Shown piece by piece: positions 1 to 64,000 of a DNA stretch of 64,000 bases. The translations under genes and the position numbers were made by a program. The stretch's first letter is position 1, and every line of letters starts with the position of its first letter. Source of the stretch: Halomicrobium urmianum (GTDB lineage Archaea; Halobacteriota; Halobacteria; Halobacteriales; Haloarculaceae). The DNA lies in NCBI RefSeq assembly GCF_020217425.1, contig NZ_CP084090.1, forward strand, positions 62,001 through 126,000, in the 5' to 3' direction. The notes under the pieces are model-generated. The model had not been told where the DNA came from, did no database searches, and saw only the letters and a list, made by a program, of their open reading frames with translations.

Positions 1-38
1 TCGACCCGATCGCGGACGGTGTCGGTCTCTGTCTTCAT
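1..38 (-). CDS. 5' end of an unidentified gene (cut by window edge)
   Basis: An ATG at 38-36 on the minus strand opens a reading frame that runs off the window: MKTETDTVRDRV. Twelve codons are too few to name a family. A TATA-like TTTTACAA (complement of 71-78) lies a suitable distance upstream. The gene follows the chelatase gene in the same direction, so it may belong to the cobalamin block, but that is inference only. Confidence 0.5.
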   Translation of the reverse strand, partial: MKTETDTVRDRV

Positions 39-60
39 TGTAATCTCGATTGCTGTTTAG

Positions 61-74
61 ACAAATGAATTTGT
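61..74. promoter_or_regulatory. Inverted repeat in the promoter of the partial minus-strand gene
   Basis: ACAAAT-GA-ATTTGT is a perfect 6-2-6 inverted repeat. It overlaps the TATA-like TTTTACAA that would serve the minus-strand gene starting at 38. A dyad on a TATA box is a typical place for an archaeal repressor site. The regulator is unknown, and no second copy was noticed at the other cobalamin promoter. Confidence 0.4.
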
Positions 75-117
75 AAAACTGTCGCCTCACCGGTTCCCGT
101 CTGCGCCCGTGACGGGG

Positions 118-2244
118 CTACTCCCGGGCGAGTTCGTCCACGCTCTCGGCCGACAGCGCGGACAGCGGAACGACCGACGCGCCGGTCTCCGTGGCGACCA
201 CGTCGATCAGACCTGCCCGGCCGTCGCCGGCGTCGACGACCAGCGTGGCGTCCGCCGTCTCGGCCAGGCCCCGGGCCGCGTCGCGCGTCGCCTCGACGGG
301 GCTCCCGTCGGCGGCGTTCGCCCTGCCGTCGGTGACGAGCACGACGATCCCCGCGTCCGGCTCCGCGCGGTCGAGGACCTCGCTCGCGGTCGAGAGGCCC
401 GCGGGCAGCGGCGTCCGGTCGCCGGTCGGCAGGTCCTTGAGGTGGCGGGCGGCCAGCGAGACGCTGTCGGTCGGCGGGAGCACCACATCGGCCCCCTCGC
501 CGGCGAACGCCACGAACGCCACCTCGTCGCGCGCCTGGTAGGCGTCCTCCAGCAGTTCGAGGACCGTCCCCTTGGCGGCGCGCATCGCGGGCCGCATCGA
601 TGCGCTCGCGTCGACGGCGAAGGCGACGAGCGCGTCGGCGTCGCCCGCCCGGACGGACTTCCGGAGGTCGCGGGACTCGACGCCGTCGGCGCCCCTGCTC
701 GCCGCGGCGCGGACGGACGCCGCGGCGTCGACGTCGTCGGTCGCGTCGGCTCGCTCCGTCCGGACTCGCGCTCCCCTGTCCGCAGTCGGGGCGTTCGCGC
801 GCCCGCTCGCGACGCCGTCGGCGTCGACGGACGGCGCGCCCACGTCGGGAGCGCCGCTGTCACCGACGCCCGCTCGCGACTGGCCGGGCACCAGCGGCGT
901 CGCCTCGTCGTCCGCGTCTCCGTCGGCGTCGCCGTCCGAGGGGTCGCTCCCAGCGTCCCCGCCCGACCCGTCGCTGTCGTGGTCCGCGCCGGCGGGCGCC
1001 GGCGAGTCGGTCGAACCGTCCTCGCTCTCACCGGGCTCGCCGTCTGTCCCCGGATCCGCGTCCACGCCGTCGGAGTCCGGGTCGTCGTCGCTCTGGTCGG
1101 ACTCGCCCAGTTCGTTGCCCTCGGTCCCTCCTCGCGACTCGCCACCGCCCGAGCACTCGCCGTCTTCGGCCGCCGCTTCGGCCTCACTGCCCGCACCGTC
1201 GCCGTCGGGCTCGTCCCCTTCGGCGTCGTCCTCGAAGTGGTCGTCGAGCACGTCGTCGACGTCGGGCGCGTCCTCGAACGGCTTCGACTTCAGGCGGTGC
1301 GGCAGTGCGAACTCGGCGGCCCGTTCGACGTCCGACTCGATCACGGTCGTTCGGCCGTCGAGCGCGGCGAAGGTGCGCGCCGCCCGGGCGGTGGCGATGT
1401 CGCCGCGATGGCCGTCGAGACCGGCGTCGCGGCAGAGTTCGGCTATCTCCTCCCGGAACTCGGCGGGCAGTTCGGCGTCAGCCAGCCGGTCGCGGGCGTC
1501 GCGCAGGCGCTCGCCCGGATCTGCGTCGGGCTCGTCCCCTCCGGCGTCAGCTTCCCCATCGCCCAGCGCCTGGTCGATCACTGCGACCCGTTCCTCGATG
1601 TCCTCGCACGCGGTCACCTCCGTCTGGAGCGCGAAGCGGTCGCGCAACTGCGGGCGGAGGTCGCCCTCCTCGGGGTTCATCGTCCCGATCAGCGTGAACT
1701 CGGCGGGGTGGGTGACGGTGACGCCGTCGCGCTCGACGCGGTTGGCTCCGCTCGCGGCGGCGTCCAGCAGGACGTCCACGAGGTGGTCGTCCAGCAGGTT
1801 CACCTCGTCGACGTAGAGGACGCCGCGGTTGGCCCGCGCCAGCAGTCCGGGGTCGAACTCGTGGTCGCCGTCGAGCGCGTCGGCCACAGAGAGCGTTCCG
1901 ACCACGCGGTCCCGCGTGGCGCCCAGCGGGAGCGTGACGAGGGGCACTGATCGCTCCTCGACGGGCGGATCGGTCCGCTCGCGGCACTCGTCGCACTGGC
2001 GGGCGGGGTCGTCGGGCGGACAGCCGTACGGACAGTCCGCGACGGCGCGCTGCGCTGGCAGCAGGTCCGCGAGCGCGCGGACCGCCGTCGACTTCGCCGT
2101 GCCCTTCTCCCCGCGGATCAGCAGGCCGTCCAGGTCGTCGTTCGCGGCGACGGCCAGCAGACCCTCCTTCAGGTCGCGCTGCCCGACCACGTCCGCGAAC
2201 GACGGCCCCTGCGAAGCCTTTTTGCCGCCGCCGGGTACAAACAT
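118..2244 (-). CDS. ChlI/ChlD-type AAA+ / VWA chelatase subunit (cobaltochelatase partner of CobN)
   Basis: A 708-residue fusion of the two small subunits of a class I Mg/Co chelatase. The N-terminal AAA+ part has Walker A GEKGTAKS (45-52) and Walker B YVDE (144-147). Four cysteines (71, 75, 84, 87; CPYGC and CDEC) follow Walker A and could bind a metal. A very acidic Asp/Glu/Ser/Gly linker (roughly 330-440) leads to a C-terminal VWA domain with the MIDAS motif DASAS (545-549) and a TDG motif near 638. In class I chelatases these subunits drive ATP-dependent metal insertion by the large subunit. cobN starts 34 bases away, divergently, which points to cobalt insertion into the corrin ring rather than chlorophyll synthesis. 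It probably stands in for bacterial CobS and CobT. Translation is likely leaderless. Confidence 0.9.
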   Translation of the reverse strand: MFVPGGGKKASQGPSFADVVGQRDLKEGLLAVAANDDLDGLLIRGEKGTAKSTAVRALADLLPAQRAVADCPYGCPPDDPARQCDECRERTDPPVEERSVPLVTLPLGATRDRVVGTLSVADALDGDHEFDPGLLARANRGVLYVDEVNLLDDHLVDVLLDAAASGANRVERDGVTVTHPAEFTLIGTMNPEEGDLRPQLRDRFALQTEVTACEDIEERVAVIDQALGDGEADAGGDEPDADPGERLRDARDRLADAELPAEFREEIAELCRDAGLDGHRGDIATARAARTFAALDGRTTVIESDVERAAEFALPHRLKSKPFEDAPDVDDVLDDHFEDDAEGDEPDGDGAGSEAEAAAEDGECSGGGESRGGTEGNELGESDQSDDDPDSDGVDADPGTDGEPGESEDGSTDSPAPAGADHDSDGSGGDAGSDPSDGDADGDADDEATPLVPGQSRAGVGDSGAPDVGAPSVDADGVASGRANAPTADRGARVRTERADATDDVDAAASVRAAASRGADGVESRDLRKSVRAGDADALVAFAVDASASMRPAMRAAKGTVLELLEDAYQARDEVAFVAFAGEGADVVLPPTDSVSLAARHLKDLPTGDRTPLPAGLSTASEVLDRAEPDAGIVVLVTDGRANAADGSPVEATRDAARGLAETADATLVVDAGDGRAGLIDVVATETGASVVPLSALSAESVDELARE

Positions 2245-2278
2245 AGTTGTATTAGTGCAAACGGAGATGTAAAATCTT
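2245..2278. promoter_or_regulatory. Compact divergent promoter between the chelatase genes
   Basis: Only 34 bases separate the two start codons. On the minus strand TTTTACAT lies about 27 bases before the chlID-type ATG. On the plus strand TGTATTAG lies about 27 bases before the cobN ATG. Both genes therefore seem to have leaderless promoters packed into one interval, so that the two polymerases would compete or be controlled together. No clear dyad is present here. Confidence 0.55.
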
Positions 2279-5200
2279 ATGCCACAGATCGGACTCTACA
2301 CAGCGACTGAGAACGAGCTCGGCGCCGTACAGCGCGCCGCCGGGGCGGTCGACGCCGACCTCGTCGTCCGCTCGGAGAGCGACTTGGACGACGAGCCGGC
2401 CGTCGAGGCGTTCGTCGAGGAACTGGAGGACGCGACGACGGCGGTCGTCCTCTGGCTCCACGGCGCGGAGGACAGCATGCCGGGGTACGAGCGCGCGATC
2501 GAGCGCCTGCGCGACGCCGGCGTCCCGCTCGTCGTCAGGGCCACCGGCGACGCCTTCGCCTACGAGGACACGTCGGTCCCCGACGAGCACCGCGAGACCG
2601 TCGACGACTACCTGGAGAAGGGCGGCGCGAGCAACGTCGCCAACTGCGTCCGCTACCTCGTGGCGCAGTACGGCGACGCGGACCCGGAGTACGACGACCC
2701 CGTGGCGCTGCCGACGGAAGGCGTCTACCACCCCGACTACCCGGGCGCGAGCTACGAGGAACTGCGCGCGACGTTCGCCCCCGACAAGCCCACCGTAGCC
2801 GTGTGGTTCTACGAGTCCCACTGGACCCACGAGAACACCCGCTACGTGGACGCGCAGGTCCGCGCGCTGGAGGCGCAGGGCGCGAACGCGCTCCCCGTCT
2901 TCTGCGAGCCCGCGACGGACGCCGAGGGCCAGTGGGACGCCGAGCGGGTGACCGAGGAGTGGCTGATAGAGGACGGCGAACCCGTCGTCGACGCCGTCTG
3001 CTCGTCGTTCATGTTCTCGCTCTCGATGGACGAGCGCGGCCGCTCGGCCAGCGACGAGGGCGACAGCGCCGAGGACGTGTTCCTCGACAGGCTGGGCGTG
3101 CCCGTGCTGCAGACGGTGACGACCATGCGCTCCCGCTCGCGCTACCAGTCCAGCGACACGGGCGTGATGGGCTTCGAGCTGGCCCTCTCCGTGGCGCTCC
3201 CCGAGTTCGACGGCAACGTGATCACCCACCCCGTCTCGGGCAAGGAGCGCACCGACGACGAGGCGGGCATCGGCAGCGCGCCGAAGCAGCACTTCCCCGT
3301 CGAGGACCGCGTCGACCACGCCGCGCGCCTGGCGGTCAACTGGGCGCGCCTGCGCCACCTCGACAACGACGAGAAGGACGTGGCCGTCGTCCTCCACAAC
3401 TACCCGCCGAGCGACGACGGCATCGGGACCGCGTTCGGCCTCGACTCGCCCGAGAGCACGGTGAACCTGCTGGAGGAGCTGGACGCACGGGGGTACGACA
3501 CCGGCGAGACGATGCCCGACAGCGGCCAGTCCCTCGTCGAGCGCCTGACCGCGCAACTGACGCTGGACGACCGCTGGGTCGCGCCGGAGGACGTCCGCGA
3601 GCTATCCGTGGACACCGTCTCCCCGGACCAGTACGGCGAGTGGTTCGAGGCGCTCGACGAGGAGTTCCAGGAGAACGTCGTCGAGGAGTGGGGCGATCCG
3701 CCGGAGCGGCCGTTCGCCATCCCCGGCGTCGAGTTCGGCAACGTCCTCGTGACGGTCCAGCCCCCGCGCGGGTTCGGCATGGATCCCTCGAAGGTGTACC
3801 ACGACTCGGACCTCCAGCCGCCCCACGACTACGTCGCCTTCTATCGCTGGCTCCGGAACGCCTACGAGGCCGACGCCGTGGTCCACCTCGGAACCCACGG
3901 CAGCCTGGAGTGGCTGCCCGGCAAGACCGTCGGCCTCGACGGCGAGAGCGCGCCGGACCAGCTGATCGACGACGTCCCGAACGTCTACCCCTACATCGTC
4001 AACAACCCCGGCGAGGGCACGCAGGCCAAGCGCCGCTCCTACGCCGCCGTCGTCGACTACCTGACGCCGGTGATGGACAACGCGGGCACGTACGACGAGC
4101 TGTCGGAGCTCGAGGAGCTGGCCGACCGGTACCGCGAGGCCGGGATGGAGGACGCCCGCGCCGACGACGGCGAGCACCTCGAACAGCTGATCCGCGAGGC
4201 GGTGGACGAACTCGATCTGGCCATCGAACTCGGAATCGCCGGCGAGATCGACGAGAAGGCGGACGTCCGCGGACCCGACGAGGCAGGCAGCACGCTCGCA
4301 GAGGGCGAGGTCGCCGGCGACGACGTGGGCGTCGACGAGCTCGTCGAGCGCGTCCACGAGTACCTCACCGACGTCAAGACGACGCAGATCCGGAAGGGGC
4401 TGCACACGATGGGCGAACCGCCCGAAGAGGACCGCCTCGTGGAGTACCTCGTCGCGCTGACGCGCCTGGAGAACCCCGGCGCGCCCAGCCTCCGGGAGAG
4501 CGTCGCGGGCGTGCTCGGCGTCGACTACGACGCGATGCGGAACAGTCCGGGCGAGTACGACGAAGGCCTGGGGATGACCTACGCCGAGGCCGCCGACGAG
4601 GTGTACGAGACGAGCATCGACCTCGTCCGGACGCTCGCCGGGCACGGCTTCGACGTGCCCGAGAGCGAGCGCGACGCCGACGACGCCGAGGTCAACGTGA
4701 ACCTCCTCGTCGTCGACATCGACCCGCTGGGCGACGCGCGCGCAGCCTCCGGCGCGCACGACGACCTGCGTGAGTCGCTGGCCTACATCTGTGAGGAGGC
4801 CGCCCCGCGCGTCCGCGGAGCCGAGGACGAGATTCCCCGAACCGCCGACGCGCTCTCCGGCGAGTACGTCCCGCCGGGCGGCAGCGGCGCGCCCACCCGC
4901 GGCGGCGTCGACCTGCTCCCGACGGCGCGGAACTTCTACACCCTCGACCCGCGGAAGGTCCCGGCCAAGTCGGCCTGGGAGGTCGGCAGCGAGGTCGCCC
5001 ACGGCGTGGCCGAGCGGCATCGCGAAGAAGAGGGCGAGTATCCGGACGAGATCGGCGTCGTCGCGTGGGGCACCCCGACCGTCCGAACCCGCGGCGAGAC
5101 CATCGCGCAGGTGCTCGCGCTGATGGGCGTCGAACCGGTCTGGACCGACGCCGGCCGGATCGACGACGTAGAGCCGGTCCCGCTGGACGAACTGGACCGC

Positions 5201-6259
5201 CCGCGCATCGACGTGACCACGCGCGTCTCGGGGCTGTTCCGGGACGCCTTCCCCGCCGCGGCGGGCGTCATTCACGATGCCGTGGACGCCGTGGTAAATC
5301 TGGACGAGCCCCACGACGTGAACTACGTGAAGAAACACGTCGAGGAAGAGGCCGAGGAGCTGGCGGCCGAGAACGAGGAGATGGACGAGGACGACGCCCG
5401 GAAAGCCGTCAGGCACCGCGTCTTCACCACGCGGCCCGGCGGGTACGGTGCCGGGACGAACAAGGCGGTCGACGAGGGCGAGTGGGACGACCGCTCCGAC
5501 CTCGCCGACGTGTACGTCCAGTGGGGCGGCTACGCGATGGGATCGCGCGGCCGCGTCAGCGAGGCCCGCGACGCCTTCGAGCGCCGCCTCGGCAACGTCG
5601 ACGCGACGGTCAAGATCGAGGACACCGCCGAACAGGACGAGTTCGACTCCTCCGACTGGTACGCCTTCCACGGCGGGTTCATATCTGCAGTCTCGGACCG
5701 CTCCGGCGAGGAGCCCGCCTCCTACGTCGGCGACTCCTCCGACCCCGACAACGTCGACGTCTACACCAACGAGGAGAAGGTCCGCAAGGCGATGCGTGCC
5801 CGCGTCCTCAACCCGGCGTGGCTCGACTCCATGGAGGAGCACGGCTACAAGGGCGCCGGCGACCTCTCGACGACAGTCGACGTCGTCCTCGGGTGGGACG
5901 CTACCACGGGCGTCGTCTCGGACCGCCTGTGGGAGGACGTCGCCGACCGCTACGCCTTCGACGAGGACCGCCGGGCGTGGCTCCGCGACGTCAACCCGTG
6001 GGCCCTGGACTCGATCACGGACACGCTGCTTGAGGCCATCGACCGCGGCCTGTGGGACGCCGACGACGAGACGCGGGATCGGCTGCGCGACCTCAACCTG
6101 GAGGTCGACGGCGACCTGGAGAGCCGAGCGACGCGAGGCTCTCCGAACGAGCGAGCGGGGAGCGCGGTCGGACACCGACCGCGGGAACGTCGAACGGGGA
6201 GCAACGACCCGCGAGAGCGAACCGACCCGCGAGCACGACGAGGAGGTGACGAGCAATGA
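2279..6259 (+). CDS. cobN: Cobaltochelatase large subunit CobN
   Basis: A 1326-residue protein of the CobN/BchH family, the porphyrinoid-binding subunit that inserts cobalt into hydrogenobyrinate a,c-diamide in an ATP-dependent complex. Family landmarks include the block near residue 540 reading HLGTHGSLEWLPGK, followed by NNPGEGTQAKRRS, and the later YVQWGGYAMGS segment. Length is normal for the family up to about residue 1280. The last ~45 residues (ESRATRGSPNERAGS and on) are a low-complexity Arg/Glu tail built from a GC-rich repeat and are unlikely to be part of the fold. The stop overlaps the next start (ATGA), which implies translational coupling with cbiC. Confidence 0.93.
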   Translation: MPQIGLYTATENELGAVQRAAGAVDADLVVRSESDLDDEPAVEAFVEELEDATTAVVLWLHGAEDSMPGYERAIERLRDAGVPLVVRATGDAFAYEDTSVPDEHRETVDDYLEKGGASNVANCVRYLVAQYGDADPEYDDPVALPTEGVYHPDYPGASYEELRATFAPDKPTVAVWFYESHWTHENTRYVDAQVRALEAQGANALPVFCEPATDAEGQWDAERVTEEWLIEDGEPVVDAVCSSFMFSLSMDERGRSASDEGDSAEDVFLDRLGVPVLQTVTTMRSRSRYQSSDTGVMGFELALSVALPEFDGNVITHPVSGKERTDDEAGIGSAPKQHFPVEDRVDHAARLAVNWARLRHLDNDEKDVAVVLHNYPPSDDGIGTAFGLDSPESTVNLLEELDARGYDTGETMPDSGQSLVERLTAQLTLDDRWVAPEDVRELSVDTVSPDQYGEWFEALDEEFQENVVEEWGDPPERPFAIPGVEFGNVLVTVQPPRGFGMDPSKVYHDSDLQPPHDYVAFYRWLRNAYEADAVVHLGTHGSLEWLPGKTVGLDGESAPDQLIDDVPNVYPYIVNNPGEGTQAKRRSYAAVVDYLTPVMDNAGTYDELSELEELADRYREAGMEDARADDGEHLEQLIREAVDELDLAIELGIAGEIDEKADVRGPDEAGSTLAEGEVAGDDVGVDELVERVHEYLTDVKTTQIRKGLHTMGEPPEEDRLVEYLVALTRLENPGAPSLRESVAGVLGVDYDAMRNSPGEYDEGLGMTYAEAADEVYETSIDLVRTLAGHGFDVPESERDADDAEVNVNLLVVDIDPLGDARAASGAHDDLRESLAYICEEAAPRVRGAEDEIPRTADALSGEYVPPGGSGAPTRGGVDLLPTARNFYTLDPRKVPAKSAWEVGSEVAHGVAERHREEEGEYPDEIGVVAWGTPTVRTRGETIAQVLALMGVEPVWTDAGRIDDVEPVPLDELDRPRIDVTTRVSGLFRDAFPAAAGVIHDAVDAVVNLDEPHDVNYVKKHVEEEAEELAAENEEMDEDDARKAVRHRVFTTRPGGYGAGTNKAVDEGEWDDRSDLADVYVQWGGYAMGSRGRVSEARDAFERRLGNVDATVKIEDTAEQDEFDSSDWYAFHGGFISAVSDRSGEEPASYVGDSSDPDNVDVYTNEEKVRKAMRARVLNPAWLDSMEEHGYKGAGDLSTTVDVVLGWDATTGVVSDRLWEDVADRYAFDEDRRAWLRDVNPWALDSITDTLLEAIDRGLWDADDETRDRLRDLNLEVDGDLESRATRGSPNERAGSAVGHRPRERRTGSNDPRERTDPRARRGGDEQ

Positions 6260-6966
6260 CGACTGATCCGGAACAGGAAGCCACGGACACCGACTTCGAG
6301 GAATATGCTGACCTCGGCGCGACCACGGAGAACGCCATGGAGATCGCCGAGACCTCCATGGACCGCGTACGGAAGCTCGTCCCCGACGAGACGCTGGCAG
6401 ACCGGATCCGCCAGAAGTCCGTCCACGCCACGGGCGACCCCGAGTTCCAGCACCTGATGCGGTTCACCGGCGACGACGAGGACGAACCCGTCCGCGCCGG
6501 CGCTCGCGCAGTGCTGGACGAGCGCCCCGTCGTCACGGACATCACGATGGTGAAGGAGGGCATCACGGGCCGCGGCCACGACTGCCCGGTGCGGACGGCC
6601 ATCGGCGATGGCGCGGAACTGGCCGCAGAGACGGGGATGACCCGGACGGCTGCGTCCGTCCTGGAACTCGACAGGGAGGGCGTCTACGACGGGGCAATCG
6701 CCGTCGTGGGCAACGCGCCGACCGCTGCACTCGCGCTGGCGGACTGCATCGAGGACGGAACGCGACCGGCCGTCGTCGTCGCGACGCCGGTCGGCTTCGT
6801 CAAGGCCGCCGAGAGCCGCGAGCGCCTGCGCGAGGTAGCTGCGGAACACGGCGTGCCGGTCATCACGAACGTCGGCCGTCGCGGCGGCAGCGGCCTCGCC
6901 GCGGGGCTGACGAACGAGCTGGTGCACGTGGCCGCCGACGCGAGGGATGGAGAACTGGAACTGTGA
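6256..6966 (+). CDS. cbiC: Precorrin-8X / cobalt-precorrin-8 methylmutase
   Basis: A 236-residue CbiC/CobH protein that moves the C-11 methyl group to C-12 to form (cob)yrinate. Family motifs are visible: VHATGD with the candidate catalytic His57, GNAPTAALAL (about 154-163), VATPVGFVKAAES, and the C-terminal VITNVGRRGGS. The first ~25 residues are an acidic extension. It overlaps cobN by 4 bases and cbiE by 4 bases, so the three genes form a coupled operon. Confidence 0.92.
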   Translation: MTTDPEQEATDTDFEEYADLGATTENAMEIAETSMDRVRKLVPDETLADRIRQKSVHATGDPEFQHLMRFTGDDEDEPVRAGARAVLDERPVVTDITMVKEGITGRGHDCPVRTAIGDGAELAAETGMTRTAASVLELDREGVYDGAIAVVGNAPTAALALADCIEDGTRPAVVVATPVGFVKAAESRERLREVAAEHGVPVITNVGRRGGSGLAAGLTNELVHVAADARDGELEL

Positions 6967-7721
6967 GCGACGACTACGATCTCGATTCCGGCCCGGACCC
7001 CGCGACGTTCGCCGCGGCGGCGGCGGAGAATCCGGAACCGGACGACCCCGTCCACGCCGTCGGGATCGGGCCGGGAAACCCCGACTACCTCACGCCGCGG
7101 GGAGACCGCGCGATCCGCGAGGCCGACGTCGTCGTCGGCTTCGAAACCGTCGTCGAGTTCGTCGCGGGCCGGACGGAGGCGGACCTGCTGACCTGCGGCT
7201 ACCGCGAGGAGGGCGAGACCCTGGCGCGGTTCGCCGAGCGCGTGGCCGCTGGCGAGCGCGGGACGGCGGTCCTGATGGGCGACCCGAACCACTCGGGCTA
7301 CCAGTTCGTCGGGAAGGTCCAGCGCGCGGTCGACCGGCCGGTACGGGTGATCCCCGGCATCTCCTCGCTGCAGATAGCGGCCAGTCGTGCGCGGACGCCG
7401 ATGGAGGCGACGACGTTCGTGACGCTGCACAGGAGCGGCGACCTGAGCGACGACCTCGACCGGCTCCGGCGAGACGTCGGCGACCGTCACCTGCTCGTGC
7501 TACCGCGCCCGTTCGACCTGATGCCGGGCGACGTGGCCGCGGAGCTACTGGACGCCGACGCAGACCCTGAACTCGCGGCGCTCGTCTGCGAGCGGCTGAC
7601 CCACGAGGACGAGACGATCACGCACACGACGCTGGATGACCTCTCGGAACACGCCGGCGGCGACGGGCCGGAGGACACGCCGTTCTCGGACCTGTCGGTG
7701 CTGGCGGTCCGTCGAGAATAG
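6963..7721 (+). CDS. cbiE: Cobalt-precorrin-7 (C5)-methyltransferase
   Basis: A 252-residue tetrapyrrole methylase-fold protein. The glycine-rich VGIGPGNPDYLT near residue 33 marks the SAM-binding side of the family. GDPNHSGY and IPGISSLQIAASR are further conserved segments. CbiE methylates C-5 of the corrin ring. No CbiT decarboxylase domain is fused here. The start is GTG, overlapping the cbiC stop as GTGA, which fixes it. The ~30-residue acidic N-terminal lead before the fold is typical of haloarchaeal versions. Confidence 0.9.
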   Translation: MSDDYDLDSGPDPATFAAAAAENPEPDDPVHAVGIGPGNPDYLTPRGDRAIREADVVVGFETVVEFVAGRTEADLLTCGYREEGETLARFAERVAAGERGTAVLMGDPNHSGYQFVGKVQRAVDRPVRVIPGISSLQIAASRARTPMEATTFVTLHRSGDLSDDLDRLRRDVGDRHLLVLPRPFDLMPGDVAAELLDADADPELAALVCERLTHEDETITHTTLDDLSEHAGGDGPEDTPFSDLSVLAVRRE

Positions 7722-7727
7722 CTCGTT

Positions 7728-8507
7728 TCAGCGCACGCCCTCGCCGTCTGTCGCGACGGCGCGGGACTGACGGGTGAGGGCGGCCTCGAGGGTCCCCGGC
7801 GTTCCGTCGCCGGCGAGGACGCGCTGCTTCTCCACCTCGGCCTCGATGGCGTCGGTGACCAGTTCGTGGTCGGCCAGCGGATCCGCGCAGACGACGCCGC
7901 CGCGGTCGACCTCGAGCTCCGCCGGGATTCGCTCCTCGGTGGCCTCGCCGGGGGCCAGGAACAGCGGGACGGCGACGGTCTCGCTGGCGGAGACGTTGTA
8001 CCGGGCGCACTCGACCGTCGGGTTCTGCAGCAGGAAGCAGGTCGTCACTTCGGCGTACCGGTCTGTCTCGCGCAGGCGGGCGGCGTGGTACTCGGCGGCC
8101 TGTCGCTGGTACGGCGTCCCGCTGGCGCCGAACCCGACGAGGACGAGGCCGGCCTCCGACGGGGCGTCGACGCGGTCGGCCGCCCGGTCGACGATGGCTC
8201 GCGTGACGGCGGGGCTCCGGCCGACGGGCTCGCAGTAGGTCACCGGCGTCGGAGCCCGGCCGAGCGCGGCGGGCAGGTCGTCGGTCGTCTCGCGGGTGTG
8301 GGCCACGCACAGCGGGACGGCGAACGCGCGGTCGGCCTCGATGGCCTGCAGTCCCTCGCGCAGTTCCCGGAGCGGTTCGCGCTCGTAGGTCAGCGTCCGC
8401 ACCTCGCTCGCGACGCCGCGGCGACGGAGGCGGTCGGCGTGGACCTCGTACACTTGCCGCGCGCGTCCGGTGGACCGGCCGATCAGGAGGAGTGTGTCGC
8501 GTTGCAT
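7728..8507 (-). CDS. CbiX-like two-domain protein with degenerate chelatase histidines
   Basis: A 259-residue protein with two CbiX-like halves. The first opens with LLLIGRST, where cobaltochelatases have GHGS. The second opens with LVGFGASG. Each half has a VPLFL-type strand: AVPLCVAHTRETTDDLP (His70 kept) and VAVPLFLAPGEATEERIP, where the usual GxH is GEA. So only one of four expected chelatase histidines remains. The protein may be a divergent chelatase, a partner of one, or a metallochaperone. It ends 6 bases from the cbiE stop, convergent with the corrin operon, which supports a tetrapyrrole link. A catalytic role is doubtful. Confidence 0.7.
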   Translation of the reverse strand: MQRDTLLLIGRSTGRARQVYEVHADRLRRRGVASEVRTLTYEREPLRELREGLQAIEADRAFAVPLCVAHTRETTDDLPAALGRAPTPVTYCEPVGRSPAVTRAIVDRAADRVDAPSEAGLVLVGFGASGTPYQRQAAEYHAARLRETDRYAEVTTCFLLQNPTVECARYNVSASETVAVPLFLAPGEATEERIPAELEVDRGGVVCADPLADHELVTDAIEAEVEKQRVLAGDGTPGTLEAALTRQSRAVATDGEGVR

Positions 8508-8705
8508 TCGTTGGGGAGTGGATCAAGTAGGTTTTCACTACACCAATATGGCTTGTCTACAGGGATGGCTGGGACTTTCAAATAAGTTGTGATCGGTCGA
8601 TCAACAGCGGCGCAGAGCGCCCTGACAGCGGCGTTCGCGTCGGTTTTGGTCGGCGGGTGCGCGCACTCGTTCGACCGCTCCTCGAACGGCGAGCGCCGGT
8701 CGTGA
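8508..8705. other. Intergenic stretch upstream of the CbiX-like gene
   Basis: A 198-base gap with an AT-rich island at about 8522-8590, lower in GC than its surroundings. It should hold the minus-strand promoter of the CbiX-like gene. No conserved small ORF, tRNA or strong hairpin was recognised. Confidence 0.5.
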
Positions 8706-10298
8706 TCAGGCGTCCCGGCGGTCGAGTCGGGCCGTCGCGCCCCGGAGGGCGTCCCGGCCGCGCGCGGCGACCTCGCGCAGCGAGTACCGCGACCAGTAGA
8801 ACTCCGCACCCGCCCAGATCAGGCCGGTCAGGAGGGCGAACGTGGCGAATGCGAGGTCCGTGAAGCGCACCCACGCCGGCGACGCGTACAGGAACCCGTT
8901 GACGATCAGGCTGGGTGCGATGCGCTTCACTTCCAGCCAGAACCGATCGACTGGCGTCAGGTCCCCGGCGACGCCCGAGTGGGCGGCGTCGGTGACCGTC
9001 TCGTTGGTCTCGTTCTCCCGCGCCGACCACCGCAGCGGCACCAGATCGGGGTCGTCCCTGAGGTGGGCCGCCATGCCGCCCTCGGACTCGTCGCCGGTGC
9101 CGATCCGCTCGACGTCGTAGGGCATCCCGACGCCGACCGCCCACTCGATCTCGTCGTCCGGACCGAGTTCGACCAGCCGGTTGCCGTGCGTGTCGACGAT
9201 CAGCGTGTTGCCGTTCGGCAGCCGGTCCGCGTCCCGCGGCCACTGGAGGCGGACGTCCCGCCAGTACCAGGTGCGCGTCCACTCCCCGTCGACGCGGCGG
9301 TACTCGACGATCCGCGTGTTCTCCGAGTCCGCGACGATCACGCTCGGTCCGCCCATCTCGCGGGGAACGTAATCGGGGTTGTGCTGCTCGTAGAGGACGT
9401 CGTAGTCGTCGTCCTCGCCCAGCGTCCACTCGTCGTCCACGACGTACTCGCCGTCGGACGCGTTGAGGAAGACCACCGAGTCCATGTTCCGGGGACTCAC
9501 CATCACGCGGCCGTCGTCGAGCAGTTCGACGTCGTTGAGGTGCGTCCAGTCGCCGTCCTGTCCGCCCTGCTCGCGGGTGTACTCCTCGCTGGCGTTCCAT
9601 CGCCAGGCGACCGACCCGTCGCGGGTGTCGACCGCGCGGACGCTGTCCTGGTAGATGTCGGCGATCACGACGTGGGTCTCGTTGAGGCGGTCGACGTCGT
9701 GCCACCGCGAGGAGCCGATGCTGGGCGTCCGCTCGGCGTAGAGGATCTCGTGGTCGCCCGTCGTCAGATTGGTCCGGGCGACGACGTTGCGCGTGCACTC
9801 GTCCGTCTCGAAGTCCGCGCACTGCTCGCCCTCGAGGTTCTTCGCCGCGACGTACTCGACGGTGTATCGCTCGCCCTCGACCGGGTCCACGTCGAAGTAG
9901 ACGCGGTAGGTCGCGTTGTGGTAGACCAGCGTCCCGTTGGGCGTGAACGCCGCCAGTTCGGCCCGCTGGTCTGAGACGTAGAAGCCCTGGGTGGCGACGA
10001 CGGTCAGGCCGCGGTCGCCGCTGGCTCGCCGCACTCGCTGGGCGCTCCAGTTCTCCCCCCGAACCGTGCCGTTCATCGCCGCCTGGAAGCGCGCCTCCAC
10101 GTCGACCCCCACTCCGTCAGACGGCTGCGCGGCGTCCTCCGAGCCGTTCGCCACCGCGTCGGAGACGTCCGGCGTCGGCGTTCCCGTCGGACCGTCCGTC
10201 CCGCCCGCCGCGACGAACGACTGGGCCACGGCCGCAGCAGAGAGCAGCAGCACCGACAGAAAGACCACTCGGCTAGCCGATCGTGTCCTGCTCGTCAT
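8706..10298 (-). CDS. Membrane-anchored arylsulfotransferase-like beta-propeller protein
   Basis: A 530-residue protein with an N-terminal hydrophobic segment (about 10-32), a Thr/Pro/Asp-rich spacer, a large extracytoplasmic beta-propeller region, and hydrophobic helices near the C-terminus (about 455-505) before a basic tail. The repeated SVAWRWNASEEY, WTHLNDVELLDDGRVMVSPRNMDSV and ADRLPNGNTLIVDTHGNRLVEL segments resemble arylsulfotransferase (ASST) family propellers, in which a histidine carries the sulfate group. Several N-x-S/T sequons fit exposure outside the cell. Actual sulfotransferase activity is not shown. It is flanked by unrelated genes. Confidence 0.75.
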   Translation of the reverse strand: MTSRTRSASRVVFLSVLLLSAAAVAQSFVAAGGTDGPTGTPTPDVSDAVANGSEDAAQPSDGVGVDVEARFQAAMNGTVRGENWSAQRVRRASGDRGLTVVATQGFYVSDQRAELAAFTPNGTLVYHNATYRVYFDVDPVEGERYTVEYVAAKNLEGEQCADFETDECTRNVVARTNLTTGDHEILYAERTPSIGSSRWHDVDRLNETHVVIADIYQDSVRAVDTRDGSVAWRWNASEEYTREQGGQDGDWTHLNDVELLDDGRVMVSPRNMDSVVFLNASDGEYVVDDEWTLGEDDDYDVLYEQHNPDYVPREMGGPSVIVADSENTRIVEYRRVDGEWTRTWYWRDVRLQWPRDADRLPNGNTLIVDTHGNRLVELGPDDEIEWAVGVGMPYDVERIGTGDESEGGMAAHLRDDPDLVPLRWSARENETNETVTDAAHSGVAGDLTPVDRFWLEVKRIAPSLIVNGFLYASPAWVRFTDLAFATFALLTGLIWAGAEFYWSRYSLREVAARGRDALRGATARLDRRDA

Positions 10299-10358
10299 CT
10301 ATCAACGACGACGCAGGTCGCCGATTAAGTCTTTGTGTAAGAGACCGACAGGTTCCCA

Positions 10359-10544
10359 TTACTCCCGGTCGAGGGACTGCCGGCAGGCGTCGTCGCAGAA
10401 GTGGACCGTCCGCACGCTGCCGTCCTCGACCCACGTGCTCACGCGGTGGTTCGGGTCGTTCGCTATCGCGTCCCCGCACGTCTCGCACGTCGGCGCGCCC
10501 TCCTCGTCGACGTCCGCTTGCAGGTCTGACGTAGGGTCGACCAT
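10359..10544 (-). CDS. Small zinc-finger protein (CxxC / CxxxC)
   Basis: A 61-residue acidic protein. The ATG at 10544 is preferred to an upstream in-frame start because the extra 12 residues are not acidic and lie in a TATA-like stretch. It has CETC (Cys20/Cys23 region) and CDDAC near the C-terminus, a treble-clef-like pattern with HF just before the second pair. Such short two-CxxC haloarchaeal proteins are widespread and mostly uncharacterised. Nucleic-acid or protein binding is plausible, but nothing here proves it. Confidence 0.75.
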   Translation of the reverse strand: MVDPTSDLQADVDEEGAPTCETCGDAIANDPNHRVSTWVEDGSVRTVHFCDDACRQSLDRE

Positions 10545-10637
10545 TGGTGGGGCCGTCGCGACCCTGGTACTTAATGTCACAGATTCGGTCCGGAGGCAGT
10601 CCGAGCGCAGCGGTCCCCGCCGACGGGTCCGCGGCCC

Positions 10638-11828
10638 TCAGCGGTCCCGGGAGACCGTCTCGCCGGGCAGCGTCGTCGCGCCCGACGAGAGAGTCACGCC
10701 GGGGTTGAGCGAGGTGTTCACGCCCGTCTTCGCCCCGTCACCGGCCACGACGCCGAACTTCCGCCGGCCCGTCGAGACGCGCTCGCCCTTGACGGTGTGC
10801 TCGACGGGATCGTCGTCGTGGCGGAGGTTGGCCACCTGCGTCCCCGCGCCGAGGTTCACGCCCCGCCCGAGGACGCTGTCCCCGACGTAGCTCACGTGGG
10901 GCACCGCCGCCCCTTCGCGGACGACGCTGTTCTTCACCTCGACGCCGTGGCCGACGTGGACGTCCTCGCCCAGCATCGTCGCCCCGCGGACGTAGGCGTT
11001 CGGCCCGACCTCGGCGCCGGACCGGACCAGCACCGGCCCCTCGATGACGACGCCCGGTTCGATCGTCGCACCCGCCTCGACCACGACTGTCCCGTGGAGT
11101 TCGGCGTCGCCCTTCACGTCGCCGTCGATCCGACGCTCCAGCTCGCCGAGCTTCCACTCGTTGGCCGCCAGCAGCTCCCAGGGCCGGCCGCAGCCCAGCC
11201 AGCGGTCGACCTCGACGGTGCCGACCGACCGCTCTTCGATCGTGCGGGCGAGCACGTCCGTCAGCTCGTACTCGCCGCGCTCGCTCTGCTCGACGTCCAG
11301 CCAGTCCCGCGCCGCGGCCGGGAAGACGTACGCCCCGACGTTGATCCGGTCCGTCGGCGGATCGGACGGCTTCTCGACGATGCCACGTACTTCGCCGTCC
11401 TCGAGCTCGAAGACGCCGTAGCTCGTCGGGTCCTCGACGCGGTAGGAGCCCACGACTGGCCGGTCCCGCCCGACCGTGAACAGCTCCGACAGGCTCGCCT
11501 CGTCGTAGAGATCGTCCCCGTTCAGGACGGCGAAGGGTCCCTCCAGGTGCTCTCGCGCGCAGCGGACGGCGTGGGCGGTCCCCAGCTGCTCCTCCTGGAC
11601 GGCGTACTCGACCGGGACGCCCCGGTACTCCGCGCCGAAGAAGTCCCGCACCTGGTCGGCCTCGTAGCCCACCACGAGCACCAGCTCGTCGACGCCCGCC
11701 TCGACCGCTGCGTCGGCGGTGTGGGCCACGAGCGGCCTGTCGGCGACGGGGAGCATCGGCTTCGGCGTCGCGACGGTCAGCGGACGCATCCGCGTGCCCT
11801 GTCCGGCGGCGAGGATGACGGCTTGCAT
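10638..11828 (-). CDS. Bifunctional sugar-1-phosphate nucleotidylyltransferase / acetyltransferase (GlmU-like)
   Basis: A 396-residue protein. The N-terminal nucleotidyltransferase half shows the signature LAAGQGTRMRPLT and TPKPMLPVADRPL, plus LGTAHAV and NGDDLYDE for metal and nucleotide binding. From about residue 230 a left-handed beta-helix of hexapeptide repeats (VVVEAGATIEPGVVIEGPVLVRSG and on) forms the acyltransferase-like half. This architecture is found in archaeal enzymes making UDP-GlcNAc or dTDP/UDP-glucose, including those feeding surface glycosylation. The substrate cannot be read from sequence. The ATG at 11828 places the signature at residue 3 onwards, so four extra upstream codons are rejected. 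Confidence 0.88.
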   Translation of the reverse strand: MQAVILAAGQGTRMRPLTVATPKPMLPVADRPLVAHTADAAVEAGVDELVLVVGYEADQVRDFFGAEYRGVPVEYAVQEEQLGTAHAVRCAREHLEGPFAVLNGDDLYDEASLSELFTVGRDRPVVGSYRVEDPTSYGVFELEDGEVRGIVEKPSDPPTDRINVGAYVFPAAARDWLDVEQSERGEYELTDVLARTIEERSVGTVEVDRWLGCGRPWELLAANEWKLGELERRIDGDVKGDAELHGTVVVEAGATIEPGVVIEGPVLVRSGAEVGPNAYVRGATMLGEDVHVGHGVEVKNSVVREGAAVPHVSYVGDSVLGRGVNLGAGTQVANLRHDDDPVEHTVKGERVSTGRRKFGVVAGDGAKTGVNTSLNPGVTLSSGATTLPGETVSRDR

Positions 11829-12114
11829 GCCTCGGCCCACTCGCGGCGGCCGCTTAGAGGTATCGACGGAAGGCGGCGCCTACGTCCCGGTAGCCAGCGT
11901 CTCACGGCCGGCCGATCGAGGTCAGAGAGTCGCTAGCGGCGGCGGCGCAGTGCGTTCCGACCCCCATCAGTCAGTCGCAGAGCCGCGGCCACGTACTGTT
12001 CGAGACCTCACGCTGAACACGCCGCTCTCGTCCCAGACAAATGCCCGGCGGTCGGCCGCTTGTCGGCATCGGAACGACTCTTTACGGTGCTCGGGTGGCA
12101 CGTTGACGTACCGC

Positions 12115-12660
12115 ATGAGCTCCGAACAGATTACCCGGCGGACTCCCGGCGACGTCGAGGAGAACCCCGTTCGGCTCGACGTCGACAAGGCCGAGCAGAT
12201 CGTCGACGCCCTGAACACCGACCTGGCCGACGCGTACGTCCTCTACCACCAGCTCCACAAGCACCACTGGAACGTCGAGGGCGCCGAGCACCTCGACGTC
12301 CACGTCTTCCTGCAGGAGGCCTACGAGGACGTCGAGGAGGCCGCCGACGAGGTCGCCGAGCGCATCCAGGCCCTGGGCGGCGTCCCGCACGCCAGCATGC
12401 CGGCGCTGTCAGACGCTGCGACCGTCGAGCCCGAGGACGAGGACGTCTACGACATCCGGACGTCCTTCGAGAACGACCTGGAAATCTACGGCGACGTCAT
12501 CGAGAGCTACCGCGACCACATCGAGCTCACCGAGAACCTCGGCGACCACGCCACCGCCGAGATGCTCCGGGAGCAACTGGTCGACCTCGAGGAGCACGCC
12601 CACGTCATCGACCACTACCTCGAGGACGACACCCTCGTCCTCGAGTCGGCGCTGCGGTGA
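12115..12660 (+). CDS. dpsA: DNA-binding ferritin-like protein DpsA
   Basis: A 181-residue Dps-family ferritin. The KHHWNVEGAEHLDVHVFLQEAYED segment (about 42-66) supplies the His and acidic residues of the inter-subunit ferroxidase site, and DVYDIRTSFENDLEIYGDVIE and HVIDHYLEDDTLV are strongly conserved in haloarchaeal DpsA. The family stores iron with peroxide as oxidant and protects DNA in stationary phase or oxidative stress. The ATG at 12115 is chosen over a much longer upstream frame because the preceding residues have no Dps similarity. CTTTACGG at about 12079-12086 is a TATA-like box giving a short leader. Confidence 0.93.
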   Translation: MSSEQITRRTPGDVEENPVRLDVDKAEQIVDALNTDLADAYVLYHQLHKHHWNVEGAEHLDVHVFLQEAYEDVEEAADEVAERIQALGGVPHASMPALSDAATVEPEDEDVYDIRTSFENDLEIYGDVIESYRDHIELTENLGDHATAEMLREQLVDLEEHAHVIDHYLEDDTLVLESALR

Positions 12661-12695
12661 TCTGATCGGCGTCGACCCCGCGCTGGCCCGCCTCG

Positions 12696-13244
12696 TCAGC
12701 CCGTCCGCGGGTCGACGACCGCGTACTCGGTCGCCATCTGCCCGAGCTTCCGGACGCGCGCTTCGAGGTCGGGGTCGACGAACGCCCCGGCGTCGTCGAA
12801 CGCGCTCGACGCGCCGCGGATGCCGACCTCGTGGGGGAGCGTCCAGCCGTGGACCGTCCGGACGCCCGTGCGCAGGTGCTCCAGCGTCGGCGCGTACGAG
12901 CCCCCGCCGGCGGTCGCCAGCAGCCCCACCGTCGTGTCCTCGAACTCGTCCCTGCCGAGGTAGTCGAACGCGCTCTTCAGCGCCGACGACACCATCCCAT
13001 GGTAGACGGGCGTGCCCAGCAGCACCGCGTCGGCGGCGCCCACCACCCGTCGCAGTTCGTCGGCCTCGCCGCGGTCCCTGTCGTCCGGGTCGAACAGCGG
13101 CAGGTCCCACTCGCGGAGGTCGATCAGTTCCGTCTCCGCGCCCGCGTCCTCGGCGGCGTCCAGCGCGTGATCGAGGGCAACCTGCGTCGTGCTCTCGTCG
13201 CGCAGGCTCCCGCTGATGGCGACGACCGTCGGAGCCGCTGTCAT
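12696..13244 (-). CDS. NAD(P)H-dependent FMN reductase-family flavoprotein
   Basis: A 182-residue flavodoxin-like protein. It has the phosphate-binding loop SGSLRDESTT (about 11-20), the LGTPVYHGMVSSALKSAFDYL motif of FMN_red proteins and a GGGSYAP loop. Relatives reduce FMN, quinones, chromate or azo dyes with NAD(P)H, so the physiological substrate is open. It is convergent with dpsA, and a role in redox stress would fit but is inference. Confidence 0.87.
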   Translation of the reverse strand: MTAAPTVVAISGSLRDESTTQVALDHALDAAEDAGAETELIDLREWDLPLFDPDDRDRGEADELRRVVGAADAVLLGTPVYHGMVSSALKSAFDYLGRDEFEDTTVGLLATAGGGSYAPTLEHLRTGVRTVHGWTLPHEVGIRGASSAFDDAGAFVDPDLEARVRKLGQMATEYAVVDPRTG

Positions 13245-13351
13245 TGTGGTTCGTCCGAGGTGACGCGGCCGCTTAACGCTCCTGATACCTCGATTACACG
13301 AGTCGGTCCTGAGTCACCACGACGCCCTCCGGAGGCGGACCCCGACGAGAA

Positions 13352-14176
13352 TCACTCCGAGTGCGGTGCCACGGCAGGGGCATCGCTTTCGCCGTCCGCG
13401 AACGCCAGCCGACTGAGCGCCTCGCCGAGCCCGGCCGACGGCTCGCTCCTGACGTGGACGGTGCGGCCGTCGGCGGTGTCGATGCTCAGCTCCGCCTCCC
13501 GCGCCCGATCGATCTCGACGCCGTCGGCGTCATCCCGGTGACGGAAGGCGTAGTCGACCAGCGCGAGGCCCCCGAGGAGCGCGAGCGTCGCGAGTCCGAC
13601 GAGCGCGTCCGAAGCGACGACGACTGCGGCGAGGAGACTGAGAGCGGCGACGGACCCGCTGGTAATCAGCAGCACCGCGCGGACGTCCGCGTCGTCGATC
13701 TCGCGGTACTCGAAGCGCCGCAGGACGTCGTTCCCGTCGACGCCGACGGGCATCTCGTCCACGAGTCCGGCGATTGACTCCCTGTCGGCCGACGCCGGAT
13801 TGCGCCGCAGGTACGTCACTCCGGCGAGCCCGGCCACGGTTCCCAGCACGAGGAAGTGAACGAGCGCGCTGGTCGCGAGCGCGACGACGCCGACCAGCCC
13901 GAGAACGGCGAGGAGGGCCCCGCCTCCCAGCAGCAGGCCGTAGTCGGTGCCGCGGTAGGATCGCCTCGTCTGGGACCGGCTGCGGATCGCACAGATCGAG
14001 TCGTACCCGAGCGTCACGAACCCGCCGTCGTCGGCGACGCAGAGTAGCCGCCGATCAGTGAGCCCGATCGACGCCGACTGCCAGCGGGAGTTCACGGAAA
14101 CCCTCCCACGGTGTATCGTTACCAGTGGTTCCTCCGGACGAGAGAACTCCCTGAGCTGGTCAGGCGCTGGAGACAT
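13352..14176 (-). CDS. Haloarchaeal membrane protein with PH-like N-terminus
   Basis: A 274-residue protein. The N-terminal ~75 residues (EEPLVTIHRGRVSVNSRWQSASIGLTDRRLLCV) look like the GRAM/PH-like lead seen in many haloarchaeal membrane proteins. Two hydrophobic hairpins follow (about 80-120 and 170-215), then a hydrophilic C-terminus. ATG 14176 gives a sensible N-terminus. An earlier start adds nine unrelated residues. Function is unknown, and PH-like domains here probably sense lipid or report membrane association. Confidence 0.65.
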   Translation of the reverse strand: MSPAPDQLREFSRPEEPLVTIHRGRVSVNSRWQSASIGLTDRRLLCVADDGGFVTLGYDSICAIRSRSQTRRSYRGTDYGLLLGGGALLAVLGLVGVVALATSALVHFLVLGTVAGLAGVTYLRRNPASADRESIAGLVDEMPVGVDGNDVLRRFEYREIDDADVRAVLLITSGSVAALSLLAAVVVASDALVGLATLALLGGLALVDYAFRHRDDADGVEIDRAREAELSIDTADGRTVHVRSEPSAGLGEALSRLAFADGESDAPAVAPHSE

Positions 14177-14304
14177 CACCGAACGAGTAGACCTACGTCC
14201 CACATTGTAACGACCGGCTTACTGATGGTCTCGGGGCGGTACGTCGACGGGCAGCGCCGCGGGCGGTCACGATGCCGATCCGTTCCCGGACAGTTTCGAC
14301 TCCG

Positions 14305-14628
14305 TCATTCAGTCTCGAACTCGAAGACGCGCCGCAACTCGCGTTCGATCCGGTCGGCGAACTCCCGGAGGACGGCGTCGAACGTCTCGTCGTCGACGGG
14401 GACGTCGCCCGCGCGTTCACGCGGGTTCTCCGGGAGTTCGACCCGAAACTCGCCGTCGCCCTCGTAGAAGGGTTCGCTCTCGCTGAGCACCTTGCGGTCG
14501 ATCGAGCGCAGCAGCGTCGAGTCGTACTGGCCGTGGAAGTGCTGGTACGCGTTCTGATACGCGGTCTGCAGTTCGTCCATGTAGTGGACGTACTTCTCCT
14601 CGAACTTCTCGGGGTCGAACTCGGTCAT
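14305..14628 (-). CDS. Small haloarchaeal protein, DUF5783-like
   Basis: A 107-residue acidic soluble protein beginning MTEFDPEKFEEKYVHYMDEL. The pattern matches a haloarchaea-restricted family of unknown function that I recall as DUF5783. The C-terminal third (DDETFDAVLREFADRIERELRRV) is amphipathic helix. ATG 14628 is preferred because the upstream in-frame codons lie in promoter-like sequence. A truncated inverted copy of this C-terminal part lies at 15003-15119. Confidence 0.8.
   Translation of the reverse strand: MTEFDPEKFEEKYVHYMDELQTAYQNAYQHFHGQYDSTLLRSIDRKVLSESEPFYEGDGEFRVELPENPRERAGDVPVDDETFDAVLREFADRIERELRRVFEFETE
14325..14382 (-). repeat. Source arm of a 58-bp perfect inverted repeat
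   Basis: This stretch inside the DUF5783-like gene is identical, in reverse complement, to 15062-15119. The partner lies in a gene fragment on the other strand. The two arms enclose about 680 bp containing the rest of this gene and a small membrane-protein gene. Confidence 0.9.
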
Positions 14629-14725
14629 AGCACGCCTGTACGACCGCGCCACTGTAAACGACTGCGTCCGAGCGGTCGCAACCGCGCAGACTCTGTCGCC
14701 TACCGCCCGCCGTTCGAGACGGCCC

Positions 14726-14887
14726 TCAGGAGGCAAAGTAGGCCATCGCGACGAGCAGGACGACGAAGACCACGATCGGGAGGAGGATCCAGACGGCGTC
14801 CCACCGGCCCGACTGAGCCGAGTCGTCGTCTGCCGGCTGTAGAGAACCGGGAGGGGAATCCGCCACGGCGCTGTCGGGGTCTGTCAC
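14726..14887 (-). CDS. Small single-pass membrane protein
   Basis: A 53-residue protein with an acidic/Ser/Pro-rich N-terminus and one C-terminal transmembrane helix (WILLPIVVFVVLLVAMAYF, about 34-52). The GTG at 14887 is chosen because a TATA-like ATTTATAC lies about 25 bases upstream on the minus strand, which fits leaderless transcription. Longer starts read through that box. Function is unknown. Confidence 0.65.
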   Translation of the reverse strand: MTDPDSAVADSPPGSLQPADDDSAQSGRWDAVWILLPIVVFVVLLVAMAYFAS

Positions 14888-14975
14888 GTATCGAGATTCC
14901 GAGCGTTCGTATAAATGCTTTCCGCGGTCACCGTTCGGAACGATGCAGGCCGATCTACCGCCGTCTCTTCGAGAA

Positions 14976-15006
14976 GCACAGCAGTCGCTCACAAGTTTGC
15001 TCGCGA
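14976..15006 (+). repeat. 31-bp dispersed repeat, copy 1
   Basis: GCACAGCAGTCGCTC... matches 19256-19286 at 27 of 31 positions in the same orientation. Copy 1 runs straight into the truncated inverted copy of the DUF5783-like gene. Copy 2 lies 8 bases from a truncated copy of the tRNA-Glu 3' end. Confidence 0.75.
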
Positions 15007-15119
15007 GTTCCCCGACGATTCGCGCGAGCGGGCGGGAGACGTTTCCGTCGCCGACGAGACATTCGACGCCGTCCTCCGGGAGTTCGCCGACCGGATCGAA
15101 CGCGAGTTGCGGCGCGTCT
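15003..15119 (+). pseudogene. Truncated inverted copy of the DUF5783-like gene (C-terminal part)
   Basis: In one plus-strand frame this reads EFPDDSRERAGDVSVADETF and on to RRV, aligning without gaps to ELPENPRERAGDVPVDDETF...RRV of the intact gene on the minus strand. The first ~55 bases are diverged, whereas 15062-15119 is 100% identical to the intact gene. There is no start codon or 5' part, and the frame leaves the family after the shared block. It is therefore a gene fragment created by inverted duplication, possibly kept identical by gene conversion. Confidence 0.8.
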
Positions 15120-15194
15120 GTGGGGTTCGAAGCTGCGTGACGGATCGAACGGAGAGAACGTACCCGTCACCGCCCGTTCGGAACGCGGAGGGCG

Positions 15195-15926
15195 TCACTC
15201 CGCCGCGTCTCGTGCGGGTTCGCGCTGCACCACGAGGACGGGACCGAGAAACCGGTCGGCGACCTGATCGGCCGGCATCCCGAACACGAACGTCGCCAGG
15301 GAGGGGTCGGTCTCGCCCATGACGACGGCGTCGAACGCGTCGGCCGCGTCGGCGATGGCATCGAGTGGGTCTCGGTCGCGCTCGACGCGCGTCTCGACGG
15401 TCGAGGCGTCCACACCCAGGTCCGCCAGTCGATCCGCCAGTCCGTCGAGGACCATACCGACGTCTTCGTCCGACTCGTCCGCTTCGGCGACGTGGTACAG
15501 CGTCACCGAAGCGCCCGTTCCCCCGAACACGCCGGCGACGACGCGGGCGAGGCGGTCGATCCCGACGGCGCCGCGAACGGCGACGAGCACGTCGTCGACC
15601 GGCCCGGTGGCGTTCGGGACGAGCACTGCCAGACAGTCGTGTTCGGTGATCGTCCGGTCGATCGTCTTCTGGCCGTCGTGGGTGAACACGAGTCGGTGCT
15701 CGACGGTCGCCCCCGCGTCCTCGAATATCGTCTCGTACTCGTCGAGCCGGTCCGTGGCCCGGTCCTCGAACTGCATCTGCGCCTGTCCCGTCGCGGTCTG
15801 GTCCGGGACGACGTGGTACCCGAGCAGTACGACGTGGGCGGTCGCGAGGAGTTCGGGAACGCCCTCGGGGATCGATTCGCCTTCGAGTACGCGAATCGGG
15901 ACGAGTACCGATGGTCGGTCCGTCAT
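15195..15926 (-). CDS. Universal stress protein, tandem UspA-like domains
   Basis: A 243-residue cytoplasmic protein with two UspA-like halves. The first starts SVLVPIRVLEGE. The second holds VMGETDPSLATFVFGMPADQVADRFLGPVLVVQ, a variant of the GxxG-9-G(S/T) nucleotide-binding segment of the family. It begins 2 bases after the permease stop and is surely co-transcribed with it. UspA proteins paired with amino-acid permeases are common in haloarchaea and are thought to regulate transport. The ATP-binding glycines are only partly conserved here. Confidence 0.85.
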   Translation of the reverse strand: MTDRPSVLVPIRVLEGESIPEGVPELLATAHVVLLGYHVVPDQTATGQAQMQFEDRATDRLDEYETIFEDAGATVEHRLVFTHDGQKTIDRTITEHDCLAVLVPNATGPVDDVLVAVRGAVGIDRLARVVAGVFGGTGASVTLYHVAEADESDEDVGMVLDGLADRLADLGVDASTVETRVERDRDPLDAIADAADAFDAVVMGETDPSLATFVFGMPADQVADRFLGPVLVVQREPARDAAE

Positions 15927-15928
15927 GG

Positions 15929-17359
15929 TCAGACGTCCCCCATGAGCGTGACGTCCCCGGCGTAGTACCGATACCAGACGTATGACGCGATCATGACCAC
16001 GACGCCGATCGCGATCGATCCGGGTTGCATGAAGGCGATCAGTCCGAAGCTAGCGAGCGCACCCACGGCCGGGACCACTGGATAGCCCGGGACGCGGTAA
16101 CTCGGGGAGTACCACTCGGGATTCCGTCGTCGTAACACGATCAGGACGACGCACAGCAGCCCGTACATGACGAGGTGGAGAAAGGAGGCGACCTCCGCGA
16201 GCAGTTCGACCTGCCCGGTCGCGACGAGGACGAGGATCGGACCGCCGGCGGCGAGCAACGCGACGTGCGGCGTGCCGTACCGGAGGTTGATCTCGCTCGC
16301 TCTGCGAGGGAGCAAGGCGTCGCGGCTCAGCGCGTACACCGTCCGCGAGGCGCTGAGGATCGAGGCGTTCGCGCTCGAGAACGTCGCCAGCAGTCCGGCA
16401 CCGAGGATCGCGACGGCGCCGGGTACCCCGAGGAAGTCGCGAGCGACTTCGACCATCGCCGTCTCCCCGAACTGTCCCAGTCGATCCGCGCCGAACGCGC
16501 TGGTCGCGACGAAAATCGTCACGACGTAGAACACCGTGACGACGAGGACAGATCCGACCATCGCCAGCGGGAGGTTCCGTCCCGGCCGTTTGATCTCGCC
16601 CGCGACGGTCGCGACCTGGGCGAATCCGAGGTACGAGGTGAACACGAGCGCGGCGGTCGTCAACACTGGAAAGTACCCCCTCGAGAAGAACTGCTCCGGG
16701 ACGCTGCCGCGACCGAAGACGCCCACGGCGTCGAGGACGCCGTACGAGAGAAAGCCGGTGAGCACCAGCAGGAGGACCGCCACGACCGCGTTCTGGATCC
16801 TGGCCGTGTTCTCCGTGCCGGCGATGCTCAGCGCCGTCAGCGCCACCCCGAACAGCAGTCCGATGCCGACGACGGGGCTGAACGGCAGGCCGACGCCGAG
16901 TTCGGCGAACACGGCGCTCGCGTAGTGGCCCAGCCCGACCAGGTAGAACGCGGAGGCGAACATCAGGCCCAGCCACAGGCCCAGACCGACGATCGCACCG
17001 TAGGCCGTCCCCATCCCCCGCGATACGAAGTAGTACCCGCCGCCGCTTCGCGGCATCGCCGTGGCGAGTTCCGAGGCCGGCAGCGCCACGAGCAACGCGA
17101 TCAGGCCGCCGATCGCGAACGAGAGCGTCGCGGCGAGGCCGGCGTTCGAGGCAGCCAACCCCGGGAAGACAAAGATTCCGGCGCCGATCATGGTCCCGAT
17201 CCCGATCGCCAGGCCGCCGACCAGCCCGATCGTCCGCTCGAGTTCCACCTCGTCGTCGTGGACCGTCGCGTCCTCGGTGACGGACTCCGGTTCCGCTACG
17301 GGCACCTCGCCGGCCGCGTTCTGGCCCCTCGGCTCGACGTCGACGGGCTGTTCGGCCAT
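15929..17359 (-). CDS. APC-family amino acid permease
   Basis: A 476-residue permease with about 12 transmembrane helices after a ~45-residue acidic cytoplasmic N-terminus. The first helix carries [15 protein letters not shown], the unwound substrate-binding glycine motif of the amino acid-polyamine-cation superfamily. SGGGYYF and [22 protein letters not shown] are further family motifs. The substrate is not predictable. ATG 17359 is used rather than a TTG five codons earlier. It forms an operon with the downstream universal stress protein. Confidence 0.9.
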
Positions 17360-17493
17360 ACCACGAATATACAACCAGTTGACGCATAAACCCGCCGGCG
17401 GGCCGTCGAGCGAACCGAGACGGGTCCGGGAGCCCAGCGAGAGGCGCCTGGGCCACGAGAACGTTTATTCGGGAGACAGAACAATCGGCTGGC

Positions 17494-17526
17494 ATGGACA
17501 GTACCCCCGTCGGAGGAGACAGCTGA
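17494..17526 (+). CDS. Ten-codon upstream ORF before the PiT-type transporter
   Basis: ATG GAC AGT... to TGA encodes MDSTPVGGDS. A TATA-like GTTTATTC (17463-17470) sits about 28 bases before this ATG, so a leaderless transcript would begin at this start codon. The transporter GTG at 17529 lies 2 bases past the stop. GGAGGAG (17512-17518) inside the short ORF is a good Shine-Dalgarno sequence for it. It could be a regulatory uORF or the trace of a frameshift in an older, longer N-terminus. Confidence 0.4.
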   Translation: MDSTPVGGDS

Positions 17527-17528
17527 GC

Positions 17529-18731
17529 GTGCCGGGGGTCGTCTTCTGGGCCCTCGTCACGCTGGCGACGCTCACCAGCCTCGCCACGGCGTGGACGCTC
17601 GGCGCCAACAGCAACTCGCCGCCCTTCGCCCCGGCGATCGGCGCCAACGCCATCTCGACGATGCGGGCGGCCTTCCTCATCGGCATCCTCGCCGCGCTCG
17701 GCGCGCTGACCCAGGGCGGCGCGATCTCCGAGACGGTCGGCGCCGGCCTCATCGACGGCGTCCAGATCACGTCGCTCGCGGCGACGGCCGGCCTGCTGAC
17801 GGCCACTGGGTTCATGGCCTTCGGCATCTACTCCGGCTACCCCGTCCCCGCGGCGTTCGCGACGACCGGCGCGATGGTCGGCGTTGGCCTCTCGCTGGGC
17901 GGCGACCCCGCCGTCGACACCTACCGCCGGATCGCCGTCTTCTGGGCGCTCGTCCCGCCGGTCTCGGGCGGCCTCGCGTACGTCACCGCGACGATCCTCC
18001 GGCGCGACGACATCCCCGAGACCGTCGGCGTCCCGCTCCTGGCGGCCGTCGTCGGCGGGATCGTCGCCAACGTCCGGCTGGGAGTCATTCCGTCGCCGCC
18101 AGACGCCGCACAGAGCTCTATCGCGGGGTTCGTCGCACGGCGCGTCGGGACGCCGACCGTCGCCGGCGTCGACCCCGCGGCGGTCCTGGTGACGCTGGCC
18201 GCCGCCGCGGTGAGTTTCCAGTTCATTCGCCGCCGGACCCAGGAGTCCGTCGACAGGGGCGTCCGGACGTTCCTGGTGATTCTCGGAAGCGTCGTCGCCT
18301 TCTCCAGCGGCGGCAGTCAGGTCGGGCTGGCGACCGGCCCGCTCGAGAACCTCTACGGGACCGAACTCGGCCTGCCGGGACTCGTCCTGCTGGCGCTGGG
18401 CGCGACCGGCATCCTCGGCGGCGCGTGGATGGGCGCGCCCAGGCTCCTCCAGGCGACCTCCCGCGAGTACGCGCAGCTGGGTATCAGGCGCTCCATCGCC
18501 GCGCTCGTTCCCGGGTTCGTCATCGCCCAGGCGGCCATCGCGCTCGGCATTCCCATCTCGTTCAACAACATCATCATCTCCGGGGTCATCGGCGGTGGCC
18601 TCGCCGGCGGCTCGGCGGGCGTCTCCCGCCGCAAGATCGGCGTGACGCTCGCGTTCTGGATCGTCACGCTCGTCACCTCCATCGCGGTCGGCTTCGGGCT
18701 CTACCGGGTCTTCGAAGCGGTGCTCGGTTGA
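17529..18731 (+). CDS. PiT-family inorganic phosphate transporter
   Basis: A 400-residue integral membrane protein with about 10 helices. The N-terminal GANSNSPPFAPAIGANAIST and the later ISFNNIIISGVIGGGLAGG are the two inverted PiT signature repeats, here with GANSN in place of the common GANDx. PiT proteins move phosphate with a cation. The reading frame is open far upstream, but GTG 17529 is chosen because the first helix begins directly after it and a Shine-Dalgarno GGAGGAG precedes it by 10 bases. Confidence 0.85.
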   Translation: MPGVVFWALVTLATLTSLATAWTLGANSNSPPFAPAIGANAISTMRAAFLIGILAALGALTQGGAISETVGAGLIDGVQITSLAATAGLLTATGFMAFGIYSGYPVPAAFATTGAMVGVGLSLGGDPAVDTYRRIAVFWALVPPVSGGLAYVTATILRRDDIPETVGVPLLAAVVGGIVANVRLGVIPSPPDAAQSSIAGFVARRVGTPTVAGVDPAAVLVTLAAAAVSFQFIRRRTQESVDRGVRTFLVILGSVVAFSSGGSQVGLATGPLENLYGTELGLPGLVLLALGATGILGGAWMGAPRLLQATSREYAQLGIRRSIAALVPGFVIAQAAIALGIPISFNNIIISGVIGGGLAGGSAGVSRRKIGVTLAFWIVTLVTSIAVGFGLYRVFEAVLG

Positions 18732-18744
18732 CGAGGAAGTCGGA

Positions 18745-19176
18745 TCAGCGGACGACGGTCACGGTCACGGGCGCCTCACCGACGACGCGCGTCGCCACGG
18801 TCCCGAGCAGTCGGCGGGCGACGTCACTCCGCTCGCCCCCGTGACCGCCCATCACGACGTGATCGACGTCGTGTGCGTCGACGTACGCGAGGATGACCGC
18901 CGCCGGGTCCCCGGTCTCGACCGCCGTCTCGACCGTCCGGTCGACCTCGACGGCCCGTTCCGTCGCCCGTTCGACGACGCGGTCGGCCCGGTCGCGGGCG
19001 CTCTCGCGGCGGTCCTCGCCCGGCTCGAGTATTCCCCCTTCGCTCATCGCCGCGTCGACCGGTGTCACCACGTTCAGGACAGTCACCCGGCAATCGAAGA
19101 GCTCGAGCGCCTGCTCGAACGCCTCGTCTGCCAGCGGCGACCCGTCGAGCGGGACGAGGACGTGCGATGGCGCCAT
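18745..19176 (-). CDS. Universal stress protein (single UspA domain)
   Basis: A 143-residue UspA-fold protein. It starts HVLVPLDGSPLADEAFEQAL and ends with VMGGHGGERSDVARRLLGTVATRVVGEAPVTVTVV, which preserves the ATP-binding pattern GxxG followed nine residues later by G-T. ATG 19176 begins just before the first strand, and the long upstream extension in the same frame is rejected. It lies tail-to-tail with the phosphate transporter, 13 bases apart. Confidence 0.88.
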   Translation of the reverse strand: MAPSHVLVPLDGSPLADEAFEQALELFDCRVTVLNVVTPVDAAMSEGGILEPGEDRRESARDRADRVVERATERAVEVDRTVETAVETGDPAAVILAYVDAHDVDHVVMGGHGGERSDVARRLLGTVATRVVGEAPVTVTVVR

Positions 19177-19255
19177 GAGACACCTTGGACGGGACGCCAC
19201 ATATCGCCAGCGGTCGTTCGGTGCCGCGCGTCGACGGCCTTCAGACCCCCGAGAG

Positions 19256-19286
19256 GCACGGCAGTCGCTCGCGAGTCTGCTCGCGA
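19256..19286 (+). repeat. 31-bp dispersed repeat, copy 2
   Basis: It matches 14976-15006 at 27 of 31 bases. It ends 8 bases before the duplicated tRNA-Glu 3' end at 19295. See copy 1. Confidence 0.75.
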
Positions 19287-19294
19287 CAGAACGA

Positions 19295-19316
19295 TGCTCG
19301 GTCGGGGATTTGAACC
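19295..19316 (-). repeat. Duplicated 3' end of tRNA-Glu (att-like direct repeat)
   Basis: These 22 bases are identical to 19479-19500, the discriminator, acceptor 3' strand and part of the T-arm of the intact tRNA-Glu. The copy lies downstream of the tRNA in its transcription direction, as expected when an integrative element inserts at a tRNA 3' end. Only 184 bases separate the copies, so any element has been almost wholly lost. Confidence 0.75.
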
Positions 19317-19478
19317 GACTGCGAGACGGTCCGGGGTGCTCGCTCCGGAAGAGCAAGCTCTGCCGTGCTCTCGTTCGCTTCGCTCACGAGAACGCCGCTG
19401 CGCTCCCGGGCCTGCGACTCGCGTGTTCAAATCCCGCTCCCTGCGCTCCCTTCTTCGTCACTTCGTTCCTCAGAAGAG

Positions 19479-19553
19479 TGCTCGGTCGGGGATTTGAACC
19501 CCGGTCATCGGCTCGAAAGGCCGAAATGATTGGCCGGACTACACCAACCGAGC
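19479..19553 (-). tRNA. tRNA-Glu (anticodon UUC)
   Basis: 75 bases on the minus strand. The acceptor stem is GCTCGGT/ACCGAGC with discriminator A. The D-arm begins GTGTAGTCCGGCC. The anticodon stem TCGGC/GCCGA encloses loop CTTTCGA, giving anticodon TTC. The T-arm contains GGGGTTCAAATCCCC. CCA is not encoded and no intron is visible. The 3' end is duplicated at 19295-19316. Confidence 0.95.
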
Positions 19554-19619
19554 GCCGCATTTTGGAGGACTGGCTCGTGGTATTTAAAATCGTCTTTCTA
19601 CGCCGGGTCTGCTACGCCG

Positions 19620-20708
19620 TCACTCGAATTCGACGCCGTGCACCTCGACCCGGGCGCCGCCGTCCGATCCTTCGGTGAGGTCGACGGTCCAGCTGTGGGC
19701 TGTGGCGACCTCCTCGACGATGGCGAGGCCGAATCCGGTGGCGTCGGTGTCCGTCGTGTAGCCGTACTCGAAGACGTCCTCTCGGTCGTCCTCGGGGACG
19801 CCGGGGCCGTCGTCGGCGACGTAGAACCCGTCGTCCAGGCGGCCGACGCGGACGGCGACGTCGGGGCCGGCATGCACGATGGCGTTCTCGAAGAGGTACT
19901 CGAACAGGGTCGTCAGGCGCTCGGACTCGGCCCGGACGACCCCGAGGTCGTCGTCGGTCGTCAGGTCGGCTCCCTCGCCGACGACGTTGGTCCAGGCGGA
20001 CTCGACGGCGACGGACAGGGCGAGCGACTCGGGGTCGGTCACGGCCTCGCCCTGACGGACGAGCGTCACGACGCCGTCGATGAGGGCCTCCATCTTGCGC
20101 AGCGAGCGGTCGACGGCGTCGAGGTGTTCGACGCCGTCCGACCGCGTGAGCTCGGTCCGGCCGACGGCCACGTTCAGGGGGTTGCGGAGGTCGTGGCTCA
20201 CGACGGAGGTGAACGTCTCCATGCGCTCGTTCTGGCGCTCCAGGCGCTCCCGGCGCTCGACCCGCTCCGCGACGTCGACCACCGTGGTGACGGCGTACAG
20301 GTCGCCGCCGGTCTCGACGGCGCTCGTGACCGCCTCCACCGGGACCTCGCTGCCGTCGGCGCGGCGGTAGGTCGTCTCCCGCCGGCGTTCGTCCCCCGCT
20401 GCGATCGCCTCCCAGTGGTCGGCGAAGTCGTCCTCGACGTCGGGTTCGACCTCGGTCAGCGGCGCGCCGATGAGGTCGGCGGGGTCGTGCCCCAGGAGGG
20501 CCGCGTAGGCGTCGTTGACGTAGGCGAACCTGCCGTCCTCGTCGTAGGCCGCCACGCCGGCACCGGCGCCCGCCACCAGGTCCCGGACGAACGCCGGGTC
20601 CTGTCCCCCGTCCGGCCGAAGGGCGTCACCCACCGCGGTCGCAGTTCCGCCGCCGTTCCCCGCCGTCGACTCGTCGTTCCCACCGCGTTCGTTCGTGTCG
20701 TCTGTCAT
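19620..20708 (-). CDS. PAS-domain sensor histidine kinase
   Basis: A 362-residue soluble kinase. A poorly conserved N-terminus is followed by a PAS domain (about 38-145; AYDEDGRFAYVNDAYAALLG), a coiled linker, the HisKA phospho-acceptor site VVSHDLRNPLN with His172, and a HATPase_c domain with N-box LFEYLFENAIVHA and G-boxes DDGPGVP and GFGLAI. No membrane segment and no receiver are attached, and no response regulator is adjacent. The PAS ligand is unknown. Confidence 0.9.
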   Translation of the reverse strand: MTDDTNERGGNDESTAGNGGGTATAVGDALRPDGGQDPAFVRDLVAGAGAGVAAYDEDGRFAYVNDAYAALLGHDPADLIGAPLTEVEPDVEDDFADHWEAIAAGDERRRETTYRRADGSEVPVEAVTSAVETGGDLYAVTTVVDVAERVERRERLERQNERMETFTSVVSHDLRNPLNVAVGRTELTRSDGVEHLDAVDRSLRKMEALIDGVVTLVRQGEAVTDPESLALSVAVESAWTNVVGEGADLTTDDDLGVVRAESERLTTLFEYLFENAIVHAGPDVAVRVGRLDDGFYVADDGPGVPEDDREDVFEYGYTTDTDATGFGLAIVEEVATAHSWTVDLTEGSDGGARVEVHGVEFE

Positions 20709-20829
20709 GTGCGTGCCCGCGCCGCCAGGCGCTCCCACTAGTGCAGGACAGCCAGTGGGAAAAAGGCATCCGCCGATCAGTCAGACCGCTGATCGCTCTG
20801 CCAGCGCGACGGCGGCAGCGAGGGCCGGT

Positions 20830-22782
20830 CTATTGCCCCTGGAACTCCGGTTCCTCGTCGTCCATGAAGGCGGTGACGCCCTCGGTGACGTCCCCGGTGC
20901 CGATGAGGTGGCCGAAGCTCTGGGCCTCGACCTCCAGTCCGGCCTCGGTGTCGTCGCGGCCGGCCAGCATCGCCTTCTTGGTCAGTTCCTGGGCCACGGG
21001 CGGGCCGCGGGCCAGGTCCGCCGCCAGGTCGAGGGCGCGCTCCTCGAGTTCGTCGCCGGGGACCACGTCGTTGACGAAGCCGTAGTCGGCCATCTCCGCG
21101 GCGTCGTAGCGCTCCGCGGTGAAGATGATCTCCTTGGCGCGGCCCTCGCCGACGATCTCCTTCAGGCGCTGGGTGCCGCCCCAGCCGGGCATCAGTCCGA
21201 GGTCGTGTTCGGGCTGACCGAACTCCGAGCCCTCGCTGGCGACCCGCAGGTCGGCGCAGGTGACCAGCTCCATCCCGCCGCCGAGCGCGAACCCGTCGAC
21301 GGCGGCGACGACCGGCATCGGGCAGGACTCGAGCTTTCCGAAGGCCTCCTGGCCCTTCCGGGAGTGCTCGATGGCCTCCAGCGGCGTGGCGTCCAGCACC
21401 AGCGCCTGGACGTCCGCGCCGGCTGAGAACGCCCGGTCGCCAGCGCCCGTCACCACGAGCGCGCGCACGTCGTCGTCCTCGGAGAGGCGGTCGACGGCGT
21501 CGGCCAGTTCGTCCAGCATCCCCAGGGTGACCGTGTTCATCTGATGGGGACGGTCGAGCGTGACGCGGGCGACGCCGTCGCTCGGGCGGTCGACCTCGAC
21601 GACGTCGTAGCTGGCTCCCCCGCCGTAGAAGCCGCCCGCTTCGGCGGCCTCACGGAGCCCGTCGCTGACCTCGTAGCGGGCCGCGCCGGTCTCCTCGCCG
21701 GCGGCTTCGAGGGTCTCGACCAGTTCGTCGAGCCCGGCGTCGTCGGCCAGCCTCGCCGGCCCCTCGGGGAACCCGCCGCCGAGCTTCACGGCCGTGTCGA
21801 CGTCGCCGACCGGCGCGACGTCGTTGCCAACGAGCTTGCCGACCTCGTTGGCCATCAGAGCGAGCAAGCGCCGCTCGACGGCCTCGCGGCCGGCGTCGGC
21901 GGGAATCTCGGCACCGCCGTCCTCGTAGTCGTAGAAGCCCGCGCCGGTCTTCTTGCCGAGCCGCTCGTTCTCGACTTTCTCTTCGAGGAGCGGGCAGGGC
22001 TCGTAGGCGTCGCCCAGCGTCTCCGTCAGGTACTCGAGGACGTGGAGGCCGACGTCGTTGCCGATCTGATCGGAGAGCTCGAACGCGCCCATCGGGAGGC
22101 CGACGCCGTACTTCGCCGTCGAGTCGACCTCCTCGATCGTGGCCTCGTCGCCGTGGACCAGCCAGCAGGCCTCGTTGATCAGCGGCAGGAGGATCCGGTT
22201 GACGACGAACCCGGGCGAGTCCTTACGCACGCGAACGGGCGTCTTGCCGAAGTCCTCCGCGAGGTCCTCGATCACGTCGAGCGTCTCGTCGCTGGTGTGT
22301 GCGCCCGTAATGACCTCGACGAGGTCCATCCGCACGGGCGGGTTGAAGAAGTGCATCCCGCAGAACCGCTCGGGCCGGTCGGTGACCTCCGACAGCTCCG
22401 TGATCGAGAGGCTGGAGGTGTTCGTACAGAAGATCGCCTCGTCGGTTGCGTACTCCTCGACCTCGCCGTAGACGTCCCGCTTGATCTCCATCTTCTCGGG
22501 GACGGCCTCGATCACGACGTCGGCCTCGCCGACGGCCGCCTCGACGTCGACCAGCGCCTCGATCCGGTCGAGGGTCCCCTCGGCCGTCTCCTCGTCGATG
22601 ATCTCCTTCTCGGCGAGCTTGTTCACCGACCACTCGATCTCCTCGTAGCCGTCCTGCACGAGCTCCTCGTCGATGTCGCGCATCCGGACCTCGTAGCCGG
22701 CCAGGGCGGCGACCTCCGCGATGCCGTGGCCCATCGTGCCGGCGCCCAGCACCGCGACGGTCTCGATGTCCTCGAGTTCCAT
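20830..22782 (-). CDS. 3-hydroxyacyl-CoA dehydrogenase / enoyl-CoA hydratase fusion
   Basis: A 650-residue bifunctional beta-oxidation enzyme. The N-terminal dehydrogenase begins with the NAD-binding VAVLGAGTMGHGIAEVAALAGY and includes HFFNPPVRMDLVEVITG with the catalytic His. Around residue 380 it passes to a crotonase domain with TLDRPHQMNTVTLGML, FSAGADVQAL and AVDGFALGGGMEL forming the oxyanion hole. The order dehydrogenase-hydratase is the reverse of bacterial FadB and typical of archaea. The ATG at 22782 puts the Rossmann motif at residue 9. The upstream frame has no similarity. Confidence 0.92.
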   Translation of the reverse strand: MELEDIETVAVLGAGTMGHGIAEVAALAGYEVRMRDIDEELVQDGYEEIEWSVNKLAEKEIIDEETAEGTLDRIEALVDVEAAVGEADVVIEAVPEKMEIKRDVYGEVEEYATDEAIFCTNTSSLSITELSEVTDRPERFCGMHFFNPPVRMDLVEVITGAHTSDETLDVIEDLAEDFGKTPVRVRKDSPGFVVNRILLPLINEACWLVHGDEATIEEVDSTAKYGVGLPMGAFELSDQIGNDVGLHVLEYLTETLGDAYEPCPLLEEKVENERLGKKTGAGFYDYEDGGAEIPADAGREAVERRLLALMANEVGKLVGNDVAPVGDVDTAVKLGGGFPEGPARLADDAGLDELVETLEAAGEETGAARYEVSDGLREAAEAGGFYGGGASYDVVEVDRPSDGVARVTLDRPHQMNTVTLGMLDELADAVDRLSEDDDVRALVVTGAGDRAFSAGADVQALVLDATPLEAIEHSRKGQEAFGKLESCPMPVVAAVDGFALGGGMELVTCADLRVASEGSEFGQPEHDLGLMPGWGGTQRLKEIVGEGRAKEIIFTAERYDAAEMADYGFVNDVVPGDELEERALDLAADLARGPPVAQELTKKAMLAGRDDTEAGLEVEAQSFGHLIGTGDVTEGVTAFMDDEEPEFQGQ

Positions 22783-22892
22783 GTCACGAGATTGGACTCC
22801 CGGACGACGTTTCAACGTTTCTCCCAGAGGCGTGTTCACGCCCCACGCTCCGGAGCGCAAGTCTCTCGGGCCTCCGGCACCTGCCTCGTGCC

Positions 22893-23501
22893 GTGACCGA
22901 GGCACACGACCGACTCCGCGAGGACGACCACCTCCGCCCGCTGGTCGAGGAGCACGGCGAACTGACTCTCGAACCCGCCGAGGACTTCTACCAGCGGTTC
23001 GTCACCTCCATCCTGCGCCAGCAGGTGTCGATGGCCTCGGCGGCGGCGACCAGGGAACGCCTGTTCGAGGCCGTCGAGGTGACGCCCGAGGGGATCCTCG
23101 AGGCGGACGTCGACGTCCTCCGGGACGCCGGCCTCTCGCAGGCGAAGGCCCGCTACGTCGAGAACGTCGCCGAGGCCTTCGTGGAGCGGGGCTACTCGTC
23201 GGAGTCCTTCGCGGACATGAGCGACGACGCGGTGATCGACGAACTGACGACCGTCACCGGCGTCGGCGAGTGGACGGCGCACATGCAACTGATGTTCTCG
23301 CTGGGCCGCGAGGACGTCTTCCCCGTCGGCGACCTGGGCATCCGGAAGGGGATTCGCAACGTCGTCGATCCGGACCTCACGCGCGCGGAGATGGTCGACT
23401 ACAGCGAGCGCTGGTCGCCCTACCGGAGCTACGCCAGCCTCTACCTCTGGCGGGCGCAGGACGACGTGCCCGAGGACGTGCCGGGCGCCGAGCAGGCCTG
23501 A
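22893..23501 (+). CDS. DNA-3-methyladenine glycosylase II (AlkA-like, HhH-GPD)
   Basis: A 202-residue base-excision repair enzyme. The helix-hairpin-helix is TTVTGVGEWTAHMQLMF (about 127-143), followed by the GPD segment EDVFPVGDLGIRKGI with the catalytic Asp. RFVTSILRQQVSMASA is the conserved first helix. It removes alkylated purines from DNA. The start is GTG. It is divergent from the fatty-acid gene, with about 110 bases between starts. Confidence 0.88.
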   Translation: MTEAHDRLREDDHLRPLVEEHGELTLEPAEDFYQRFVTSILRQQVSMASAAATRERLFEAVEVTPEGILEADVDVLRDAGLSQAKARYVENVAEAFVERGYSSESFADMSDDAVIDELTTVTGVGEWTAHMQLMFSLGREDVFPVGDLGIRKGIRNVVDPDLTRAEMVDYSERWSPYRSYASLYLWRAQDDVPEDVPGAEQA

Positions 23502-23550
23502 TGACGCCAGTCGCGGCCGCGCTGTCCGCACCGGGCGGAAAACTGCTGGG

Positions 23551-23558
23551 GTTTAAGG
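23551..23558 (+). promoter_or_regulatory. TATA-like box for the leader ORF / serine acetyltransferase transcript
   Basis: GTTTAAGG lies about 27-30 bases before the ATG at 23582, so a transcript would start at or just before that short ORF. The roughly 55 bases directly before the acetyltransferase ATG contain no AT-rich box, so this is the only evident promoter for that gene. Confidence 0.5.
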
Positions 23559-23581
23559 CCGTCGGGGCGCGAGGTACGGGT

Positions 23582-23653
23582 ATGTTCCGCGGGCACACCG
23601 ACGCGAACATCGCCCCGCAGCCGACCGGCGCCGAGCCGGACCGCTGTTGTTGA
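23582..23653 (+). CDS. 23-codon leader ORF ending Cys-Cys-stop (putative cysteine leader peptide)
   Basis: ATG to TGA encodes MFRGHT... ending PDRCC. The last two sense codons are TGT TGT, an unusual choice in a genome with very strong third-position GC, followed at once by TGA. The ORF lies just after the TATA-like box and 55 bases before the gene for serine O-acetyltransferase, the entry enzyme of cysteine synthesis. A short ORF ending in consecutive codons for the pathway product is the hallmark of leader-peptide control. This has not been shown in archaea to my knowledge, so the role is inference. A small 4-bp hairpin CCGC-ACAGC-GCGG follows. Confidence 0.5.
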   Translation: MFRGHTDANIAPQPTGAEPDRCC

Positions 23654-23708
23654 GTGCCCGCTCTTCTCGACCGCACAGCGCGGCGACCGCTTCCCACCTG
23701 ACTCCCCG

Positions 23709-24275
23709 ATGCTCGACAGAATCACCGAGGACGTCCGTACCGCCATCGAGAACGATCCCGCGGCCGACAGCGCGCTGACCGTCGCGCTGACCTACCCTGG
23801 CCTCCACGCCGTCTGGGGCTACCGGATCGCCGCCCGGCTCTACGACGCCGGCCTCGCGCTGCCGGCTCACCTCGTCGCCTACGCCGTGCGCTCGATCACG
23901 GGCGTCGAGATCCACCCCGGCGCAGACGTGGGCGACCGCCTGTTCGTCGATCACGGCATGGGCACCGTCGTCGGCGAGACAGCGATCATCGGCGACGACG
24001 TCCAGCTGTTCCACGGCGTCACGCTGGGCGGGAAGACGTCGAAGCCGGTCAAGCGCCACCCGACGGTCGAGGACGACGTGACCATCGGGGCCAACGCAAC
24101 GCTGCTCGGCGACATCACCATCGGCGAGGGCGCGACGGTCGGTGCCGGTGCGGTCGTCGTCGACGACGTCGCGCCCGGTACGACCGTGGCCGGCGTCCCC
24201 GCCGAGCCGCTCGACGAGGACGAGGCCGCCGCCGCGGACGGCGATCCCGAGGAGTTCCGGCGCGTGAGCTGCTGA
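23709..24275 (+). CDS. cysE: Serine O-acetyltransferase
   Basis: A 188-residue left-handed beta-helix acetyltransferase. After an alpha-helical N-terminus come GVEIHPGADVGDRLFVDHGMGTVVGETAIIGDDVQLFHGVTLGG, which holds the catalytic DH pair, and then KRHPTVEDDVTIGANATLLGDITIGEGATVGAGAVVV. It makes O-acetylserine from serine and acetyl-CoA for cysteine synthesis. The protein itself ends VSC. No cysteine synthase gene is adjacent. See the leader ORF at 23582. Confidence 0.9.
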   Translation: MLDRITEDVRTAIENDPAADSALTVALTYPGLHAVWGYRIAARLYDAGLALPAHLVAYAVRSITGVEIHPGADVGDRLFVDHGMGTVVGETAIIGDDVQLFHGVTLGGKTSKPVKRHPTVEDDVTIGANATLLGDITIGEGATVGAGAVVVDDVAPGTTVAGVPAEPLDEDEAAAADGDPEEFRRVSC

Positions 24276-24315
24276 GAAAATCGGTGTTCAGTATCGCGAC
24301 CGATCGAGCGGGTCG

Positions 24316-25659
24316 CTACTCTTCCTCTTCCACGCCGTCGCCGCGGTCCGCGGCGCCGTCGGCCGACCGCGTCACGTCGACCTGGTAGTGTTCGAGGATG
24401 TCGCGGCCGAGCAGCAGGGGGTAGTCCATGTGGCTGCGGTCCTCGATGCTCGCCGAGACGGTGTGCTGGGTCCCGCCGATACCGATCACGAGGTCGACGA
24501 CCGGCCGCGAGCGCCCGCGCGCGCTGGTGCCGGACTTGACGCGGACGATGTCCTTGATCGGGCCGGTGCCGATACGGGCGGCGATCTCCGAGTCGACGCT
24601 GGTCCGGTCGGCGCCCGTGTCCGACTTGGCCATGACCGTCTCGTGGCCCCGCGTCCCGGCGACGACGACCTCCTCGATGTAGCCGATGGTCACGTTCTCC
24701 GAGGCCTGTTCCGCGTGCCCCAGGGGGACGGCGGACGGCCTTGAGTCGTCCAGCCCCTGGGCGACCCGCTCGACGTCCTCGTCCGGGACGCTCCCGCCGA
24801 CCTGCTCGACGGCCTCCCGGACGATGTGGGGTGCCGGGCTGACGCCCGTGGCGCGGAACAGCCCGCGGAACCCGGCCGTGGGGTTGACCTCCAGCACCGC
24901 GTAACCGTCGTCGCCCTGGATGATGTCCACGCCGGCGCAGTCCAGGCCGACGACGTCGGCCGCCCGGAGAGCCATGTCGGCCACCTCCGGCGGGAGGTCG
25001 TCGGTGGCGTCCGCGACGTCGCCGCCGAGCGCGACGTTGGTCCGCCACTCCCCCTCGGGGGCGTAGCGGTTCATCGCGGCGACGATCTGATCCCCGACGA
25101 CGTAGATTCGCAGGTCGCGGTGGGTGTCGGGGTCCCGCTCGAGGAACTCCTGGAGGAAGGCCTGTCGGGTCCCGACCTGGGCGTTGACCGGTTCGTCGGC
25201 GTCGACGAGCCAGGTGCCGCCGCCGTGCGTGCCGATGGCGGTCTTGTAGACGGCGCGGTCGCCGAAGCGGTCGCGCTCGGCGTTCAGCCGGTCCCGGGAC
25301 AGCGCCAGCAGGGCGTCGGGGACGGGGACGTCCTCGGCCGCCAGCGCCGTCGCCGTGGCGAACTTGTGCATCGCCGTCGCCGTCGCGTCCGGCCGGTTGA
25401 GCATCGGCCGGAGCCGGTCCAGCGTCGACGCCAGCCCGATGCCCTCCATCGGGTCCTCGTCGCTGGAGAGCAGCAGGCGGTTGACGATGACGTCGACCGC
25501 CGGCTCCATCGTGGCCGTCCCGTCGGAGACGTCGACGGCGGTGTTCTCCGCCCGGAGCCACTCCGTGCCGAAGCCCAGGTCCTCGGCCGCGTTGAGGATG
25601 GCCTTGGTTTCTTTACTGTTGTGAAGGCTCAGGACCCCGACCGTTATGTCGTCAGTCAT
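24316..25659 (-). CDS. RimK-type ATP-grasp ligase fused to RimB-like aspartic protease domain
   Basis: A 447-residue two-domain protein. Residues ~1-300 are a RimK/LysX-type ATP-grasp ligase with MHKFATATALAAEDVPVPDAL, KTAIGTHGGGTWLV and the metal-binding VLEVNPTAGFRGLF. Residues ~325-430 form a retropepsin-like domain with DTGAD (347-351) and DYPLLLGRDIL, the pattern of the ATP-dependent protease RimB family. In gamma-proteobacteria RimK adds glutamates to a protein target and RimB removes them, so this fusion would join writer and eraser. The bacterial target, ribosomal protein S6, is absent from archaea, so the substrate is unknown. It is divergent from an AspA-like deacylase. Confidence 0.85.
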   Translation of the reverse strand: MTDDITVGVLSLHNSKETKAILNAAEDLGFGTEWLRAENTAVDVSDGTATMEPAVDVIVNRLLLSSDEDPMEGIGLASTLDRLRPMLNRPDATATAMHKFATATALAAEDVPVPDALLALSRDRLNAERDRFGDRAVYKTAIGTHGGGTWLVDADEPVNAQVGTRQAFLQEFLERDPDTHRDLRIYVVGDQIVAAMNRYAPEGEWRTNVALGGDVADATDDLPPEVADMALRAADVVGLDCAGVDIIQGDDGYAVLEVNPTAGFRGLFRATGVSPAPHIVREAVEQVGGSVPDEDVERVAQGLDDSRPSAVPLGHAEQASENVTIGYIEEVVVAGTRGHETVMAKSDTGADRTSVDSEIAARIGTGPIKDIVRVKSGTSARGRSRPVVDLVIGIGGTQHTVSASIEDRSHMDYPLLLGRDILEHYQVDVTRSADGAADRGDGVEEEE

Positions 25660-25784
25660 AGTGGGCGTTCTCCCGTGAGCCGCAAAGTAGTGACGATCAG
25701 ATGGATGCGATGATCGTCGGAACCTCGCCCGAGCCGCCGCAGCAGGTCAGGGGGGTTTTCCGTGCCCGCGTCATTTGACGGCCC

Positions 25785-26825
25785 ATGGCAGAGGCGACCC
25801 CGTTCACGTACGACGGCGGACGGGTCGATCCCGGCGAGACGGCGAACGTGCGGTACACCGTCAGCGAGACGTATCTCGGGGATCCAGTTCGGATGCCCGT
25901 CACCATCGTGAACGGGGCCGAGCCGGGCCCGACGGCGTTTCTCTCGGCGGCGGCCCACGGCGACGAACTCAACGGCGTCGAGGTGGTCCGCGAGGTGGCC
26001 CACGAGTGGGACCACGCGGACCTGCACGGGACGCTGGTCTGTCTGCCGGTGCTGAACGTCCCCGGGTTCATGGCCCAGCAGCGGTACCTCCCCATCTACG
26101 ACCGCGACCTCAACCGCTCGTTCCCGGGGAAGGCCGACTCGACCAGCGCCAAGCGCATGGCCGACGAGATCTTCCGGAACTTCGTCGAGCCCTGCGACCT
26201 GGGGCTGGACTTCCACACGTCCACGCGCGGGCGGACGAACATGCTCCACGTCCGCGGTGACATGGAGGACGCGGGCGCCGAGCGGGTCGGCAAGGCGTTC
26301 GCGACCAACCTGATCATCTCCTCGGAGGGGCCGTCGGGGTCGCTGCGGCGCGAGGCTACTGAGGCGGGCGTCCCGACCATCACCATCGAGATGGGCGAGG
26401 CCCACCGCTTCCAGCGGGAGTTCATCGACCGGGCGCTGGTCGGCACCCGATCGGTGCTGGCGGAGTTCGGACTGCTGCCGACCGAGACGGTGGCCTGGCC
26501 CGGCTGGCGAACCATCGTCTCCGACAGCGACGAGAAGACCTGGATCCGCGCCGACGTCGGCGGCCTCGTGGACATGCACCACGACCGGGGCTCGGTCGTC
26601 TACGAGGGTGAGCCCATCTGCACCATCGCCGACCCCTTCAAGACCGACGCGACGGTCGTCGAGGCTCCCTTCACCGGGCTGCTCGTCGGCGTCCTCGAGA
26701 ACCCGCTCGTCTATCCCGGGAACCCGCTGTGTCACCTCGTCCACCTGGACGAGCGGACGCTGCGGGCCATCGAGCGGGACGGTGCGCCGGTCCACGACGA
26801 GGCGGCGAGCCCGACAACCGCGTGA
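25785..26825 (+). CDS. Succinylglutamate desuccinylase / aspartoacylase family zinc enzyme
   Basis: A 346-residue M14-like metallo-amidohydrolase. Zinc ligands appear as AAHGDELNG (HxxE) and the distal DFHTST histidine. The DRDLNRSFPG arginine pair binds the substrate carboxylate and TIEMGEAHRF carries the catalytic glutamate. The C-terminal ~90 residues are a beta-barrel lid. Relatives remove acyl groups from N-acyl amino acids. The gene is divergent from the RimK/RimB fusion, a pairing also known in bacteria, which suggests that the two act on related glutamate or aspartate-type linkages. Confidence 0.85.
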   Translation: MAEATPFTYDGGRVDPGETANVRYTVSETYLGDPVRMPVTIVNGAEPGPTAFLSAAAHGDELNGVEVVREVAHEWDHADLHGTLVCLPVLNVPGFMAQQRYLPIYDRDLNRSFPGKADSTSAKRMADEIFRNFVEPCDLGLDFHTSTRGRTNMLHVRGDMEDAGAERVGKAFATNLIISSEGPSGSLRREATEAGVPTITIEMGEAHRFQREFIDRALVGTRSVLAEFGLLPTETVAWPGWRTIVSDSDEKTWIRADVGGLVDMHHDRGSVVYEGEPICTIADPFKTDATVVEAPFTGLLVGVLENPLVYPGNPLCHLVHLDERTLRAIERDGAPVHDEAASPTTA

Positions 26826-26869
26826 CTTGACCCCCACTGTTTTCTCGCTGGCTGTCCTGTGACTCGCCA

Positions 26870-28399
26870 ATGGTTTCGAACCGGCCCTCCCCGGCGCTGG
26901 AGGCGGCCGACAGCGCCCCGACGGCCCTCTGCGTCCTCAGCGAGGGAATCATCTCCTACGCGAACCCGTCGACGGCCGCGCTGCTCGGACGGGACGCCGA
27001 CGCGCTCGCCGGCGACCGCTTTCTCGACCACGTCGCGCCGGCCGACAGGGAGCGGGTCGACGACGCCCTCGAGGGACCGATCGAGGGCGAGCGAACGGTC
27101 CGGTTCGAGCTGGCCGACCCGGAGAACCGGCGGACGATCGTCGAGGGCGAGTGGACCGGTGACGACGAGGGCGACGTCGTCGGGACCCTCAGGGACGTCA
27201 CGGGACGGATCGAACGCGAGCGCCGCCTCGAACGGGAGAGCGAGATGCTCGATTCCCTGCTGGAGCACATCCCGATGTCGGTGTACTTCAAGGACCGACA
27301 GAGCCGCCACGAGCGGGTCAGCCAGCACATGATCTGTCCGGACCTGGACAGCTGCATCGTCGGACCGGACGGCAAGCACCACCACCACCCCGAGGACATC
27401 CACGGCAAGACCGACTTCGACCTGTACGATCCGGCGTTCGCCGCGGAGGCGGTCGAGGACGATCGGCAGGTCGTCGAGGAGGAGGAGACGGTGTACGACA
27501 GGGTCGACGAGTCGACGACGCCGCTCGGGGAGACGTTCTTCTCGTCGACGACCAAGGTCCCCCGCTACGACGACGAGGGCGACGTCGTCGGGCTGGTCGG
27601 CGTGACGATGGACGTCACCGACCGGATGAGCTACGAGCGCGAGCTCGAACGGCAGAACGAGCGCCTGGAGGAGTTCACCGAGGTCCTCTCCCACGACCTC
27701 CGCAACCCCCTGACAGTCGCGCGGACGAGCCTCGGGGCGGTCGACGACGACGTCGATCACCCGCGGATCGAGCCGGCGACCGACGCGCTCGATCGCATCT
27801 CCGCGCTCATCGACGAGGTCCGCACGTTCGTCATCGAGGGCCGCACCGTCGAGGACCCCGACGTCGCTGACCTGGCGACCGCCGCCGAGGACGCCTGGCA
27901 GAGCGTCGACACGGGCGCGGCCGATCTGAAAGTCGAGGTGAGCCACCGAATCCGCGCCGACTACGACCGGCTCCAGCGCCTCCTGGAGAACGTCTTCCGC
28001 AACGCCGTGGAGCACGGCTCCACGAGCCCTGACTCGCAGCCTCGTCAGGACGCCGTCGAACACGGCTCGACAGGCTCTCGTTCGTCAGAGACTCACGAGA
28101 ACGCCGTGGAGCACGCCGCCGGCCCCGACGGCGAGGTCACCGTGACGGTGGGCGACCTCGAGACGGGGTTCTACGTGGCCGACGACGGCCCCGGCGTCCC
28201 CGATGACTTGCGCGACGAAGTGTTCGAGCGCGGCGTCACGACCAGCGACGACGGCACCGGGTTCGGCCTGGCCATCGTCAGGAATATCGCCGAGGCTCAC
28301 GACTGGACGGTGTCCGTCACGGACGCCGACGACGGGGGTGCCCGGTTCGAGATCGCCGACGTCGTCCGCGTCGAGGACGGCTCCACCGGTCACCGCTGA
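26870..28399 (+). CDS. Two-PAS sensor histidine kinase with repeat-expanded N-box
   Basis: A 509-residue soluble kinase. PAS1 spans about 15-112. PAS2 spans about 125-250 and contains an unusual insertion with two cysteines and KHHHHPEDIHG (169-179), which might bind a metal. HisKA follows with VLSHDLRNPLT (His275). In the HATPase domain the N-box NAVEH occurs three times (from residues 378, 394 and 411), separated by Ser/Thr/Gln-rich spacers, a ~33-residue in-frame insertion before DDGPGVP and GFGLAI. No response regulator is adjacent. The sensed signal is unknown. Confidence 0.9.
   Translation: MVSNRPSPALEAADSAPTALCVLSEGIISYANPSTAALLGRDADALAGDRFLDHVAPADRERVDDALEGPIEGERTVRFELADPENRRTIVEGEWTGDDEGDVVGTLRDVTGRIERERRLERESEMLDSLLEHIPMSVYFKDRQSRHERVSQHMICPDLDSCIVGPDGKHHHHPEDIHGKTDFDLYDPAFAAEAVEDDRQVVEEEETVYDRVDESTTPLGETFFSSTTKVPRYDDEGDVVGLVGVTMDVTDRMSYERELERQNERLEEFTEVLSHDLRNPLTVARTSLGAVDDDVDHPRIEPATDALDRISALIDEVRTFVIEGRTVEDPDVADLATAAEDAWQSVDTGAADLKVEVSHRIRADYDRLQRLLENVFRNAVEHGSTSPDSQPRQDAVEHGSTGSRSSETHENAVEHAAGPDGEVTVTVGDLETGFYVADDGPGVPDDLRDEVFERGVTTSDDGTGFGLAIVRNIAEAHDWTVSVTDADDGGARFEIADVVRVEDGSTGHR
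28001..28105 (+). repeat. In-frame triplication around the histidine-kinase N-box
   Basis: (A/G)ACGCCGT(G/C)GA(G/A)CACG begins at 28001, 28049 and 28100, spaced 48 and 51 bases, so the reading frame is kept. The segment 28075-28105 (CTCTCGTTCG...CACGAGAACGCC) resembles intergenic 19368-19396. This suggests that the expansion arose from a mobile or recombination-prone palindromic repeat. Confidence 0.75.
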
Positions 28400-28476
28400 C
28401 AGCCGCGTGACTCCAGCGGCGGGAAACCGGACGACTGTCGAACACTTTCGGGACGGCCCGGAGACGCTGTAGAAAC

Positions 28477-28490
28477 TTCTATTTGTCCCC
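28477..28490 (+). promoter_or_regulatory. Promoter of the sdhCDBA operon
   Basis: The AT-rich CTTCTATTTGTC segment, in GC-rich surroundings, lies about 27 bases before the sdhC ATG at 28509. The spacing fits a TATA box and a leaderless or nearly leaderless operon transcript. Confidence 0.5.
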
Positions 28491-28508
28491 GCTCCAAGTG
28501 CCGGTTGT

Positions 28509-28904
28509 ATGAGTCAGTCTTACAATCGCGGCACCGTCGAGGACTTCGGACGGTGGCGGGAGTTCGCGGCCGGGATGTGGGCCTGGATCTTCCACAAGTT
28601 CACCGGCTGGGTGCTCGTGGGCTATCTCTTCACCCACATCGCGGTGCTGAGCACCGCGACCCAGGGGGCCGACCTCTACACGAACACGCTTCAGGGCCTT
28701 GAGGCGCTCCTGATCGTACGCTTCATGGAGGTTGGCCTGCTGGCGGTCGCCGTGTTCCACATCCTCAACGGGATCCGCCTGCTGTTCGTCGACCTCGGCG
28801 TCGGCCTGGAGGCACAGGACAAAAGCTTCTACGCGTCGCTCGTGCTGACCGGTGCGATCACGGTCGCGAGCGTGCCGACCTTCCTCGGGGAGCCACTGAT
28901 CTAA
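28509..28904 (+). CDS. sdhC: Succinate dehydrogenase cytochrome b subunit
   Basis: A 131-residue membrane subunit with three transmembrane helices. [19 protein letters not shown] (about 33-51) and [18 protein letters not shown] carry the histidines and arginine expected for heme b and quinone binding. It anchors the dehydrogenase to the membrane and passes electrons to quinone. It is the first gene of sdhCDBA, and sdhD starts one base after its stop. Confidence 0.9.
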
Positions 28905-28905
28905 C

Positions 28906-29271
28906 ATGGCAGAGCACTACTCCTCCTTCGAGCGGGGCGGCCGGCGCTGGCTCCTCCAGCGGCTCACGGCGGTCTTCCTGATCGGCGTGCTGGCGTTCCA
29001 CTTCTTCCTGCTGCACTTCGTGAACCACGCCGCCGAGATCACGTTCGCGGGCACGCAGGCCCGGATGCGGCAGGTGAGCTACTTCGCGACGATGTGGCTG
29101 TTCCTCGTGACCGCCACCTTCCACGGCGTCAACGGCGTGTACAACGCATTCATCAACCAGGGCCTCGAAGGGTCGCGCAAGCGCACGGTCAAGTGGGTTC
29201 TGGTCGTCGCGGGCGTGCTGCTGGTCGCGCAGGGAACCCGCGTCGCGCTCGCCATGAACGGCTTCCTCTAA
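28906..29271 (+). CDS. sdhD: Succinate dehydrogenase membrane anchor subunit
   Basis: A 121-residue protein with three predicted helices. WLLQRLTAVFLIGVLAFHFFLLHFVNHA and FLVTATFHGVNGVYNAFINQGL are the helix-histidine segments typical of the second anchor subunit. It is tightly packed between sdhC and sdhB. Confidence 0.88.
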   Translation: MAEHYSSFERGGRRWLLQRLTAVFLIGVLAFHFFLLHFVNHAAEITFAGTQARMRQVSYFATMWLFLVTATFHGVNGVYNAFINQGLEGSRKRTVKWVLVVAGVLLVAQGTRVALAMNGFL

Positions 29272-29274
29272 ATC

Positions 29275-30165
29275 ATGAGTACGATAGAACAACAGGAATC
29301 GGACGAGACGGAGGCAGAGACGGAGACAGAGACGGCGGTCGAGTCGCCGGGCGACCGGCGCCGCCGCGAGAAGGCCGAGCGGGCCGTCGAGGACGAGGCC
29401 CGTCGGGAGGCCGAAGAGGCCGCCCACGAGTTCGACGAGGCGGTCGAGCTGAAGGTGTTCCGGTACGATCCGGAGGTCCAGGGCAAGGAAGAACCGCGGT
29501 TCGACGACTTCACCGTCCCCTTCCACAAGGGGATGACGGTGCTGGACGCGCTCATCTACTCGCGCGACCACTACGACTCGTCGCTGACCTTCCGCCACTC
29601 GTGCCGACAGGCCGTCTGCGGCTCCGACGCCCTGTTCATCAACGGCCGCCAGCGGCTGGCCTGCAAGACCCAGATCGCGGACCTCGACGGCGACACCATC
29701 CGCGTGGAGCCGCTCCCCCACCAGGAGGTCGTCAAGGACCTCGTCGTGGACATGGAGCACTTCTACGAGCAGATGCACGCCGTCGAGCCGTACTTCGACC
29801 CGGACGAGTTGCCCGACGACGAGATGGAGGAGCAGCGCCAGAGCCGGGAGAACCGCGAGAAGATCAAGATGTCGACGCGATGCATCTGGTGTGGCGCCTG
29901 CATGTCCTCCTGTAACATCGCCGCCGGGGACAACGAGTACCTCGGCCCGGCGGCCATCAACAAGGCCTACCGGTTCGCGATGGACGAGCGGGAGGGCGAG
30001 AACCGCAAGCAGGAGCGCCTGCGGATCGTCGAGCAGGAACACGGCGTCTGGCGCTGCCAGACCCAGTTCTCCTGCACCGAGGTGTGCCCGAAGGACATCC
30101 CGCTGACCGAGCACATCCAGGAACTGAAGCGGGAATCGGTCAAGAACAACCTCAAGTTCTGGTAA
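29275..30165 (+). CDS. sdhB: Succinate dehydrogenase iron-sulfur subunit
   Basis: A 296-residue protein. A ~55-residue acidic/Arg N-terminal extension, common in haloarchaea, precedes the fold. The [2Fe-2S] site is CRQAVCGSDALFINGRQRLAC, with Asp replacing the third cysteine as in E. coli SdhB. CIWCGACMSSCN and WRCQTQFSCTEVCPKDIP supply the [4Fe-4S] and [3Fe-4S] clusters. It carries electrons from the flavoprotein to the quinone site. Confidence 0.93.
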   Translation: MSTIEQQESDETEAETETETAVESPGDRRRREKAERAVEDEARREAEEAAHEFDEAVELKVFRYDPEVQGKEEPRFDDFTVPFHKGMTVLDALIYSRDHYDSSLTFRHSCRQAVCGSDALFINGRQRLACKTQIADLDGDTIRVEPLPHQEVVKDLVVDMEHFYEQMHAVEPYFDPDELPDDEMEEQRQSRENREKIKMSTRCIWCGACMSSCNIAAGDNEYLGPAAINKAYRFAMDEREGENRKQERLRIVEQEHGVWRCQTQFSCTEVCPKDIPLTEHIQELKRESVKNNLKFW

Positions 30166-30167
30166 CA

Positions 30168-31994
30168 ATGTACGAACACGACGTAATCGTGGTCGGCGCG
30201 GGCGGCGCCGGCCTGCGAGCGGCCATCGCGGCTCACGAAGAGGGCGCCGACGTCGCGCTCGTGACCAAGCTCCACCCGGTCCGGAGCCACACGGGCGCGG
30301 CCGAGGGCGGGATCAACGCCGCGCTCCGAGAGGGCGACGACTGGGACCTGCACGCCTACGACACGATGAAGGGGTCGGACTACCTCGGGGACGCCCCCGC
30401 CATCGACGTCTTCGCGCAGGACGCCCCCGAAGAGGTCGTCCAGCTGGAGCACTGGGGCATGCCGTTCTCCCGCGAGGACGACGGCCGCGCCTCCCAGCGC
30501 CCCTTCGGCGGCATGTCGTTCCCGCGGACCACCTACGCCGGCGCCGAGACCGGTCACCACCTGCTGCACACGATGTACGAGCAGGTGGTCAAGCGGGGCA
30601 TCGAGGTGTACGACGAGTGGTACGTCACCGACCTCGCGGTGACCGACCACGAGGACCCCGAGGACCGCGAGTGTCACGGCGTCATCGGTTACGAGATCGC
30701 GACGGGTAACGTCGAGGGCTTCCGCGCCAACGACGGCGTCATCCTCGCCACCGGCGGCCTCGGTCAGGCGTTCGACCACACGACCAACGCCGTGGCCAAC
30801 ACCGGCGACGGCTGCGCCATGGCCTACCGCGCCGGCGTCCCGCTGGAGGACATGGAGATGATCCAGTTTCACCCGACGACGCTCCCCTCCACGGGGGTGC
30901 TCATCTCCGAGGGCGTCCGCGGCGAGGGCGGCATCCTCTACAACGACGACGAGGAGCGGTTCATGTTCGAGTACGGCTACGCCAACAACGACGGCGAACT
31001 CGCCTCCCGCGACGTCGTCTCCCGCGCCGAGCTGACGGAGGTCAACAACGGGCGCGGCATCGAGGACGAGTACGTCCACCTCGACATGCGCCACCTGGGC
31101 GAGGAGCGCATCCTCGACCGCCTAGAGAACATCCTCCACCTCGCGGAGGACTTCGAGGGCGTCGACGGCCTCGACGAGCCGATGCCCGTCAAGCCCGGCC
31201 AGCACTACGCCATGGGCGGCATCGAGTGCGACGAGAACGGCGCCACCTGCGTCGACGGCCTCTACGCCGCCGGCGAGACGGCCTGCGTCTCCCTGCACGG
31301 CGCCAATCGCCTGGGCGGCAACGCGCTGCCCGAACTGCTCGTGTTCGGTGCCCGCGCCGGTCGCCACGCCGCCGGCGCCGACATGAAGGAGTCGGAGATC
31401 TCGACCGGCCCCTCCGCACAGAGCGAGCCGGGCGACGTCGAACCGCCCGTCGAGCCCGGTGCCGTCGACGCGGGCAGCGACGACGTCGCCGCCGATGGAG
31501 CGGCGGTCGAGCCGGACGAGGTGCTCGAACACGCCGTCCAGCGCGAGCGCGAACGCGTCGAGTCGTTCCTCGAGGAGGACGGCATCAACCACGCCGAGGT
31601 CCGCTCGGACGTCCAGGAGACGATGACCGAGAACGTCAACGTGTTCCGCGAGGAAGACAACCTGCGGCAGGCCCTGCGGGACATCCGTGCCGGCCGAGAG
31701 CGGTACCAGGACGTCGCCGTCGCTGACCCCTCGCGCACGTACAACACGGACCTGATCCACACCATGGAGACGCGGAACATCCTCGACGTCGCCGAGGCCA
31801 TCACCCTCGGCGCGCTGGCCCGCGAGGAGTTCCGCGGCGCCCACTGGCGCGCCGAGTTCCAGGAGCGCCGCGACGAGGAGTGGATCAAGCACACCATGCT
31901 CGCCTGGAACGACGGGACGCCGGAGCTGTACTACAAGCCCGTCCTGCTGGAGAGCCAGTGGAACGAGTACGAGCCCAAAGAGCGCAGCTACTGA
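30168..31994 (+). CDS. sdhA: Succinate dehydrogenase flavoprotein subunit
   Basis: A 608-residue protein. It begins with the FAD-binding DVIVVGAGGAGLRAAIAAHEEGADVALVTK. RSHTGAAEGGINAAL contains the histidine that covalently binds FAD. TGGLGQAFDHTTNA, HPTTLPSTGVLISEGVRGEGG and RLGGNALPELLVFGARAG are further family blocks. An Asp/Pro/Ala-rich linker (about 415-450) separates the catalytic part from the helical C-terminus. It oxidises succinate to fumarate in the citric acid cycle. ATG 30168 is chosen because the Rossmann motif follows at once. Confidence 0.95.
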   Translation: MYEHDVIVVGAGGAGLRAAIAAHEEGADVALVTKLHPVRSHTGAAEGGINAALREGDDWDLHAYDTMKGSDYLGDAPAIDVFAQDAPEEVVQLEHWGMPFSREDDGRASQRPFGGMSFPRTTYAGAETGHHLLHTMYEQVVKRGIEVYDEWYVTDLAVTDHEDPEDRECHGVIGYEIATGNVEGFRANDGVILATGGLGQAFDHTTNAVANTGDGCAMAYRAGVPLEDMEMIQFHPTTLPSTGVLISEGVRGEGGILYNDDEERFMFEYGYANNDGELASRDVVSRAELTEVNNGRGIEDEYVHLDMRHLGEERILDRLENILHLAEDFEGVDGLDEPMPVKPGQHYAMGGIECDENGATCVDGLYAAGETACVSLHGANRLGGNALPELLVFGARAGRHAAGADMKESEISTGPSAQSEPGDVEPPVEPGAVDAGSDDVAADGAAVEPDEVLEHAVQRERERVESFLEEDGINHAEVRSDVQETMTENVNVFREEDNLRQALRDIRAGRERYQDVAVADPSRTYNTDLIHTMETRNILDVAEAITLGALAREEFRGAHWRAEFQERRDEEWIKHTMLAWNDGTPELYYKPVLLESQWNEYEPKERSY

Positions 31995-32154
31995 CTGCGC
32001 CGTAGCTTTCCGGTCGTCACTTTCTGCCGCTGACGGTTCCGGCTCGCGGCCGCGGACAGGCGCCGCTCGACGCCCGTGTGTCACGCCCGCGCTCGCCGCG
32101 TCCGGCGCCGGGCGGCCCAACACATATCGGCGCTCCCCTCCACTCACAGGACGC
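31995..32154. other. Intergenic region after the sdh operon
   Basis: A GC-rich 160-base gap. A TATA-like ACACATATCG at 32121-32130 lies about 28 bases before the amidohydrolase ATG and is its likely promoter. Nothing else was recognised. Confidence 0.5.
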
Positions 32155-33456
32155 ATGATCGTCTCGGGCACCGTCGTGGCCGACGCGGAGACGACCGTCG
32201 AAGACGGAGCAGTCGTCACCGACGGCGCCGAGATCGTCTTCGTCGGGGAGCGCAGCGAGGCCGCCGACCGCTATCCGGACCACGAGCGTCGATCGTTCGA
32301 CGTCGTCGCGCCGGGGCTGGTCGGGGCGCACGTCCACTCCATCCAGACGCTGGGGCGGGGCATCGCCGACGACGCGCCCCTGCTGGAGTGGCTGGAGGAC
32401 CACGTCCTCCCGCTGGAGGCCGCGATGGGGCCGGAGGCGACCCGGACGGCGGCGACGCTGGGCTACCTGGAGTGTCTCGGGAGCGGCGTGACCACCGTCC
32501 TCGACCACCTCTCGGTCAACCACGCGGCGGCGGCCTTTGAGGCGGCCGTCGAGACGGGCATCCGCGGACGCCTCGGGAAGGTCCTCATGGACTACGACGC
32601 CCCGGACGGGCTTCAGGAGGACGCCGAGGAGGGACTGCGAGAGTCGGAGCAGTTGATCGAGGAGTACCACGGAGCCGCCGGCGGACGGATCCGCTACGCC
32701 GTGACCCCGCGCTTCGCCGTCTCCTGCACCGAGGCGTGCCTGCGGGGCACACGCGAACTGGCGGACTCGCACGACGGCGTCAGGGTCCACACGCACGCCA
32801 GCGAGAACCGCGACGAGGTGGCGACCGTCGAGGAGCGGACCGGGCGGCGCAACGTCGCGTGGCTGGACGAGGTCGGCCTGACCGGCCCGGACGTGACGCT
32901 CGCTCACTGCGTCTGGACGGACGAGCGCGAGCGGGAGATCATCGACGAGACCGACACGCGCGTCGTCCACTGCCCGTCCTCGAACATGAAACTCGCCAGC
33001 GGCGTCGCGCCCGTTCAGGACTACCTCGACCGCGGCGTCACCGTCGGGCTCGGCAACGACGGGCCGCCCTGCAACAACACGCTCGACCCCTTCACGGAGA
33101 TGCGCCAGGCCAGCCTCCTGGCGAAGGTCGACGGCCTCGACGCGACGGCGCTGCCCGCGTCGACCGTCTTCGAGATGGCGACGGCGGGCGGCGCGACGGC
33201 CGCCGGTTTCGAGCGTGTCGGCGCCCTCCGCGAGGGCTACCGCGCCGACGTGATCGGACTGTCGACCGACGGACCGCGCGCGACGCCGGTCCACGATCCC
33301 GTCTCGCACCTGGTGTTCGCCGCCCATGGCGACGACGTGCGGTTCACCATGGTCGACGGCGACGTCGTGTACCACGACGGTGAGTTCGCCGCCGTCGACG
33401 CGGACGCGGTCACGTCGCGGGCTTCGGAGTTCGCAGCCGAGTTGACCGATGGTTGA
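32155..33456 (+). CDS. Amidohydrolase of the nucleoside/chlorohydrolase (MTA/SAH deaminase-like) group
   Basis: A 433-residue metal-dependent hydrolase. The metal ligands are all visible: HVH (59/61), HTHASEN, LAHCVWTD and GLGNDGPPCNN with its Asp. The LGNDG block and HCPSSNMKLASGVAPV resemble 5-methylthioadenosine/S-adenosylhomocysteine deaminases and TrzA/AtzA-like enzymes. Substrate choice among adenosine derivatives, guanine or cytosine cannot be made from sequence. It stands alone between sdhA and tRNA-Leu. Confidence 0.82.
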   Translation: MIVSGTVVADAETTVEDGAVVTDGAEIVFVGERSEAADRYPDHERRSFDVVAPGLVGAHVHSIQTLGRGIADDAPLLEWLEDHVLPLEAAMGPEATRTAATLGYLECLGSGVTTVLDHLSVNHAAAAFEAAVETGIRGRLGKVLMDYDAPDGLQEDAEEGLRESEQLIEEYHGAAGGRIRYAVTPRFAVSCTEACLRGTRELADSHDGVRVHTHASENRDEVATVEERTGRRNVAWLDEVGLTGPDVTLAHCVWTDEREREIIDETDTRVVHCPSSNMKLASGVAPVQDYLDRGVTVGLGNDGPPCNNTLDPFTEMRQASLLAKVDGLDATALPASTVFEMATAGGATAAGFERVGALREGYRADVIGLSTDGPRATPVHDPVSHLVFAAHGDDVRFTMVDGDVVYHDGEFAAVDADAVTSRASEFAAELTDG

Positions 33457-33541
33457 CGGGCCGCCGGCGAACGAGCGAACCGCTGGTCGATCCGGAGTCC
33501 GCGAAAGCAGGAAAGGTGGGGTGGGGTGGTGGGGGTGGAAC

Positions 33542-33560
33542 CGGCACCGGAACGGTGCCG
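33542..33560. repeat. Perfect 8-bp hairpin with GAA loop
   Basis: CGGCACCG-GAA-CGGTGCCG follows the G-rich tract directly. There is no T-run after it, so a classical terminator is not supported. It lies about 85 bases after the amidohydrolase stop. Confidence 0.7.
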
Positions 33561-33720
33561 TATCTGCTCGTAGCTGTTTCTATCACTAAAACCTGGCTCT
33601 CTAATTATTAACGTTGAAAATCTGGGGTGGCAGTGGGGACGGCGCACCCGCTATCGAGTGTTGCTCCGGAAAGGAATTGTGCGTGGGTGCAGTCCCATCG
33701 AGGGAGCGCACCGTGCATCG

Positions 33721-33740
33721 GCGCGGCGGGGTCGCCGCGC
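33721..33740. repeat. Perfect 8-bp hairpin with four-base loop, downstream of tRNA-Leu
   Basis: GCGCGGCG-GGGT-CGCCGCGC lies about 30 bases beyond the 3' end of tRNA-Leu in its transcription direction. It could mark the tRNA precursor trailer or a separate small RNA. Confidence 0.65.
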
Positions 33741-33768
33741 AAGTGGCGGACGTCGTCCACCAGTGCGA

Positions 33769-33853
<85 letters not shown>

Positions 33854-33986
33854 TCGCTGTCTCTTGCGTGCACTTCGTCGTATCCCGTGGCCGAATAAAA
33901 GGGCTTTCGTTTGCGCCCGCCCCGTCACAGTGTGGCACTGACGGCGAAGCGGACGTTTCAAATACGGGCAACACTGTATCGCGCGC

Positions 33987-34493
33987 ATGGCCAAGTACTC
34001 GACCGGCAGTGGCGGCGGCGGGGCCGGCGAGAGCTGCGAGCTCTGCGGCGCCAGCGAGCGAGACCTGCGGGAGGCCACGGTGGCCGGCGCGACCCTGCAG
34101 GTCTGCCCGGACTGCGCCGAGCACGGCGAGGGGGAGACCCGCGGAGCGAGCGGCTCGCGCGACGACCAGAACCGCGACCGGGACCGACGCGCGGCGCAGA
34201 ACGCCGCCAGGATCCACGACGCGGCCCAGGGCGACTCCACGCACTGGGAGGAGCACGGCACCGACTACGAGGGCGATCAGCTTCCGTACCTCGTGAGAGA
34301 CTACGGGCGGCGCGTCGTCGAGGCGCGGCAGGAGGCCGGCCTCCAGACCGAGGAACTCGCCGAGGAGATCGACGAGGACGAGGCGGACGTCCTCGCCGTC
34401 GAGCAGGGCCGCGCGACGCAGGCGAACGTCGGTGGCTCCGTCGTCGGGAAGCTCGAGGAGTACCTGGACGTCGATCTCTCCGAAGAGAGCTGA
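33987..34493 (+). CDS. Archaeal multiprotein bridging factor 1 (aMBF1)
   Basis: A 168-residue protein. An N-terminal zinc ribbon (CELCGAS and CPDCAEHG, about 17-46) is followed by an acidic/Arg linker and a C-terminal XRE-type helix-turn-helix (about 105-160; YGRRVVEARQEAGLQTEELAEEIDEDEADVLAVEQG). This is the aMBF1 layout. In eukaryotes MBF1 bridges activators and TBP. The archaeal homologue associates with ribosomes. It stands alone between tRNA-Leu and a HAD gene. Confidence 0.9.
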   Translation: MAKYSTGSGGGGAGESCELCGASERDLREATVAGATLQVCPDCAEHGEGETRGASGSRDDQNRDRDRRAAQNAARIHDAAQGDSTHWEEHGTDYEGDQLPYLVRDYGRRVVEARQEAGLQTEELAEEIDEDEADVLAVEQGRATQANVGGSVVGKLEEYLDVDLSEES

Positions 34494-34609
34494 GCCGTCG
34501 GTCACGGACGCCTGCTTTTCGCAGCGCCCCGCCCGTGCCCAGCCGCGCGCCGACCAGTCGTCACGCAATGACCGACGATTTGATACGGTGTCCGGCGCTA
34601 CGAACGGGC

Positions 34610-35143
34610 GTGACCGACGACTACGACGCCGTCGTCTACGACCTCGACGGGACGCTCGTGCGGCTCGACGTCGACTGGGAGACCGTGCGTCGGGAGGCCG
34701 ACGCCGCCCTCCGCGAGCGCGACGTGGACGCCGACGGGCGCGACCTGTGGGGGATGCTCGACCACGCCGAACGGCGAGGCCACCGTGACGTCGTCGAGTC
34801 GGTCATCGCCGACCACGAGGTCGAGGGGGCCGAGTCCTCCGAGCTGCTGACGCTGGTCGACGAGCTCCCGCTGTCCGTCCCCGCGGGTGTCGTCTCGCTC
34901 AACTGCGAAGCGGCCGTCCGCCGGGCGCTGGAACTGCACGGGGCCGACCAGCACGTCGACGCCGTCGTGGGCCGGGACTCGTTGGACGCCCGCAAGCCCG
35001 ATCCGACGCCGCTTTTGTGGATCGCCGACGAACTCGGCGTCGACCCCGAGCAGTCGCTGTTCGTCGGTGACTCCCGGAGCGACGCCGAGGCCGCCGAGGC
35101 GGCCGGCTTCGACTTCGAGTGGGCGAGCGAGCGGGGCGAGTGA
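34610..35143 (+). CDS. HAD-superfamily hydrolase
   Basis: A 177-residue phosphatase-like protein. Motif I is VVYDLDGTLV with nucleophile Asp and the acid/base Asp two residues on. Motif II is the Ser of VVSLNCE, motif III the Lys of RKPDPTPLL, and motif IV is FVGDSRSDAEAA. The cap region is small and helical, as in phosphoglycolate phosphatases. The GTG at 34610 is preferred because TTTGATAC lies about 30 bases upstream. An ATG at 34568 would add 14 residues with no fold. The substrate is unknown. Confidence 0.82.
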   Translation: MTDDYDAVVYDLDGTLVRLDVDWETVRREADAALRERDVDADGRDLWGMLDHAERRGHRDVVESVIADHEVEGAESSELLTLVDELPLSVPAGVVSLNCEAAVRRALELHGADQHVDAVVGRDSLDARKPDPTPLLWIADELGVDPEQSLFVGDSRSDAEAAEAAGFDFEWASERGE

Positions 35144-35146
35144 GCG

Positions 35147-35374
35147 CTACGCCTCCCGCCGGGCGTACAGGTACGCCGCGATCGAGGTGAGAAACCAGAT
35201 CGGCGCACCGACGCGGACGGCGAACAGCGCTCGCTCGGTCCACGAGGCGAGTTCGGTCGTCGTCGAGAGGAGGGCGACGGTGGGCGCGCCGACGACGATG
35301 GTGGCGACGAAGGTGACCTGCATGACCCACCCGTAGTCGATCCCGTCCGGATTCGTCGTCTCGCGCGCTGGCAC
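35147..35374 (-). CDS. Small two-helix membrane protein, DUF5822-like
   Basis: A 75-residue protein with two hydrophobic helices (about 15-38 and 48-70) and a conserved lead NPDGIDYGWVMQVTFVATIVVG, which resembles a haloarchaeal family I recall as DUF5822. It is convergent with the HAD gene, with stops 3 bases apart. Function is unknown. Confidence 0.7.
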   Translation of the reverse strand: MPARETTNPDGIDYGWVMQVTFVATIVVGAPTVALLSTTTELASWTERALFAVRVGAPIWFLTSIAAYLYARREA

Positions 35375-35491
35375 GGGCCCCGATTCTGCGCTGTCGCGGT
35401 AAACGGTTTCGATGATCGGCGCTCGCGAGCCGGTCGCGCGCCACGGGAATCAGTGACAGGTCTTAACCCGGACGCACGCCGAGACAAACGC

Positions 35492-36292
35492 ATGCGCGCG
35501 AAGGACATCAGGGAGATGGCCGGCGAGGAGACGGTCACGATGCTGACGGCATACGACGCACCGACGGCCGAGCTCGCGGAGGCCGCCGGGGTGGACGTCC
35601 TGCTCGTGGGCGATTCGCTGGGGAACCTCAGGCTGGGCTACGACTCGACCATTCCGGTGACCGTCGACGAGGCAGCCAGCCACACGGCGGCCGTCGCCCG
35701 GACGACCGACGACGCGTTCGTCGTCGCGGACATGCCCTTCCTGTCATACGGCGCCGACGAGGGCGAGGCCGTCGAGAACTGCGGCCGGATGGTCAAGGAG
35801 GCCGGAGCCGACGCCGTCAAGCTCGAATCGGGCCCCCACACCGTCGAACTGACCCGGCGGCTCACCGACCTCGGGGTCCCCGTGCAGGCCCACCTTGGCC
35901 TGACGCCCCAGCGGGAGAACGAGACGGGCCTGTTCCGGCAGGGGACCGATCAGGACGCCGCCGAGGAGATCATCGACCTCGCCCGCGAGCACGAGGACGC
36001 GGGCGCGTTCTCGCTCGTGCTCGAACACGTCCCGTCGAACCTCGGCGCCGCGGTGACCGAGGCGCTGGACATCCCGACCGTCGGGATCGGCGCCGGGCCG
36101 GACTGCGACGGGCAGGTCCTGACCATCGACGAGGTGATCGGGCTCACGGAGGGGACGGCCCCGTTCGCCGAGCGGTTCGGCGACGTCCGCGGTGAGATGG
36201 AGCGGGCCCTCGAGTCCTACGTCGACGCCGTCGAGTCCGGCGAGTTCCCGCGCGAGGAGCACGGCCACGTCGAGGAGTCGCTGGAGTACTGA
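35492..36292 (+). CDS. panB: 3-methyl-2-oxobutanoate hydroxymethyltransferase (ketopantoate hydroxymethyltransferase)
   Basis: A 266-residue TIM-barrel enzyme. Family blocks are TMLTAYDAPTAELAEAAGVDVLLVGDSLGN (Mg-binding Asp), VVADMPFLSYG, AVKLESG, VQAHLGLTPQ and the catalytic Glu region SLVLEHVPSNLG. It makes ketopantoate for coenzyme A synthesis. ATG 35492 begins the conserved region, and upstream in-frame codons are rejected. A T-rich tract and a palindrome follow the gene. Confidence 0.93.
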   Translation: MRAKDIREMAGEETVTMLTAYDAPTAELAEAAGVDVLLVGDSLGNLRLGYDSTIPVTVDEAASHTAAVARTTDDAFVVADMPFLSYGADEGEAVENCGRMVKEAGADAVKLESGPHTVELTRRLTDLGVPVQAHLGLTPQRENETGLFRQGTDQDAAEEIIDLAREHEDAGAFSLVLEHVPSNLGAAVTEALDIPTVGIGAGPDCDGQVLTIDEVIGLTEGTAPFAERFGDVRGEMERALESYVDAVESGEFPREEHGHVEESLEY

Positions 36293-36340
36293 CCGCCCGC
36301 AGGGGCCCCGAACCCTGAACCGCAAACAGACTATTCTCCG

Positions 36341-36359
36341 CTCTCTTTTTACCGTACGG
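36341..36359 (+). terminator. T-tract after panB followed by an 8-bp palindrome
   Basis: CTCTCTTTTT (36341-36350) is a U-rich stretch of the kind that ends archaeal transcripts. It is followed at 36352-36359 by the palindrome CCGTACGG. The palindrome is about 20 bases upstream of the next TATA box and may instead be an upstream control site for the following operon. Confidence 0.5.
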
Positions 36360-36377
36360 CGTATTCTCAGACAAGGC

Positions 36378-36408
36378 TTATATATCTTGGACACTAACTT
36401 GGGGTTAG
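36378..36408 (+). promoter_or_regulatory. TATA box and start-site inverted repeat before the cdc48 operon
   Basis: TTATATAT (36378-36385) is a near-ideal haloarchaeal TATA box about 27 bases before the ATG at 36410. CTAAC-TTGGG-GTTAG (36394-36408) is a perfect 5-5-5 inverted repeat covering the expected transcription start. A protein bound there would block the polymerase, so the operon may be under repressor control. Confidence 0.6.
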
Positions 36409-36409
36409 C

Positions 36410-36652
36410 ATGACAAACCACCAGCAGCAGTTGGGCGACGCCCCGCTTCGGAAGCTCGAGTACGACGACGGGACGGTGGTGTTCGCGGCGGACGTGGGCG
36501 CCGGACCGGACGCGTCGGTCGACGTCGTCGGTCGGACGGTCATCGTGGTCGCCGACGGTGAGCAGTACGAGTTTGAGGTCCCTGCAGAGGACGCGGAAGT
36601 GCTTATCCGCAACGGAGTCCTCACTGTCGAAGTGAACGAGGAGGCCCACTAA
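36410..36652 (+). CDS. Small conserved haloarchaeal protein coupled to cdc48 (Hsp20-like pattern)
   Basis: An 80-residue acidic, beta-rich protein ([21 protein letters not shown] and [17 protein letters not shown]). The C-terminal NGVLTVEV matches the NGVLTV(E/K) strand of small heat-shock proteins. I recall the family as DUF7127, but the name is not certain. Its stop overlaps the cdc48 start (TAATG), so it is translated with CDC48. It may be an adaptor or co-chaperone for that ATPase, which is inference from context. Confidence 0.75.
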
Positions 36653-38928
36653 TGAAGCTCACTGTCAAACCCCTGAAGCAGAGCGAGGCGGGACGCGGAC
36701 TGGCCGCCGTCGACCGCGCGGCAATGCAGGAGATGGACCTGGAGAACGGCGACTACGTCGTCATCCAGGGCCACGACAACGACCGCGGAGTCGCCCGCGT
36801 CTGGCCCGGCTACCCCGAGGACGAGGGCAAGGGCATCGTCCGGATCGACAGCCAGCTCCGCCAGGAGGCCAACGTCGGCATCGACGACCGCGTGGAGGTC
36901 GAGAAGGCCGACGTCAACCCCGCCAAGAGCCTGACGGTCGCCCTGCCCCAGAACCTCCGGGTCCGGGGTAACGTCGGCCCGATGATCCGCAACAACCTCA
37001 GCGGCCAGGCCGTCACGGAGGGCCAGACCGTCCCCGTGAGCTTCGGCCTCGGGCCGCTCTCGTCGATGTCCGGCCAGAAGATTCCGCTGCGGATCGCCGA
37101 GACCGATCCCTCCGGCACGGTCGTGATCACCGACCAGACCGAGATCGAGGTCTCCGAGAAGCCCGCCGAGCAGATCGCCGAGGGCGCCGCCAGCGCCGGC
37201 GGCGGCGAAGAGACCCCCGACGTGGCCTACGAGGACATCGGCGGCCTCGACGACGAGCTCGAGCAGGTCCGCGAGATGATCGAGCTGCCGATGCGCCACC
37301 CCGAGCTGTTCCAGCAGCTCGGCATCGAGCCGCCGAAGGGCGTCCTCCTGCACGGCCCGCCGGGCACGGGGAAGACCCTGATGGCCAAGGCCGTCGCCAA
37401 CGAGATCGACGCCTACTTCACGACCATCTCGGGCCCCGAGATCATGTCGAAGTACTACGGGGAGTCCGAGGAGCAGCTCCGCGAGGTCTTCGAGGAGGCC
37501 GAGGAGAACGCCCCGGCCATCGTCTTCATCGACGAGATCGACTCTATCGCGCCCAAGCGCGGCGAGACGCAGGGCGACGTCGAGCGTCGGGTCGTCGCGC
37601 AGCTGCTCAGCCTCATGGACGGCCTCGACGAGCGCGGTGACGTCATCGTCATCGGCGCAACCAACCGCGTCGACGCCGTCGACCCCGCGCTCCGCCGCGG
37701 CGGCCGATTCGACCGCGAGATCGAGATCGGCGTCCCCGACAAGGAGGGCCGCAAGGAGGTCCTGCAGGTCCACACCCGCGGGATGCCCCTCTCCGAGGAC
37801 ATCGACCTCGAGGAGTACGCCGAGAACACGCACGGCTTCGTCGGCGCCGACCTCGAACAGCTGACCAAGGAGGGCGCGATGAACGCCCTCCGGCGCGTCC
37901 GCCCGGAGATCGACCTCGAGAGCGACGAGATCGACGCCGAGGTGCTGGAAGCGCTGGAAGTGACCGAGGAGGACTTCCGCGAGGCGATGAAGGGCATCGA
38001 GCCCTCCGCCCTGCGTGAGGTCTTCGTCGAGGTCCCCGACGTCACCTGGGACGACGTCGGCGGCCTCGAGGACACCAAGGAGCGCCTGCGCGAGACCATC
38101 CAGTGGCCGCTGGAGTACGGCGAGGTGTTCGAGGCCATGGACCTAGAGGCCGCCAAGGGCGTCCTCCTGTACGGCCCGCCGGGCACGGGGAAGACCCTGC
38201 TCGCCAAGGCCGTCGCCAACGAGGCCCAGTCGAACTTCATCTCCGTGAAGGGCCCCGAGCTGCTGAACAAGTACGTCGGCGAGTCCGAGAAGGGCGTCCG
38301 CGACGTCTTCCAGAAGGCCCGGGAGAACGCCCCAACGGTGGTGTTCTTCGACGAGATCGACTCCATCGCCGGCGAGCGGGGCGGCGGCACCACCGACTCC
38401 GGCGTCGGTGAACGCGTCGTCTCCCAACTGCTGACCGAACTCGACGGCATCGAGGACATGGAGGACGTCGTCGTCATCGCGACGACCAACCGCCCGGACC
38501 TCATCGACTCGGCGCTGATCCGCCCCGGCCGCCTGGACCGCCACGTCCACGTGCCGGTGCCCGACGAGGAGGCCCGCCGCGCGATCCTCGAGGTCCACAC
38601 CCGCGACAAGCCGCTCGCCGACGGCGTCGACCTCGACTCGCTGGCCCGCCGCACGGACGGCTACGTCGGCGCAGACCTCGAGGCCCTCGCCCGCGAGGCC
38701 TCGATGGCCGCCACCCGCGAGTTCGTCAACAGCGTCGACCCCGAGGACATCGACGACTCCGTCGGGAACGTCCGCATCACGATGGACCACTTCGAGCACG
38801 CCCTCGACGAGGTCGGCGCCAGCGTCGACAGCGAGGTCCGCGAGCGCTACGAGGAGATCGAACAGCGGTTCGACCACACCGAGGCCGGCCTCGACGACGA
38901 GGCCACCGCGAGCCGCACGTTCCAGTAA
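36652..38928 (+). CDS. CDC48/VCP-type double AAA+ ATPase
   Basis: A 758-residue homologue of eukaryotic p97/CDC48. An N-domain of about 185 residues (double-psi barrel plus four-stranded barrel) is followed by two AAA+ modules. Walker A motifs GPPGTGKT are near residues 235 and 509, Walker B DEIDSIA motifs about 55-60 residues later, with GRFDRE and GRLDRH arginine fingers. The enzyme unfolds or extracts proteins, feeding the proteasome. An acidic disordered C-terminus lacks a clear HbYX motif. It is co-expressed with the 80-residue protein upstream. Confidence 0.94.
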
Positions 38929-38956
38929 GAAGGACCTTTTTACTTCCTCGGGTTTC

Positions 38957-39039
38957 CTCGCTCGCTTCGCTCGCTGCGGGAACCACTCGTCGTAAAAATC
39001 TACGCTAAAAACTCTCTTCTCGCGAGCGAAGCGAGCGAG
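38957..39039. repeat. 18-bp perfect inverted repeat (CTCGCTCGCTTCGCTCGC type)
   Basis: The left arm 38957-38974 and the right arm 39022-39039 are exact reverse complements with 47 bases between. The unit is the GC-rich haloarchaeal palindromic repeat that also appears as in-frame insertions in several genes of this window. Confidence 0.85.
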
Positions 39040-39046
39040 AAGTGAA

Positions 39047-39067
39047 CCGGCGCGCTTCGCGCGCCGG
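39047..39067. repeat. 9-bp GC hairpin with TTC loop
   Basis: CCGGCGCGC-TTC-GCGCGCCGG is a perfect, very stable hairpin in the gap between the cdc48 end and the convergent gene. It lies next to the 18-bp inverted repeat. Confidence 0.8.
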
Positions 39068-39120
39068 ATGCTAGACCGTACCGCAACAACTTTTTCCGCG
39101 ACAGCGCCGAAGAGCCCGGG

Positions 39121-39426
39121 CTACAGCCCGAGTTCCCCGACGATCTCCAGCACCTCGCCTTCGCCCTCGTGTGCGTCCGCATCGAAGGACTCGACGCGGA
39201 AGCGGACGCGCTTCCCGACGGCGGACTCGCCGTGGCTGTCCTCTGCGTAGAGGCGGCTGTCGCCGACGCGAGCGAACACCTGGCCCCGTCCCTCGTCGTA
39301 GTCGGTGAGCGTGACGATGACCTCCTCGCCCGGGTCGAAGGAAGGAGTGGCGGTCCGGAAGTGCCAGCCCTTGAAGTACTGCCGGAGGAAGCTGGACTCG
39401 CCGAAGTACCGCTCGCTGAAGCTCAT
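39121..39426 (-). CDS. Small TRAM/OB-like protein
   Basis: A 101-residue beta-rich protein. GEEVIVTLTDYDEGRGQVFARVGDSRLYAED and GKRVRFRVESFDADAHEGEGEVLEIV have the strand pattern of TRAM/OB-like RNA-binding proteins. Similar haloarchaeal proteins are often annotated only by DUF number. Its start overlaps the NhaC stop by 4 bases, so the two are co-translated. The functional link to an antiporter is not obvious. Confidence 0.7.
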   Translation of the reverse strand: MSFSERYFGESSFLRQYFKGWHFRTATPSFDPGEEVIVTLTDYDEGRGQVFARVGDSRLYAEDSHGESAVGKRVRFRVESFDADAHEGEGEVLEIVGELGL

Positions 39427-40973
39427 ACGCGGGACACCTCCTCAGTGCGGCGGTCGGTGGTGTACTCACGGCCGAAACCGGTCCAGGCGGAGGCGACGAA
39501 CACGGCGAACAGGAGCCAGCCCTGGAAGACGAACGGAATGACGTCGACCGGGTTCACGACCATGGCCTGCGTGAACCACTCGAACTGCGTGACGACCTGG
39601 GTCTGCATCGCTGCGAAGCCGACGAGGACGCCGCCGGACCACGGGAAGATGTAGCCCATCGCCGCCGTGTTGGCGTCGAGGATGTTCGCGCGACGGTAGC
39701 CGTTGACGTTGAACCGGTCGCCGACGTTCTTGATGTAGGGGCCAATGGCGATCTCGGCCGCGGTATTGATCGTTATCATGGTGTTGATCAGGGCCGTCGA
39801 GCCGACCATGGTCAGTTCCGCGCTGCGGACCGAGCGGGCGAGGCTGTTCATCGACCAGTCGAGCAGCGCCTCGAAAGCGCCGCCCCGGATCATGATGTAG
39901 GCGGCGGCGACGATCAGCAGGACGAGGATGCTGAGCGGGAAGAAGCCGGCAGCGCCATCGTAGATGCTGCCGCCGACGGCGGCCTCGCCGGACTCGACCA
40001 GTTCGACGAACGGCAGGACGCTCGCGCCGGCCAGCGGCGCGTCCCCGGGGACCTGGAACACGAGCATCTCGCTGACCGCCGCCAGGCCGAGGGCCACGTT
40101 GAAGACGACGGCGGCGACGATTCCCCAGGAGATGGCCTCCACGATGTGCCGGCCCTTCACCGCAGTGGCGATGACGATTCCCATCGAGACGAGGTGGATC
40201 AGGCCCAGCGGATCGCTGTTCTCGACGAGGATCTCGCCCGCGTTACCGCCGATCTCGATGCCGGGCATCGCGCCGCCGGCGACGACGTAGCCCGCGAAGG
40301 CCAGGACCGCCGCGACGATCGCGTACTTGAATCGCGAGGAGACGACGCCGCCGATGTCGGCCTCCTGGGTCACCGCGGAGACGATGGTCGTGTCGCTGAC
40401 CGGTGCCAGGTTGTCGCCGAACACCGCCCCGGAGAGGATGGCGCCGAACATCAGGACCGGGCTGGCGCCCAGCAGGACGCCGGCCGGGAAGAACAGCGTG
40501 GTGAACGCCACCGTGGTCCCGTAGCCGGTGCCGATCCCCGTCGCCAGGAGGCCGGCCAGGACGAACGTCGCCGCGGGGAACAGCGCCGCGCCGACGCCGG
40601 CAGCGTCAGCGGCCCACACCAGTCCCTCGACGAACCCGCCCGCCTGCATCGTCGCCGAGAACATCCCGGCCCACAGCCAGGCCACGATGGCCGTGGCCGC
40701 GACCCGCTGGGTCATCCCCTCGAAGATGGTGTTAGCGTAGCTTTTCCAGTCGCCCTTCACGAACAGCATGCCGACGATGAGGCTGAGCAGCATGCCCGCG
40801 ACCAGTCCGCCGGCGTTGCCGATGCGGAACAGCGCGCTCTGGACCACCGCCCAGGCGATGAACAGCAGTATCGGCAGCGCGCTCATCCACTTCCCGCCGT
40901 AAAACTCGATCGCCGGACCCTCCTCGTCGTCCGACCCGTCGTCCAGTTCCGGGGTGTCGAACTCGTCCACCAT
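39423..40973 (-). CDS. NhaC-family Na+/H+ antiporter
   Basis: A 516-residue membrane protein with about 12 helices after an acidic N-terminus. The NhaC signature GDNLAPVSDTTIVSA is present near residue 190, and TALINTMITINTAAEIAIGPYI is the second-repeat equivalent. NhaC proteins exchange Na+ (or an organic ion such as malate/lactate) for H+. In a halophile, sodium extrusion is the obvious role, though a substrate antiporter cannot be excluded. ATG 40973 is the first in the frame. Confidence 0.87.
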   Translation of the reverse strand: MVDEFDTPELDDGSDDEEGPAIEFYGGKWMSALPILLFIAWAVVQSALFRIGNAGGLVAGMLLSLIVGMLFVKGDWKSYANTIFEGMTQRVAATAIVAWLWAGMFSATMQAGGFVEGLVWAADAAGVGAALFPAATFVLAGLLATGIGTGYGTTVAFTTLFFPAGVLLGASPVLMFGAILSGAVFGDNLAPVSDTTIVSAVTQEADIGGVVSSRFKYAIVAAVLAFAGYVVAGGAMPGIEIGGNAGEILVENSDPLGLIHLVSMGIVIATAVKGRHIVEAISWGIVAAVVFNVALGLAAVSEMLVFQVPGDAPLAGASVLPFVELVESGEAAVGGSIYDGAAGFFPLSILVLLIVAAAYIMIRGGAFEALLDWSMNSLARSVRSAELTMVGSTALINTMITINTAAEIAIGPYIKNVGDRFNVNGYRRANILDANTAAMGYIFPWSGGVLVGFAAMQTQVVTQFEWFTQAMVVNPVDVIPFVFQGWLLFAVFVASAWTGFGREYTTDRRTEEVSRV

Positions 40974-41096
40974 ATGTGGGACGAGTTGACATTCCTCACT
41001 GGTCCGCCATAAGTATTAGTAATCTAACCATACAGCGGGCGAAGGCGGAAGGGCTCGAGAACGGCGTCCCCGCTCGCCTGCGCGGGAGTCAGTCTC

Positions 41097-41112
41097 GCCC
41101 GGCCTTCCGGGC
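41097..41112 (-). terminator. Hairpin between the NhaC promoter region and the methyltransferase stop
   Basis: GCCCGG-CCTT-CCGGGC is a perfect 6-bp stem, 4 bases beyond the methyltransferase stop on the minus strand. No T-tract follows at once, so termination is possible but not certain. Confidence 0.35.
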
Positions 41113-41115
41113 CGT

Positions 41116-41898
41116 TCACCGCTTCGCCAGCGCCGCCCGGTAGTAGTACGCGTCGCCCGGCCGGTAGACGTCGGTGACCGCCCAGCCCGTGCCGGCCGTC
41201 GCCTCGCGCAGTCGGTCCGGCGAGAACAGGCGAAAGAGTAGCGCCTCGTCGGCGTCGCCCTCGTACTCGAACCAGGTGACGCGGTAGGCGAGGCCGGGCG
41301 TCGGGTCGGCCCGGAACCCGAGCATCTCGTCGGCGTCCCCGTACTCGGGGTCGTACATGTCCACCACGGCTGTCGCGTCGGGCGTCGTGACGTGCGCGAG
41401 GTCGCCCAGGAACTCCCGGAGGCTCCGCATCGAGCCGGCGAGGCCGACCTGCGTACCAAGCGCCAGCGCGGACCGGAAGCGGTCGCGTTCGAACTGCGAT
41501 CTGAGGTCGAACATGTCGCCCCGCCGCGCGTCCTCGACGCCGCGTTCCCGCAGCGTCTCGAGCAGGCGCTCGCTCACCTCCAGGGCGACCGTCTCGAACC
41601 GTTCCTGGAAGTACAGCGCGTCGCGTCCGGCGCCGGCACCCAGGTCCACGAGCGGCCCGTCCAGTCGCTCGACGAGCCACGCACCGGCTTCCGAGTCCGG
41701 ATCGAACTCGCCGAAGTAGAAGTCCTCGATGGGATGGCGCAGTCGCTCCTCGCCATCGCACTGCCACAGCGGCGACTCGCGGCTCGCGTGTCGTTTGCTG
41801 CGCTCACTCCCGCTCGCTCGTTCCGAGGCCTCCCTGCAGTTGACCTCGCGCTCACCGCGATGGTGATCGAGAATCGCCCGGCCGAACGCGTCCGTCAT
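41116..41898 (-). CDS. SAM-dependent methyltransferase with repeat-derived N-terminal insertion
   Basis: A 260-residue class I methyltransferase. Motif I is PLVDLGAGAGRDALYF (about 83-98), followed by ALEVSERLLETLRERG and DMFDLRSQFERDRFRSALALG. The acceptor is unknown. Residues ~18-42 (NCREASERASGSERSKRHASRES, seen here in two parts: NCREASERASG and SERSKRHASRES) are a low-complexity insertion between HHRGERE and PLWQCDGEERL, which read as continuous in the expected fold. The insertion corresponds to a GC-rich palindromic repeat (41773-41847). Confidence 0.82.
   Translation of the reverse strand: MTDAFGRAILDHHRGEREVNCREASERASGSERSKRHASRESPLWQCDGEERLRHPIEDFYFGEFDPDSEAGAWLVERLDGPLVDLGAGAGRDALYFQERFETVALEVSERLLETLRERGVEDARRGDMFDLRSQFERDRFRSALALGTQVGLAGSMRSLREFLGDLAHVTTPDATAVVDMYDPEYGDADEMLGFRADPTPGLAYRVTWFEYEGDADEALLFRLFSPDRLREATAGTGWAVTDVYRPGDAYYYRAALAKR
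41773..41847 (-). repeat. In-frame palindromic repeat insertion in the methyltransferase gene
   Basis: This stretch encodes REASERASG-SERSKRHASRE and is built from GAGCGAGCGGGAGTGAGCG-type units. The same style of sequence forms the tails of the genes at 50542 and 2279 and the intergenic repeats at 19.3 and 39.0 kb. Confidence 0.65.
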
Positions 41899-42087
41899 CG
41901 CTCCGACCTTCTCCGGGCGGAGTGATGTGCGTTATTGTGACTCGGTACCGCTTGCTGCCATCTCCGTCCCGTCGGACCGCCCGCCGACGCGGCGTTTAAG
42001 GTCTGTAATGACGTCACGACTCCCGAAGGAGTAACAGTCGGACTAGGGAAACGACTATAAGGGCACTGTGCCGTGGTATCTATTACC
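41899..42087. other. Intergenic region upstream of the zinc-ribbon gene
   Basis: 189 bases. GTTTAAGG at about 41993 and ACTATAAGG at about 42053 are TATA-like boxes. The second is about 33 bases before the zinc-ribbon ATG. An 8-codon ORF (ATGACGTCA... at 42008) follows the first box but has no supporting feature. Confidence 0.4.
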
Positions 42088-42276
42088 ATGGCAGAATGCG
42101 ACGATTGCGGCGCGTCCGTACCGCGCGTCTGGCGACACCGGGAGTACAGCGAACCGATGACGCACCGCGAACTGGCCTGGCTCTGCGAGTCCTGTCACCC
42201 CGGAGTCCGGGAGCGGGCACGACCCGACACGGGTGACGACGGCACCGTGGCGATGACCGACGGCGGCCGCCGTTGA
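42088..42276 (+). CDS. Small zinc-ribbon protein
   Basis: A 62-residue protein with CDDCGAS (Cys4/Cys7) and CESCH (about Cys33/Cys36), a single zinc ribbon, then a disordered acidic/Arg tail. ATG 42088 is preferred to one five codons earlier because the earlier one lies in promoter-proximal sequence and adds residues outside the ribbon. Function is unknown. Small CxxC proteins like this are abundant in haloarchaea. Confidence 0.7.
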   Translation: MAECDDCGASVPRVWRHREYSEPMTHRELAWLCESCHPGVRERARPDTGDDGTVAMTDGGRR

Positions 42277-42330
42277 TCGGTCGTCCCGGCGCGTCGACGT
42301 CGCGGTCGGTGAGCCCCGTCCGCAGCCCGC

Positions 42331-42783
42331 TCAGAGGTCTCCCAGAATCTCCTCGGCGTGGCCCTCCGGGTCCACGCCCTCGTAGACGGCCTCGACGGTC
42401 CCGTCGGGGCCGATCACGTACGTGTTCCGGAACACGCCGTCGAACGTGTTTCCGAACATGTTCTTCTCGCCGTAGGAGTCGTACTGACTGGCCACCTCGC
42501 CGTCCTCGTCCGACAGCAGTCGGAAGGGGAGGTCGTAGTCGTCCGCGAAGTCCGCGAGGTCGCCGACGGGGTCGTCGCTGACGCCCAGCACGGCGACGTC
42601 GCAGTCCTCGAACGCGTCCCACTCGTCGCGGAAGCCGCAGGCCTCGGTCGTACACCCGGGCGTGTCCGCCCGCGGGTAGAAGTACAGGACGACGCGCCGG
42701 CCCTCGTAGTCCGACAGGGCGACCGGCTCGCCGCTCTGGTCCGGCAACTCGAAGTCGGGCGCTGTCTCGCCGTCACTGAGCAT
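42331..42783 (-). CDS. bcp: Thioredoxin-dependent peroxiredoxin (Bcp/PrxQ type)
   Basis: A 150-residue peroxiredoxin. YFYPRADTPGCTTEACGFRDEW contains the peroxidatic Cys (TPGC) and the resolving Cys five residues later, which is the atypical 2-Cys PrxQ arrangement. It reduces hydroperoxides using thioredoxin-like donors. ATG 42783 starts MLSDGETAPDF. The upstream nine codons are rejected. Confidence 0.92.
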   Translation of the reverse strand: MLSDGETAPDFELPDQSGEPVALSDYEGRRVVLYFYPRADTPGCTTEACGFRDEWDAFEDCDVAVLGVSDDPVGDLADFADDYDLPFRLLSDEDGEVASQYDSYGEKNMFGNTFDGVFRNTYVIGPDGTVEAVYEGVDPEGHAEEILGDL

Positions 42784-42854
42784 GCGTGACAGCTGTGGGG
42801 CCGACGCCAAAGGCCCATCGCAACGTCCTTTGGAGTCCGGTCTAACCCTCGGGT

Positions 42855-43415
42855 ATGCAACGACGCGTCCGCGAGCGAGTCCCGGAGCTGACGGCCCTCC
42901 TGACCGTCGTCTCGCTCGCGCTGGTCTTCGGCGCAGTGCTGGAGGTCGGTCCCGTCACAGCACTCCCGGCGGCGCCCGATCCCGTCCTCGGCGCCATCCC
43001 ACACGTCAACGCCGCCGTCAGCGCGGCGGCCATCGCGACCATCGTCGGCGGCGTGCGCGCGATCAGGCGGGGCGACGTGGAGCGGCACCGCCGCCTGATG
43101 CTCGCGACCTTCGGCCTGTTCGTGGCCTTCCTCGGCCTCTACCTCTACCGCGTCTCGGTCGTCGGACCGACCGGGTTCGCCGGACCCGGGTGGGTGGAGA
43201 CGTACGTCTACTACCCCGTGCTGGGGATCCACATGCTGCTCGCCGTCGTCTCCATCCCGCTGGTGTACTACGTCCTCCTGCTGGCCTACGGCCACCCGGT
43301 CGGGGAACTCGGGGCGACGAACCACCCGCGCGCCGGCCGCGTCGCCGCGGCGCTGTGGCTGGTCTCGTTCGCGCTGGGCATCGTCGTCTACGCGCTGCTG
43401 TACTGGGCGTACTGA
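42855..43415 (+). CDS. DUF420-family membrane protein
   Basis: A 186-residue protein with five hydrophobic helices. PHVNAAVSAAAIATIVGG, RRGDVERHRRLMLATFGLFVAFLGLYLYRV and YYPVLGIHMLLAVVSIPLVYY are the histidine-bearing helices of DUF420, a family often encoded near heme-copper oxidases and linked to their assembly. No oxidase gene is nearby here. It is divergent from the peroxiredoxin. Confidence 0.82.
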   Translation: MQRRVRERVPELTALLTVVSLALVFGAVLEVGPVTALPAAPDPVLGAIPHVNAAVSAAAIATIVGGVRAIRRGDVERHRRLMLATFGLFVAFLGLYLYRVSVVGPTGFAGPGWVETYVYYPVLGIHMLLAVVSIPLVYYVLLLAYGHPVGELGATNHPRAGRVAAALWLVSFALGIVVYALLYWAY

Positions 43416-43452
43416 AACGGAGCGGAAAGCGAGAAGCGCGGAACCGAATCGG

Positions 43453-44898
43453 CTAGTCGTCGGCCTCGACTGACGCGTCGCCGCCGATGACCGGCCGGCT
43501 GACGTCGCGGTCGGTCGCCTCGTCCTCGATATCGTAGGGGTACTCGCCCGTGACGCAGCCGAGGCAGAGGTCCTGCCGGTCGCTGTCGAGCGTCGCGGCG
43601 ACGGCCTCGATCGAGAGGTACGACAGCGAGTCGGCGCCGATCTCGTCGCGGACGTCCTCGACGTCCTGGCCGGCCGCGATGAGCTCCTCGCGCGTGGCCA
43701 TGTCGATGCCCATGTAACACGGCGAGACGATCGCCGGGGCACCGATGCGGACGTGGACTTCCTCCGCGCCGGCGTCCTTCAGGAGCTCGATCAGCTGCGA
43801 CGAGGTGGTCCCGCGGACGATGGAGTCGTCGATGATGGTGACCGTCTTCCCCTCGATGGTGGACTTGATCGGGTTGAGCTTCAGGCGGACGGCCCGCTCG
43901 CGCTCGTCCTGCGTGGGCATGATGAACGTCCGGCCGACGTACCGGTTCTTCATCAGCCCCTCGGCGAACTCGATGTCGGCCCCGTCGTCCTGTGCGGCCT
44001 CGGCGTAGCCGGAGGCGAACGCGCGCCCGGAGTCGGGCACTGGGAGGACGACGTCGCTCTCGACGCCGGACTCCTCCCAGAGCGCCCGACCGAGCTGGCG
44101 GCGGGCGTCGTAGACCAGCTTCTCGTCGATGGTGGAGTCGGGCCGCGCGAAGTAGACGTGCTCGAAGAAGCAGTGTGCGGTGTGGTCCTGCTCGACGAGC
44201 TGATACGTGTCGAACCCGCTGCCGTCGTCGTGGAGGACGACGAGTTCGCCCGGCTTCACGTCCCGGACGAGTTCGCCGTCGAGGGTGTCGATGGCCGCCG
44301 ACTCGCTGGCGAGGACGTAGCCGTCGTCCAGTTCGCCGATACACAGCGGCCGGTTGCCCTCGGGGTCGCGAACGCCGAGCACCGTGTCGTCGTGCATGAT
44401 CGTCAGCGAGTACGACCCGTGGATGCGTGACATCGTCCGCTTGACGGCGCGGACGAGGTCGGCCTCCAGCAGGTTGCGCGCCAGGTCGTGAGCGATGACC
44501 TCCGTGTCGCCGTCGCTGGTGAAGGCGTGGCCGAGTTCGGCCAGCTCGTCCCGGATCGCCTCGGCGTTGACGAGGTTGCCGTTGTGGGCTAACGCCAGCG
44601 ACCCGCTCTTGAAGGAAACGGAGAACGGCTGGGCACAACAGGCGTCGACGCTGCCCGATGTCGGATAGCGGACGTGACCGACGCCGTTCGATCCGTTCAG
44701 CGATTCGAGGTCGTCGGCCCCGAAGGCGTCGCCCACGAGGCCCATCTCGACGTGGCTGTGCTGCTGAAAGCCGTCGTGGGTGACGATGCCGGCCGACTCC
44801 TGGCCGCGGTGCTGGAGGGCGTAGAGAGAGTAATAAAGGGGGCGGGCGGCGTCACGGTCCTCGAGCGCGATGCCGACGACGCCGCACTTCTCGTGCAT
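43453..44898 (-). CDS. purF: Amidophosphoribosyltransferase
   Basis: A 481-residue Ntn-type enzyme of purine synthesis that converts PRPP and glutamine to phosphoribosylamine. It begins MHEKCGVVGIAL. Removal of a four-residue propeptide would expose the catalytic Cys5. HRGQESAG, YPTSGS and AHNGNLVNA form the glutaminase site. HCFFEHVYFARPDS, SPCYMGID and CLGCVTG hold four cysteines placed as in the [4Fe-4S] B. subtilis enzyme. VTIIDDSIVRGTTS is the PRPP-binding loop. Confidence 0.95.
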   Translation of the reverse strand: MHEKCGVVGIALEDRDAARPLYYSLYALQHRGQESAGIVTHDGFQQHSHVEMGLVGDAFGADDLESLNGSNGVGHVRYPTSGSVDACCAQPFSVSFKSGSLALAHNGNLVNAEAIRDELAELGHAFTSDGDTEVIAHDLARNLLEADLVRAVKRTMSRIHGSYSLTIMHDDTVLGVRDPEGNRPLCIGELDDGYVLASESAAIDTLDGELVRDVKPGELVVLHDDGSGFDTYQLVEQDHTAHCFFEHVYFARPDSTIDEKLVYDARRQLGRALWEESGVESDVVLPVPDSGRAFASGYAEAAQDDGADIEFAEGLMKNRYVGRTFIMPTQDERERAVRLKLNPIKSTIEGKTVTIIDDSIVRGTTSSQLIELLKDAGAEEVHVRIGAPAIVSPCYMGIDMATREELIAAGQDVEDVRDEIGADSLSYLSIEAVAATLDSDRQDLCLGCVTGEYPYDIEDEATDRDVSRPVIGGDASVEADD

Positions 44899-44907
44899 GG
44901 TCTGGAG

Positions 44908-45081
44908 TTATTCGCCGGCCTTGCTCTGCCACTCGTAGTCGCGGCGCTTGGCGGACTTGCCGAAGCCACACGCCGAACAGACCTTCTTTTTCGCGTGATA
45001 CGACTTCTCGCCACACCGTCGGCACTTGACGTGCGTCGTGGTGTTCTTCTTACCCTGACTCGGGGTTCCAGCGCCAGTCAT
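44908..45081 (-). CDS. rpl37e: 50S ribosomal protein L37e
   Basis: A 57-residue basic zinc-ribbon ribosomal protein, [20 protein letters not shown] and on, with CRRC and CSAC pairs 15 residues apart and a C-terminal [12 protein letters not shown]. Its ATG overlaps the Lsm stop by 4 bases (45078-45081), so the two are co-translated. The same pair is known in other haloarchaea. The basic composition stands out among the acidic neighbours. Confidence 0.93.
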
Positions 45082-45260
45082 GGACGTATCGAGACGACGT
45101 TGTCGCCGCGTATAATCGTTGTGTCTTCGCCCTCGATGACGAGGTTCATGTGCTGATCGTAGCCGGAAAGCTCTCCTTCGTACGTCTGGCCGCCCTTGAG
45201 CTCTACCGTGACAGTCTCGCCGACGGACGCCTCCAGCACGTCCAGCGGTCGTCCACTCAT
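45078..45260 (-). CDS. lsm: Sm-like archaeal protein (Lsm)
   Basis: A 60-residue RNA-binding protein with an Sm1 motif ([28 protein letters not shown]) and a short Sm2 ([13 protein letters not shown]). It is shorter than most archaeal Lsm proteins, as is typical of haloarchaea, which have only one. It forms a ring that binds U-rich RNA and small RNAs. The stop overlaps the rpl37e start. A link with RNA processing or ribosome biogenesis is likely. Confidence 0.93.
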
Positions 45261-45401
45261 ACCCGAACGGCGACCCGTCTGCCGCTTAAACGTACCGCTT
45301 GCACGTCCAGTTCGAGGCTCGGAGCGACTGTCGGCCCCGTTTTACGGCCCCGCTACAAGTTTTCGCCCCGCAGTACGGGTAACGAGTGGCGACAGCCGCT
45401 G

Positions 45402-46460
45402 TCAGACGTCGACGGAGAAGGGAGTGTGTTCGCCGGCGCGGGCAGCGAACGCAGCCAGCAGGTCCGCCGCGGCGTCCAGGTCGTCGGGATCGATCACTTC
45501 GACCGGCGTGTGCATGTACCGGTTGGGGAGGCCGAGGTTCAGCGAGGGGATGCCGCCGCGCGACGTGTAGAAGGCGTCAGCGTCGGTGCCCGTCCGGCTG
45601 CCGGTCGCCTGCAGCTGGACGTCGATGCCGGCGTCGTCGGCCGCGCCGCGGACGGCGTCGACGACGACGGGGTGGTTCGCGCTGCCGCGGGAGACCACCG
45701 GCCCGCCGCCGAGTTCGACCCCGGTCGAGCGCTTGCCCGGCGACTCGGGCTGGTCGGTCGCGTTGGTGACGTCGGTCGCGACGACGGCGTCGGGTTCGAG
45801 GTCGAACCCGACCATCCGCGCGCCCTGCAGGCCGACCTCCTCCTGGACCGTCGAGACGGCGACCACGGTCGCGTCCGTCCCGCGCTCGGCGGCCCGCCGC
45901 AGCCCCTCGGCCGCGGCCCAGATCCCGACCCGGTTGTCCATCCCGCGGGCCGCGAGCCGGCCGTTCTCCAGCTCCGAGAGGGTCTGGTCGAAGGTGATCG
46001 GATCGCCCCGGTCGACGAGTTCCTCGGCCTCGTCGCTGTCCTCCGCGCCGACGTCGACGTACAGTTCGTTGACGTCTGCGACCTCGTCCTCCGCCGGATC
46101 CCGCAGGTGAATGGCCGTCTGGCCGACGACGCCGGGGACGGTCCCGTCCGTCGTGTGAATCCGGACGTGCTGGCCCCGCGAGACGGTCCGGTCGGACCCG
46201 CCGATGCGCTCCAGTCGGACGAAGCCGTCGTCGGTAATATCCCGGACGATGAACCCGATCTCGTCGCCGTGGCCGGCCAGGGCGACCGTCGGCTCGCCGC
46301 CCTCCAGAACCGCGACGGCGTTGCCGTAGTCGTCGGTCCGGACCTCGTCGGCGAACTCGCTCACGTAGTCGATCCAGCGGCGCTGCCCCTCCGCCTCGAA
46401 CCCGGAGGGCGCCGCGGTCGTCAGTAGGTCCTCCAGAAACTCGCGTCGTCGCTCGTCCAT
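45402..46460 (-). CDS. M42-family metallo-aminopeptidase
   Basis: A 352-residue TET-like aminopeptidase. The metal ligands and catalytic acids are visible: AGHGDEIGF, MDNRVG, VQEEVGLQGA with the Glu pair, ATDVTN and YMHTPVE. M42 enzymes form large tetrahedral complexes that trim peptides released by the proteasome. Start ATG 46460 begins the fold immediately. Confidence 0.9.
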   Translation of the reverse strand: MDERRREFLEDLLTTAAPSGFEAEGQRRWIDYVSEFADEVRTDDYGNAVAVLEGGEPTVALAGHGDEIGFIVRDITDDGFVRLERIGGSDRTVSRGQHVRIHTTDGTVPGVVGQTAIHLRDPAEDEVADVNELYVDVGAEDSDEAEELVDRGDPITFDQTLSELENGRLAARGMDNRVGIWAAAEGLRRAAERGTDATVVAVSTVQEEVGLQGARMVGFDLEPDAVVATDVTNATDQPESPGKRSTGVELGGGPVVSRGSANHPVVVDAVRGAADDAGIDVQLQATGSRTGTDADAFYTSRGGIPSLNLGLPNRYMHTPVEVIDPDDLDAAADLLAAFAARAGEHTPFSVDV

Positions 46461-46587
46461 GTCCGCCGGTTACGCGTGCGCCGCCATGAAGCCCGCGGGT
46501 CCGCGGTCGGCGACGAGTAGTTGCCGACCGCGAGGCGGTACGATCGACGTCGATCCGGCCGACGTTCGCCCGGGCAAACCCTGGTAC

Positions 46588-46665
46588 AGTAGAAATTGAA
46601 CGCACTGACACACTCGAGGGGTACCCGGGGTGCCCCTCGATGTGTGAATAGTTTCAATTTCTACT
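46588..46665. mobile_element. 78-bp MITE-like element or large RNA hairpin
   Basis: 13-bp perfect terminal inverted repeats (AGTAGAAATTGAA at 46588-46600, TTCAATTTCTACT at 46653-46665) enclose a second dyad, CACAC-TCGAGGGG ... CCCCTCGA-TGTGTG, with a one-base bulge. The whole can fold into one long stem. AT-rich ends in a very GC-rich region suggest foreign origin. TA dinucleotides lie just outside each end (46585-46586 and 46667-46668), as in 2-bp TA target duplications. There is no transposase. It could equally be a small RNA hairpin. Confidence 0.5.
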
Positions 46666-46866
46666 ATAGGCATCTAACCCCGAACCAATGGGTCGTCGTA
46701 TCGAGGTAATAGATACCAATGCACTCGATTTCGCCCGCGAGGTCCCCGCAACCGGAGATACCCCTTAGTATTCGGCGCTTACGCGAACCGCGACAGCCGT
46801 CGCGGCCACGGCGGCCCAGTCGGACGCTGTGGCTTTAAAAGGGGCGCGCCATCGCCGCGCAGACGC

Positions 46867-46903
46867 GAATAAAGGGCGGCGAGCGGACGTGACGTCACCG
46901 TCC
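46867..46903 (+). promoter_or_regulatory. Promoter with start-site palindrome before the cupredoxin gene
   Basis: GAATAAAG (46867-46874) is a TATA-like box. GGACG-TGACGTCA-CCGTCC (46885-46903) is a near-perfect palindrome centred on TGACGTCA, placed where transcription should start. It is a candidate operator. Confidence 0.5.
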
Positions 46904-46935
46904 CTAATCCCGGGTTTCTGCTCGCTAGCCGACGT

Positions 46936-48540
46936 ATGACTTTCGCGGGAAAGCCCGAAGGCGAGAGCGCAATGTCGAACGACAACGAGCAGACCGACGA
47001 CGGACGCTTCGCGGTCGATCGCCGCTCGATGCTCGCCCTGATGGGCGCCGGCGGCGCGTCGCTGGCGCTCACAGGGGGACTGGGGAGCGGCGCAGCACAG
47101 GTAGACGACGGCGGCGACGGAGGCGTCTCCGCCGACCGCTGCGAGGCCTGCATCGATCCCTACACGGGATATCTCGTACCCGGGAGCGCGGCCGCAGGGA
47201 CCGACGCCGGCGGCGCTGTCGACGACGAAACGAACGAGACGGCGACCGACGAATCGGACGGGCTGGCCGCCAACGAGACCGAGGACAACGAATCGGCCGT
47301 CGGCATCACCGACAACGAGACGGCCGACAACGCGACCGACACCGGCCTCGGCAACGAGACGGCCGACAACGCGACTGCCGGCGGCGCCATCGGCAACGAG
47401 ACGGCCGACAACGGAACGGGCGTCGGCCTCGGCGACGACGAGCCCGCAGACGTCGAGTCCGAGGACACGCCCGAGGGAGACGAGGACGGCGACGGCCTGG
47501 TCGAGCCCGGGTTCCTCGACAACGGTGACGACGCCGGCGACGGGAACCAGACCGGCGGCGGCGCGCAGGCGCCCGGCGCGTCCGACGACGACGAGTTCGA
47601 CCCCGCGGTCACCATCACGATGAACGTCGGCGACGCCGACGTCGTCTTCCCCGACGAGGAGGGCGACGCGGCCGACAACGAGACCGACGCTGGCCTCGGC
47701 AACGAGACCGAGGACAACGCGACCGATACCGGACTCGACAACGAGTCGGACAACGAGACGGACGTCGGTCTCGGCAACGAGACGGCCGACAACGAGACCG
47801 ACGGCGGCGCCATCGGCAACGAGACGTCCGACGACGAGTCGGACGGGCTACTGGGCAACGAGTCGGACAACGAGACCGACGGCGCGCTGAACGACACGAC
47901 CGACGAGCAGGCCGCAGCGTTCACCCAGCAGGAGCAGGAGGGCTTCCCGGACTTCTACTTCGACCCGGTCGGCGTCCGCGTGTCGCCCGGCGACGTCGTC
48001 GCCTTCCAGCCCCAGGAGGAGGTCCACACCGTCACGGCCTACAACCCGCGGTACTACGACCTGCCCCAGCGGATCCCCGAGGGCGCGCCGGGCTTCTCGT
48101 CGCCGCCGATCACCGCCGGCGACACCTGGTACTACCAGTTCGACGAGACCGGCGTCTACGACCTGTTCTGCCTGCCCCACGAGCAGTTCGGCATGGTCGT
48201 CCGCGTCGTCGTGATGGAGGAGGACGGCGAGGTCCCCGAGGGCTACGACACCGCCAGCGCGACGGACGGTGAGACCGACGACGGCCTCGGCAACGAGACC
48301 GAGGCCGGACTCGGCAACGAGACCGAGGACAACGAGACCGAGGCCGGACTCGGCAACGAGACTGACACCGGCACCGCGCAGGGCGGGAACGGCGTCGGGC
48401 CGGCGCAGGCCGGCGTCTCCGACATCGCCCTCAGCGTCTTCCAGTCGCCCGAGATGGAACCGGGGAACATCGCCGACCAGGGCGAGGTCGCCTGGACCGA
48501 CCTGACCGAGGTCGAATCCCAGCCCCCGGCCGGAGACTGA
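46936..48540 (+). CDS. Tat-exported cupredoxin (halocyanin-like) with sequon-rich linkers
   Basis: A 534-residue secreted blue-copper-like protein. The Tat signal is DRRSMLALMGAGGASLALTGG (about 29-49). The cupredoxin domain (about 335-435) has copper ligands His in VHTVTAYNP and Cys, His and Met in FCLPHEQFGM. On both sides of it lie GLGNETADNATD-type repeats with about 25 N-x-S/T sequons, a likely heavily glycosylated, acidic stalk. Halocyanins carry electrons outside the membrane. The start may be the ATG at 46936 or at 46972, and either keeps the Tat signal. No lipobox is present, so membrane attachment is unclear. Confidence 0.82.
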   Translation: MTFAGKPEGESAMSNDNEQTDDGRFAVDRRSMLALMGAGGASLALTGGLGSGAAQVDDGGDGGVSADRCEACIDPYTGYLVPGSAAAGTDAGGAVDDETNETATDESDGLAANETEDNESAVGITDNETADNATDTGLGNETADNATAGGAIGNETADNGTGVGLGDDEPADVESEDTPEGDEDGDGLVEPGFLDNGDDAGDGNQTGGGAQAPGASDDDEFDPAVTITMNVGDADVVFPDEEGDAADNETDAGLGNETEDNATDTGLDNESDNETDVGLGNETADNETDGGAIGNETSDDESDGLLGNESDNETDGALNDTTDEQAAAFTQQEQEGFPDFYFDPVGVRVSPGDVVAFQPQEEVHTVTAYNPRYYDLPQRIPEGAPGFSSPPITAGDTWYYQFDETGVYDLFCLPHEQFGMVVRVVVMEEDGEVPEGYDTASATDGETDDGLGNETEAGLGNETEDNETEAGLGNETDTGTAQGGNGVGPAQAGVSDIALSVFQSPEMEPGNIADQGEVAWTDLTEVESQPPAGD

Positions 48541-48671
48541 TAGTCCGATAGCCGCGGTCCCCCGCCGCGTCCGTCGTCTCGGTGCGTCACTCTTCTCTCG
48601 CTTTCCGGCACCGGAGACGATAGCGGCGGCGCCGGGAGAAGGCCTTTGCCCCGTGCCCACGTCGTACGCGT

Positions 48672-49625
48672 ATGGGACTGTATCGCAGCGTGCAGGCCGT
48701 CGCCGGGGCGTCCGGCGACGGACCGATCGACTGGAGCGCCGTCGCGGACGCGGCCAAGGGCGCCACCGACCCCGGCTCGATCGACCTCACCGAGGCCGAG
48801 CAGCGGGCGTACGCCGACGACGTCCGGGCGGCCCGCGACCGCGTCCGCGAGGTGGCCGGCGTGGGCTTCGACCTCCCCGACACCGTCGAGGTCCAGCATC
48901 GCCACCACTGGATCGACGCCAACATCGCCACCTTCGAGCGCGTCATGCGTCCGATCGAGGAGCAGGCCGACCTCATGCCCGGCCTCGCCAGAATCGCCAA
49001 CACCGGGTCGATGGCCTTTGCTCTCTCCTTTCTGGGACGGAACGTCCTCGGCCAGTACGACCCGCTGTTGCTGGCCGACTCCGACGCCGGCCACAAACTG
49101 TACTTCGTCCACCCGAACATCGGTCGGGTCGCGGACATGCTCGAGGTGGACCACGACCGGTTCCGCCGCTGGATCGCCTTCCACGAGGTGGCCCACGCCG
49201 CGGAGTTCGGCGCGGCGCCGTGGCTCTCGGAGCACCTGGAGTCGAACCTCGAACAGACCGTCGAGGCGCTGACCGACGGCTCGTTCGACCGGGAGTCGCT
49301 CGGGGAACTGGACGTCACGATGACCGCCGTCGAGGGATACGCCGAACTGGTGATGGACCGGGCGTTCGACGACGAGTTCGACGACCTCCGACGGAAGCTG
49401 GACGAGCGCCGGAAGGGCCGTGGCCCCGTCGCGCAGCTGGTCCGGCGGCTGCTGGGCCTGGGGATGAAGCGCCGCCAGTACGAGCGCGGCAAGCGCTTCT
49501 TCGACGCCGTCGCCGACGAGCGCGGCGTCGCCGGCGCCGGCAAGGTCTGGGAGGCCCCCGAGAACCTCCCGACCGACGAGGAACTCGACAACCCACGCGC
49601 CTGGCTCGCGCGCGTCGATCCCTGA
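48672..49625 (+). CDS. Zincin-like metalloprotease, DUF2342-type (F420-associated family)
   Basis: A 317-residue helical protein with the zinc motif HEVAHAAEF near residue 174 and a downstream Glu in TMTAVEGYAELVMDRAF. The pattern matches the DUF2342 zincins, which in actinobacteria are linked to coenzyme F420. Haloarchaea also use F420, so the association could hold, but no F420 gene is adjacent. No signal peptide is seen, so it acts inside the cell. The peptide substrate is unknown. Confidence 0.78.
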   Translation: MGLYRSVQAVAGASGDGPIDWSAVADAAKGATDPGSIDLTEAEQRAYADDVRAARDRVREVAGVGFDLPDTVEVQHRHHWIDANIATFERVMRPIEEQADLMPGLARIANTGSMAFALSFLGRNVLGQYDPLLLADSDAGHKLYFVHPNIGRVADMLEVDHDRFRRWIAFHEVAHAAEFGAAPWLSEHLESNLEQTVEALTDGSFDRESLGELDVTMTAVEGYAELVMDRAFDDEFDDLRRKLDERRKGRGPVAQLVRRLLGLGMKRRQYERGKRFFDAVADERGVAGAGKVWEAPENLPTDEELDNPRAWLARVDP

Positions 49626-49688
49626 ACCCAGGTATATTTCCATCCGTGAATAGAGAATTTTATATGCGATGACGAGGCAGCACCGGCC

Positions 49689-50285
49689 ATGCGAACCCGA
49701 GCGATCGCTCTGTGTCTCCTCGTCGTGCTGGCGGGCTGTACGGGGACAGGGGGCGACCCCGGCACTGAATCGTCGACCGCCACGCACGTGACGAGCGACA
49801 CCGCGACGCCGACCGCTACCCCGACACAGACCGCCACGCCGACTGCTACACCGACAGCGACTGCGACGTCGACGGCGACTGAAACGGCGACGCAGGCCTC
49901 CACATCGGAACCGGTCGAAGTGAACAAGTCCGAGTTCCGGACGGCGTTCCACGGCGTCCTCGAGGACAACAACGTCAGCGCCGCGTCGACTCGGTATGAC
50001 GAAGCGAGGCTCGTGATGAACTACACCGAGTACAGCGAGAACACGACGGTCAGACAGGCGCGAGCCACCCTCGTCGCGATCACGTTCGCCGATATGGTAA
50101 ACGCGACGCGCGGATACGCCCCCCTGAAACTGCACTACTATCTGATGACCGAGGAGGGCAGTCGTTCGCTTCCGTTCGTGATCCGACTCGAGACGGCCGA
50201 ACGGTATAGCGAGGGCGAGCTCAGCTACGAGGAGTACGTCGAGGGGGTATGGGATCGATCCATGACGGACGTTCGGTGTCCCTGA
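49689..50285 (+). CDS. Secreted lipoprotein with Thr-rich linker
   Basis: A 198-residue protein with signal peptide and lipobox LVVLAGC (Cys17), so it should be lipid-anchored outside the membrane. A Thr/Ala/Pro linker (about 30-75) precedes a globular domain of unknown family with several sequons (NVS, NYT, NTT, NAT). TTTATATG at about 49659 gives a clear TATA box about 28 bases upstream. Function is unknown. Confidence 0.75.
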   Translation: MRTRAIALCLLVVLAGCTGTGGDPGTESSTATHVTSDTATPTATPTQTATPTATPTATATSTATETATQASTSEPVEVNKSEFRTAFHGVLEDNNVSAASTRYDEARLVMNYTEYSENTTVRQARATLVAITFADMVNATRGYAPLKLHYYLMTEEGSRSLPFVIRLETAERYSEGELSYEEYVEGVWDRSMTDVRCP

Positions 50286-50308
50286 CGTGCTCGCGAACGC
50301 CCCCGGGC

Positions 50309-50542
50309 TCAGCGCCGCCCACGACGCCCGTCCAGCCGCGACATGCTGTCGGGGAAGACCCACCACGCCAGTCCGGCACCGACAGCCGCCCCGACCAGGC
50401 CCATGGCGCCCGCCAGCGGGAGCGCCGCGCCGCCGTGGGCCGACACCAGCGCCATCGAGAGGCCGACGAAGATGGCGAAGCCGATCCGGAACTTGAACAT
50501 GAACGACCGGCTGCCCTCGGCGTCGATGGAGGGGCCGACCAT
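50309..50542 (-). CDS. Small two-helix membrane protein
   Basis: A 77-residue protein with two hydrophobic segments (about 18-38 and 43-62) and a basic C-terminus. Its ATG at 50542 overlaps the stop of the upstream gene (TGATG), so it is co-translated with the NTF2-like protein. Function is unknown. Confidence 0.7.
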   Translation of the reverse strand: MVGPSIDAEGSRSFMFKFRIGFAIFVGLSMALVSAHGGAALPLAGAMGLVGAAVGAGLAWWVFPDSMSRLDGRRGRR

Positions 50543-51063
50543 CACAGCGCCTCCTCGTTGCTCGCGGCGTCGCCGGAAGACTCGCTGCGCTCGTCTTCCG
50601 ACCTCTGGCTCGCTTCGCTCGCCAGGACGCCGCTCGCTCTCTCCGAGGCCTCACTCCGTTCGGCCTCGCGCGACACGTGCATCCCGACGAAGCGCCACTC
50701 GCCGTCGGGGTCGACCTCGCCGCCGGTCCTGCGCTCCAGCGTCCCGGACCAGCGCGTCTCGAACTCGTAGCGGATCCGCCGCTCCACGTCCGTCCAGCCC
50801 ATGAAGACCTGATCGCTGAACCAGGCGTGCGCGTCGCGCTCCGTCACGCGGAGGGCGCGGCTCTCGACGGCCCAGTCCCGCGTGGTCTCGGTCTGCTCGC
50901 GCAGCCCCGTCTGGACCTCGTCGCCGACCAGCCGCTCGGAGAGCCCGTACTTCACGACGTCAGGGTCGTCGGCGAAGAAGGGTGCCAGCGGCTCTGCGTT
51001 CCTGAGAGACTCGAAATACCGGCGAACGGTCGCCGCGGCCGAGTCTGCGTCGCCCTCGTGCAT
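50542..51063 (-). CDS. NTF2/SnoaL-like protein with repeat-derived C-terminal tail
   Basis: A 173-residue protein. Residues ~1-130 have the SnoaL-like cone fold pattern (VRRYFESLRNAEPLAPFFADDPDVVKYG, AHAWFSDQVFMGW, GEWRFVGMHVSRE). The remaining ~42 residues (AERSEASERASGVLASEASQ and on) are low-complexity and derive from the GC-rich palindromic repeat, probably after loss of the original stop. Ligand or enzyme role is unknown. The next gene's start overlaps its stop. Confidence 0.75.
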   Translation of the reverse strand: MHEGDADSAAATVRRYFESLRNAEPLAPFFADDPDVVKYGLSERLVGDEVQTGLREQTETTRDWAVESRALRVTERDAHAWFSDQVFMGWTDVERRIRYEFETRWSGTLERRTGGEVDPDGEWRFVGMHVSREAERSEASERASGVLASEASQRSEDERSESSGDAASNEEAL

Positions 51064-51149
51064 GGCCGCCCGTCCGGGCCGCGGAGGTTTAGCGATTGTC
51101 GTCCGTCACGACGGGGTGCTCGCCGCGCAACGCGGAGAAGCGCCCTGCG

Positions 51150-51695
51150 CTAGTGGAACCCGCGCTCCACGTCGTCGTCGATGACGTCCTCGAACTCCTT
51201 GTCAAGCAGCTCCTCGGCCTCCTCGAAGGTCTCCGTCAGCTCGTCCATGACCTCGGGCCGGTCGTACTGGTCGAACTCCATGGGCCCGTAGGCTGGCGAG
51301 TCCATCGCGTCCATGACGTCCTCGAAGAGGGCGTCGGGCGTCGTCGGGGCCTCGGCGTGGGTCTGCAGCACTGTCTCCAGGCGCTTGGCCATGTCCTCGG
51401 CCTCGTCCTCGTCCTCGGCGGGCTGCTGGACGCCGAAGAGGCCGCTGCCCTCCTCGGGGAACAGCGGGTCCAGTTCGTCGTCGATGCGTCGGGCCACCTC
51501 GGCCCCGACCCCCTGGACCTCGAAGGGGTTCTTCGCGTAGGTCTTGAGCTGATAGACGCCTACCCGCGGGTGGCCGACGTAGAGGTCCTCGCCGATGCCG
51601 TTCGCGCGGTCGCCCCCCACGGCGCGCCACCCGTCCGGGTCGGCCTTCGACTCGACGACGTCCTCGAGGATGTCCTGCCAGTCGCGAACGCGCAT
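51150..51695 (-). CDS. Conserved acidic protein of unknown function
   Basis: A 181-residue soluble, very acidic protein beginning MRVRDWQDILEDVVE. The first ~95 residues look globular (GEDLYVGHPRVGVYQLKTYAKNPFEVQGVGAEVARRID). The C-terminal half is mostly helical and acidic. No family is recognised. ATG 51695 is preferred to one five codons earlier by spacing from the AT-rich promoter region. Confidence 0.65.
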   Translation of the reverse strand: MRVRDWQDILEDVVESKADPDGWRAVGGDRANGIGEDLYVGHPRVGVYQLKTYAKNPFEVQGVGAEVARRIDDELDPLFPEEGSGLFGVQQPAEDEDEAEDMAKRLETVLQTHAEAPTTPDALFEDVMDAMDSPAYGPMEFDQYDRPEVMDELTETFEEAEELLDKEFEDVIDDDVERGFH

Positions 51696-51842
51696 ACGAG
51701 CAGTTTGCACGCACTTCGGAATGAATCGTTCGGTTCATGGTAACCGTTGTCGGGGATCGATCCGGTCGGGATTCGCCGGGCAGCGGGCGGGACCACCGGC
51801 CGGACCGAAGGCGTTTTTCCGACCGCGCGCGTGGCAGTGAGC

Positions 51843-54545
51843 GTGCAACTGCGTGGGGTCGTCGTCGACGTCGCGGAACCGAAGACCGTCAGCACCGACT
51901 ACGGCGACAGGGACCTCTGCGAGGTCACGATGCGCCCGGACCGGGGGCGGGGCGAGCCGACCACCGTGACGCTGTGGGGCAAGTGGACCGAGACGGCCGA
52001 CTACCTCGACGTGGGGATGGAGCTGGCCGCCCACGACGCCGAAGAGCGGACGTATCGGGGCGAGCAGCAGTACTCCGTCGGGAGCGACGGCCGCGTCGTC
52101 GTGGAACCGGACTTCCTCGTCGACGTGACCGACGTCCGCTCGTGGGTCCAGTGCCCGCGGATGTACTACCTCAACAAGATCGGCGGGACGGACCACGCCT
52201 ACCCCGTCGTGAAGGGGACCATCGTCCACGAGGTGTTCGGCGACCTGCTCCGGGACCGCGACCTCGACGAGGCCGTCGCGGACCACGTCGAGCAGGCGGG
52301 CCTGGACCTGGGGCTGCTCGGCCACGACGCCGAGGAGGTCGAGGCCGAAGTCCGCGACCACGCCTCCGCCATCCAGGGCTGGCTCAATCAGGGGACGCTG
52401 ACGGAGAGCGACGAATGGAGATCCGAGATGACCCTGATCAGCGAGCGCTACGGGCTGAAGGGGCGGGCCGACGCCGTCCGGCGCGGGATGCCCGTGGAAC
52501 TGAAGACGGGGAAGAACACGAAGCGCGACCCGCGCTTCCAGGACAAGATTCAGGCGGCCTGCTACGCGCTGATCCTCGGCGAGCGCCGCGAGGAACCGCC
52601 GGACACAGGCACCCTCCTCTACACCAAGAACGCCGCCGTCGACCGCAACGAGGAGTCCGGCGACCTCTCGCCCGCCAAGGACTTCTCCATGGGGTCGGGG
52701 CTGCTGGACTTCGTCGTCCGGACGCGGAACGAAATCGCGGCGATGGAGGCCGACGCCAGCGTCCCGACGGGCTACGAGGCCGACGCTAAGTGCGAGTACT
52801 GCTTCGAGCAGGACACGTGCATGGCCGTCTCGGGCCGGCTGGGCCAGGAGTCGAAGGCCGGCCAGGTCGGCTCGCCGGTCCCAGAAGAGGAGCGGGAGTA
52901 CTTCGGTCGCTTCTATCGGGCCATCGAGGCCGAGCGCCGGGCGGTCCACCGCGAGTACGCCAAGCTCTGGGACCAGACCGCCGACGAGCGGGCCGACGAC
53001 GACCGCGCGCTGGTGGACCTGGAGCCGCTCGGGCAGCGGCAACTGGACGGCGGCCGGTGGGAGCTACGGGCCGAGGGCACGGGCGCCGTCTCGAAGATCC
53101 GCGAGGGCGACGTCGTGCTGGCCAGCGACGGCGACCCGGTTTCGGGGAACGCCGAACTGGCCCGCGTCGAGCGGCTCGGCAGCGTCGACGACGGCGCGGA
53201 CGACGCCGACGTGGTCGTCACCACCGACGAGCCCGTGGAGCTGCGGCGGCTCGACGTCTATCCCTCCGAGATCGGCGCCGACCGGATGCTGACGGCGCTT
53301 CACGACGGCGTCCTGACCCAGCCGCCCGAGCAGAAGGACGTCTTCTTCGGCCGGCGCGAACCCGAGTTCGAAGAGATCGAGGAGACGTTCATCGACAACA
53401 ACGAGGCCCAGGACGAGGCCGTCCGCACGGCGGTCGGCGCCGGGGACCTCGCGCTGATCCACGGGCCGCCGGGCACGGGCAAGACCTACACGCTGGCCCG
53501 GATCGTCCGCGCGCTGGTGGACCGCGGCGACCGCGTTCTGCTCTCCGCCTTTACCAACCGCGCCGTCGACAACTGCATCGAGGCGCTGGAGGAACAGGGC
53601 TTCGACGACGTCGTCCGCGTCGGCACCGAGAGCGGCGTCCGCGAGGACATGCAGGAGTACCGGCTCGAATCGGCCGGCGACCCCGGCGAGTGCGTCGACC
53701 GCCTGGAGTCGGCGGACGTCGTGGCGGCGACGACGGCATCCTGCGGGTCGCGGATCATGCGCACGCAGTCGTTCGACGCCGCCATCGTCGACGAGGCCGG
53801 CCAGCTCACGGAGCCGGCCACGCTCGCCGCGACGAACCTCGCCGACCGGTTCGTCCTCGTCGGCGACCACCAGCAGCTCCCGCCCGTGGTGCAGGCCGAG
53901 GGCGGCGGCTCCTTCTCCGACGCCGCGGACCTGAGCACGTCGCTGTTCGAGCGCCTGATCGAGGAGTACCCCGAGGCCGGCGTGATGCTCGACCGGCAGT
54001 ACCGGATGGCCCAGCAGATCCAGGCGTTCGCCTCGCGGGAGTTCTACGACGGCCAGTTGCGCCCGGCGACGGGCGAGGTGGCCGCCCAGCAAATCGGCGA
54101 CCTCGACGGGGTCGATCCAGAATCGCTGCCGGCGCACCTGCGGGACGGCGTGAACTTCGTCGATCCCGACGGCGCCGCCGAGGGCAACACGAACCCCGCG
54201 GAGGCCGACGCGGTCGCGGACGTGGTCGACGCCTACCTCGCGGCGGGCGTCTCGCCGGGCGACGTCGGCGTGATCGCACCGTACCGCGCCCAGGTGGCCG
54301 AGATCGGCGGCCGCGTCCCCGACGGCGTCGCCGTCGACACCGTCGACCGGTTCCAGGGCTCCAGCAAGGAGGTCATCGTCGTCTCCTTCGTCGCGACGGG
54401 GTCGCTGGAAGGCCCCATCTTCGAGGACTACCGGCGGATCAACGTCGCGCTCACGCGTGCGAAGAAGGCGCTCGTGCTGGTGGGCGACGCCGACGCCCTC
54501 GCGAGCGACGACGTGTACGGCCGGATGGTCGAGTGGGCGCGCTGA
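51843..54545 (+). CDS. Dna2-like nuclease-helicase (PD-(D/E)XK nuclease + SF1 helicase)
   Basis: A 900-residue protein. An OB-like N-terminus (about 1-90) leads to a Cas4/Dna2-type nuclease with GLKGRADAV, VELKTGKN (ExK) and QDKIQAACYALIL. Its four Fe-S cysteines are VQCPR and CEYCFEQDTC. From ~535 a superfamily 1B helicase follows with [32 protein letters not shown] and a final VALTRAKKALVLVGD. Dna2 enzymes process 5' flaps and resect DNA ends. GTG 51843 (VQLRGVVVDV) is chosen because a TATA-like GTTTTTCC lies ~30 bases upstream. GTGs at 51831 and 51837 are possible. Confidence 0.88.
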   Translation: MQLRGVVVDVAEPKTVSTDYGDRDLCEVTMRPDRGRGEPTTVTLWGKWTETADYLDVGMELAAHDAEERTYRGEQQYSVGSDGRVVVEPDFLVDVTDVRSWVQCPRMYYLNKIGGTDHAYPVVKGTIVHEVFGDLLRDRDLDEAVADHVEQAGLDLGLLGHDAEEVEAEVRDHASAIQGWLNQGTLTESDEWRSEMTLISERYGLKGRADAVRRGMPVELKTGKNTKRDPRFQDKIQAACYALILGERREEPPDTGTLLYTKNAAVDRNEESGDLSPAKDFSMGSGLLDFVVRTRNEIAAMEADASVPTGYEADAKCEYCFEQDTCMAVSGRLGQESKAGQVGSPVPEEEREYFGRFYRAIEAERRAVHREYAKLWDQTADERADDDRALVDLEPLGQRQLDGGRWELRAEGTGAVSKIREGDVVLASDGDPVSGNAELARVERLGSVDDGADDADVVVTTDEPVELRRLDVYPSEIGADRMLTALHDGVLTQPPEQKDVFFGRREPEFEEIEETFIDNNEAQDEAVRTAVGAGDLALIHGPPGTGKTYTLARIVRALVDRGDRVLLSAFTNRAVDNCIEALEEQGFDDVVRVGTESGVREDMQEYRLESAGDPGECVDRLESADVVAATTASCGSRIMRTQSFDAAIVDEAGQLTEPATLAATNLADRFVLVGDHQQLPPVVQAEGGGSFSDAADLSTSLFERLIEEYPEAGVMLDRQYRMAQQIQAFASREFYDGQLRPATGEVAAQQIGDLDGVDPESLPAHLRDGVNFVDPDGAAEGNTNPAEADAVADVVDAYLAAGVSPGDVGVIAPYRAQVAEIGGRVPDGVAVDTVDRFQGSSKEVIVVSFVATGSLEGPIFEDYRRINVALTRAKKALVLVGDADALASDDVYGRMVEWAR

Positions 54546-54588
54546 GACCGCTCACGCGGCCCGGCGCGCCGCCGTCAACCGCGCCCGT

Positions 54589-55167
54589 TCAGAACTCCTC
54601 GGCGAACTCGCGGACGTTCTCCAGCGCCGAGGGGCCGACGCCGGAGACGCCCAGCAGGTCGTCGTCGCTCGCCCCGTGGACGTCGCTGACGGTCACGAAG
54701 CCCTGCATTCGGAGCTTGCCGGCCGTCTCCGGGCCGATGCCCGGGACGTCCTCGAGGGGGAACTCCTCGTCGCCGTCGTCGTCCGACTCCGCGTCGCCGT
54801 CGCCCTCTCCCTCGGGAGCGCGGCCGGCGACGAGGTCGAGCGCCTCGTCGAGCGCCTCGGCCTTGTGGGCGGCCTTCCGGCCCTCGGCGGCCTCGTACTC
54901 TGCGAGGGCGTCGCGGAGCCGGTCGTACTGCCCGGCGTCGACCGCGGGGTCCACTCCGCGGCGGACCCGGTAGCGGTTGCCCAGTTGCGACTCGAAGGTG
55001 TCTCGCGGCGTCAGGGTGGTCGACCCCGTCTCGTCGCGGACGAGCACGACGTGGTCGTCGACGTAGATGACCTTCCGCAGGTCGCCGCTGCGCTGGTCCT
55101 CGAAGACGGTCCCGATCTGTGCGTCGGTCCTGGTGGTTTCCGTGGGAGCGAAGTTCGCTTCTGACAT
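54589..55167 (-). CDS. Helix-hairpin-helix protein
   Basis: A 192-residue acidic protein. The N-terminal ~70 residues are beta-rich (GTVFEDQRSGDLRKVIYVDDHVVLVRDE), the middle is helical and the C-terminus has two HhH motifs (LEDVPGIGPETAGKLRMQGF and LLGVSGVGPSALENVREF), the fold that binds DNA backbone. It lies tail-to-tail with the Dna2-like gene, so a joint role in DNA repair is plausible but unproven. Confidence 0.75.
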   Translation of the reverse strand: MSEANFAPTETTRTDAQIGTVFEDQRSGDLRKVIYVDDHVVLVRDETGSTTLTPRDTFESQLGNRYRVRRGVDPAVDAGQYDRLRDALAEYEAAEGRKAAHKAEALDEALDLVAGRAPEGEGDGDAESDDDGDEEFPLEDVPGIGPETAGKLRMQGFVTVSDVHGASDDDLLGVSGVGPSALENVREFAEEF

Positions 55168-55318
55168 TGTCGGGTGAGACGTGTGCCTGGTGGTTTCTCG
55201 GTCGGCACAGCAGCCTCGCCTCTAGACTGGTCACTGAGGCCCTTGTGTCCGTTGCTTTCGAGCGACCAGTCACGTCGCCGTAAGGGGATTTCGAGTGCTT
55301 TCGGCGGACGACCGCGAT

Positions 55319-57085
55319 CTACCTGTCGCTCCCATCGTCCGGGGGGCCGGTCGCGCCGGGATCGGTCCCCCCCGAATCGCCCGGCGCGTCGGTCTCGCCG
55401 GTGCCGGCACCCGGGTCGAAGGTCCGCCTTGACGGGTCGCGGCTCCTCTCGCCTCGCCGTTCCCGGCGGCGCCGTACGAGGTCGGCGGCGAGGCGCTCTC
55501 TGAGCGTCCGGTGGAGGTCGCGGGCCGTCGCGTCGTCGAGGTCGTGGGCGATCGCGTCGCCGCCGACGAGGCCCGCGCTGCTGGCCGTGTCCGCGATCAC
55601 GCTGGCGAGGTCGCGGCGGCGCTGGAACACCGTCCGCACGCCGATGACGGTCTGGACGCGGAAGTACGGCACCAGTCGGGTGTGGCGGACCCAGAAGCCC
55701 GCCCGCGTGGCGACGCCGTCGTCGGCCACGCCGTGACCGCGGTTGCGCCAGGCCAGGTGGCCGACGAGCGGTGCCGCTGCCAGCCCGACCAGCGTCAGCG
55801 GCCACTGGGGAACGGGGACCAGCAGTCGGTGGATCCCGAACACGACCGCCGTCGCGAGCAGGACCGGCAGGACGCCGTAACGGGCGGCGTACCGGCGTCG
55901 CGCCCGCTTCGGCGGTCGCTCGATATCGGGACAGTCGACCGGCCCCAGGCGCTCGGCGAACGCGACGACGGTCTCGCGGTCGTCGAACGGAACGGCCGTG
56001 TTGCTCGCGTCGCCGTCGTTCCCGCCCGCCGCGTAGCCCGCCGTCTCCAGGGCCAGCCCGGCGTACCCCAGGGGCCGCATCAGCGCGGTCTCCCGTATCG
56101 TCACGGTCTGGACCTTCTCCAGGGGGATGGAGCCGCTGAACCGCTGGACGAGCCCGCGCTCGTACCGCAGGTCGTCGCCGACCCGCTCGAGGCGGAAGTC
56201 GTAGTAGCTCAGGACGGTCAGGACGGCGCTGAGGAGCCACGAGGCCACGAGGAACTGGACGGCGGCGACGGCGGCGACCAGCGCGAGGTCGCCCGGCGAC
56301 AGCGTCGGGAGGAGCTCGAACGAGAGCCGGGCGGGCCCGCCGAGCAGCGAGACGCCCGCGGCGACGGCCCGCCAGGCGAGGTCCTCCAGAAACGGCGTGC
56401 TGAACAGCGCCAGCACCGGCCCGCCGGGGCGGACCGAGACCAGGCCAAAGAGCAGCAGGTCGGTCGCCGAGAGCTCGTAGAGCAGTTCCCGCTCCGGGGG
56501 CGCGGTGGCCTCCGCGTCGACTTCGCGGACCGCACCGGCGACGTCTGCGTCGTCGGCCGCGACTGCGTCGTCGTCCACGCCGACCGATTCGCCGGCGCCG
56601 CCCGCCTCGGGCCGCTCTCGCCGTTCGCTCCGGCGGTCGGTCGCGTCGCGTCGGTGCCGGGCGACGGCCTCCTGGAGGCGGTCGGCCTCCGCGACGGTCA
56701 CGGCGTTCAGCACCGCCTCCGTCGCGCTGCCGCCCGCCGTCTCGAAGTTGACGACGGCGAGGCCGGCGACGCGGTGAAACAGCCCGCGGCGGACGTCGAC
56801 GTTCTGGATCCGGCTCAGCGGGATGTCCCGCTCCTGGCGGTCGAACACGCCCGAGGCGACCGTCAGTCGGCCCTCGGCGACCTCGTAGGTGAACCGGTAG
56901 TAGCGAGCGACGCCGTAGGCCAGGCCGGTGACCGCGGCCAGCGGGCCGAGGACGAACGCCCACTCGAACCCCACGGAGTCGACGACGGTCCCGATCGCGA
57001 TCACCGCGAAGAGGGCGGTCGAGGCCCCCCGGACCGCCGCGTTGACCGCGCGCTGGACGGCGCTGAGGGGGTGGAGACGCCTCAT
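55319..57085 (-). CDS. YdbT-like multi-pass membrane protein with repeated PH-like domains
   Basis: A 588-residue protein with three hydrophobic hairpins, each followed by a bacterial PH-like (bPH2) domain: FTYEVAEGRLTVASGVFDRQERDIPLSRIQNVDVRRGL, DLRYERGLVQRFSGSIPLEKVQTVTIRE, and GFWVRHTRLVPYFRVQTVIGVRTVFQRR. An acidic insert (about 165-215) and a Pro/Asp-rich tail are disordered. It overlaps the YdbS-like gene by 4 bases. Homologues occur as YdbS-YdbT pairs in bacteria. The role in membrane physiology is not defined. Confidence 0.8.
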   Translation of the reverse strand: MRRLHPLSAVQRAVNAAVRGASTALFAVIAIGTVVDSVGFEWAFVLGPLAAVTGLAYGVARYYRFTYEVAEGRLTVASGVFDRQERDIPLSRIQNVDVRRGLFHRVAGLAVVNFETAGGSATEAVLNAVTVAEADRLQEAVARHRRDATDRRSERRERPEAGGAGESVGVDDDAVAADDADVAGAVREVDAEATAPPERELLYELSATDLLLFGLVSVRPGGPVLALFSTPFLEDLAWRAVAAGVSLLGGPARLSFELLPTLSPGDLALVAAVAAVQFLVASWLLSAVLTVLSYYDFRLERVGDDLRYERGLVQRFSGSIPLEKVQTVTIRETALMRPLGYAGLALETAGYAAGGNDGDASNTAVPFDDRETVVAFAERLGPVDCPDIERPPKRARRRYAARYGVLPVLLATAVVFGIHRLLVPVPQWPLTLVGLAAAPLVGHLAWRNRGHGVADDGVATRAGFWVRHTRLVPYFRVQTVIGVRTVFQRRRDLASVIADTASSAGLVGGDAIAHDLDDATARDLHRTLRERLAADLVRRRRERRGERSRDPSRRTFDPGAGTGETDAPGDSGGTDPGATGPPDDGSDR

Positions 57086-57543
57086 ACCGCGTCGGCGGCC
57101 TCGCTCTCGACAGCGAGGTCGCGGAGCCGCTCGCGCAGTTCCGTCGCCCGCTCCGGCCGCAGCCCGGGGACGGTGATGTCGGCGCCCCGCGAGCCCGCGG
57201 TGTAGACGACGACGCTGGCCAGGCCGACGGCCCGCTCCAGCGGGCCGCGCTGGGTGTCCGCGTGCTGAACGCGGACGTAGGGCACCGACGTGTCCACCTG
57301 CGTCACCACCCCGCGGACCAGGTACACCGAGTCGTTCTGTAACTCGAAGCGCCAGCGGCGGTACCGGAGGACCGCGTGGACGGTCCCCAGAACGGCGACG
57401 GCGAGCCAGACGCCGGCCGCGACTGCCGGTCCGATCGGGTCGAGGAACCGACCGAGGAACCACGCGAGGCCGGCCAGTACCGTCGCGAGGACCAGCCGCT
57501 GTCCGATCCACAGCACCTGTACCCGCGCGTGGAGGCTCTCCAT
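57082..57543 (-). CDS. YdbS-like membrane protein with PH-like domain
   Basis: A 153-residue protein with two N-terminal helices (about 18-35 and 40-58) followed by one bPH2 domain (RRWRFELQNDSVYLVRGVVTQVDTSVPYVRVQHADTQRGPLERAVGLASVVVYTAG). It overlaps the YdbT-like start by 4 bases. ATG 57543 is preferred because the earlier in-frame codons lack similarity. The pair likely forms a membrane complex. Confidence 0.8.
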   Translation of the reverse strand: MESLHARVQVLWIGQRLVLATVLAGLAWFLGRFLDPIGPAVAAGVWLAVAVLGTVHAVLRYRRWRFELQNDSVYLVRGVVTQVDTSVPYVRVQHADTQRGPLERAVGLASVVVYTAGSRGADITVPGLRPERATELRERLRDLAVESEAADAV

Positions 57544-57720
57544 GCGACGGTGGGCGGCCGGACCGACCAAAAGGGTTGGCGTCGGCGCGGAGACGTGCGG
57601 GAGCCCCGGTCCCACCGACGCCGGATTGCCAGCCCGGCGATCGTTCCGTTACATATCAACGCTAATTTTTTATCACTGATGGATGAAATAGGGGCCGACG
57701 CTTTCGAGAGCTGATCCGTT

Positions 57721-58880
57721 ATGGGTGAGTATCACGACGATTCGATCGAACAGGGGGAAGGGGGACGTCGAACGCGCGGTCGGACCAGACGGCAGGTGCT
57801 GCGCGCCGGTGCAGCGACGGGCCTGGGAACCGTCCTGCTCGGCGGGAGTCAGACGGCCGCTGCGGATCCGTCGGACGTGCCGAAGGAGAACTTCCACGTC
57901 TACCTGGCGTTCGGCCAGTCGAACATGGAGGGGCAGGGGACGATCGAGGGCCAGGACCGCCAGGTGCCCGATCGCTTCCACGTCCTGCAGGACAAGACCT
58001 GTTCCGACAGGGGCTGGGAGTACAGTGAGTGGCGCGTCGCCGAGCCGCCGCTGAACCGCTGCTGGGCCGGCATCGGACCGATGGACTACTTCGGCCGGAC
58101 GATGGTCGAGGAGGCCGACGAGTCGATCCACGTCGGCGTCGTCCCGGCCGCGGTCAGCGGGGCCGACATCGCGCTCTTCCAGAAGGGCGCGCCCGTCGGC
58201 CGTAACGACCGCGACATTCCCCAGCAGTTCGACGGGGCCTACCAGTGGCTGCTGGACCTCGCCCAGCAGGCACAGGCGGTCGGCACGATCAAGGGCATCA
58301 TCTTCCACCAGGGCGAGACCAACACCGGCCAGTCCGACTGGAAGAACAAGGTCGCGGGCATCGTCAGCGACCTCAAGTCGGACCTCGACGTCGGCGACGT
58401 CCCGTTCCTCGCCGGCGAACTCATGTACAGCGAGTACAACGGCTGCTGCGAGGTCCACAACCAGGAGATCCACCAGCTGCCGGACCTGATCCCCAACGCC
58501 CACGTCGTATCGGCCGAGGGGCTGGACAACCAGGACCAGTACCACTTCTCGACGGAGGCCTACCGCGAGCTCGGCCGCCGGTACGCCGAGGAGATGCTCG
58601 AGCACGTCGACGTGTCCGACGGCGGCGAGTCCACGCCCGAACCCGTCGACCCCCCGAGGCGGAGCGCCCGTCCTGGCCGGGGAACGCGACCGATCCGGAC
58701 GGCGACGGCTACTACGAGGACCTCAACGGCAACGGCGAGGTCGACTTCCGGGACGTCGTCGACTACTTCAACGGCATGGACGGCGAGGGCATGCAGAACG
58801 ACGTCCAGTACTACGACTACAACGGCAACGGCGAGGTCGACTACGCCGACCTCGTCGACCTCTTCGGACAGGTCGAGTGA
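57721..58880 (+). CDS. Tat-exported SGNH/sialate-O-acetylesterase-like esterase with dockerin-like tail in the -1 frame
   Basis: Frame 1 encodes a Tat signal (RTRRQVLRAGAATGLGTVLLGG, split here as RTRRQVL and AGAATGLGTVLLGG) and an esterase domain with the serine block YLAFGQSNMEGQG, FHQGETN and DQYHFSTEAYRELG containing the catalytic His. At ~residue 310 frame 1 turns into Arg/Thr nonsense running to 59625. In the -1 frame from 58650 the sequence reads PPEAERPSWPGNATDPDGDGYYEDLNGNGEVDFRDVV...NGNGEVDYADLVDLFGQVE, two dockerin/EF-hand-like calcium loops, and stops at 58880. The switch sits on C CCC CCG (58650-58656). Either a one-base deletion or programmed -1 slippage explains it. The joined product would be about 386 residues. 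Confidence 0.78.
58650..58656 (+). promoter_or_regulatory. Candidate -1 frameshift site (C CCC CCG)
   Basis: The zero-frame codons are GAC-CCC-CCG, so CCCCCCG fits the X XXY YYZ slippery pattern exactly in frame. The -1 frame after it is the one encoding the dockerin-like domain. A homopolymer deletion or sequencing error at the C-run is the simpler alternative. Confidence 0.4.
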
Positions 58881-58887
58881 CGGCCGA

Positions 58888-61650
58888 TCACTCGCCGGCC
58901 GAGGCCTGACGGTCCTCGCCGTCCTCGATCTCCGCGAGGACGCGCTCGTGGAACTCCCGCAGGACCGCCGACTCGTCCTCGGCGAGGACGACGTCGCTGG
59001 CCATCAGCGTGGCCAGGCCGAACGCCCGCGGCGTCGGCGAGTCGACGCGGACCGTCTCGACGGTGACGTCGCCCGTCTGGACGCCAGCGAGGACTTCCTC
59101 GATACCCGCGACGTTGAGCCTGTCCTCCAGGATCTCGCGGTAGGTCTCCTCGATCACGGCGAACTCGTCGAGGTCCTCGGCGAAGGAGAGCAGCATCTCG
59201 GAGTTGACCTGCTGCTCGCTGGCGGACTTCTCGTAGCCCTTGTAGCGCTTGAGGATCATCAGCGAGCGCGTCGCGTTGATCCGGAAGTACCGCTGGAGGA
59301 GGTCCGTGCCGTCGAGGCTGGCCCGCAGGTCCTCGCGGGCGTCCGCGGGATCGACGTCCTCGACGACGGCCTCGACGTCGACCTTGCGGTTGAGCGGCAT
59401 CGACAGCGTGAACCCGTGGTCGGCGACGGCCACCTGAACGTTGGCGTTGGCTCGCTGGGCGATGCGGTAGGCCAGCAGGCGCGAGAAGCCGTCGTTGAAC
59501 CGCCGGCCGTAGCCGGAGTGGACGTGGTAGTGACGCTCGTACTCGTCGTGGTCCAGTACCTCCTCGATCACGAGGCGCTCGTCGGTCGCGACCGACCCCG
59601 AACCGGCGTAGGCGACCTGCTCTGAGAACATCCGCGTGACCGCGCGGACACTGTTCTCGTCCAGGGGGAACTCGCGCAGCCAGTGGCGCACCGCCGGCGG
59701 ACCGCCCTCCGCGAGCTGGTCCATGAGCTGCCGCTGGAAGGCCAGCATCTCCCGGCCGAGGTCGTAGGACAGCGGGAGGCGCTCGGAGAACCACGAGGGG
59801 ACGGTCGGGCGGGCGCTGGTCCGGTCGACGTACACCTTCGAGCCGCGGCGGTAGCTGTACTCGAAGTGGTCGCCCCCGAGAACGAACACGTCGCCCTTCT
59901 CCAGCGTGTCGAGGTACTCCTCGTCGAGCTGGCCCACCCACTCGTCGCCGGCCCGGGTAAACACGTCGCAGGAGAACGAGTCGGGGATGGTACCCACGTT
60001 GGTCATGTAGATGGCCCGCGCCATCCGGCCGCGCTTGCCGATCAGGTCCGCGCCGACGTCGAACTCCTCGTAGTGGTGCTCGCCCTCGGGCGGATCGTTG
60101 GTGTCCCGCCAGATCTTGGCGTAGACGTTCTTCTCCTCCAGCCCGGGGTAGTCGGCGGTGAGGTAGCGCATGAGCTGCTCCCACCGGTCGTCGCCGTAGT
60201 CGCGGTAGGGGTAGGCGCTCTGCAGGACCGACCTGATCTCCGACTCGCGGCGGACGCCGTTGATCGCCATGCCGTAGACGTGCTGGGCGGCGACGTCGTG
60301 GGCGTTCTCGGGGACGAACACGCGGTCGACGAACCCCTCCTCGGCCTTCTTGAGCATCACCGCGCACTCGACCAGCTCGTCCCGGTCGAGCGCGACGACG
60401 CGACCGGTGACTGTCTCGCCGAGCTGGTGGCCGGCGCGGCCGATCCGCTGGAGCAGCGCTGCGACGGACTTCGGGGAGCCGACCTGCACCACGAGGTCGA
60501 CGTGGGGCATGTCGATGCCGAGTTCCAGGCTCGTCGAGGTCGTCACGACGTCGAGGCTCCCCTCCTTCAGCCGCTCCTCGATCTCCCGGCGGCGGTCCTT
60601 CGAGAGGCTGCCGTGGTGACAGCCGGAGTTGCCCTCGTCGTAGGCGTCGAACTGCTCCCGGAGGTTGTGCAACACCTGCTCGGCGCCCGAGCGGGTGTTC
60701 GTGAAGACGATGGTGTTGGTGTGGTCCCGGATCAGCTCGTGGAGTTGCGAGTAGAACCGGCTCTGGACGACGTCCCGCGGCGTGTTGATGAGGTCGTCCG
60801 CGGGGCAGGTCAGCTCCACGTCGAACTCGCGGGCGAAGCGCGCGTCGACGACCTCGAAGGCGCGCGTCTCGCCGAAGGCGTCGTTCCCCGCGGGATCGCT
60901 GCCCTCACGACCCACCAGGAACTCGCCGATCTCCTCCAGGGGCTCGACGGTCGCCGAGCAGCCGATGCGCGTGGGCGAGCCCTCGGCCATCGCCTCCAGA
61001 CGCTCCAGCGAGACCGAGAGGTGCGTGCCGCGCTTGTTGTCCGCGAGGCTGTGGATCTCGTCGACGACGACGTACTCGACGGTGCGGAGCTTCTCGCGGA
61101 ACTTCGGGCTGTTCAGCAGGATCGACAGCGTCTCGGGGGTCGTGTTCAGGATGTGCGGCGTCGTCTCCAGCATCTTCTGCCGGTCGCTGTCGCTGGTGTC
61201 GCCGTGGCGGATCGCGTGGCGGATCTCGACGTCCTCCCCGCGCTCCTCGAGTTCGTCGGTGATCCCGTCGAGCGGGACCTCCAGGTTCCGGTGGACGTCG
61301 TTGGCCAGCGCCTTCAGCGGCGAGACGTACAGGCAGTAGACGCTGTTGTCGAGCTCGTCCGCGCGAGCGCGGTCGAAGAGTTCGTTGATGATGCCACAGA
61401 AGGCACTTAACGTCTTCCCGCTGCCAGTCGGCGCCGCGATGAGGGCGTTCTCTCCCTCGTGGATCAGCGGGACGGCCTCCTTCTGGGGCGGCGTGAAGAA
61501 GCCGCCGTTCTCGGGGACGAACTCGCCGAACTCCTCGACCCACCAGTCCTGCACGACGGGCGCGAGCAGATCGAGCACGTCGCCGTCGTCGACGTCGACG
61601 GCCGCCGGGTCGACGCCGTCGACCGACGCCAGTCGCTCGCGTCCTTCCAT
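58888..61650 (-). CDS. Lhr-family superfamily 2 helicase
   Basis: A 920-residue large helicase-related protein. Motifs: FTPPQKEAVPLIHEGENALIAAPTGSGKTLSAF (Q-motif and Walker A near residue 73), TPETLSILL, VDEIHSLADNKRGTHLSVSLERL (DEIH), GCSATVEP, TNTRSGAE, and GIDMPHVDLVVQVGSPKSVAALLQRIGRAGH. The C-terminal half has the winged-helix and Lhr-specific domains. Archaeal Lhr helicases act in DNA repair and possibly RNA metabolism. ATG 61650 starts just before a ~25-residue lead. Upstream codons are unrelated. It ends 7 bases from the esterase stop. Confidence 0.9.
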   Translation of the reverse strand: MEGRERLASVDGVDPAAVDVDDGDVLDLLAPVVQDWWVEEFGEFVPENGGFFTPPQKEAVPLIHEGENALIAAPTGSGKTLSAFCGIINELFDRARADELDNSVYCLYVSPLKALANDVHRNLEVPLDGITDELEERGEDVEIRHAIRHGDTSDSDRQKMLETTPHILNTTPETLSILLNSPKFREKLRTVEYVVVDEIHSLADNKRGTHLSVSLERLEAMAEGSPTRIGCSATVEPLEEIGEFLVGREGSDPAGNDAFGETRAFEVVDARFAREFDVELTCPADDLINTPRDVVQSRFYSQLHELIRDHTNTIVFTNTRSGAEQVLHNLREQFDAYDEGNSGCHHGSLSKDRRREIEERLKEGSLDVVTTSTSLELGIDMPHVDLVVQVGSPKSVAALLQRIGRAGHQLGETVTGRVVALDRDELVECAVMLKKAEEGFVDRVFVPENAHDVAAQHVYGMAINGVRRESEIRSVLQSAYPYRDYGDDRWEQLMRYLTADYPGLEEKNVYAKIWRDTNDPPEGEHHYEEFDVGADLIGKRGRMARAIYMTNVGTIPDSFSCDVFTRAGDEWVGQLDEEYLDTLEKGDVFVLGGDHFEYSYRRGSKVYVDRTSARPTVPSWFSERLPLSYDLGREMLAFQRQLMDQLAEGGPPAVRHWLREFPLDENSVRAVTRMFSEQVAYAGSGSVATDERLVIEEVLDHDEYERHYHVHSGYGRRFNDGFSRLLAYRIAQRANANVQVAVADHGFTLSMPLNRKVDVEAVVEDVDPADAREDLRASLDGTDLLQRYFRINATRSLMILKRYKGYEKSASEQQVNSEMLLSFAEDLDEFAVIEETYREILEDRLNVAGIEEVLAGVQTGDVTVETVRVDSPTPRAFGLATLMASDVVLAEDESAVLREFHERVLAEIEDGEDRQASAGE

Positions 61651-61783
61651 TATGCTGGCGGTAGGACTGCGCGCCAAAGTGGGTTTGGTCACCGGAGCGG
61701 AAGTGGCGCGGCGGGCGGAAGTGAACGCGGCACCTGGCCTACAGTCGAAAGCAAGTAGGTCCGGAGACGCCACTGTGTCGACG

Positions 61784-62665
61784 ATGGCAGACACCGAGAT
61801 CCGGACGCCGATCGTGACGCCGTTCGACGAGGACGAGGCCGTCGACGCCGACGCGCTGGCCGACCTCGTCGACCACCTGATCGAGGAGCAGGGGGTCACC
61901 GGGCTGGTGCCCTGCGGGACGACGGGCGAGATGGGATCGCTGACCGACGAGGAGCGACGGGCGGTCGTCGAGACGACCGTCGAGGCCGCGGACGGCCGCG
62001 TCCCCGTGATGGCCGGCGTCGGCGAGACGGCCGTCGGCGAGGTACTCGATCACGTCGCGGCGGCGGCGGACGCGGGCGCGGACTCGGCGCTGGTCGTCGC
62101 GCCCTACTTCGGCGGAGACGCCCCGGCAGAGGGCAACGAGGAGTTCTTCCGGACCATCGCCGACGGGTCCGAACTGCCGGTGTACCTCTACAACATCCCG
62201 CCCGCCGTCGGCCAGGACATCGACGAGGGCACGGTCGTCGCGCTGGCCGACCACGACAACGTCGCGGGCGTCAAGGACTCCAGCGGCGACGTCACGTACT
62301 TCAACAGCCTGATCCGGCGGACGCCCGACGACTTCGAGGTCTACCAGGGGTGGGACGGGGCCTACGCGCCGTCGCTCGCCATGGGCGCCGACGGCGGGAT
62401 CAACGCGCTGACGCACTTCTTCGGCGACGTGTACGCGGAGGTGGCAGAGGCCTTAGAGGCGGGCGACGTCGAGCGCGCCCGCGACCTCCAGCTCGGCGTG
62501 ATCGACGAGGCGTTCGAGGCCTGCCGCGAGCACGGCTTCGCGCCGGCGACCAAGGCCGTCCTCGCCGAGCGGGGCGTGATTCCCCGCGGTTCGGTCCGGC
62601 CGCCCCAGCGGGAGGTCCCCGACGACGAGGCCGCCGAACTCGCCGCGTTCGTCGCCGACCAGTAA
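61784..62665 (+). CDS. DapA/KDG-aldolase family lyase
   Basis: A 293-residue TIM-barrel class I aldolase. Motifs are the GTTGEMGSLTDEER substrate loop, VYLYNIPPAVGQ with the catalytic Tyr, and AGVKDSSGD with the Schiff-base Lys. The family includes dihydrodipicolinate synthase, 2-keto-3-deoxygluconate aldolase and N-acetylneuraminate lyase. No lysine or sugar-acid genes adjoin it, so the substrate stays open. It is divergent from the helicase, with a ~130-base promoter region between. Confidence 0.85.
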   Translation: MADTEIRTPIVTPFDEDEAVDADALADLVDHLIEEQGVTGLVPCGTTGEMGSLTDEERRAVVETTVEAADGRVPVMAGVGETAVGEVLDHVAAAADAGADSALVVAPYFGGDAPAEGNEEFFRTIADGSELPVYLYNIPPAVGQDIDEGTVVALADHDNVAGVKDSSGDVTYFNSLIRRTPDDFEVYQGWDGAYAPSLAMGADGGINALTHFFGDVYAEVAEALEAGDVERARDLQLGVIDEAFEACREHGFAPATKAVLAERGVIPRGSVRPPQREVPDDEAAELAAFVADQ

Positions 62666-62719
62666 ATTCCCGCCTGCGTATCCACGAGATACTTAACGTT
62701 CGACTACAGTGGATGGAGT

Positions 62720-63595
62720 ATGTCCCTGCTGCCCTCCAGGGGACCCGAGACGAGCACCTCGCAGGACGGCGAGCTACAGGTAGTGGGCGTCGACGAGGAC
62801 GTGGCCCCGCTGCTGGACGCGCTCAGTTCCGAGACCGCTCGCTCGGTCCTCAACGCCATCTACGAGGATCCTGGCACCCCCTCAGAGATCGCCGACCGGC
62901 TGGACATGTCCATCCAGAAGGTCTCCTACCACATCGACAAGCTCGAAGAGCAGGACCTCATCGCCGTCGCCGGCACCCGCTACTCCGAGAAGGGCCAGGA
63001 GATGACGGTGTACGAGCCCCCCGAGGACCCGATGGTCCTGTTCGTCGGGACCGAAGAGCGCAAGGAGTCGCTGCTGACGATGGTCAAGCGGCTCCTGCCC
63101 GTCGTCGGATCGCTGGGCATCGGCAGCCTCCTGATCGACCAGCTGTACGGCAGCGGCGGGCTGCTCCCGTCGTTCGGCGTGACCGGCAGCGGCGGCGACT
63201 CCGAGAGCGGAGGTCAGGACCTCGGATACGACGACGCCGGCGACGCGGGGGACGCCGGTGCCGGCGGCGACGCCGTGAGCCAGGCCACCGAGACGGCCAC
63301 CGACACCCCGGCACCGACGGCCACGGAGACGGAAGGGGCGGACGTGTTCGTCGCCGAGTCCACCGAGACGTCCGCGGCGACCGAGACGCCCACGTCCGCG
63401 CCGGAGGCGACGACGACGGCGGCTGACGGCGGCGCCACGGAGACGCCGGTGCCGGCTCCGGACACCGTCACGGAGGCCGCCGAGATGGCCGGATCGGCCG
63501 GCGCGACGCTGTCGCCGGGCGTCGCCTTCTTCCTCGGCGGGCTGTTCGTCCTCGCGCTCGTGGTCGCCTGGTGGGCGTACAGCGGCCGACAGTGA
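62720..63595 (+). CDS. Membrane-anchored ArsR-type winged-helix protein
   Basis: A 291-residue protein. An N-terminal winged helix (about 28-100; LLDALSSETARSVLNAIYEDPGTPSEIADRLDMSIQKVSYHIDKLEEQDLI) resembles ArsR-type regulators. A weakly hydrophobic segment (120-140) follows. A Thr/Ala/Glu-rich linker (about 165-255) leads to one C-terminal transmembrane helix (GVAFFLGGLFVLALVVAWWAY). Such tethered DNA-binding proteins could respond to membrane or surface signals. The TATA-like ACTTAACG at 62690 lies about 30 bases before the ATG. Confidence 0.82.
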   Translation: MSLLPSRGPETSTSQDGELQVVGVDEDVAPLLDALSSETARSVLNAIYEDPGTPSEIADRLDMSIQKVSYHIDKLEEQDLIAVAGTRYSEKGQEMTVYEPPEDPMVLFVGTEERKESLLTMVKRLLPVVGSLGIGSLLIDQLYGSGGLLPSFGVTGSGGDSESGGQDLGYDDAGDAGDAGAGGDAVSQATETATDTPAPTATETEGADVFVAESTETSAATETPTSAPEATTTAADGGATETPVPAPDTVTEAAEMAGSAGATLSPGVAFFLGGLFVLALVVAWWAYSGRQ

Positions 63596-63964
63596 CCGGA
63601 CGGCGACGTCGTCCCCGAGTTTCGATAGCTCAAAACGCCGTTTGAGTCTGGGGTGCCGTTTTGATGGATACCCGCGTAGACGCATCTGCGCCGGCGACGG
63701 GCCGCCCGATGCCTGCGCCTCTGACGCCCGTCGCCGGCCGTTCCGTGGCCGAGTGCGGTGCCGCGTCGCCCGGCCCAGGTGACGCCGGCACCCCGCTGGG
63801 TCCGTTGCGCCGCTGACCCCGACGTCTGCCTGCTCCGCTGACGCCGACGTCTGCCTGCTCCGCTGACGCCGACGCCCTCCCCACGCGACGCCCGCCTCGC
63901 CGACGCGCACCAGGCACGCGTCGTCGACGCCAACGCTTTGGCCCTCCTCGACGTCGGTCCGGAC
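63596..63964. other. Intergenic region with short tandem and inverted repeats
   Basis: 369 bases with no supported gene. Long minus-strand frames here are Arg/Gly/Ala-rich and look like GC artefacts. An 8-bp inverted repeat TCAAAACG (63630-63637) / CGTTTTGA (63657-63664) lies 35 bases after the preceding stop, and a 25-bp tandem repeat occupies 63810-63874. Confidence 0.5.
63810..63874. repeat. 25-bp tandem repeat, about 2.6 copies
   Basis: CCGCTGAC(C/G)CCGACGTCTG-CCTGCT occurs at 63810-63834 and 63835-63859 with one difference, and the first 15 bases recur at 63860-63874. The unit is not a multiple of three, which argues against a protein repeat. Confidence 0.85.
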
Positions 63965-64000
63965 ATGCAGCTGACGTTTCTCGGCACCGGGAGCGCCATG
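63965..64000 (+). CDS. 5' end of an MBL-fold metallohydrolase (cut by window edge)
   Basis: The last 36 bases encode MQLTFLGTGSAM. This is the standard opening of beta-lactamase-fold hydrolases such as RNase Z or PhnP-like phosphodiesterases, in which the LGTGSA turn starts the first strand. The metal-binding HxHxDH motif lies beyond the window. Confidence 0.65.
   Translation, partial: MQLTFLGTGSAM

Follow-up and report, generated by a model that had tools for sequence, protein, structure and literature searches.

In the 64,000-nucleotide stretch of the Halomicrobium urmianum genome that we analysed (hereafter the window), a palindromic element of 80 bp at positions 46587-46666 is very probably best explained as a non-autonomous miniature transposon (MITE) of the IS630 type. 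The initial annotation had suggested a MITE moved by a TA-target transposase, an idea now supported by the occurrence of the element at 113 or more places in the genome, by the duplication of a TA target and by ends like those of TA-target IS630 elements. Between genera its arms covary strongly, whereas copies within the host genome show hardly any covariation, which suggests, without proving it, that folding matters for transposition or arises during it.

The segment originally described was 78 bp long (46588-46665) and bounded by perfect 13 bp inverted repeats, AGTAGAAATTGAA at the start and TTCAATTTCTACT at the end. Inspection of the sequence confirmed these repeats, the nested inner dyad and the TA on either side, and the contrast between AT-rich ends and a GC-rich context also held (window GC 0.70). 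A repeat search of the window placed the inverted-repeat arms at 46585-46612 and 46641-46668, and filled and empty insertion sites refined the mobile unit to 46587-46666 (consensus TAGTAGAAATTGAA ... TTCAATTTCTACTA). The terminal inverted repeat is one base longer per side in the consensus (14 bp), the window copy having C for T at 46587; with target bases included, 17-18 columns are paired at the ends. Sequence, repeat search and end scoring all delimited the outer arms, namely the a-end (46588-46600, plus strand), which resembles the right end of IS630 elements, and the b-end (46653-46665, minus strand), which resembles their left end. Further inside are the two sides of a conserved asymmetric internal loop (46601-46607 on the left and 46646-46652 on the right, alignment columns 18-24 and 63-69) and an inner stem defined by folds and covariation, with its 5' side at 46608-46623 on the plus strand, including a bulged C at 46613, and its 3' side at 46631-46645 on the minus strand.

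The genome-wide search for further copies that had been proposed as a check found many of them. Fifty-five copies of the host genome were used to build a covariance model, which gave 150 matches representing at least 113 distinct places after removal of strand doubles (at least 83 on contig C1, at least nine on C2 and at least 21 on C3), a lower bound given that 150 candidates were scored. A nucleotide search of the same genome (4.25 Mb, six contigs) yielded at least 78 matches with the best 40 of 125 candidates scored, and the end pattern, allowing up to two mismatches, occurred 112 times in forward and 110 times in reverse orientation, against six and six for a reversed-pattern control. Copies were thus short, non-coding and numerous, and the core was exactly 78 bp in 57 of the 67 that could be aligned. 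Median divergence from the consensus was 6.4%, with one copy identical to it, and the family looks old in this genome since its copies have diverged by about 6%. The density of places on C3 (52.6 per Mb) was about twice that on C1 (24.7) and C2 (21.5).

The boundaries of the mobile unit came from a second repeat of the host genome, a palindrome of 77-78 bp (ACGGACTGTTGTAG...CTACAACAGTCCGT; among other places L237:1501-1577, L239 and L240; C1:2820889, 2724980 and 2775274), which was repeatedly targeted by the MITE at one base. Four MITE copies (L026, L042, L043 and L047) were found at this same base, three inserted one way and one in the opposite orientation. Empty copies of the second repeat read ...GT(T/C)GTAGC... 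with a single TA at the same base, and the four filled copies read ...GTTGTA[T AGTAG..CTACT A]TAGC..., one of them with GTCGTA, so that the element itself measures 80 bp. The duplicated target is therefore TA, in most cases preceded by C and followed by G, and both the target and its duplication are those of an IS630-type element. By analogy with these filled and empty copies we read the TA at 46585-46586 and the TA at 46667-46668, the latter followed by G as in the usual TAG, as the probable target duplication of the window copy. TA was present on the left in 57 of 67 copies, on the right in 57 of 67 and on both sides in 48; C preceded in 48 of the 67 and G followed in 50, with the full CTA..TAG in 25. 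IS630 elements prefer TA within CTAG. This tetranucleotide was rare in the window (positions 1-64000), with 12 occurrences observed and 178 expected from base composition.

At its locus in the window the MITE lies between two divergent genes. The minus-strand neighbour (45402-46460), which we take from its sequence to be an M42-type aminopeptidase, starts 126 bases from the MITE, and the plus-strand neighbour (46936-48540) encodes a putative secreted cupredoxin, named so from the initial annotation and the sequence, at the spacing of 271 bases that had been given for it. The peptidase gene was conserved in all six congeners searched, the intergenic part did not align and no empty site was seen there; a second locus (L012) had no orthologous site in the congeners, and we found no clean empty site at an orthologous locus of another species. 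One relative in genus g28 carried an unrelated 74 bp stretch at the corresponding place, and a comparison of plasmid flanks gave a left breakpoint only, near the element.

As judged from the ends, the MITE is likely moved by an IS630 transposase acting in trans, since its terminal TATAGTAG, its CTA/TAG target and the layout of its ends of about 29 bp recur in ISNma7-type IS630 elements of haloarchaea. Complete elements of this type also share the difference between left and right ends, their left end matching the b-end and their right end the a-end of the MITE. The common motif consists of TATAGTAG, four variable bases, a T, a run rich in G and A, and a sequence resembling (T)TRCNCAC. At positions 18-29 all 30 copies scored as an IS right end at the a-end, and 27 of them as an IS left end at the b-end; at positions 9-17 the MITE scored modestly above random against IS ends; positions 14-15 differ (TGAAA in the MITE, TAGAA in the IS), so that the match to an autonomous element is partial. 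Unlike the MITE, the ISNma7-type elements are about 1059 bp long, encode an IS630 transposase and have two ends that disagree at the four variable positions. Such TATAGTA-like ends were found about 1059 bp apart (1056-1062) in 31 of 33 IS630 loci examined, which comprised the 30 top-scoring loci of the survey and three of a further 20; of the other two, L149 had no such ends and L145 had been mis-paired by the script. In this second set of 20 loci, 17 showed no TATAGTA-like end pair. A sample transposase matched DDE_3 and the NCBIfam IS630 model in two overlapping frames. The annotated representative of the 1059 bp type is ISNma7 on Natrialba magadii pNMAG02, which also holds 14 MITE places. 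A transposase supplied in trans would bind the two ends of the MITE, cut it out and join it to a TA target, which would then be duplicated through repair.

Genes for IS630 transposases (PF13358) were present in 169 of 382 haloarchaeal genomes. None was detected at E<=0.001 in the host genome or in G025, the only other genome with relatives by nucleotide search, and none in G002, another genome carrying MITE copies; a transposase in the same genome is not a defining property of a non-autonomous element. In this species the gene has apparently been lost or was never resident, given the lack of a PF13358 match and the drift of its copies by about 6%. Among the 119 MITE-bearing genomes 68 had an IS630 element, compared with about 51 expected under independence in two slightly different genome samples and with relatedness uncontrolled; 51 of the 119 lay outside the IS630-positive set, again with the samples slightly different. 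The full transposon with the same ends that the initial annotation had proposed to look for was not found among the fetched loci of the host genome. Just one of these loci (L013) had two perfect ends at a distance of about 1 kb, and it was a MITE copy split by insertion and not an autonomous partner, and a lone end in L021 belonged to a truncated MITE copy. The insertion in L013 (L013:360-1193; C1, about 1088660-1089490) was of the DDE_Tnp_1 (IS4/IS5) type and had duplicated ACTAGTT on both sides. In the stretches of genomes G255 and G248 that contained 53 ends, no complete element with TGAAA-type subterminal sequence was seen at any of them; 48 of the 53 had a partner about 67 bp away, and by eye the other five belonged to split, truncated or mutated copies.

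Relatives of the MITE were widespread among haloarchaea. With at most 11 candidates scored per genome, the covariance model detected them in 119 of the 391 haloarchaeal genomes searched, which belonged to 30 of 86 genera and included three of six congeners, and nearly all matches listed spanned exactly 86 bp with flanks included. Nucleotide search found relatives in two of 116 genomes, namely the host and G025, while the six congeners gave none. The family was further present in 48 haloarchaeal plasmid records, from Natrinema, Haloarcula, Natronorubrum, Halomontanus, Haloterrigena, Natrialba and others. In G255 it appears to have moved recently, as five of seven fetched copies were identical. 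No relatives were found in 50,697 phage records, and of the viral contigs 14 matched an end pattern, none of which continued as the element when checked by eye. Literature listings covering freely accessible papers showed no earlier description of this MITE family.

The whole segment had been described as folding into one long hairpin, and its fold was indeed far better than that of shuffled sequences. With 10-base flanks the RNA fold reached -49 kcal/mol compared with -24.0 +/- 3.25 for shuffles (z -7.7, none of 200 as good), and the DNA fold of the 86 bp form had a z of -9.8. Across genera (30 copies, one per genome) 93.5% of cells were paired, compared with 85.0% in shuffles, and 16 of 35 pairs showed double changes, compared with 8.9; the covariation score was 0.270 versus 0.107 (a value reached in none of 500 shuffles, with slid controls not exceeding 0.058), and both stems, including the inner one, covaried strongly. 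Among the 55 copies of the host genome, pairing hardly differed from that in shuffles (92.0% vs 91.8%, 92 of 500 as high), and covariation was slightly raised (15 of 500 shuffles as high for double-change cells and 24 of 500 for the score); a single column pair accounted for five of the 13 double-change cells. The asymmetric loop and the single bulged base persisted across genera, with G/G at columns 19/68 in 29 of 30. In our reading, the loop is the difference between left and right ends that the transposase needs. Within the outer arms, the four variable positions agreed between ends in 26 of 30 MITEs, with 13 distinct words, whereas they agreed in none of 26 IS elements (one of 31 when five ambiguous elements were restored by eye; Fisher p 4e-12, relatedness ignored). 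A likeness of AATTTCTACT to a Cas12a repeat was dropped, as the four variable positions on which it rests differ between subfamilies.

We read these patterns as arms that are kept alike in moving lineages and not in resting copies. A role of folding in transposition is suggested by the combination of stems that covary across genera, a loop and bulge that persist, IS ends that are not matched and resident copies that decay with little covariation. That the arms of moving lineages must stay complementary or are made so, the fold acting in or arising from transposition and not in a host role, we propose only tentatively. At 80 bp, the element may be too short for its ends to come together as double strands, in which case a hairpin, extruded or single-stranded, could bring them into contact; alternatively, a copying step during transposition could rewrite one arm from the other. 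The wider claim of a class-wide archaeal MITE lineage with the fold as part of its life cycle, in which only arm-paired copies with the fixed loop and bulge are mobile and residents decay freely, is more doubtful. A quite plausible alternative, though one we would stop short of calling probable, is an IS630-type MITE whose arms are equalised by blind copying, through template switching or arm-to-arm conversion, the fold itself being functionless. Double changes ran mostly from one Watson-Crick pair to another and columns 10-13 had only two unpaired cells in 120, as such copying would leave them, but it would also erase the loop and the bulge unless these were selected as transposase sites, and the resident copies of the host genome have not been corrected. 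It is rather unlikely that descent and transposase specificity alone account for the matching of the arms, with each subfamily having its own transposase that reads the four variable positions. Subfamilies do coexist with matched ends in G248, where by eye 19 of 23 pairs were identical among the matches listed and the other four were one base off, and the 30 copies had just 13 distinct four-base words. The disagreement of IS ends at these positions nevertheless makes them unlike a matched recognition site, and inner-stem pairs, which lie outside the end sequence, covary as well.

Explanations other than an IS630-type MITE seem far less probable. The initial annotation had raised a structured small RNA, and a structured non-coding or cis-acting RNA whose hairpin serves the host and was spread by duplication would agree with the stable fold and with the covariation between lineages, although the latter, seen in 30 sequences, is expected under the other explanations too. 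We consider it very unlikely: pairing showed no excess in the resident copies and their covariation was weak, no Rfam family matched the element in the eight sources scanned, the TA duplication and the IS630 ends remain unaccounted for, and many arm changes were between A-U and C-G, for which no G-U intermediate is possible. A single copy with compensatory changes in related genomes had been named as the outcome that would favour RNA over a MITE; the copies are many, in favour of the MITE, and compensatory changes do occur between subfamilies across genera, but hardly among residents. A REP/REPIN- or PATE-like element moved as a single strand by an IS200/IS605-type transposase would likewise be palindromic, short and present in many copies, yet it is extremely improbable, being contradicted by the TA duplication and by terminal inverted repeats in common with IS630, whereas PATEs have neither terminal inverted repeats nor target duplications (PMC3119063).

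For the IS630-type MITE the closest precedent, with the same presumed way of working, is the repeat unit of pneumococcus (RUP) with its partner IS630-Spn1. RUP is about 107 bp long, is present in about 108 copies, targets TA and has paired, folded ends resembling those of an IS630 element (PMC2229807 and PMC3049150). Both elements are thus short and multi-copy with a TA target, IS630-like ends and a paired fold; they differ in sequence and domain of life, and in that RUP occurs in pneumococcus and near relatives, whereas the haloarchaeal MITE occurs in 30 of 86 genera sampled and its arm covariation across genera was measured here. Correia/NEMIS and ERIC elements are likewise short with TA at their termini and have long stem-loop transcripts (PMC2229807 and PMC10969869); they differ from the MITE in sequence, in host and in their known roles in transcript processing. 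Among haloarchaea, the MITEs, PATEs and SMRs of Haloquadratum are non-coding with many copies, SMR HqIRS41 being about 80 bp, and SMRs are characterised by the absence of target duplication and by ends unlike any transposon (PMC3119063), neither of which applies to our element. Haloarchaeal MITEs as such were therefore already known from that source, and ours may be one of its five Haloquadratum MITE families; what is added here is a class-wide distribution, a fixed length and covarying arms. Haloarchaea hereby gain a widespread element comparable to RUP and Correia elements, for which a likely mover can be named, the ISNma7-type IS630, and a natural experiment on why many prokaryotic MITEs are near-perfect hairpins. 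As mobile lineages show covariation of the fold, residents hardly any constraint on it and full-length IS elements no such fold, it lends itself to testing as a feature of movement.

Some MITE copies overlapped with genes or open reading frames. At L204:2571-3245, L203:2570-4789 and L124:1571-2017 their 3' ends fell within the MITE copy at similar offsets, and the MITE end supplied TAG stop codons. Near a MITE copy, at L119:1639-1879, there was a match below gathering score to the Rfam family sot0042 (sense overlapping transcript).

Follow-up and report, generated by a model that had tools for sequence, protein, structure and literature searches.

A dockerin tail out of frame with its esterase, one of eight broken dockerin genes in the haloarchaeon Halomicrobium urmianum

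Structure of the esterase gene

The stretch of DNA analysed here, referred to as the window, comprises 64,000 nucleotides of the Halomicrobium urmianum genome. It contains an esterase gene whose reading frame breaks shortly after the catalytic domain and is followed by a dockerin-encoding tail in the -1 frame. The features of this locus are as follows.

57721..58649, plus strand: zero-frame esterase open reading frame, running from its ATG as far as the break (ORF reading)
about 57784-57864, plus strand: twin-arginine-like signal (TRRQVLRAGAATGLGTVLLGG), read from the sequence by eye without a predictor
57892..58599, plus strand: complete SASA carbohydrate esterase domain PF03629 (Pfam; profile positions 2-225 of 226)
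58637..58865, plus strand: cassette of linker and dockerin, whose DNA is 90% identical to that of the tail in a GH5 gene at another place in the genome (sequence comparison)
58650..58656, plus strand: heptamer C CCC CCG, at which the frame breaks; net one base short of an open frame (sequence, codon-usage path, paralog comparison)
58656..58880, plus strand: dockerin tail in the -1 frame, with TGA at 58878-58880 (translation, codon usage, Viterbi path)
58657..59625, plus strand: zero-frame continuation of 322 out-of-frame codons, with the first stop at 59623-59625 (ORF reading, codon usage)
58713..58853, plus strand: Dockerin_1 (PF00404) match with two EF-hand-like loops, DLNGNGEVDF and DYNGNGEVDY (Pfam)

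Upstream of the break, the SASA domain was detected with 144.8 bits (E 3.9e-42; cut-off 24.8), and as a complete domain above the Pfam cut-off it places the gene product in this family. The nearest solved structures by sequence match are 1zmb and 2apj, and a search with the esterase against genome contigs returned distant bacterial homologues only. A structure model built without an alignment was of low confidence (pLDDT 41) and was left out of the argument. A codon-usage model trained on the organism's own genome clearly favours frame 0 for the esterase head (+134 nats vs -272 and -339).

As an earlier note on this DNA had stated, the esterase reads cleanly in one frame up to the heptamer. 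Frame 0 at the break is GAC CCC CCG, and position 58650 is the third base of a codon; the heptamer therefore has the phase X XXX XXZ and lies in frame for -1 slippage, which confirms a further claim of that note. The Viterbi path of the codon-usage model locates the frame change at 58653-58655. The -1 reading begins with PPEAERPSWPGNATDPDGDG and continues through both EF-hand-like loops to the TGA. Codon usage of the tail (58656-58877) favours the -1 frame with +59 nats vs -47 for frame 0, and the Dockerin_1 match reaches 27 bits at a cut-off of 22.9, which together with the two calcium-loop repeats identifies the tail as a type I dockerin. The tail is no chance open reading frame, because it shares 84% protein identity with a paralogous tail (E 3e-40). 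Thus, the description of about 75 residues of sensible -1 coding sequence with two EF-hand-like loops and a proper stop is borne out by Pfam, codon usage, and the paralog. In a plasmid collection, the sole match was to 69 nt of the dockerin, on a Haloarcula plasmid.

Beyond the break, frame 0 remains open to 59625 without a stop for 970 nt, giving 634 amino acids in total, and from position 58888 it runs antisense to a helicase gene on the opposite strand. Ribosomes that do not shift would therefore produce the esterase with a nonsense tail of 322 residues and no clean short form. Consequently, the suggestion that the cell makes esterase with and without the docking module fails as it was worded, since frame 0 has no nearby stop.

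The paralogous cassette and the missing base

An intact counterpart of the cassette is present in the GH5 paralog (C1:3193698-3193922), in which linker and dockerin (DPVEPPEENRPSWPGNATDPDGDG...) are encoded in a single open frame. At the junction, the paralog reads CCCCCGGAGGAG and the window reads CCCCCCGAGGCG; by this comparison, the window copy is one base short relative to the paralog. Because of these two readings, the lost base may be G or C. The homopolymer deletion that had been considered in the earlier note is thus supported as a deletion, and the homopolymer part is slightly too specific, since the lost base may be G. With the paralogous cassette as an open-frame counterpart and the break in its own frame, the locus has two of the hallmarks of a frameshift pseudogene.

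Directly before the break, the linker PV-D/E-PP matches between the window gene and the paralog in the same frame. This stretch is short, and its homology suggests that the cassette was originally joined to the esterase in frame. A fusion that was out of frame from the outset at the module boundary is less likely, given the same short in-frame match. Among 70 codons compared between the two tails, 10 carry nonsynonymous and 5 synonymous substitutions, which in a comparison of this size are too few to date the lesion or to demonstrate selection.

Seven further genomes from the family encode orthologous esterases with 58-64% identity. None of those whose tails were read carries a dockerin, and several have other C-terminal modules. 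The orthologues do not bear on the junction because they have no dockerin, and its ancestral form is known only from the paralog.

Broken dockerin genes in the genome

The esterase gene is not the only dockerin gene with an interrupted frame. Sixteen dockerin genes of the genome were examined and eight of them are broken, the window esterase included. The other seven are listed below.

C1:919728: GH5-FN3 dockerin gene, frameshift
C1:748893: GH16 dockerin gene, in-frame TGA inside GH16
C2:344287: GH10 dockerin gene, frameshift inside GH10
C3:388515: GH10 dockerin gene, frameshift inside GH10
C1:1328418: GH5 dockerin gene, frameshift between the signal and the catalytic GH5 domain
C1:3000046, 3000576, 3000855: pectate-lyase-like dockerin gene, TAG and two frameshifts
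C1:2468006, 2468372: CBM3 dockerin gene, frameshift and TAA

According to Pfam, the GH10 domain on C2 is split across the break into successive parts of one domain (profile positions 9-84, then 94-307), and the GH16 and CBM3 domains adjoin their breaks. No slippery run is present at the breaks of these seven genes, and their lesions include in-frame stops. Among about 740 neighbour pairs of the main chromosome, taken as background, a simple codon-usage model with the plausibility of its calls judged by eye indicated about 10 genes as plausibly frameshifted (about 1%). Compared with this background, broken genes are in strong excess among the dockerin genes (Fisher P about 2e-10). Frameshift candidates of the background include a transporter-like gene and a membrane-protein gene, at L113:1217 (G000:C1 about 1961217) and L166:8671 (G000:C1 about 768671). 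In five genomes of the same genus, all 12 dockerin genes are single-frame and none is broken (P 0.008).

Breaks also occur in secreted-type enzymes without a dockerin, namely a GH5 gene with a frameshift at C1:1522706 (L158) and a GH10 gene with an in-frame TGA at C1:2555811 (L160), whereas those GH5 and GH10 genes that lack an evident signal are intact. Therefore, the broken set looks like secreted polysaccharide-degrading enzymes in general.

These counts also bear on a sequencing or assembly error, in which case the true genome would be one base longer and would encode an ordinary single-frame esterase-dockerin fusion. Single-base differences at homopolymers are a common type of assembly error, and the remainder of the esterase-dockerin gene looks functional. 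Poor assembly across the genome was rejected as an explanation because the proportion of frame breaks elsewhere is low (only about 1%). Frame breaks are not abundant in the assembly (about 1 per 80 kb). They cluster in secreted glycosidases, and some of the lesions are in-frame stops, for which indel errors give no explanation; none of these observations says anything on this particular base. An error at this position is regarded as unlikely, though it has to be reckoned with.

Scaffoldin-like and cohesin-like genes

In addition to the dockerin genes, the genome contains an intact scaffoldin-like open reading frame of 1,040 amino acids (C1:2396104-2399223; L162:105-3224, minus strand). Its product has a twin-arginine-like signal, five cohesin-like repeats in tandem and, at the C terminus, a dockerin. 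The open reading frame is adjoined by a small gene (C1:2399406-2399911; L162) whose product has a single cohesin-like domain and a hydrophobic segment at the C terminus. A small protein of the same architecture is encoded at C1:1746902-1747291 (L100), and further ones are found in the relatives G001, G002, G004, G005, and G006. In genomes of the same genus, the gene with the single cohesin-like domain adjoins a long dockerin gene.

The scaffoldin-like repeats and the single domains, including the one at C1:1746902, align as one family. The latter domain passes the Pfam cohesin cut-off and is 43% identical to the first scaffoldin-like repeat, and this identity is the basis for regarding the five repeats, on which Pfam made no cohesin call, as putative cohesins. 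A profile of these domains gave one weak match only against solved structures; among 142 genomes of the taxonomic family, it matched 51. The scaffoldin-like protein is a possible scaffold of a haloarchaeal system resembling the cellulosome. In a comparative study of cellulose use in haloarchaea from 2023, cohesin and dockerin are absent from the main text (PMC10267330).

Proposed slippage at the heptamer

The position of the heptamer raises the question of recoding. If ribosomes underwent programmed -1 frameshifting at C CCC CCG, a fraction of the esterase molecules would gain the dockerin. The phase of the heptamer is correct for this and the tail retains its coding character; furthermore, full-length relatives of the recoded gene fucA1 also differ by one base in the run, so that an intact paralog alone does not exclude recoding (PMC8211752). 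However, the usual X-XXY-YYZ rule has A or U at Y and any base except G at Z (archaeal recoding review, PMC8211752), whereas C occupies Y and G occupies Z in the heptamer of the window. A search for a downstream stem, which had been proposed in the earlier note, gave no sign of a stimulatory structure in the 120 nt following the heptamer, as folds without pseudoknots were no better than those of shuffled sequences (z +0.39; 125 of 200 shuffles equally or more stable). A zero-frame stop soon after the site would be expected for programmed frameshifting, but the next one is found only at 59623-59625, so that 970 nt without a stop would give the unshifted product a long nonsense tail. Conservation of the heptamer was not observed, as the paralog lacks it (CCCCCGGAGGAG in one frame) and the orthologues have no dockerin. 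In 582 kb of coding sequence, C CCC CCG occurs in phase 10 times, which is about 17 per Mb, and about 60 occurrences are expected genome-wide. Finally, the heptamer is absent from the breaks in all other broken dockerin genes. In a GC-rich genome, a heptamer in the right phase is thus a warning example of weak evidence for recoding, and programmed frameshifting is considered highly improbable at this site. Of the two readings offered in the earlier note, the single-base deletion is supported by the in-frame paralog and by the eight broken genes among 16, and programmed -1 slippage lacks support in view of the rule, the structure, the stop, conservation, and frequency.

The broader claim is that -1 frameshifting, programmed or tolerated, takes place at a C-rich slippery site in a haloarchaeon and gives a minor share of the esterase its docking module; it is very doubtful as well. 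If true, it would be a case of cellular, as opposed to viral, recoding in glycan degradation by a haloarchaeon. Phase variation has also to be considered, since the break lies in a homopolymer adjoining an intact module, and slipped-strand changes in the C run could toggle the dockerin between cells or generations. Against this, a run of six C is short, and the 582 kb of coding sequence contain 23 C6 and 45 G6 runs. No such run lies at the breaks of the other broken dockerin genes; there is hardly any likelihood that the gene is phase-variable.

Probable decay of a secreted enzyme set

The break in the esterase gene is probably a plain inactivating mutation, one of the lesions by which a set of secreted polysaccharide-degrading, dockerin-tailed enzymes is decaying. 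This reading is the most likely one because about half of the dockerin-tailed genes of the genome are broken by unrelated lesions, and the simplest account is that the esterase shares the fate of the other broken secreted enzymes. The ancestral gene would have encoded a secreted SASA esterase that carried a type I dockerin at its C terminus, connected via a short proline-rich linker, and a single base would have been lost in this linker at the C6/G junction. Translation in frame 0 would now run into the 322 out-of-frame codons, the docking tail would be made only by rare slippage, and the esterase protein would probably misfold or lose its place in the enzyme assembly. The many independent lesions in secreted polysaccharide-degrading dockerin-tailed genes would then reflect decay of the enzyme set.

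The frame break, the intact cassette of the paralog, and the excess of broken dockerin genes are direct observations, from which we infer a true mutational loss of the base; it would be a recent one, given that the calcium-loop residues are still present. A point against the decay reading is that the esterase core is intact and the dockerin sequence well preserved, so that this gene itself gives no positive indication of long decay. The organism combines an intact scaffoldin-like gene with numerous dockerin-tailed glycosidases, half of which are broken, and may allow the loss of a polysaccharide-degrading lifestyle to be traced gene by gene.

Comparison with known systems

The fucA1 gene of Sulfolobus solfataricus, encoding an alpha-L-fucosidase, is a well-supported and experimentally shown case of programmed -1 frameshifting in archaea (PMC8211752). 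Like the window gene, it is an archaeal glycan-active gene that is encoded in two frames across a homopolymer heptamer and has full-length relatives that differ by one base (PMC8211752). In contrast to the window gene, it has an A-rich slippery site, rare codons, a putative stem-loop, and experimental proof (PMC8211752), whereas the site in the window is a C-rich heptamer whose Z base is G, the search downstream revealed no structure, and the observations come from sequence.

With the SASA family (PF03629), which is related to acetylxylan esterases, the window gene shares the complete domain and the matches to 1zmb and 2apj, but its frame breaks shortly after the domain. The orthologues examined differ from it in having no dockerin, and several have long linkers and other C-terminal modules. 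The tail resembles the type I dockerins of cellulosomal enzymes (PF00404) in its duplicated calcium-loop segments above the Pfam cut-off and is 84% identical to the in-frame dockerin on the GH5 gene; it differs in that its reading frame is shifted by -1 against that of its esterase.

The frame break in itself is ordinary. As in sets of frameshift and nonsense pseudogenes, independent lesions are scattered across a functional gene set of which other copies are intact, although the window gene has one lesion only and its catalytic domain is complete.
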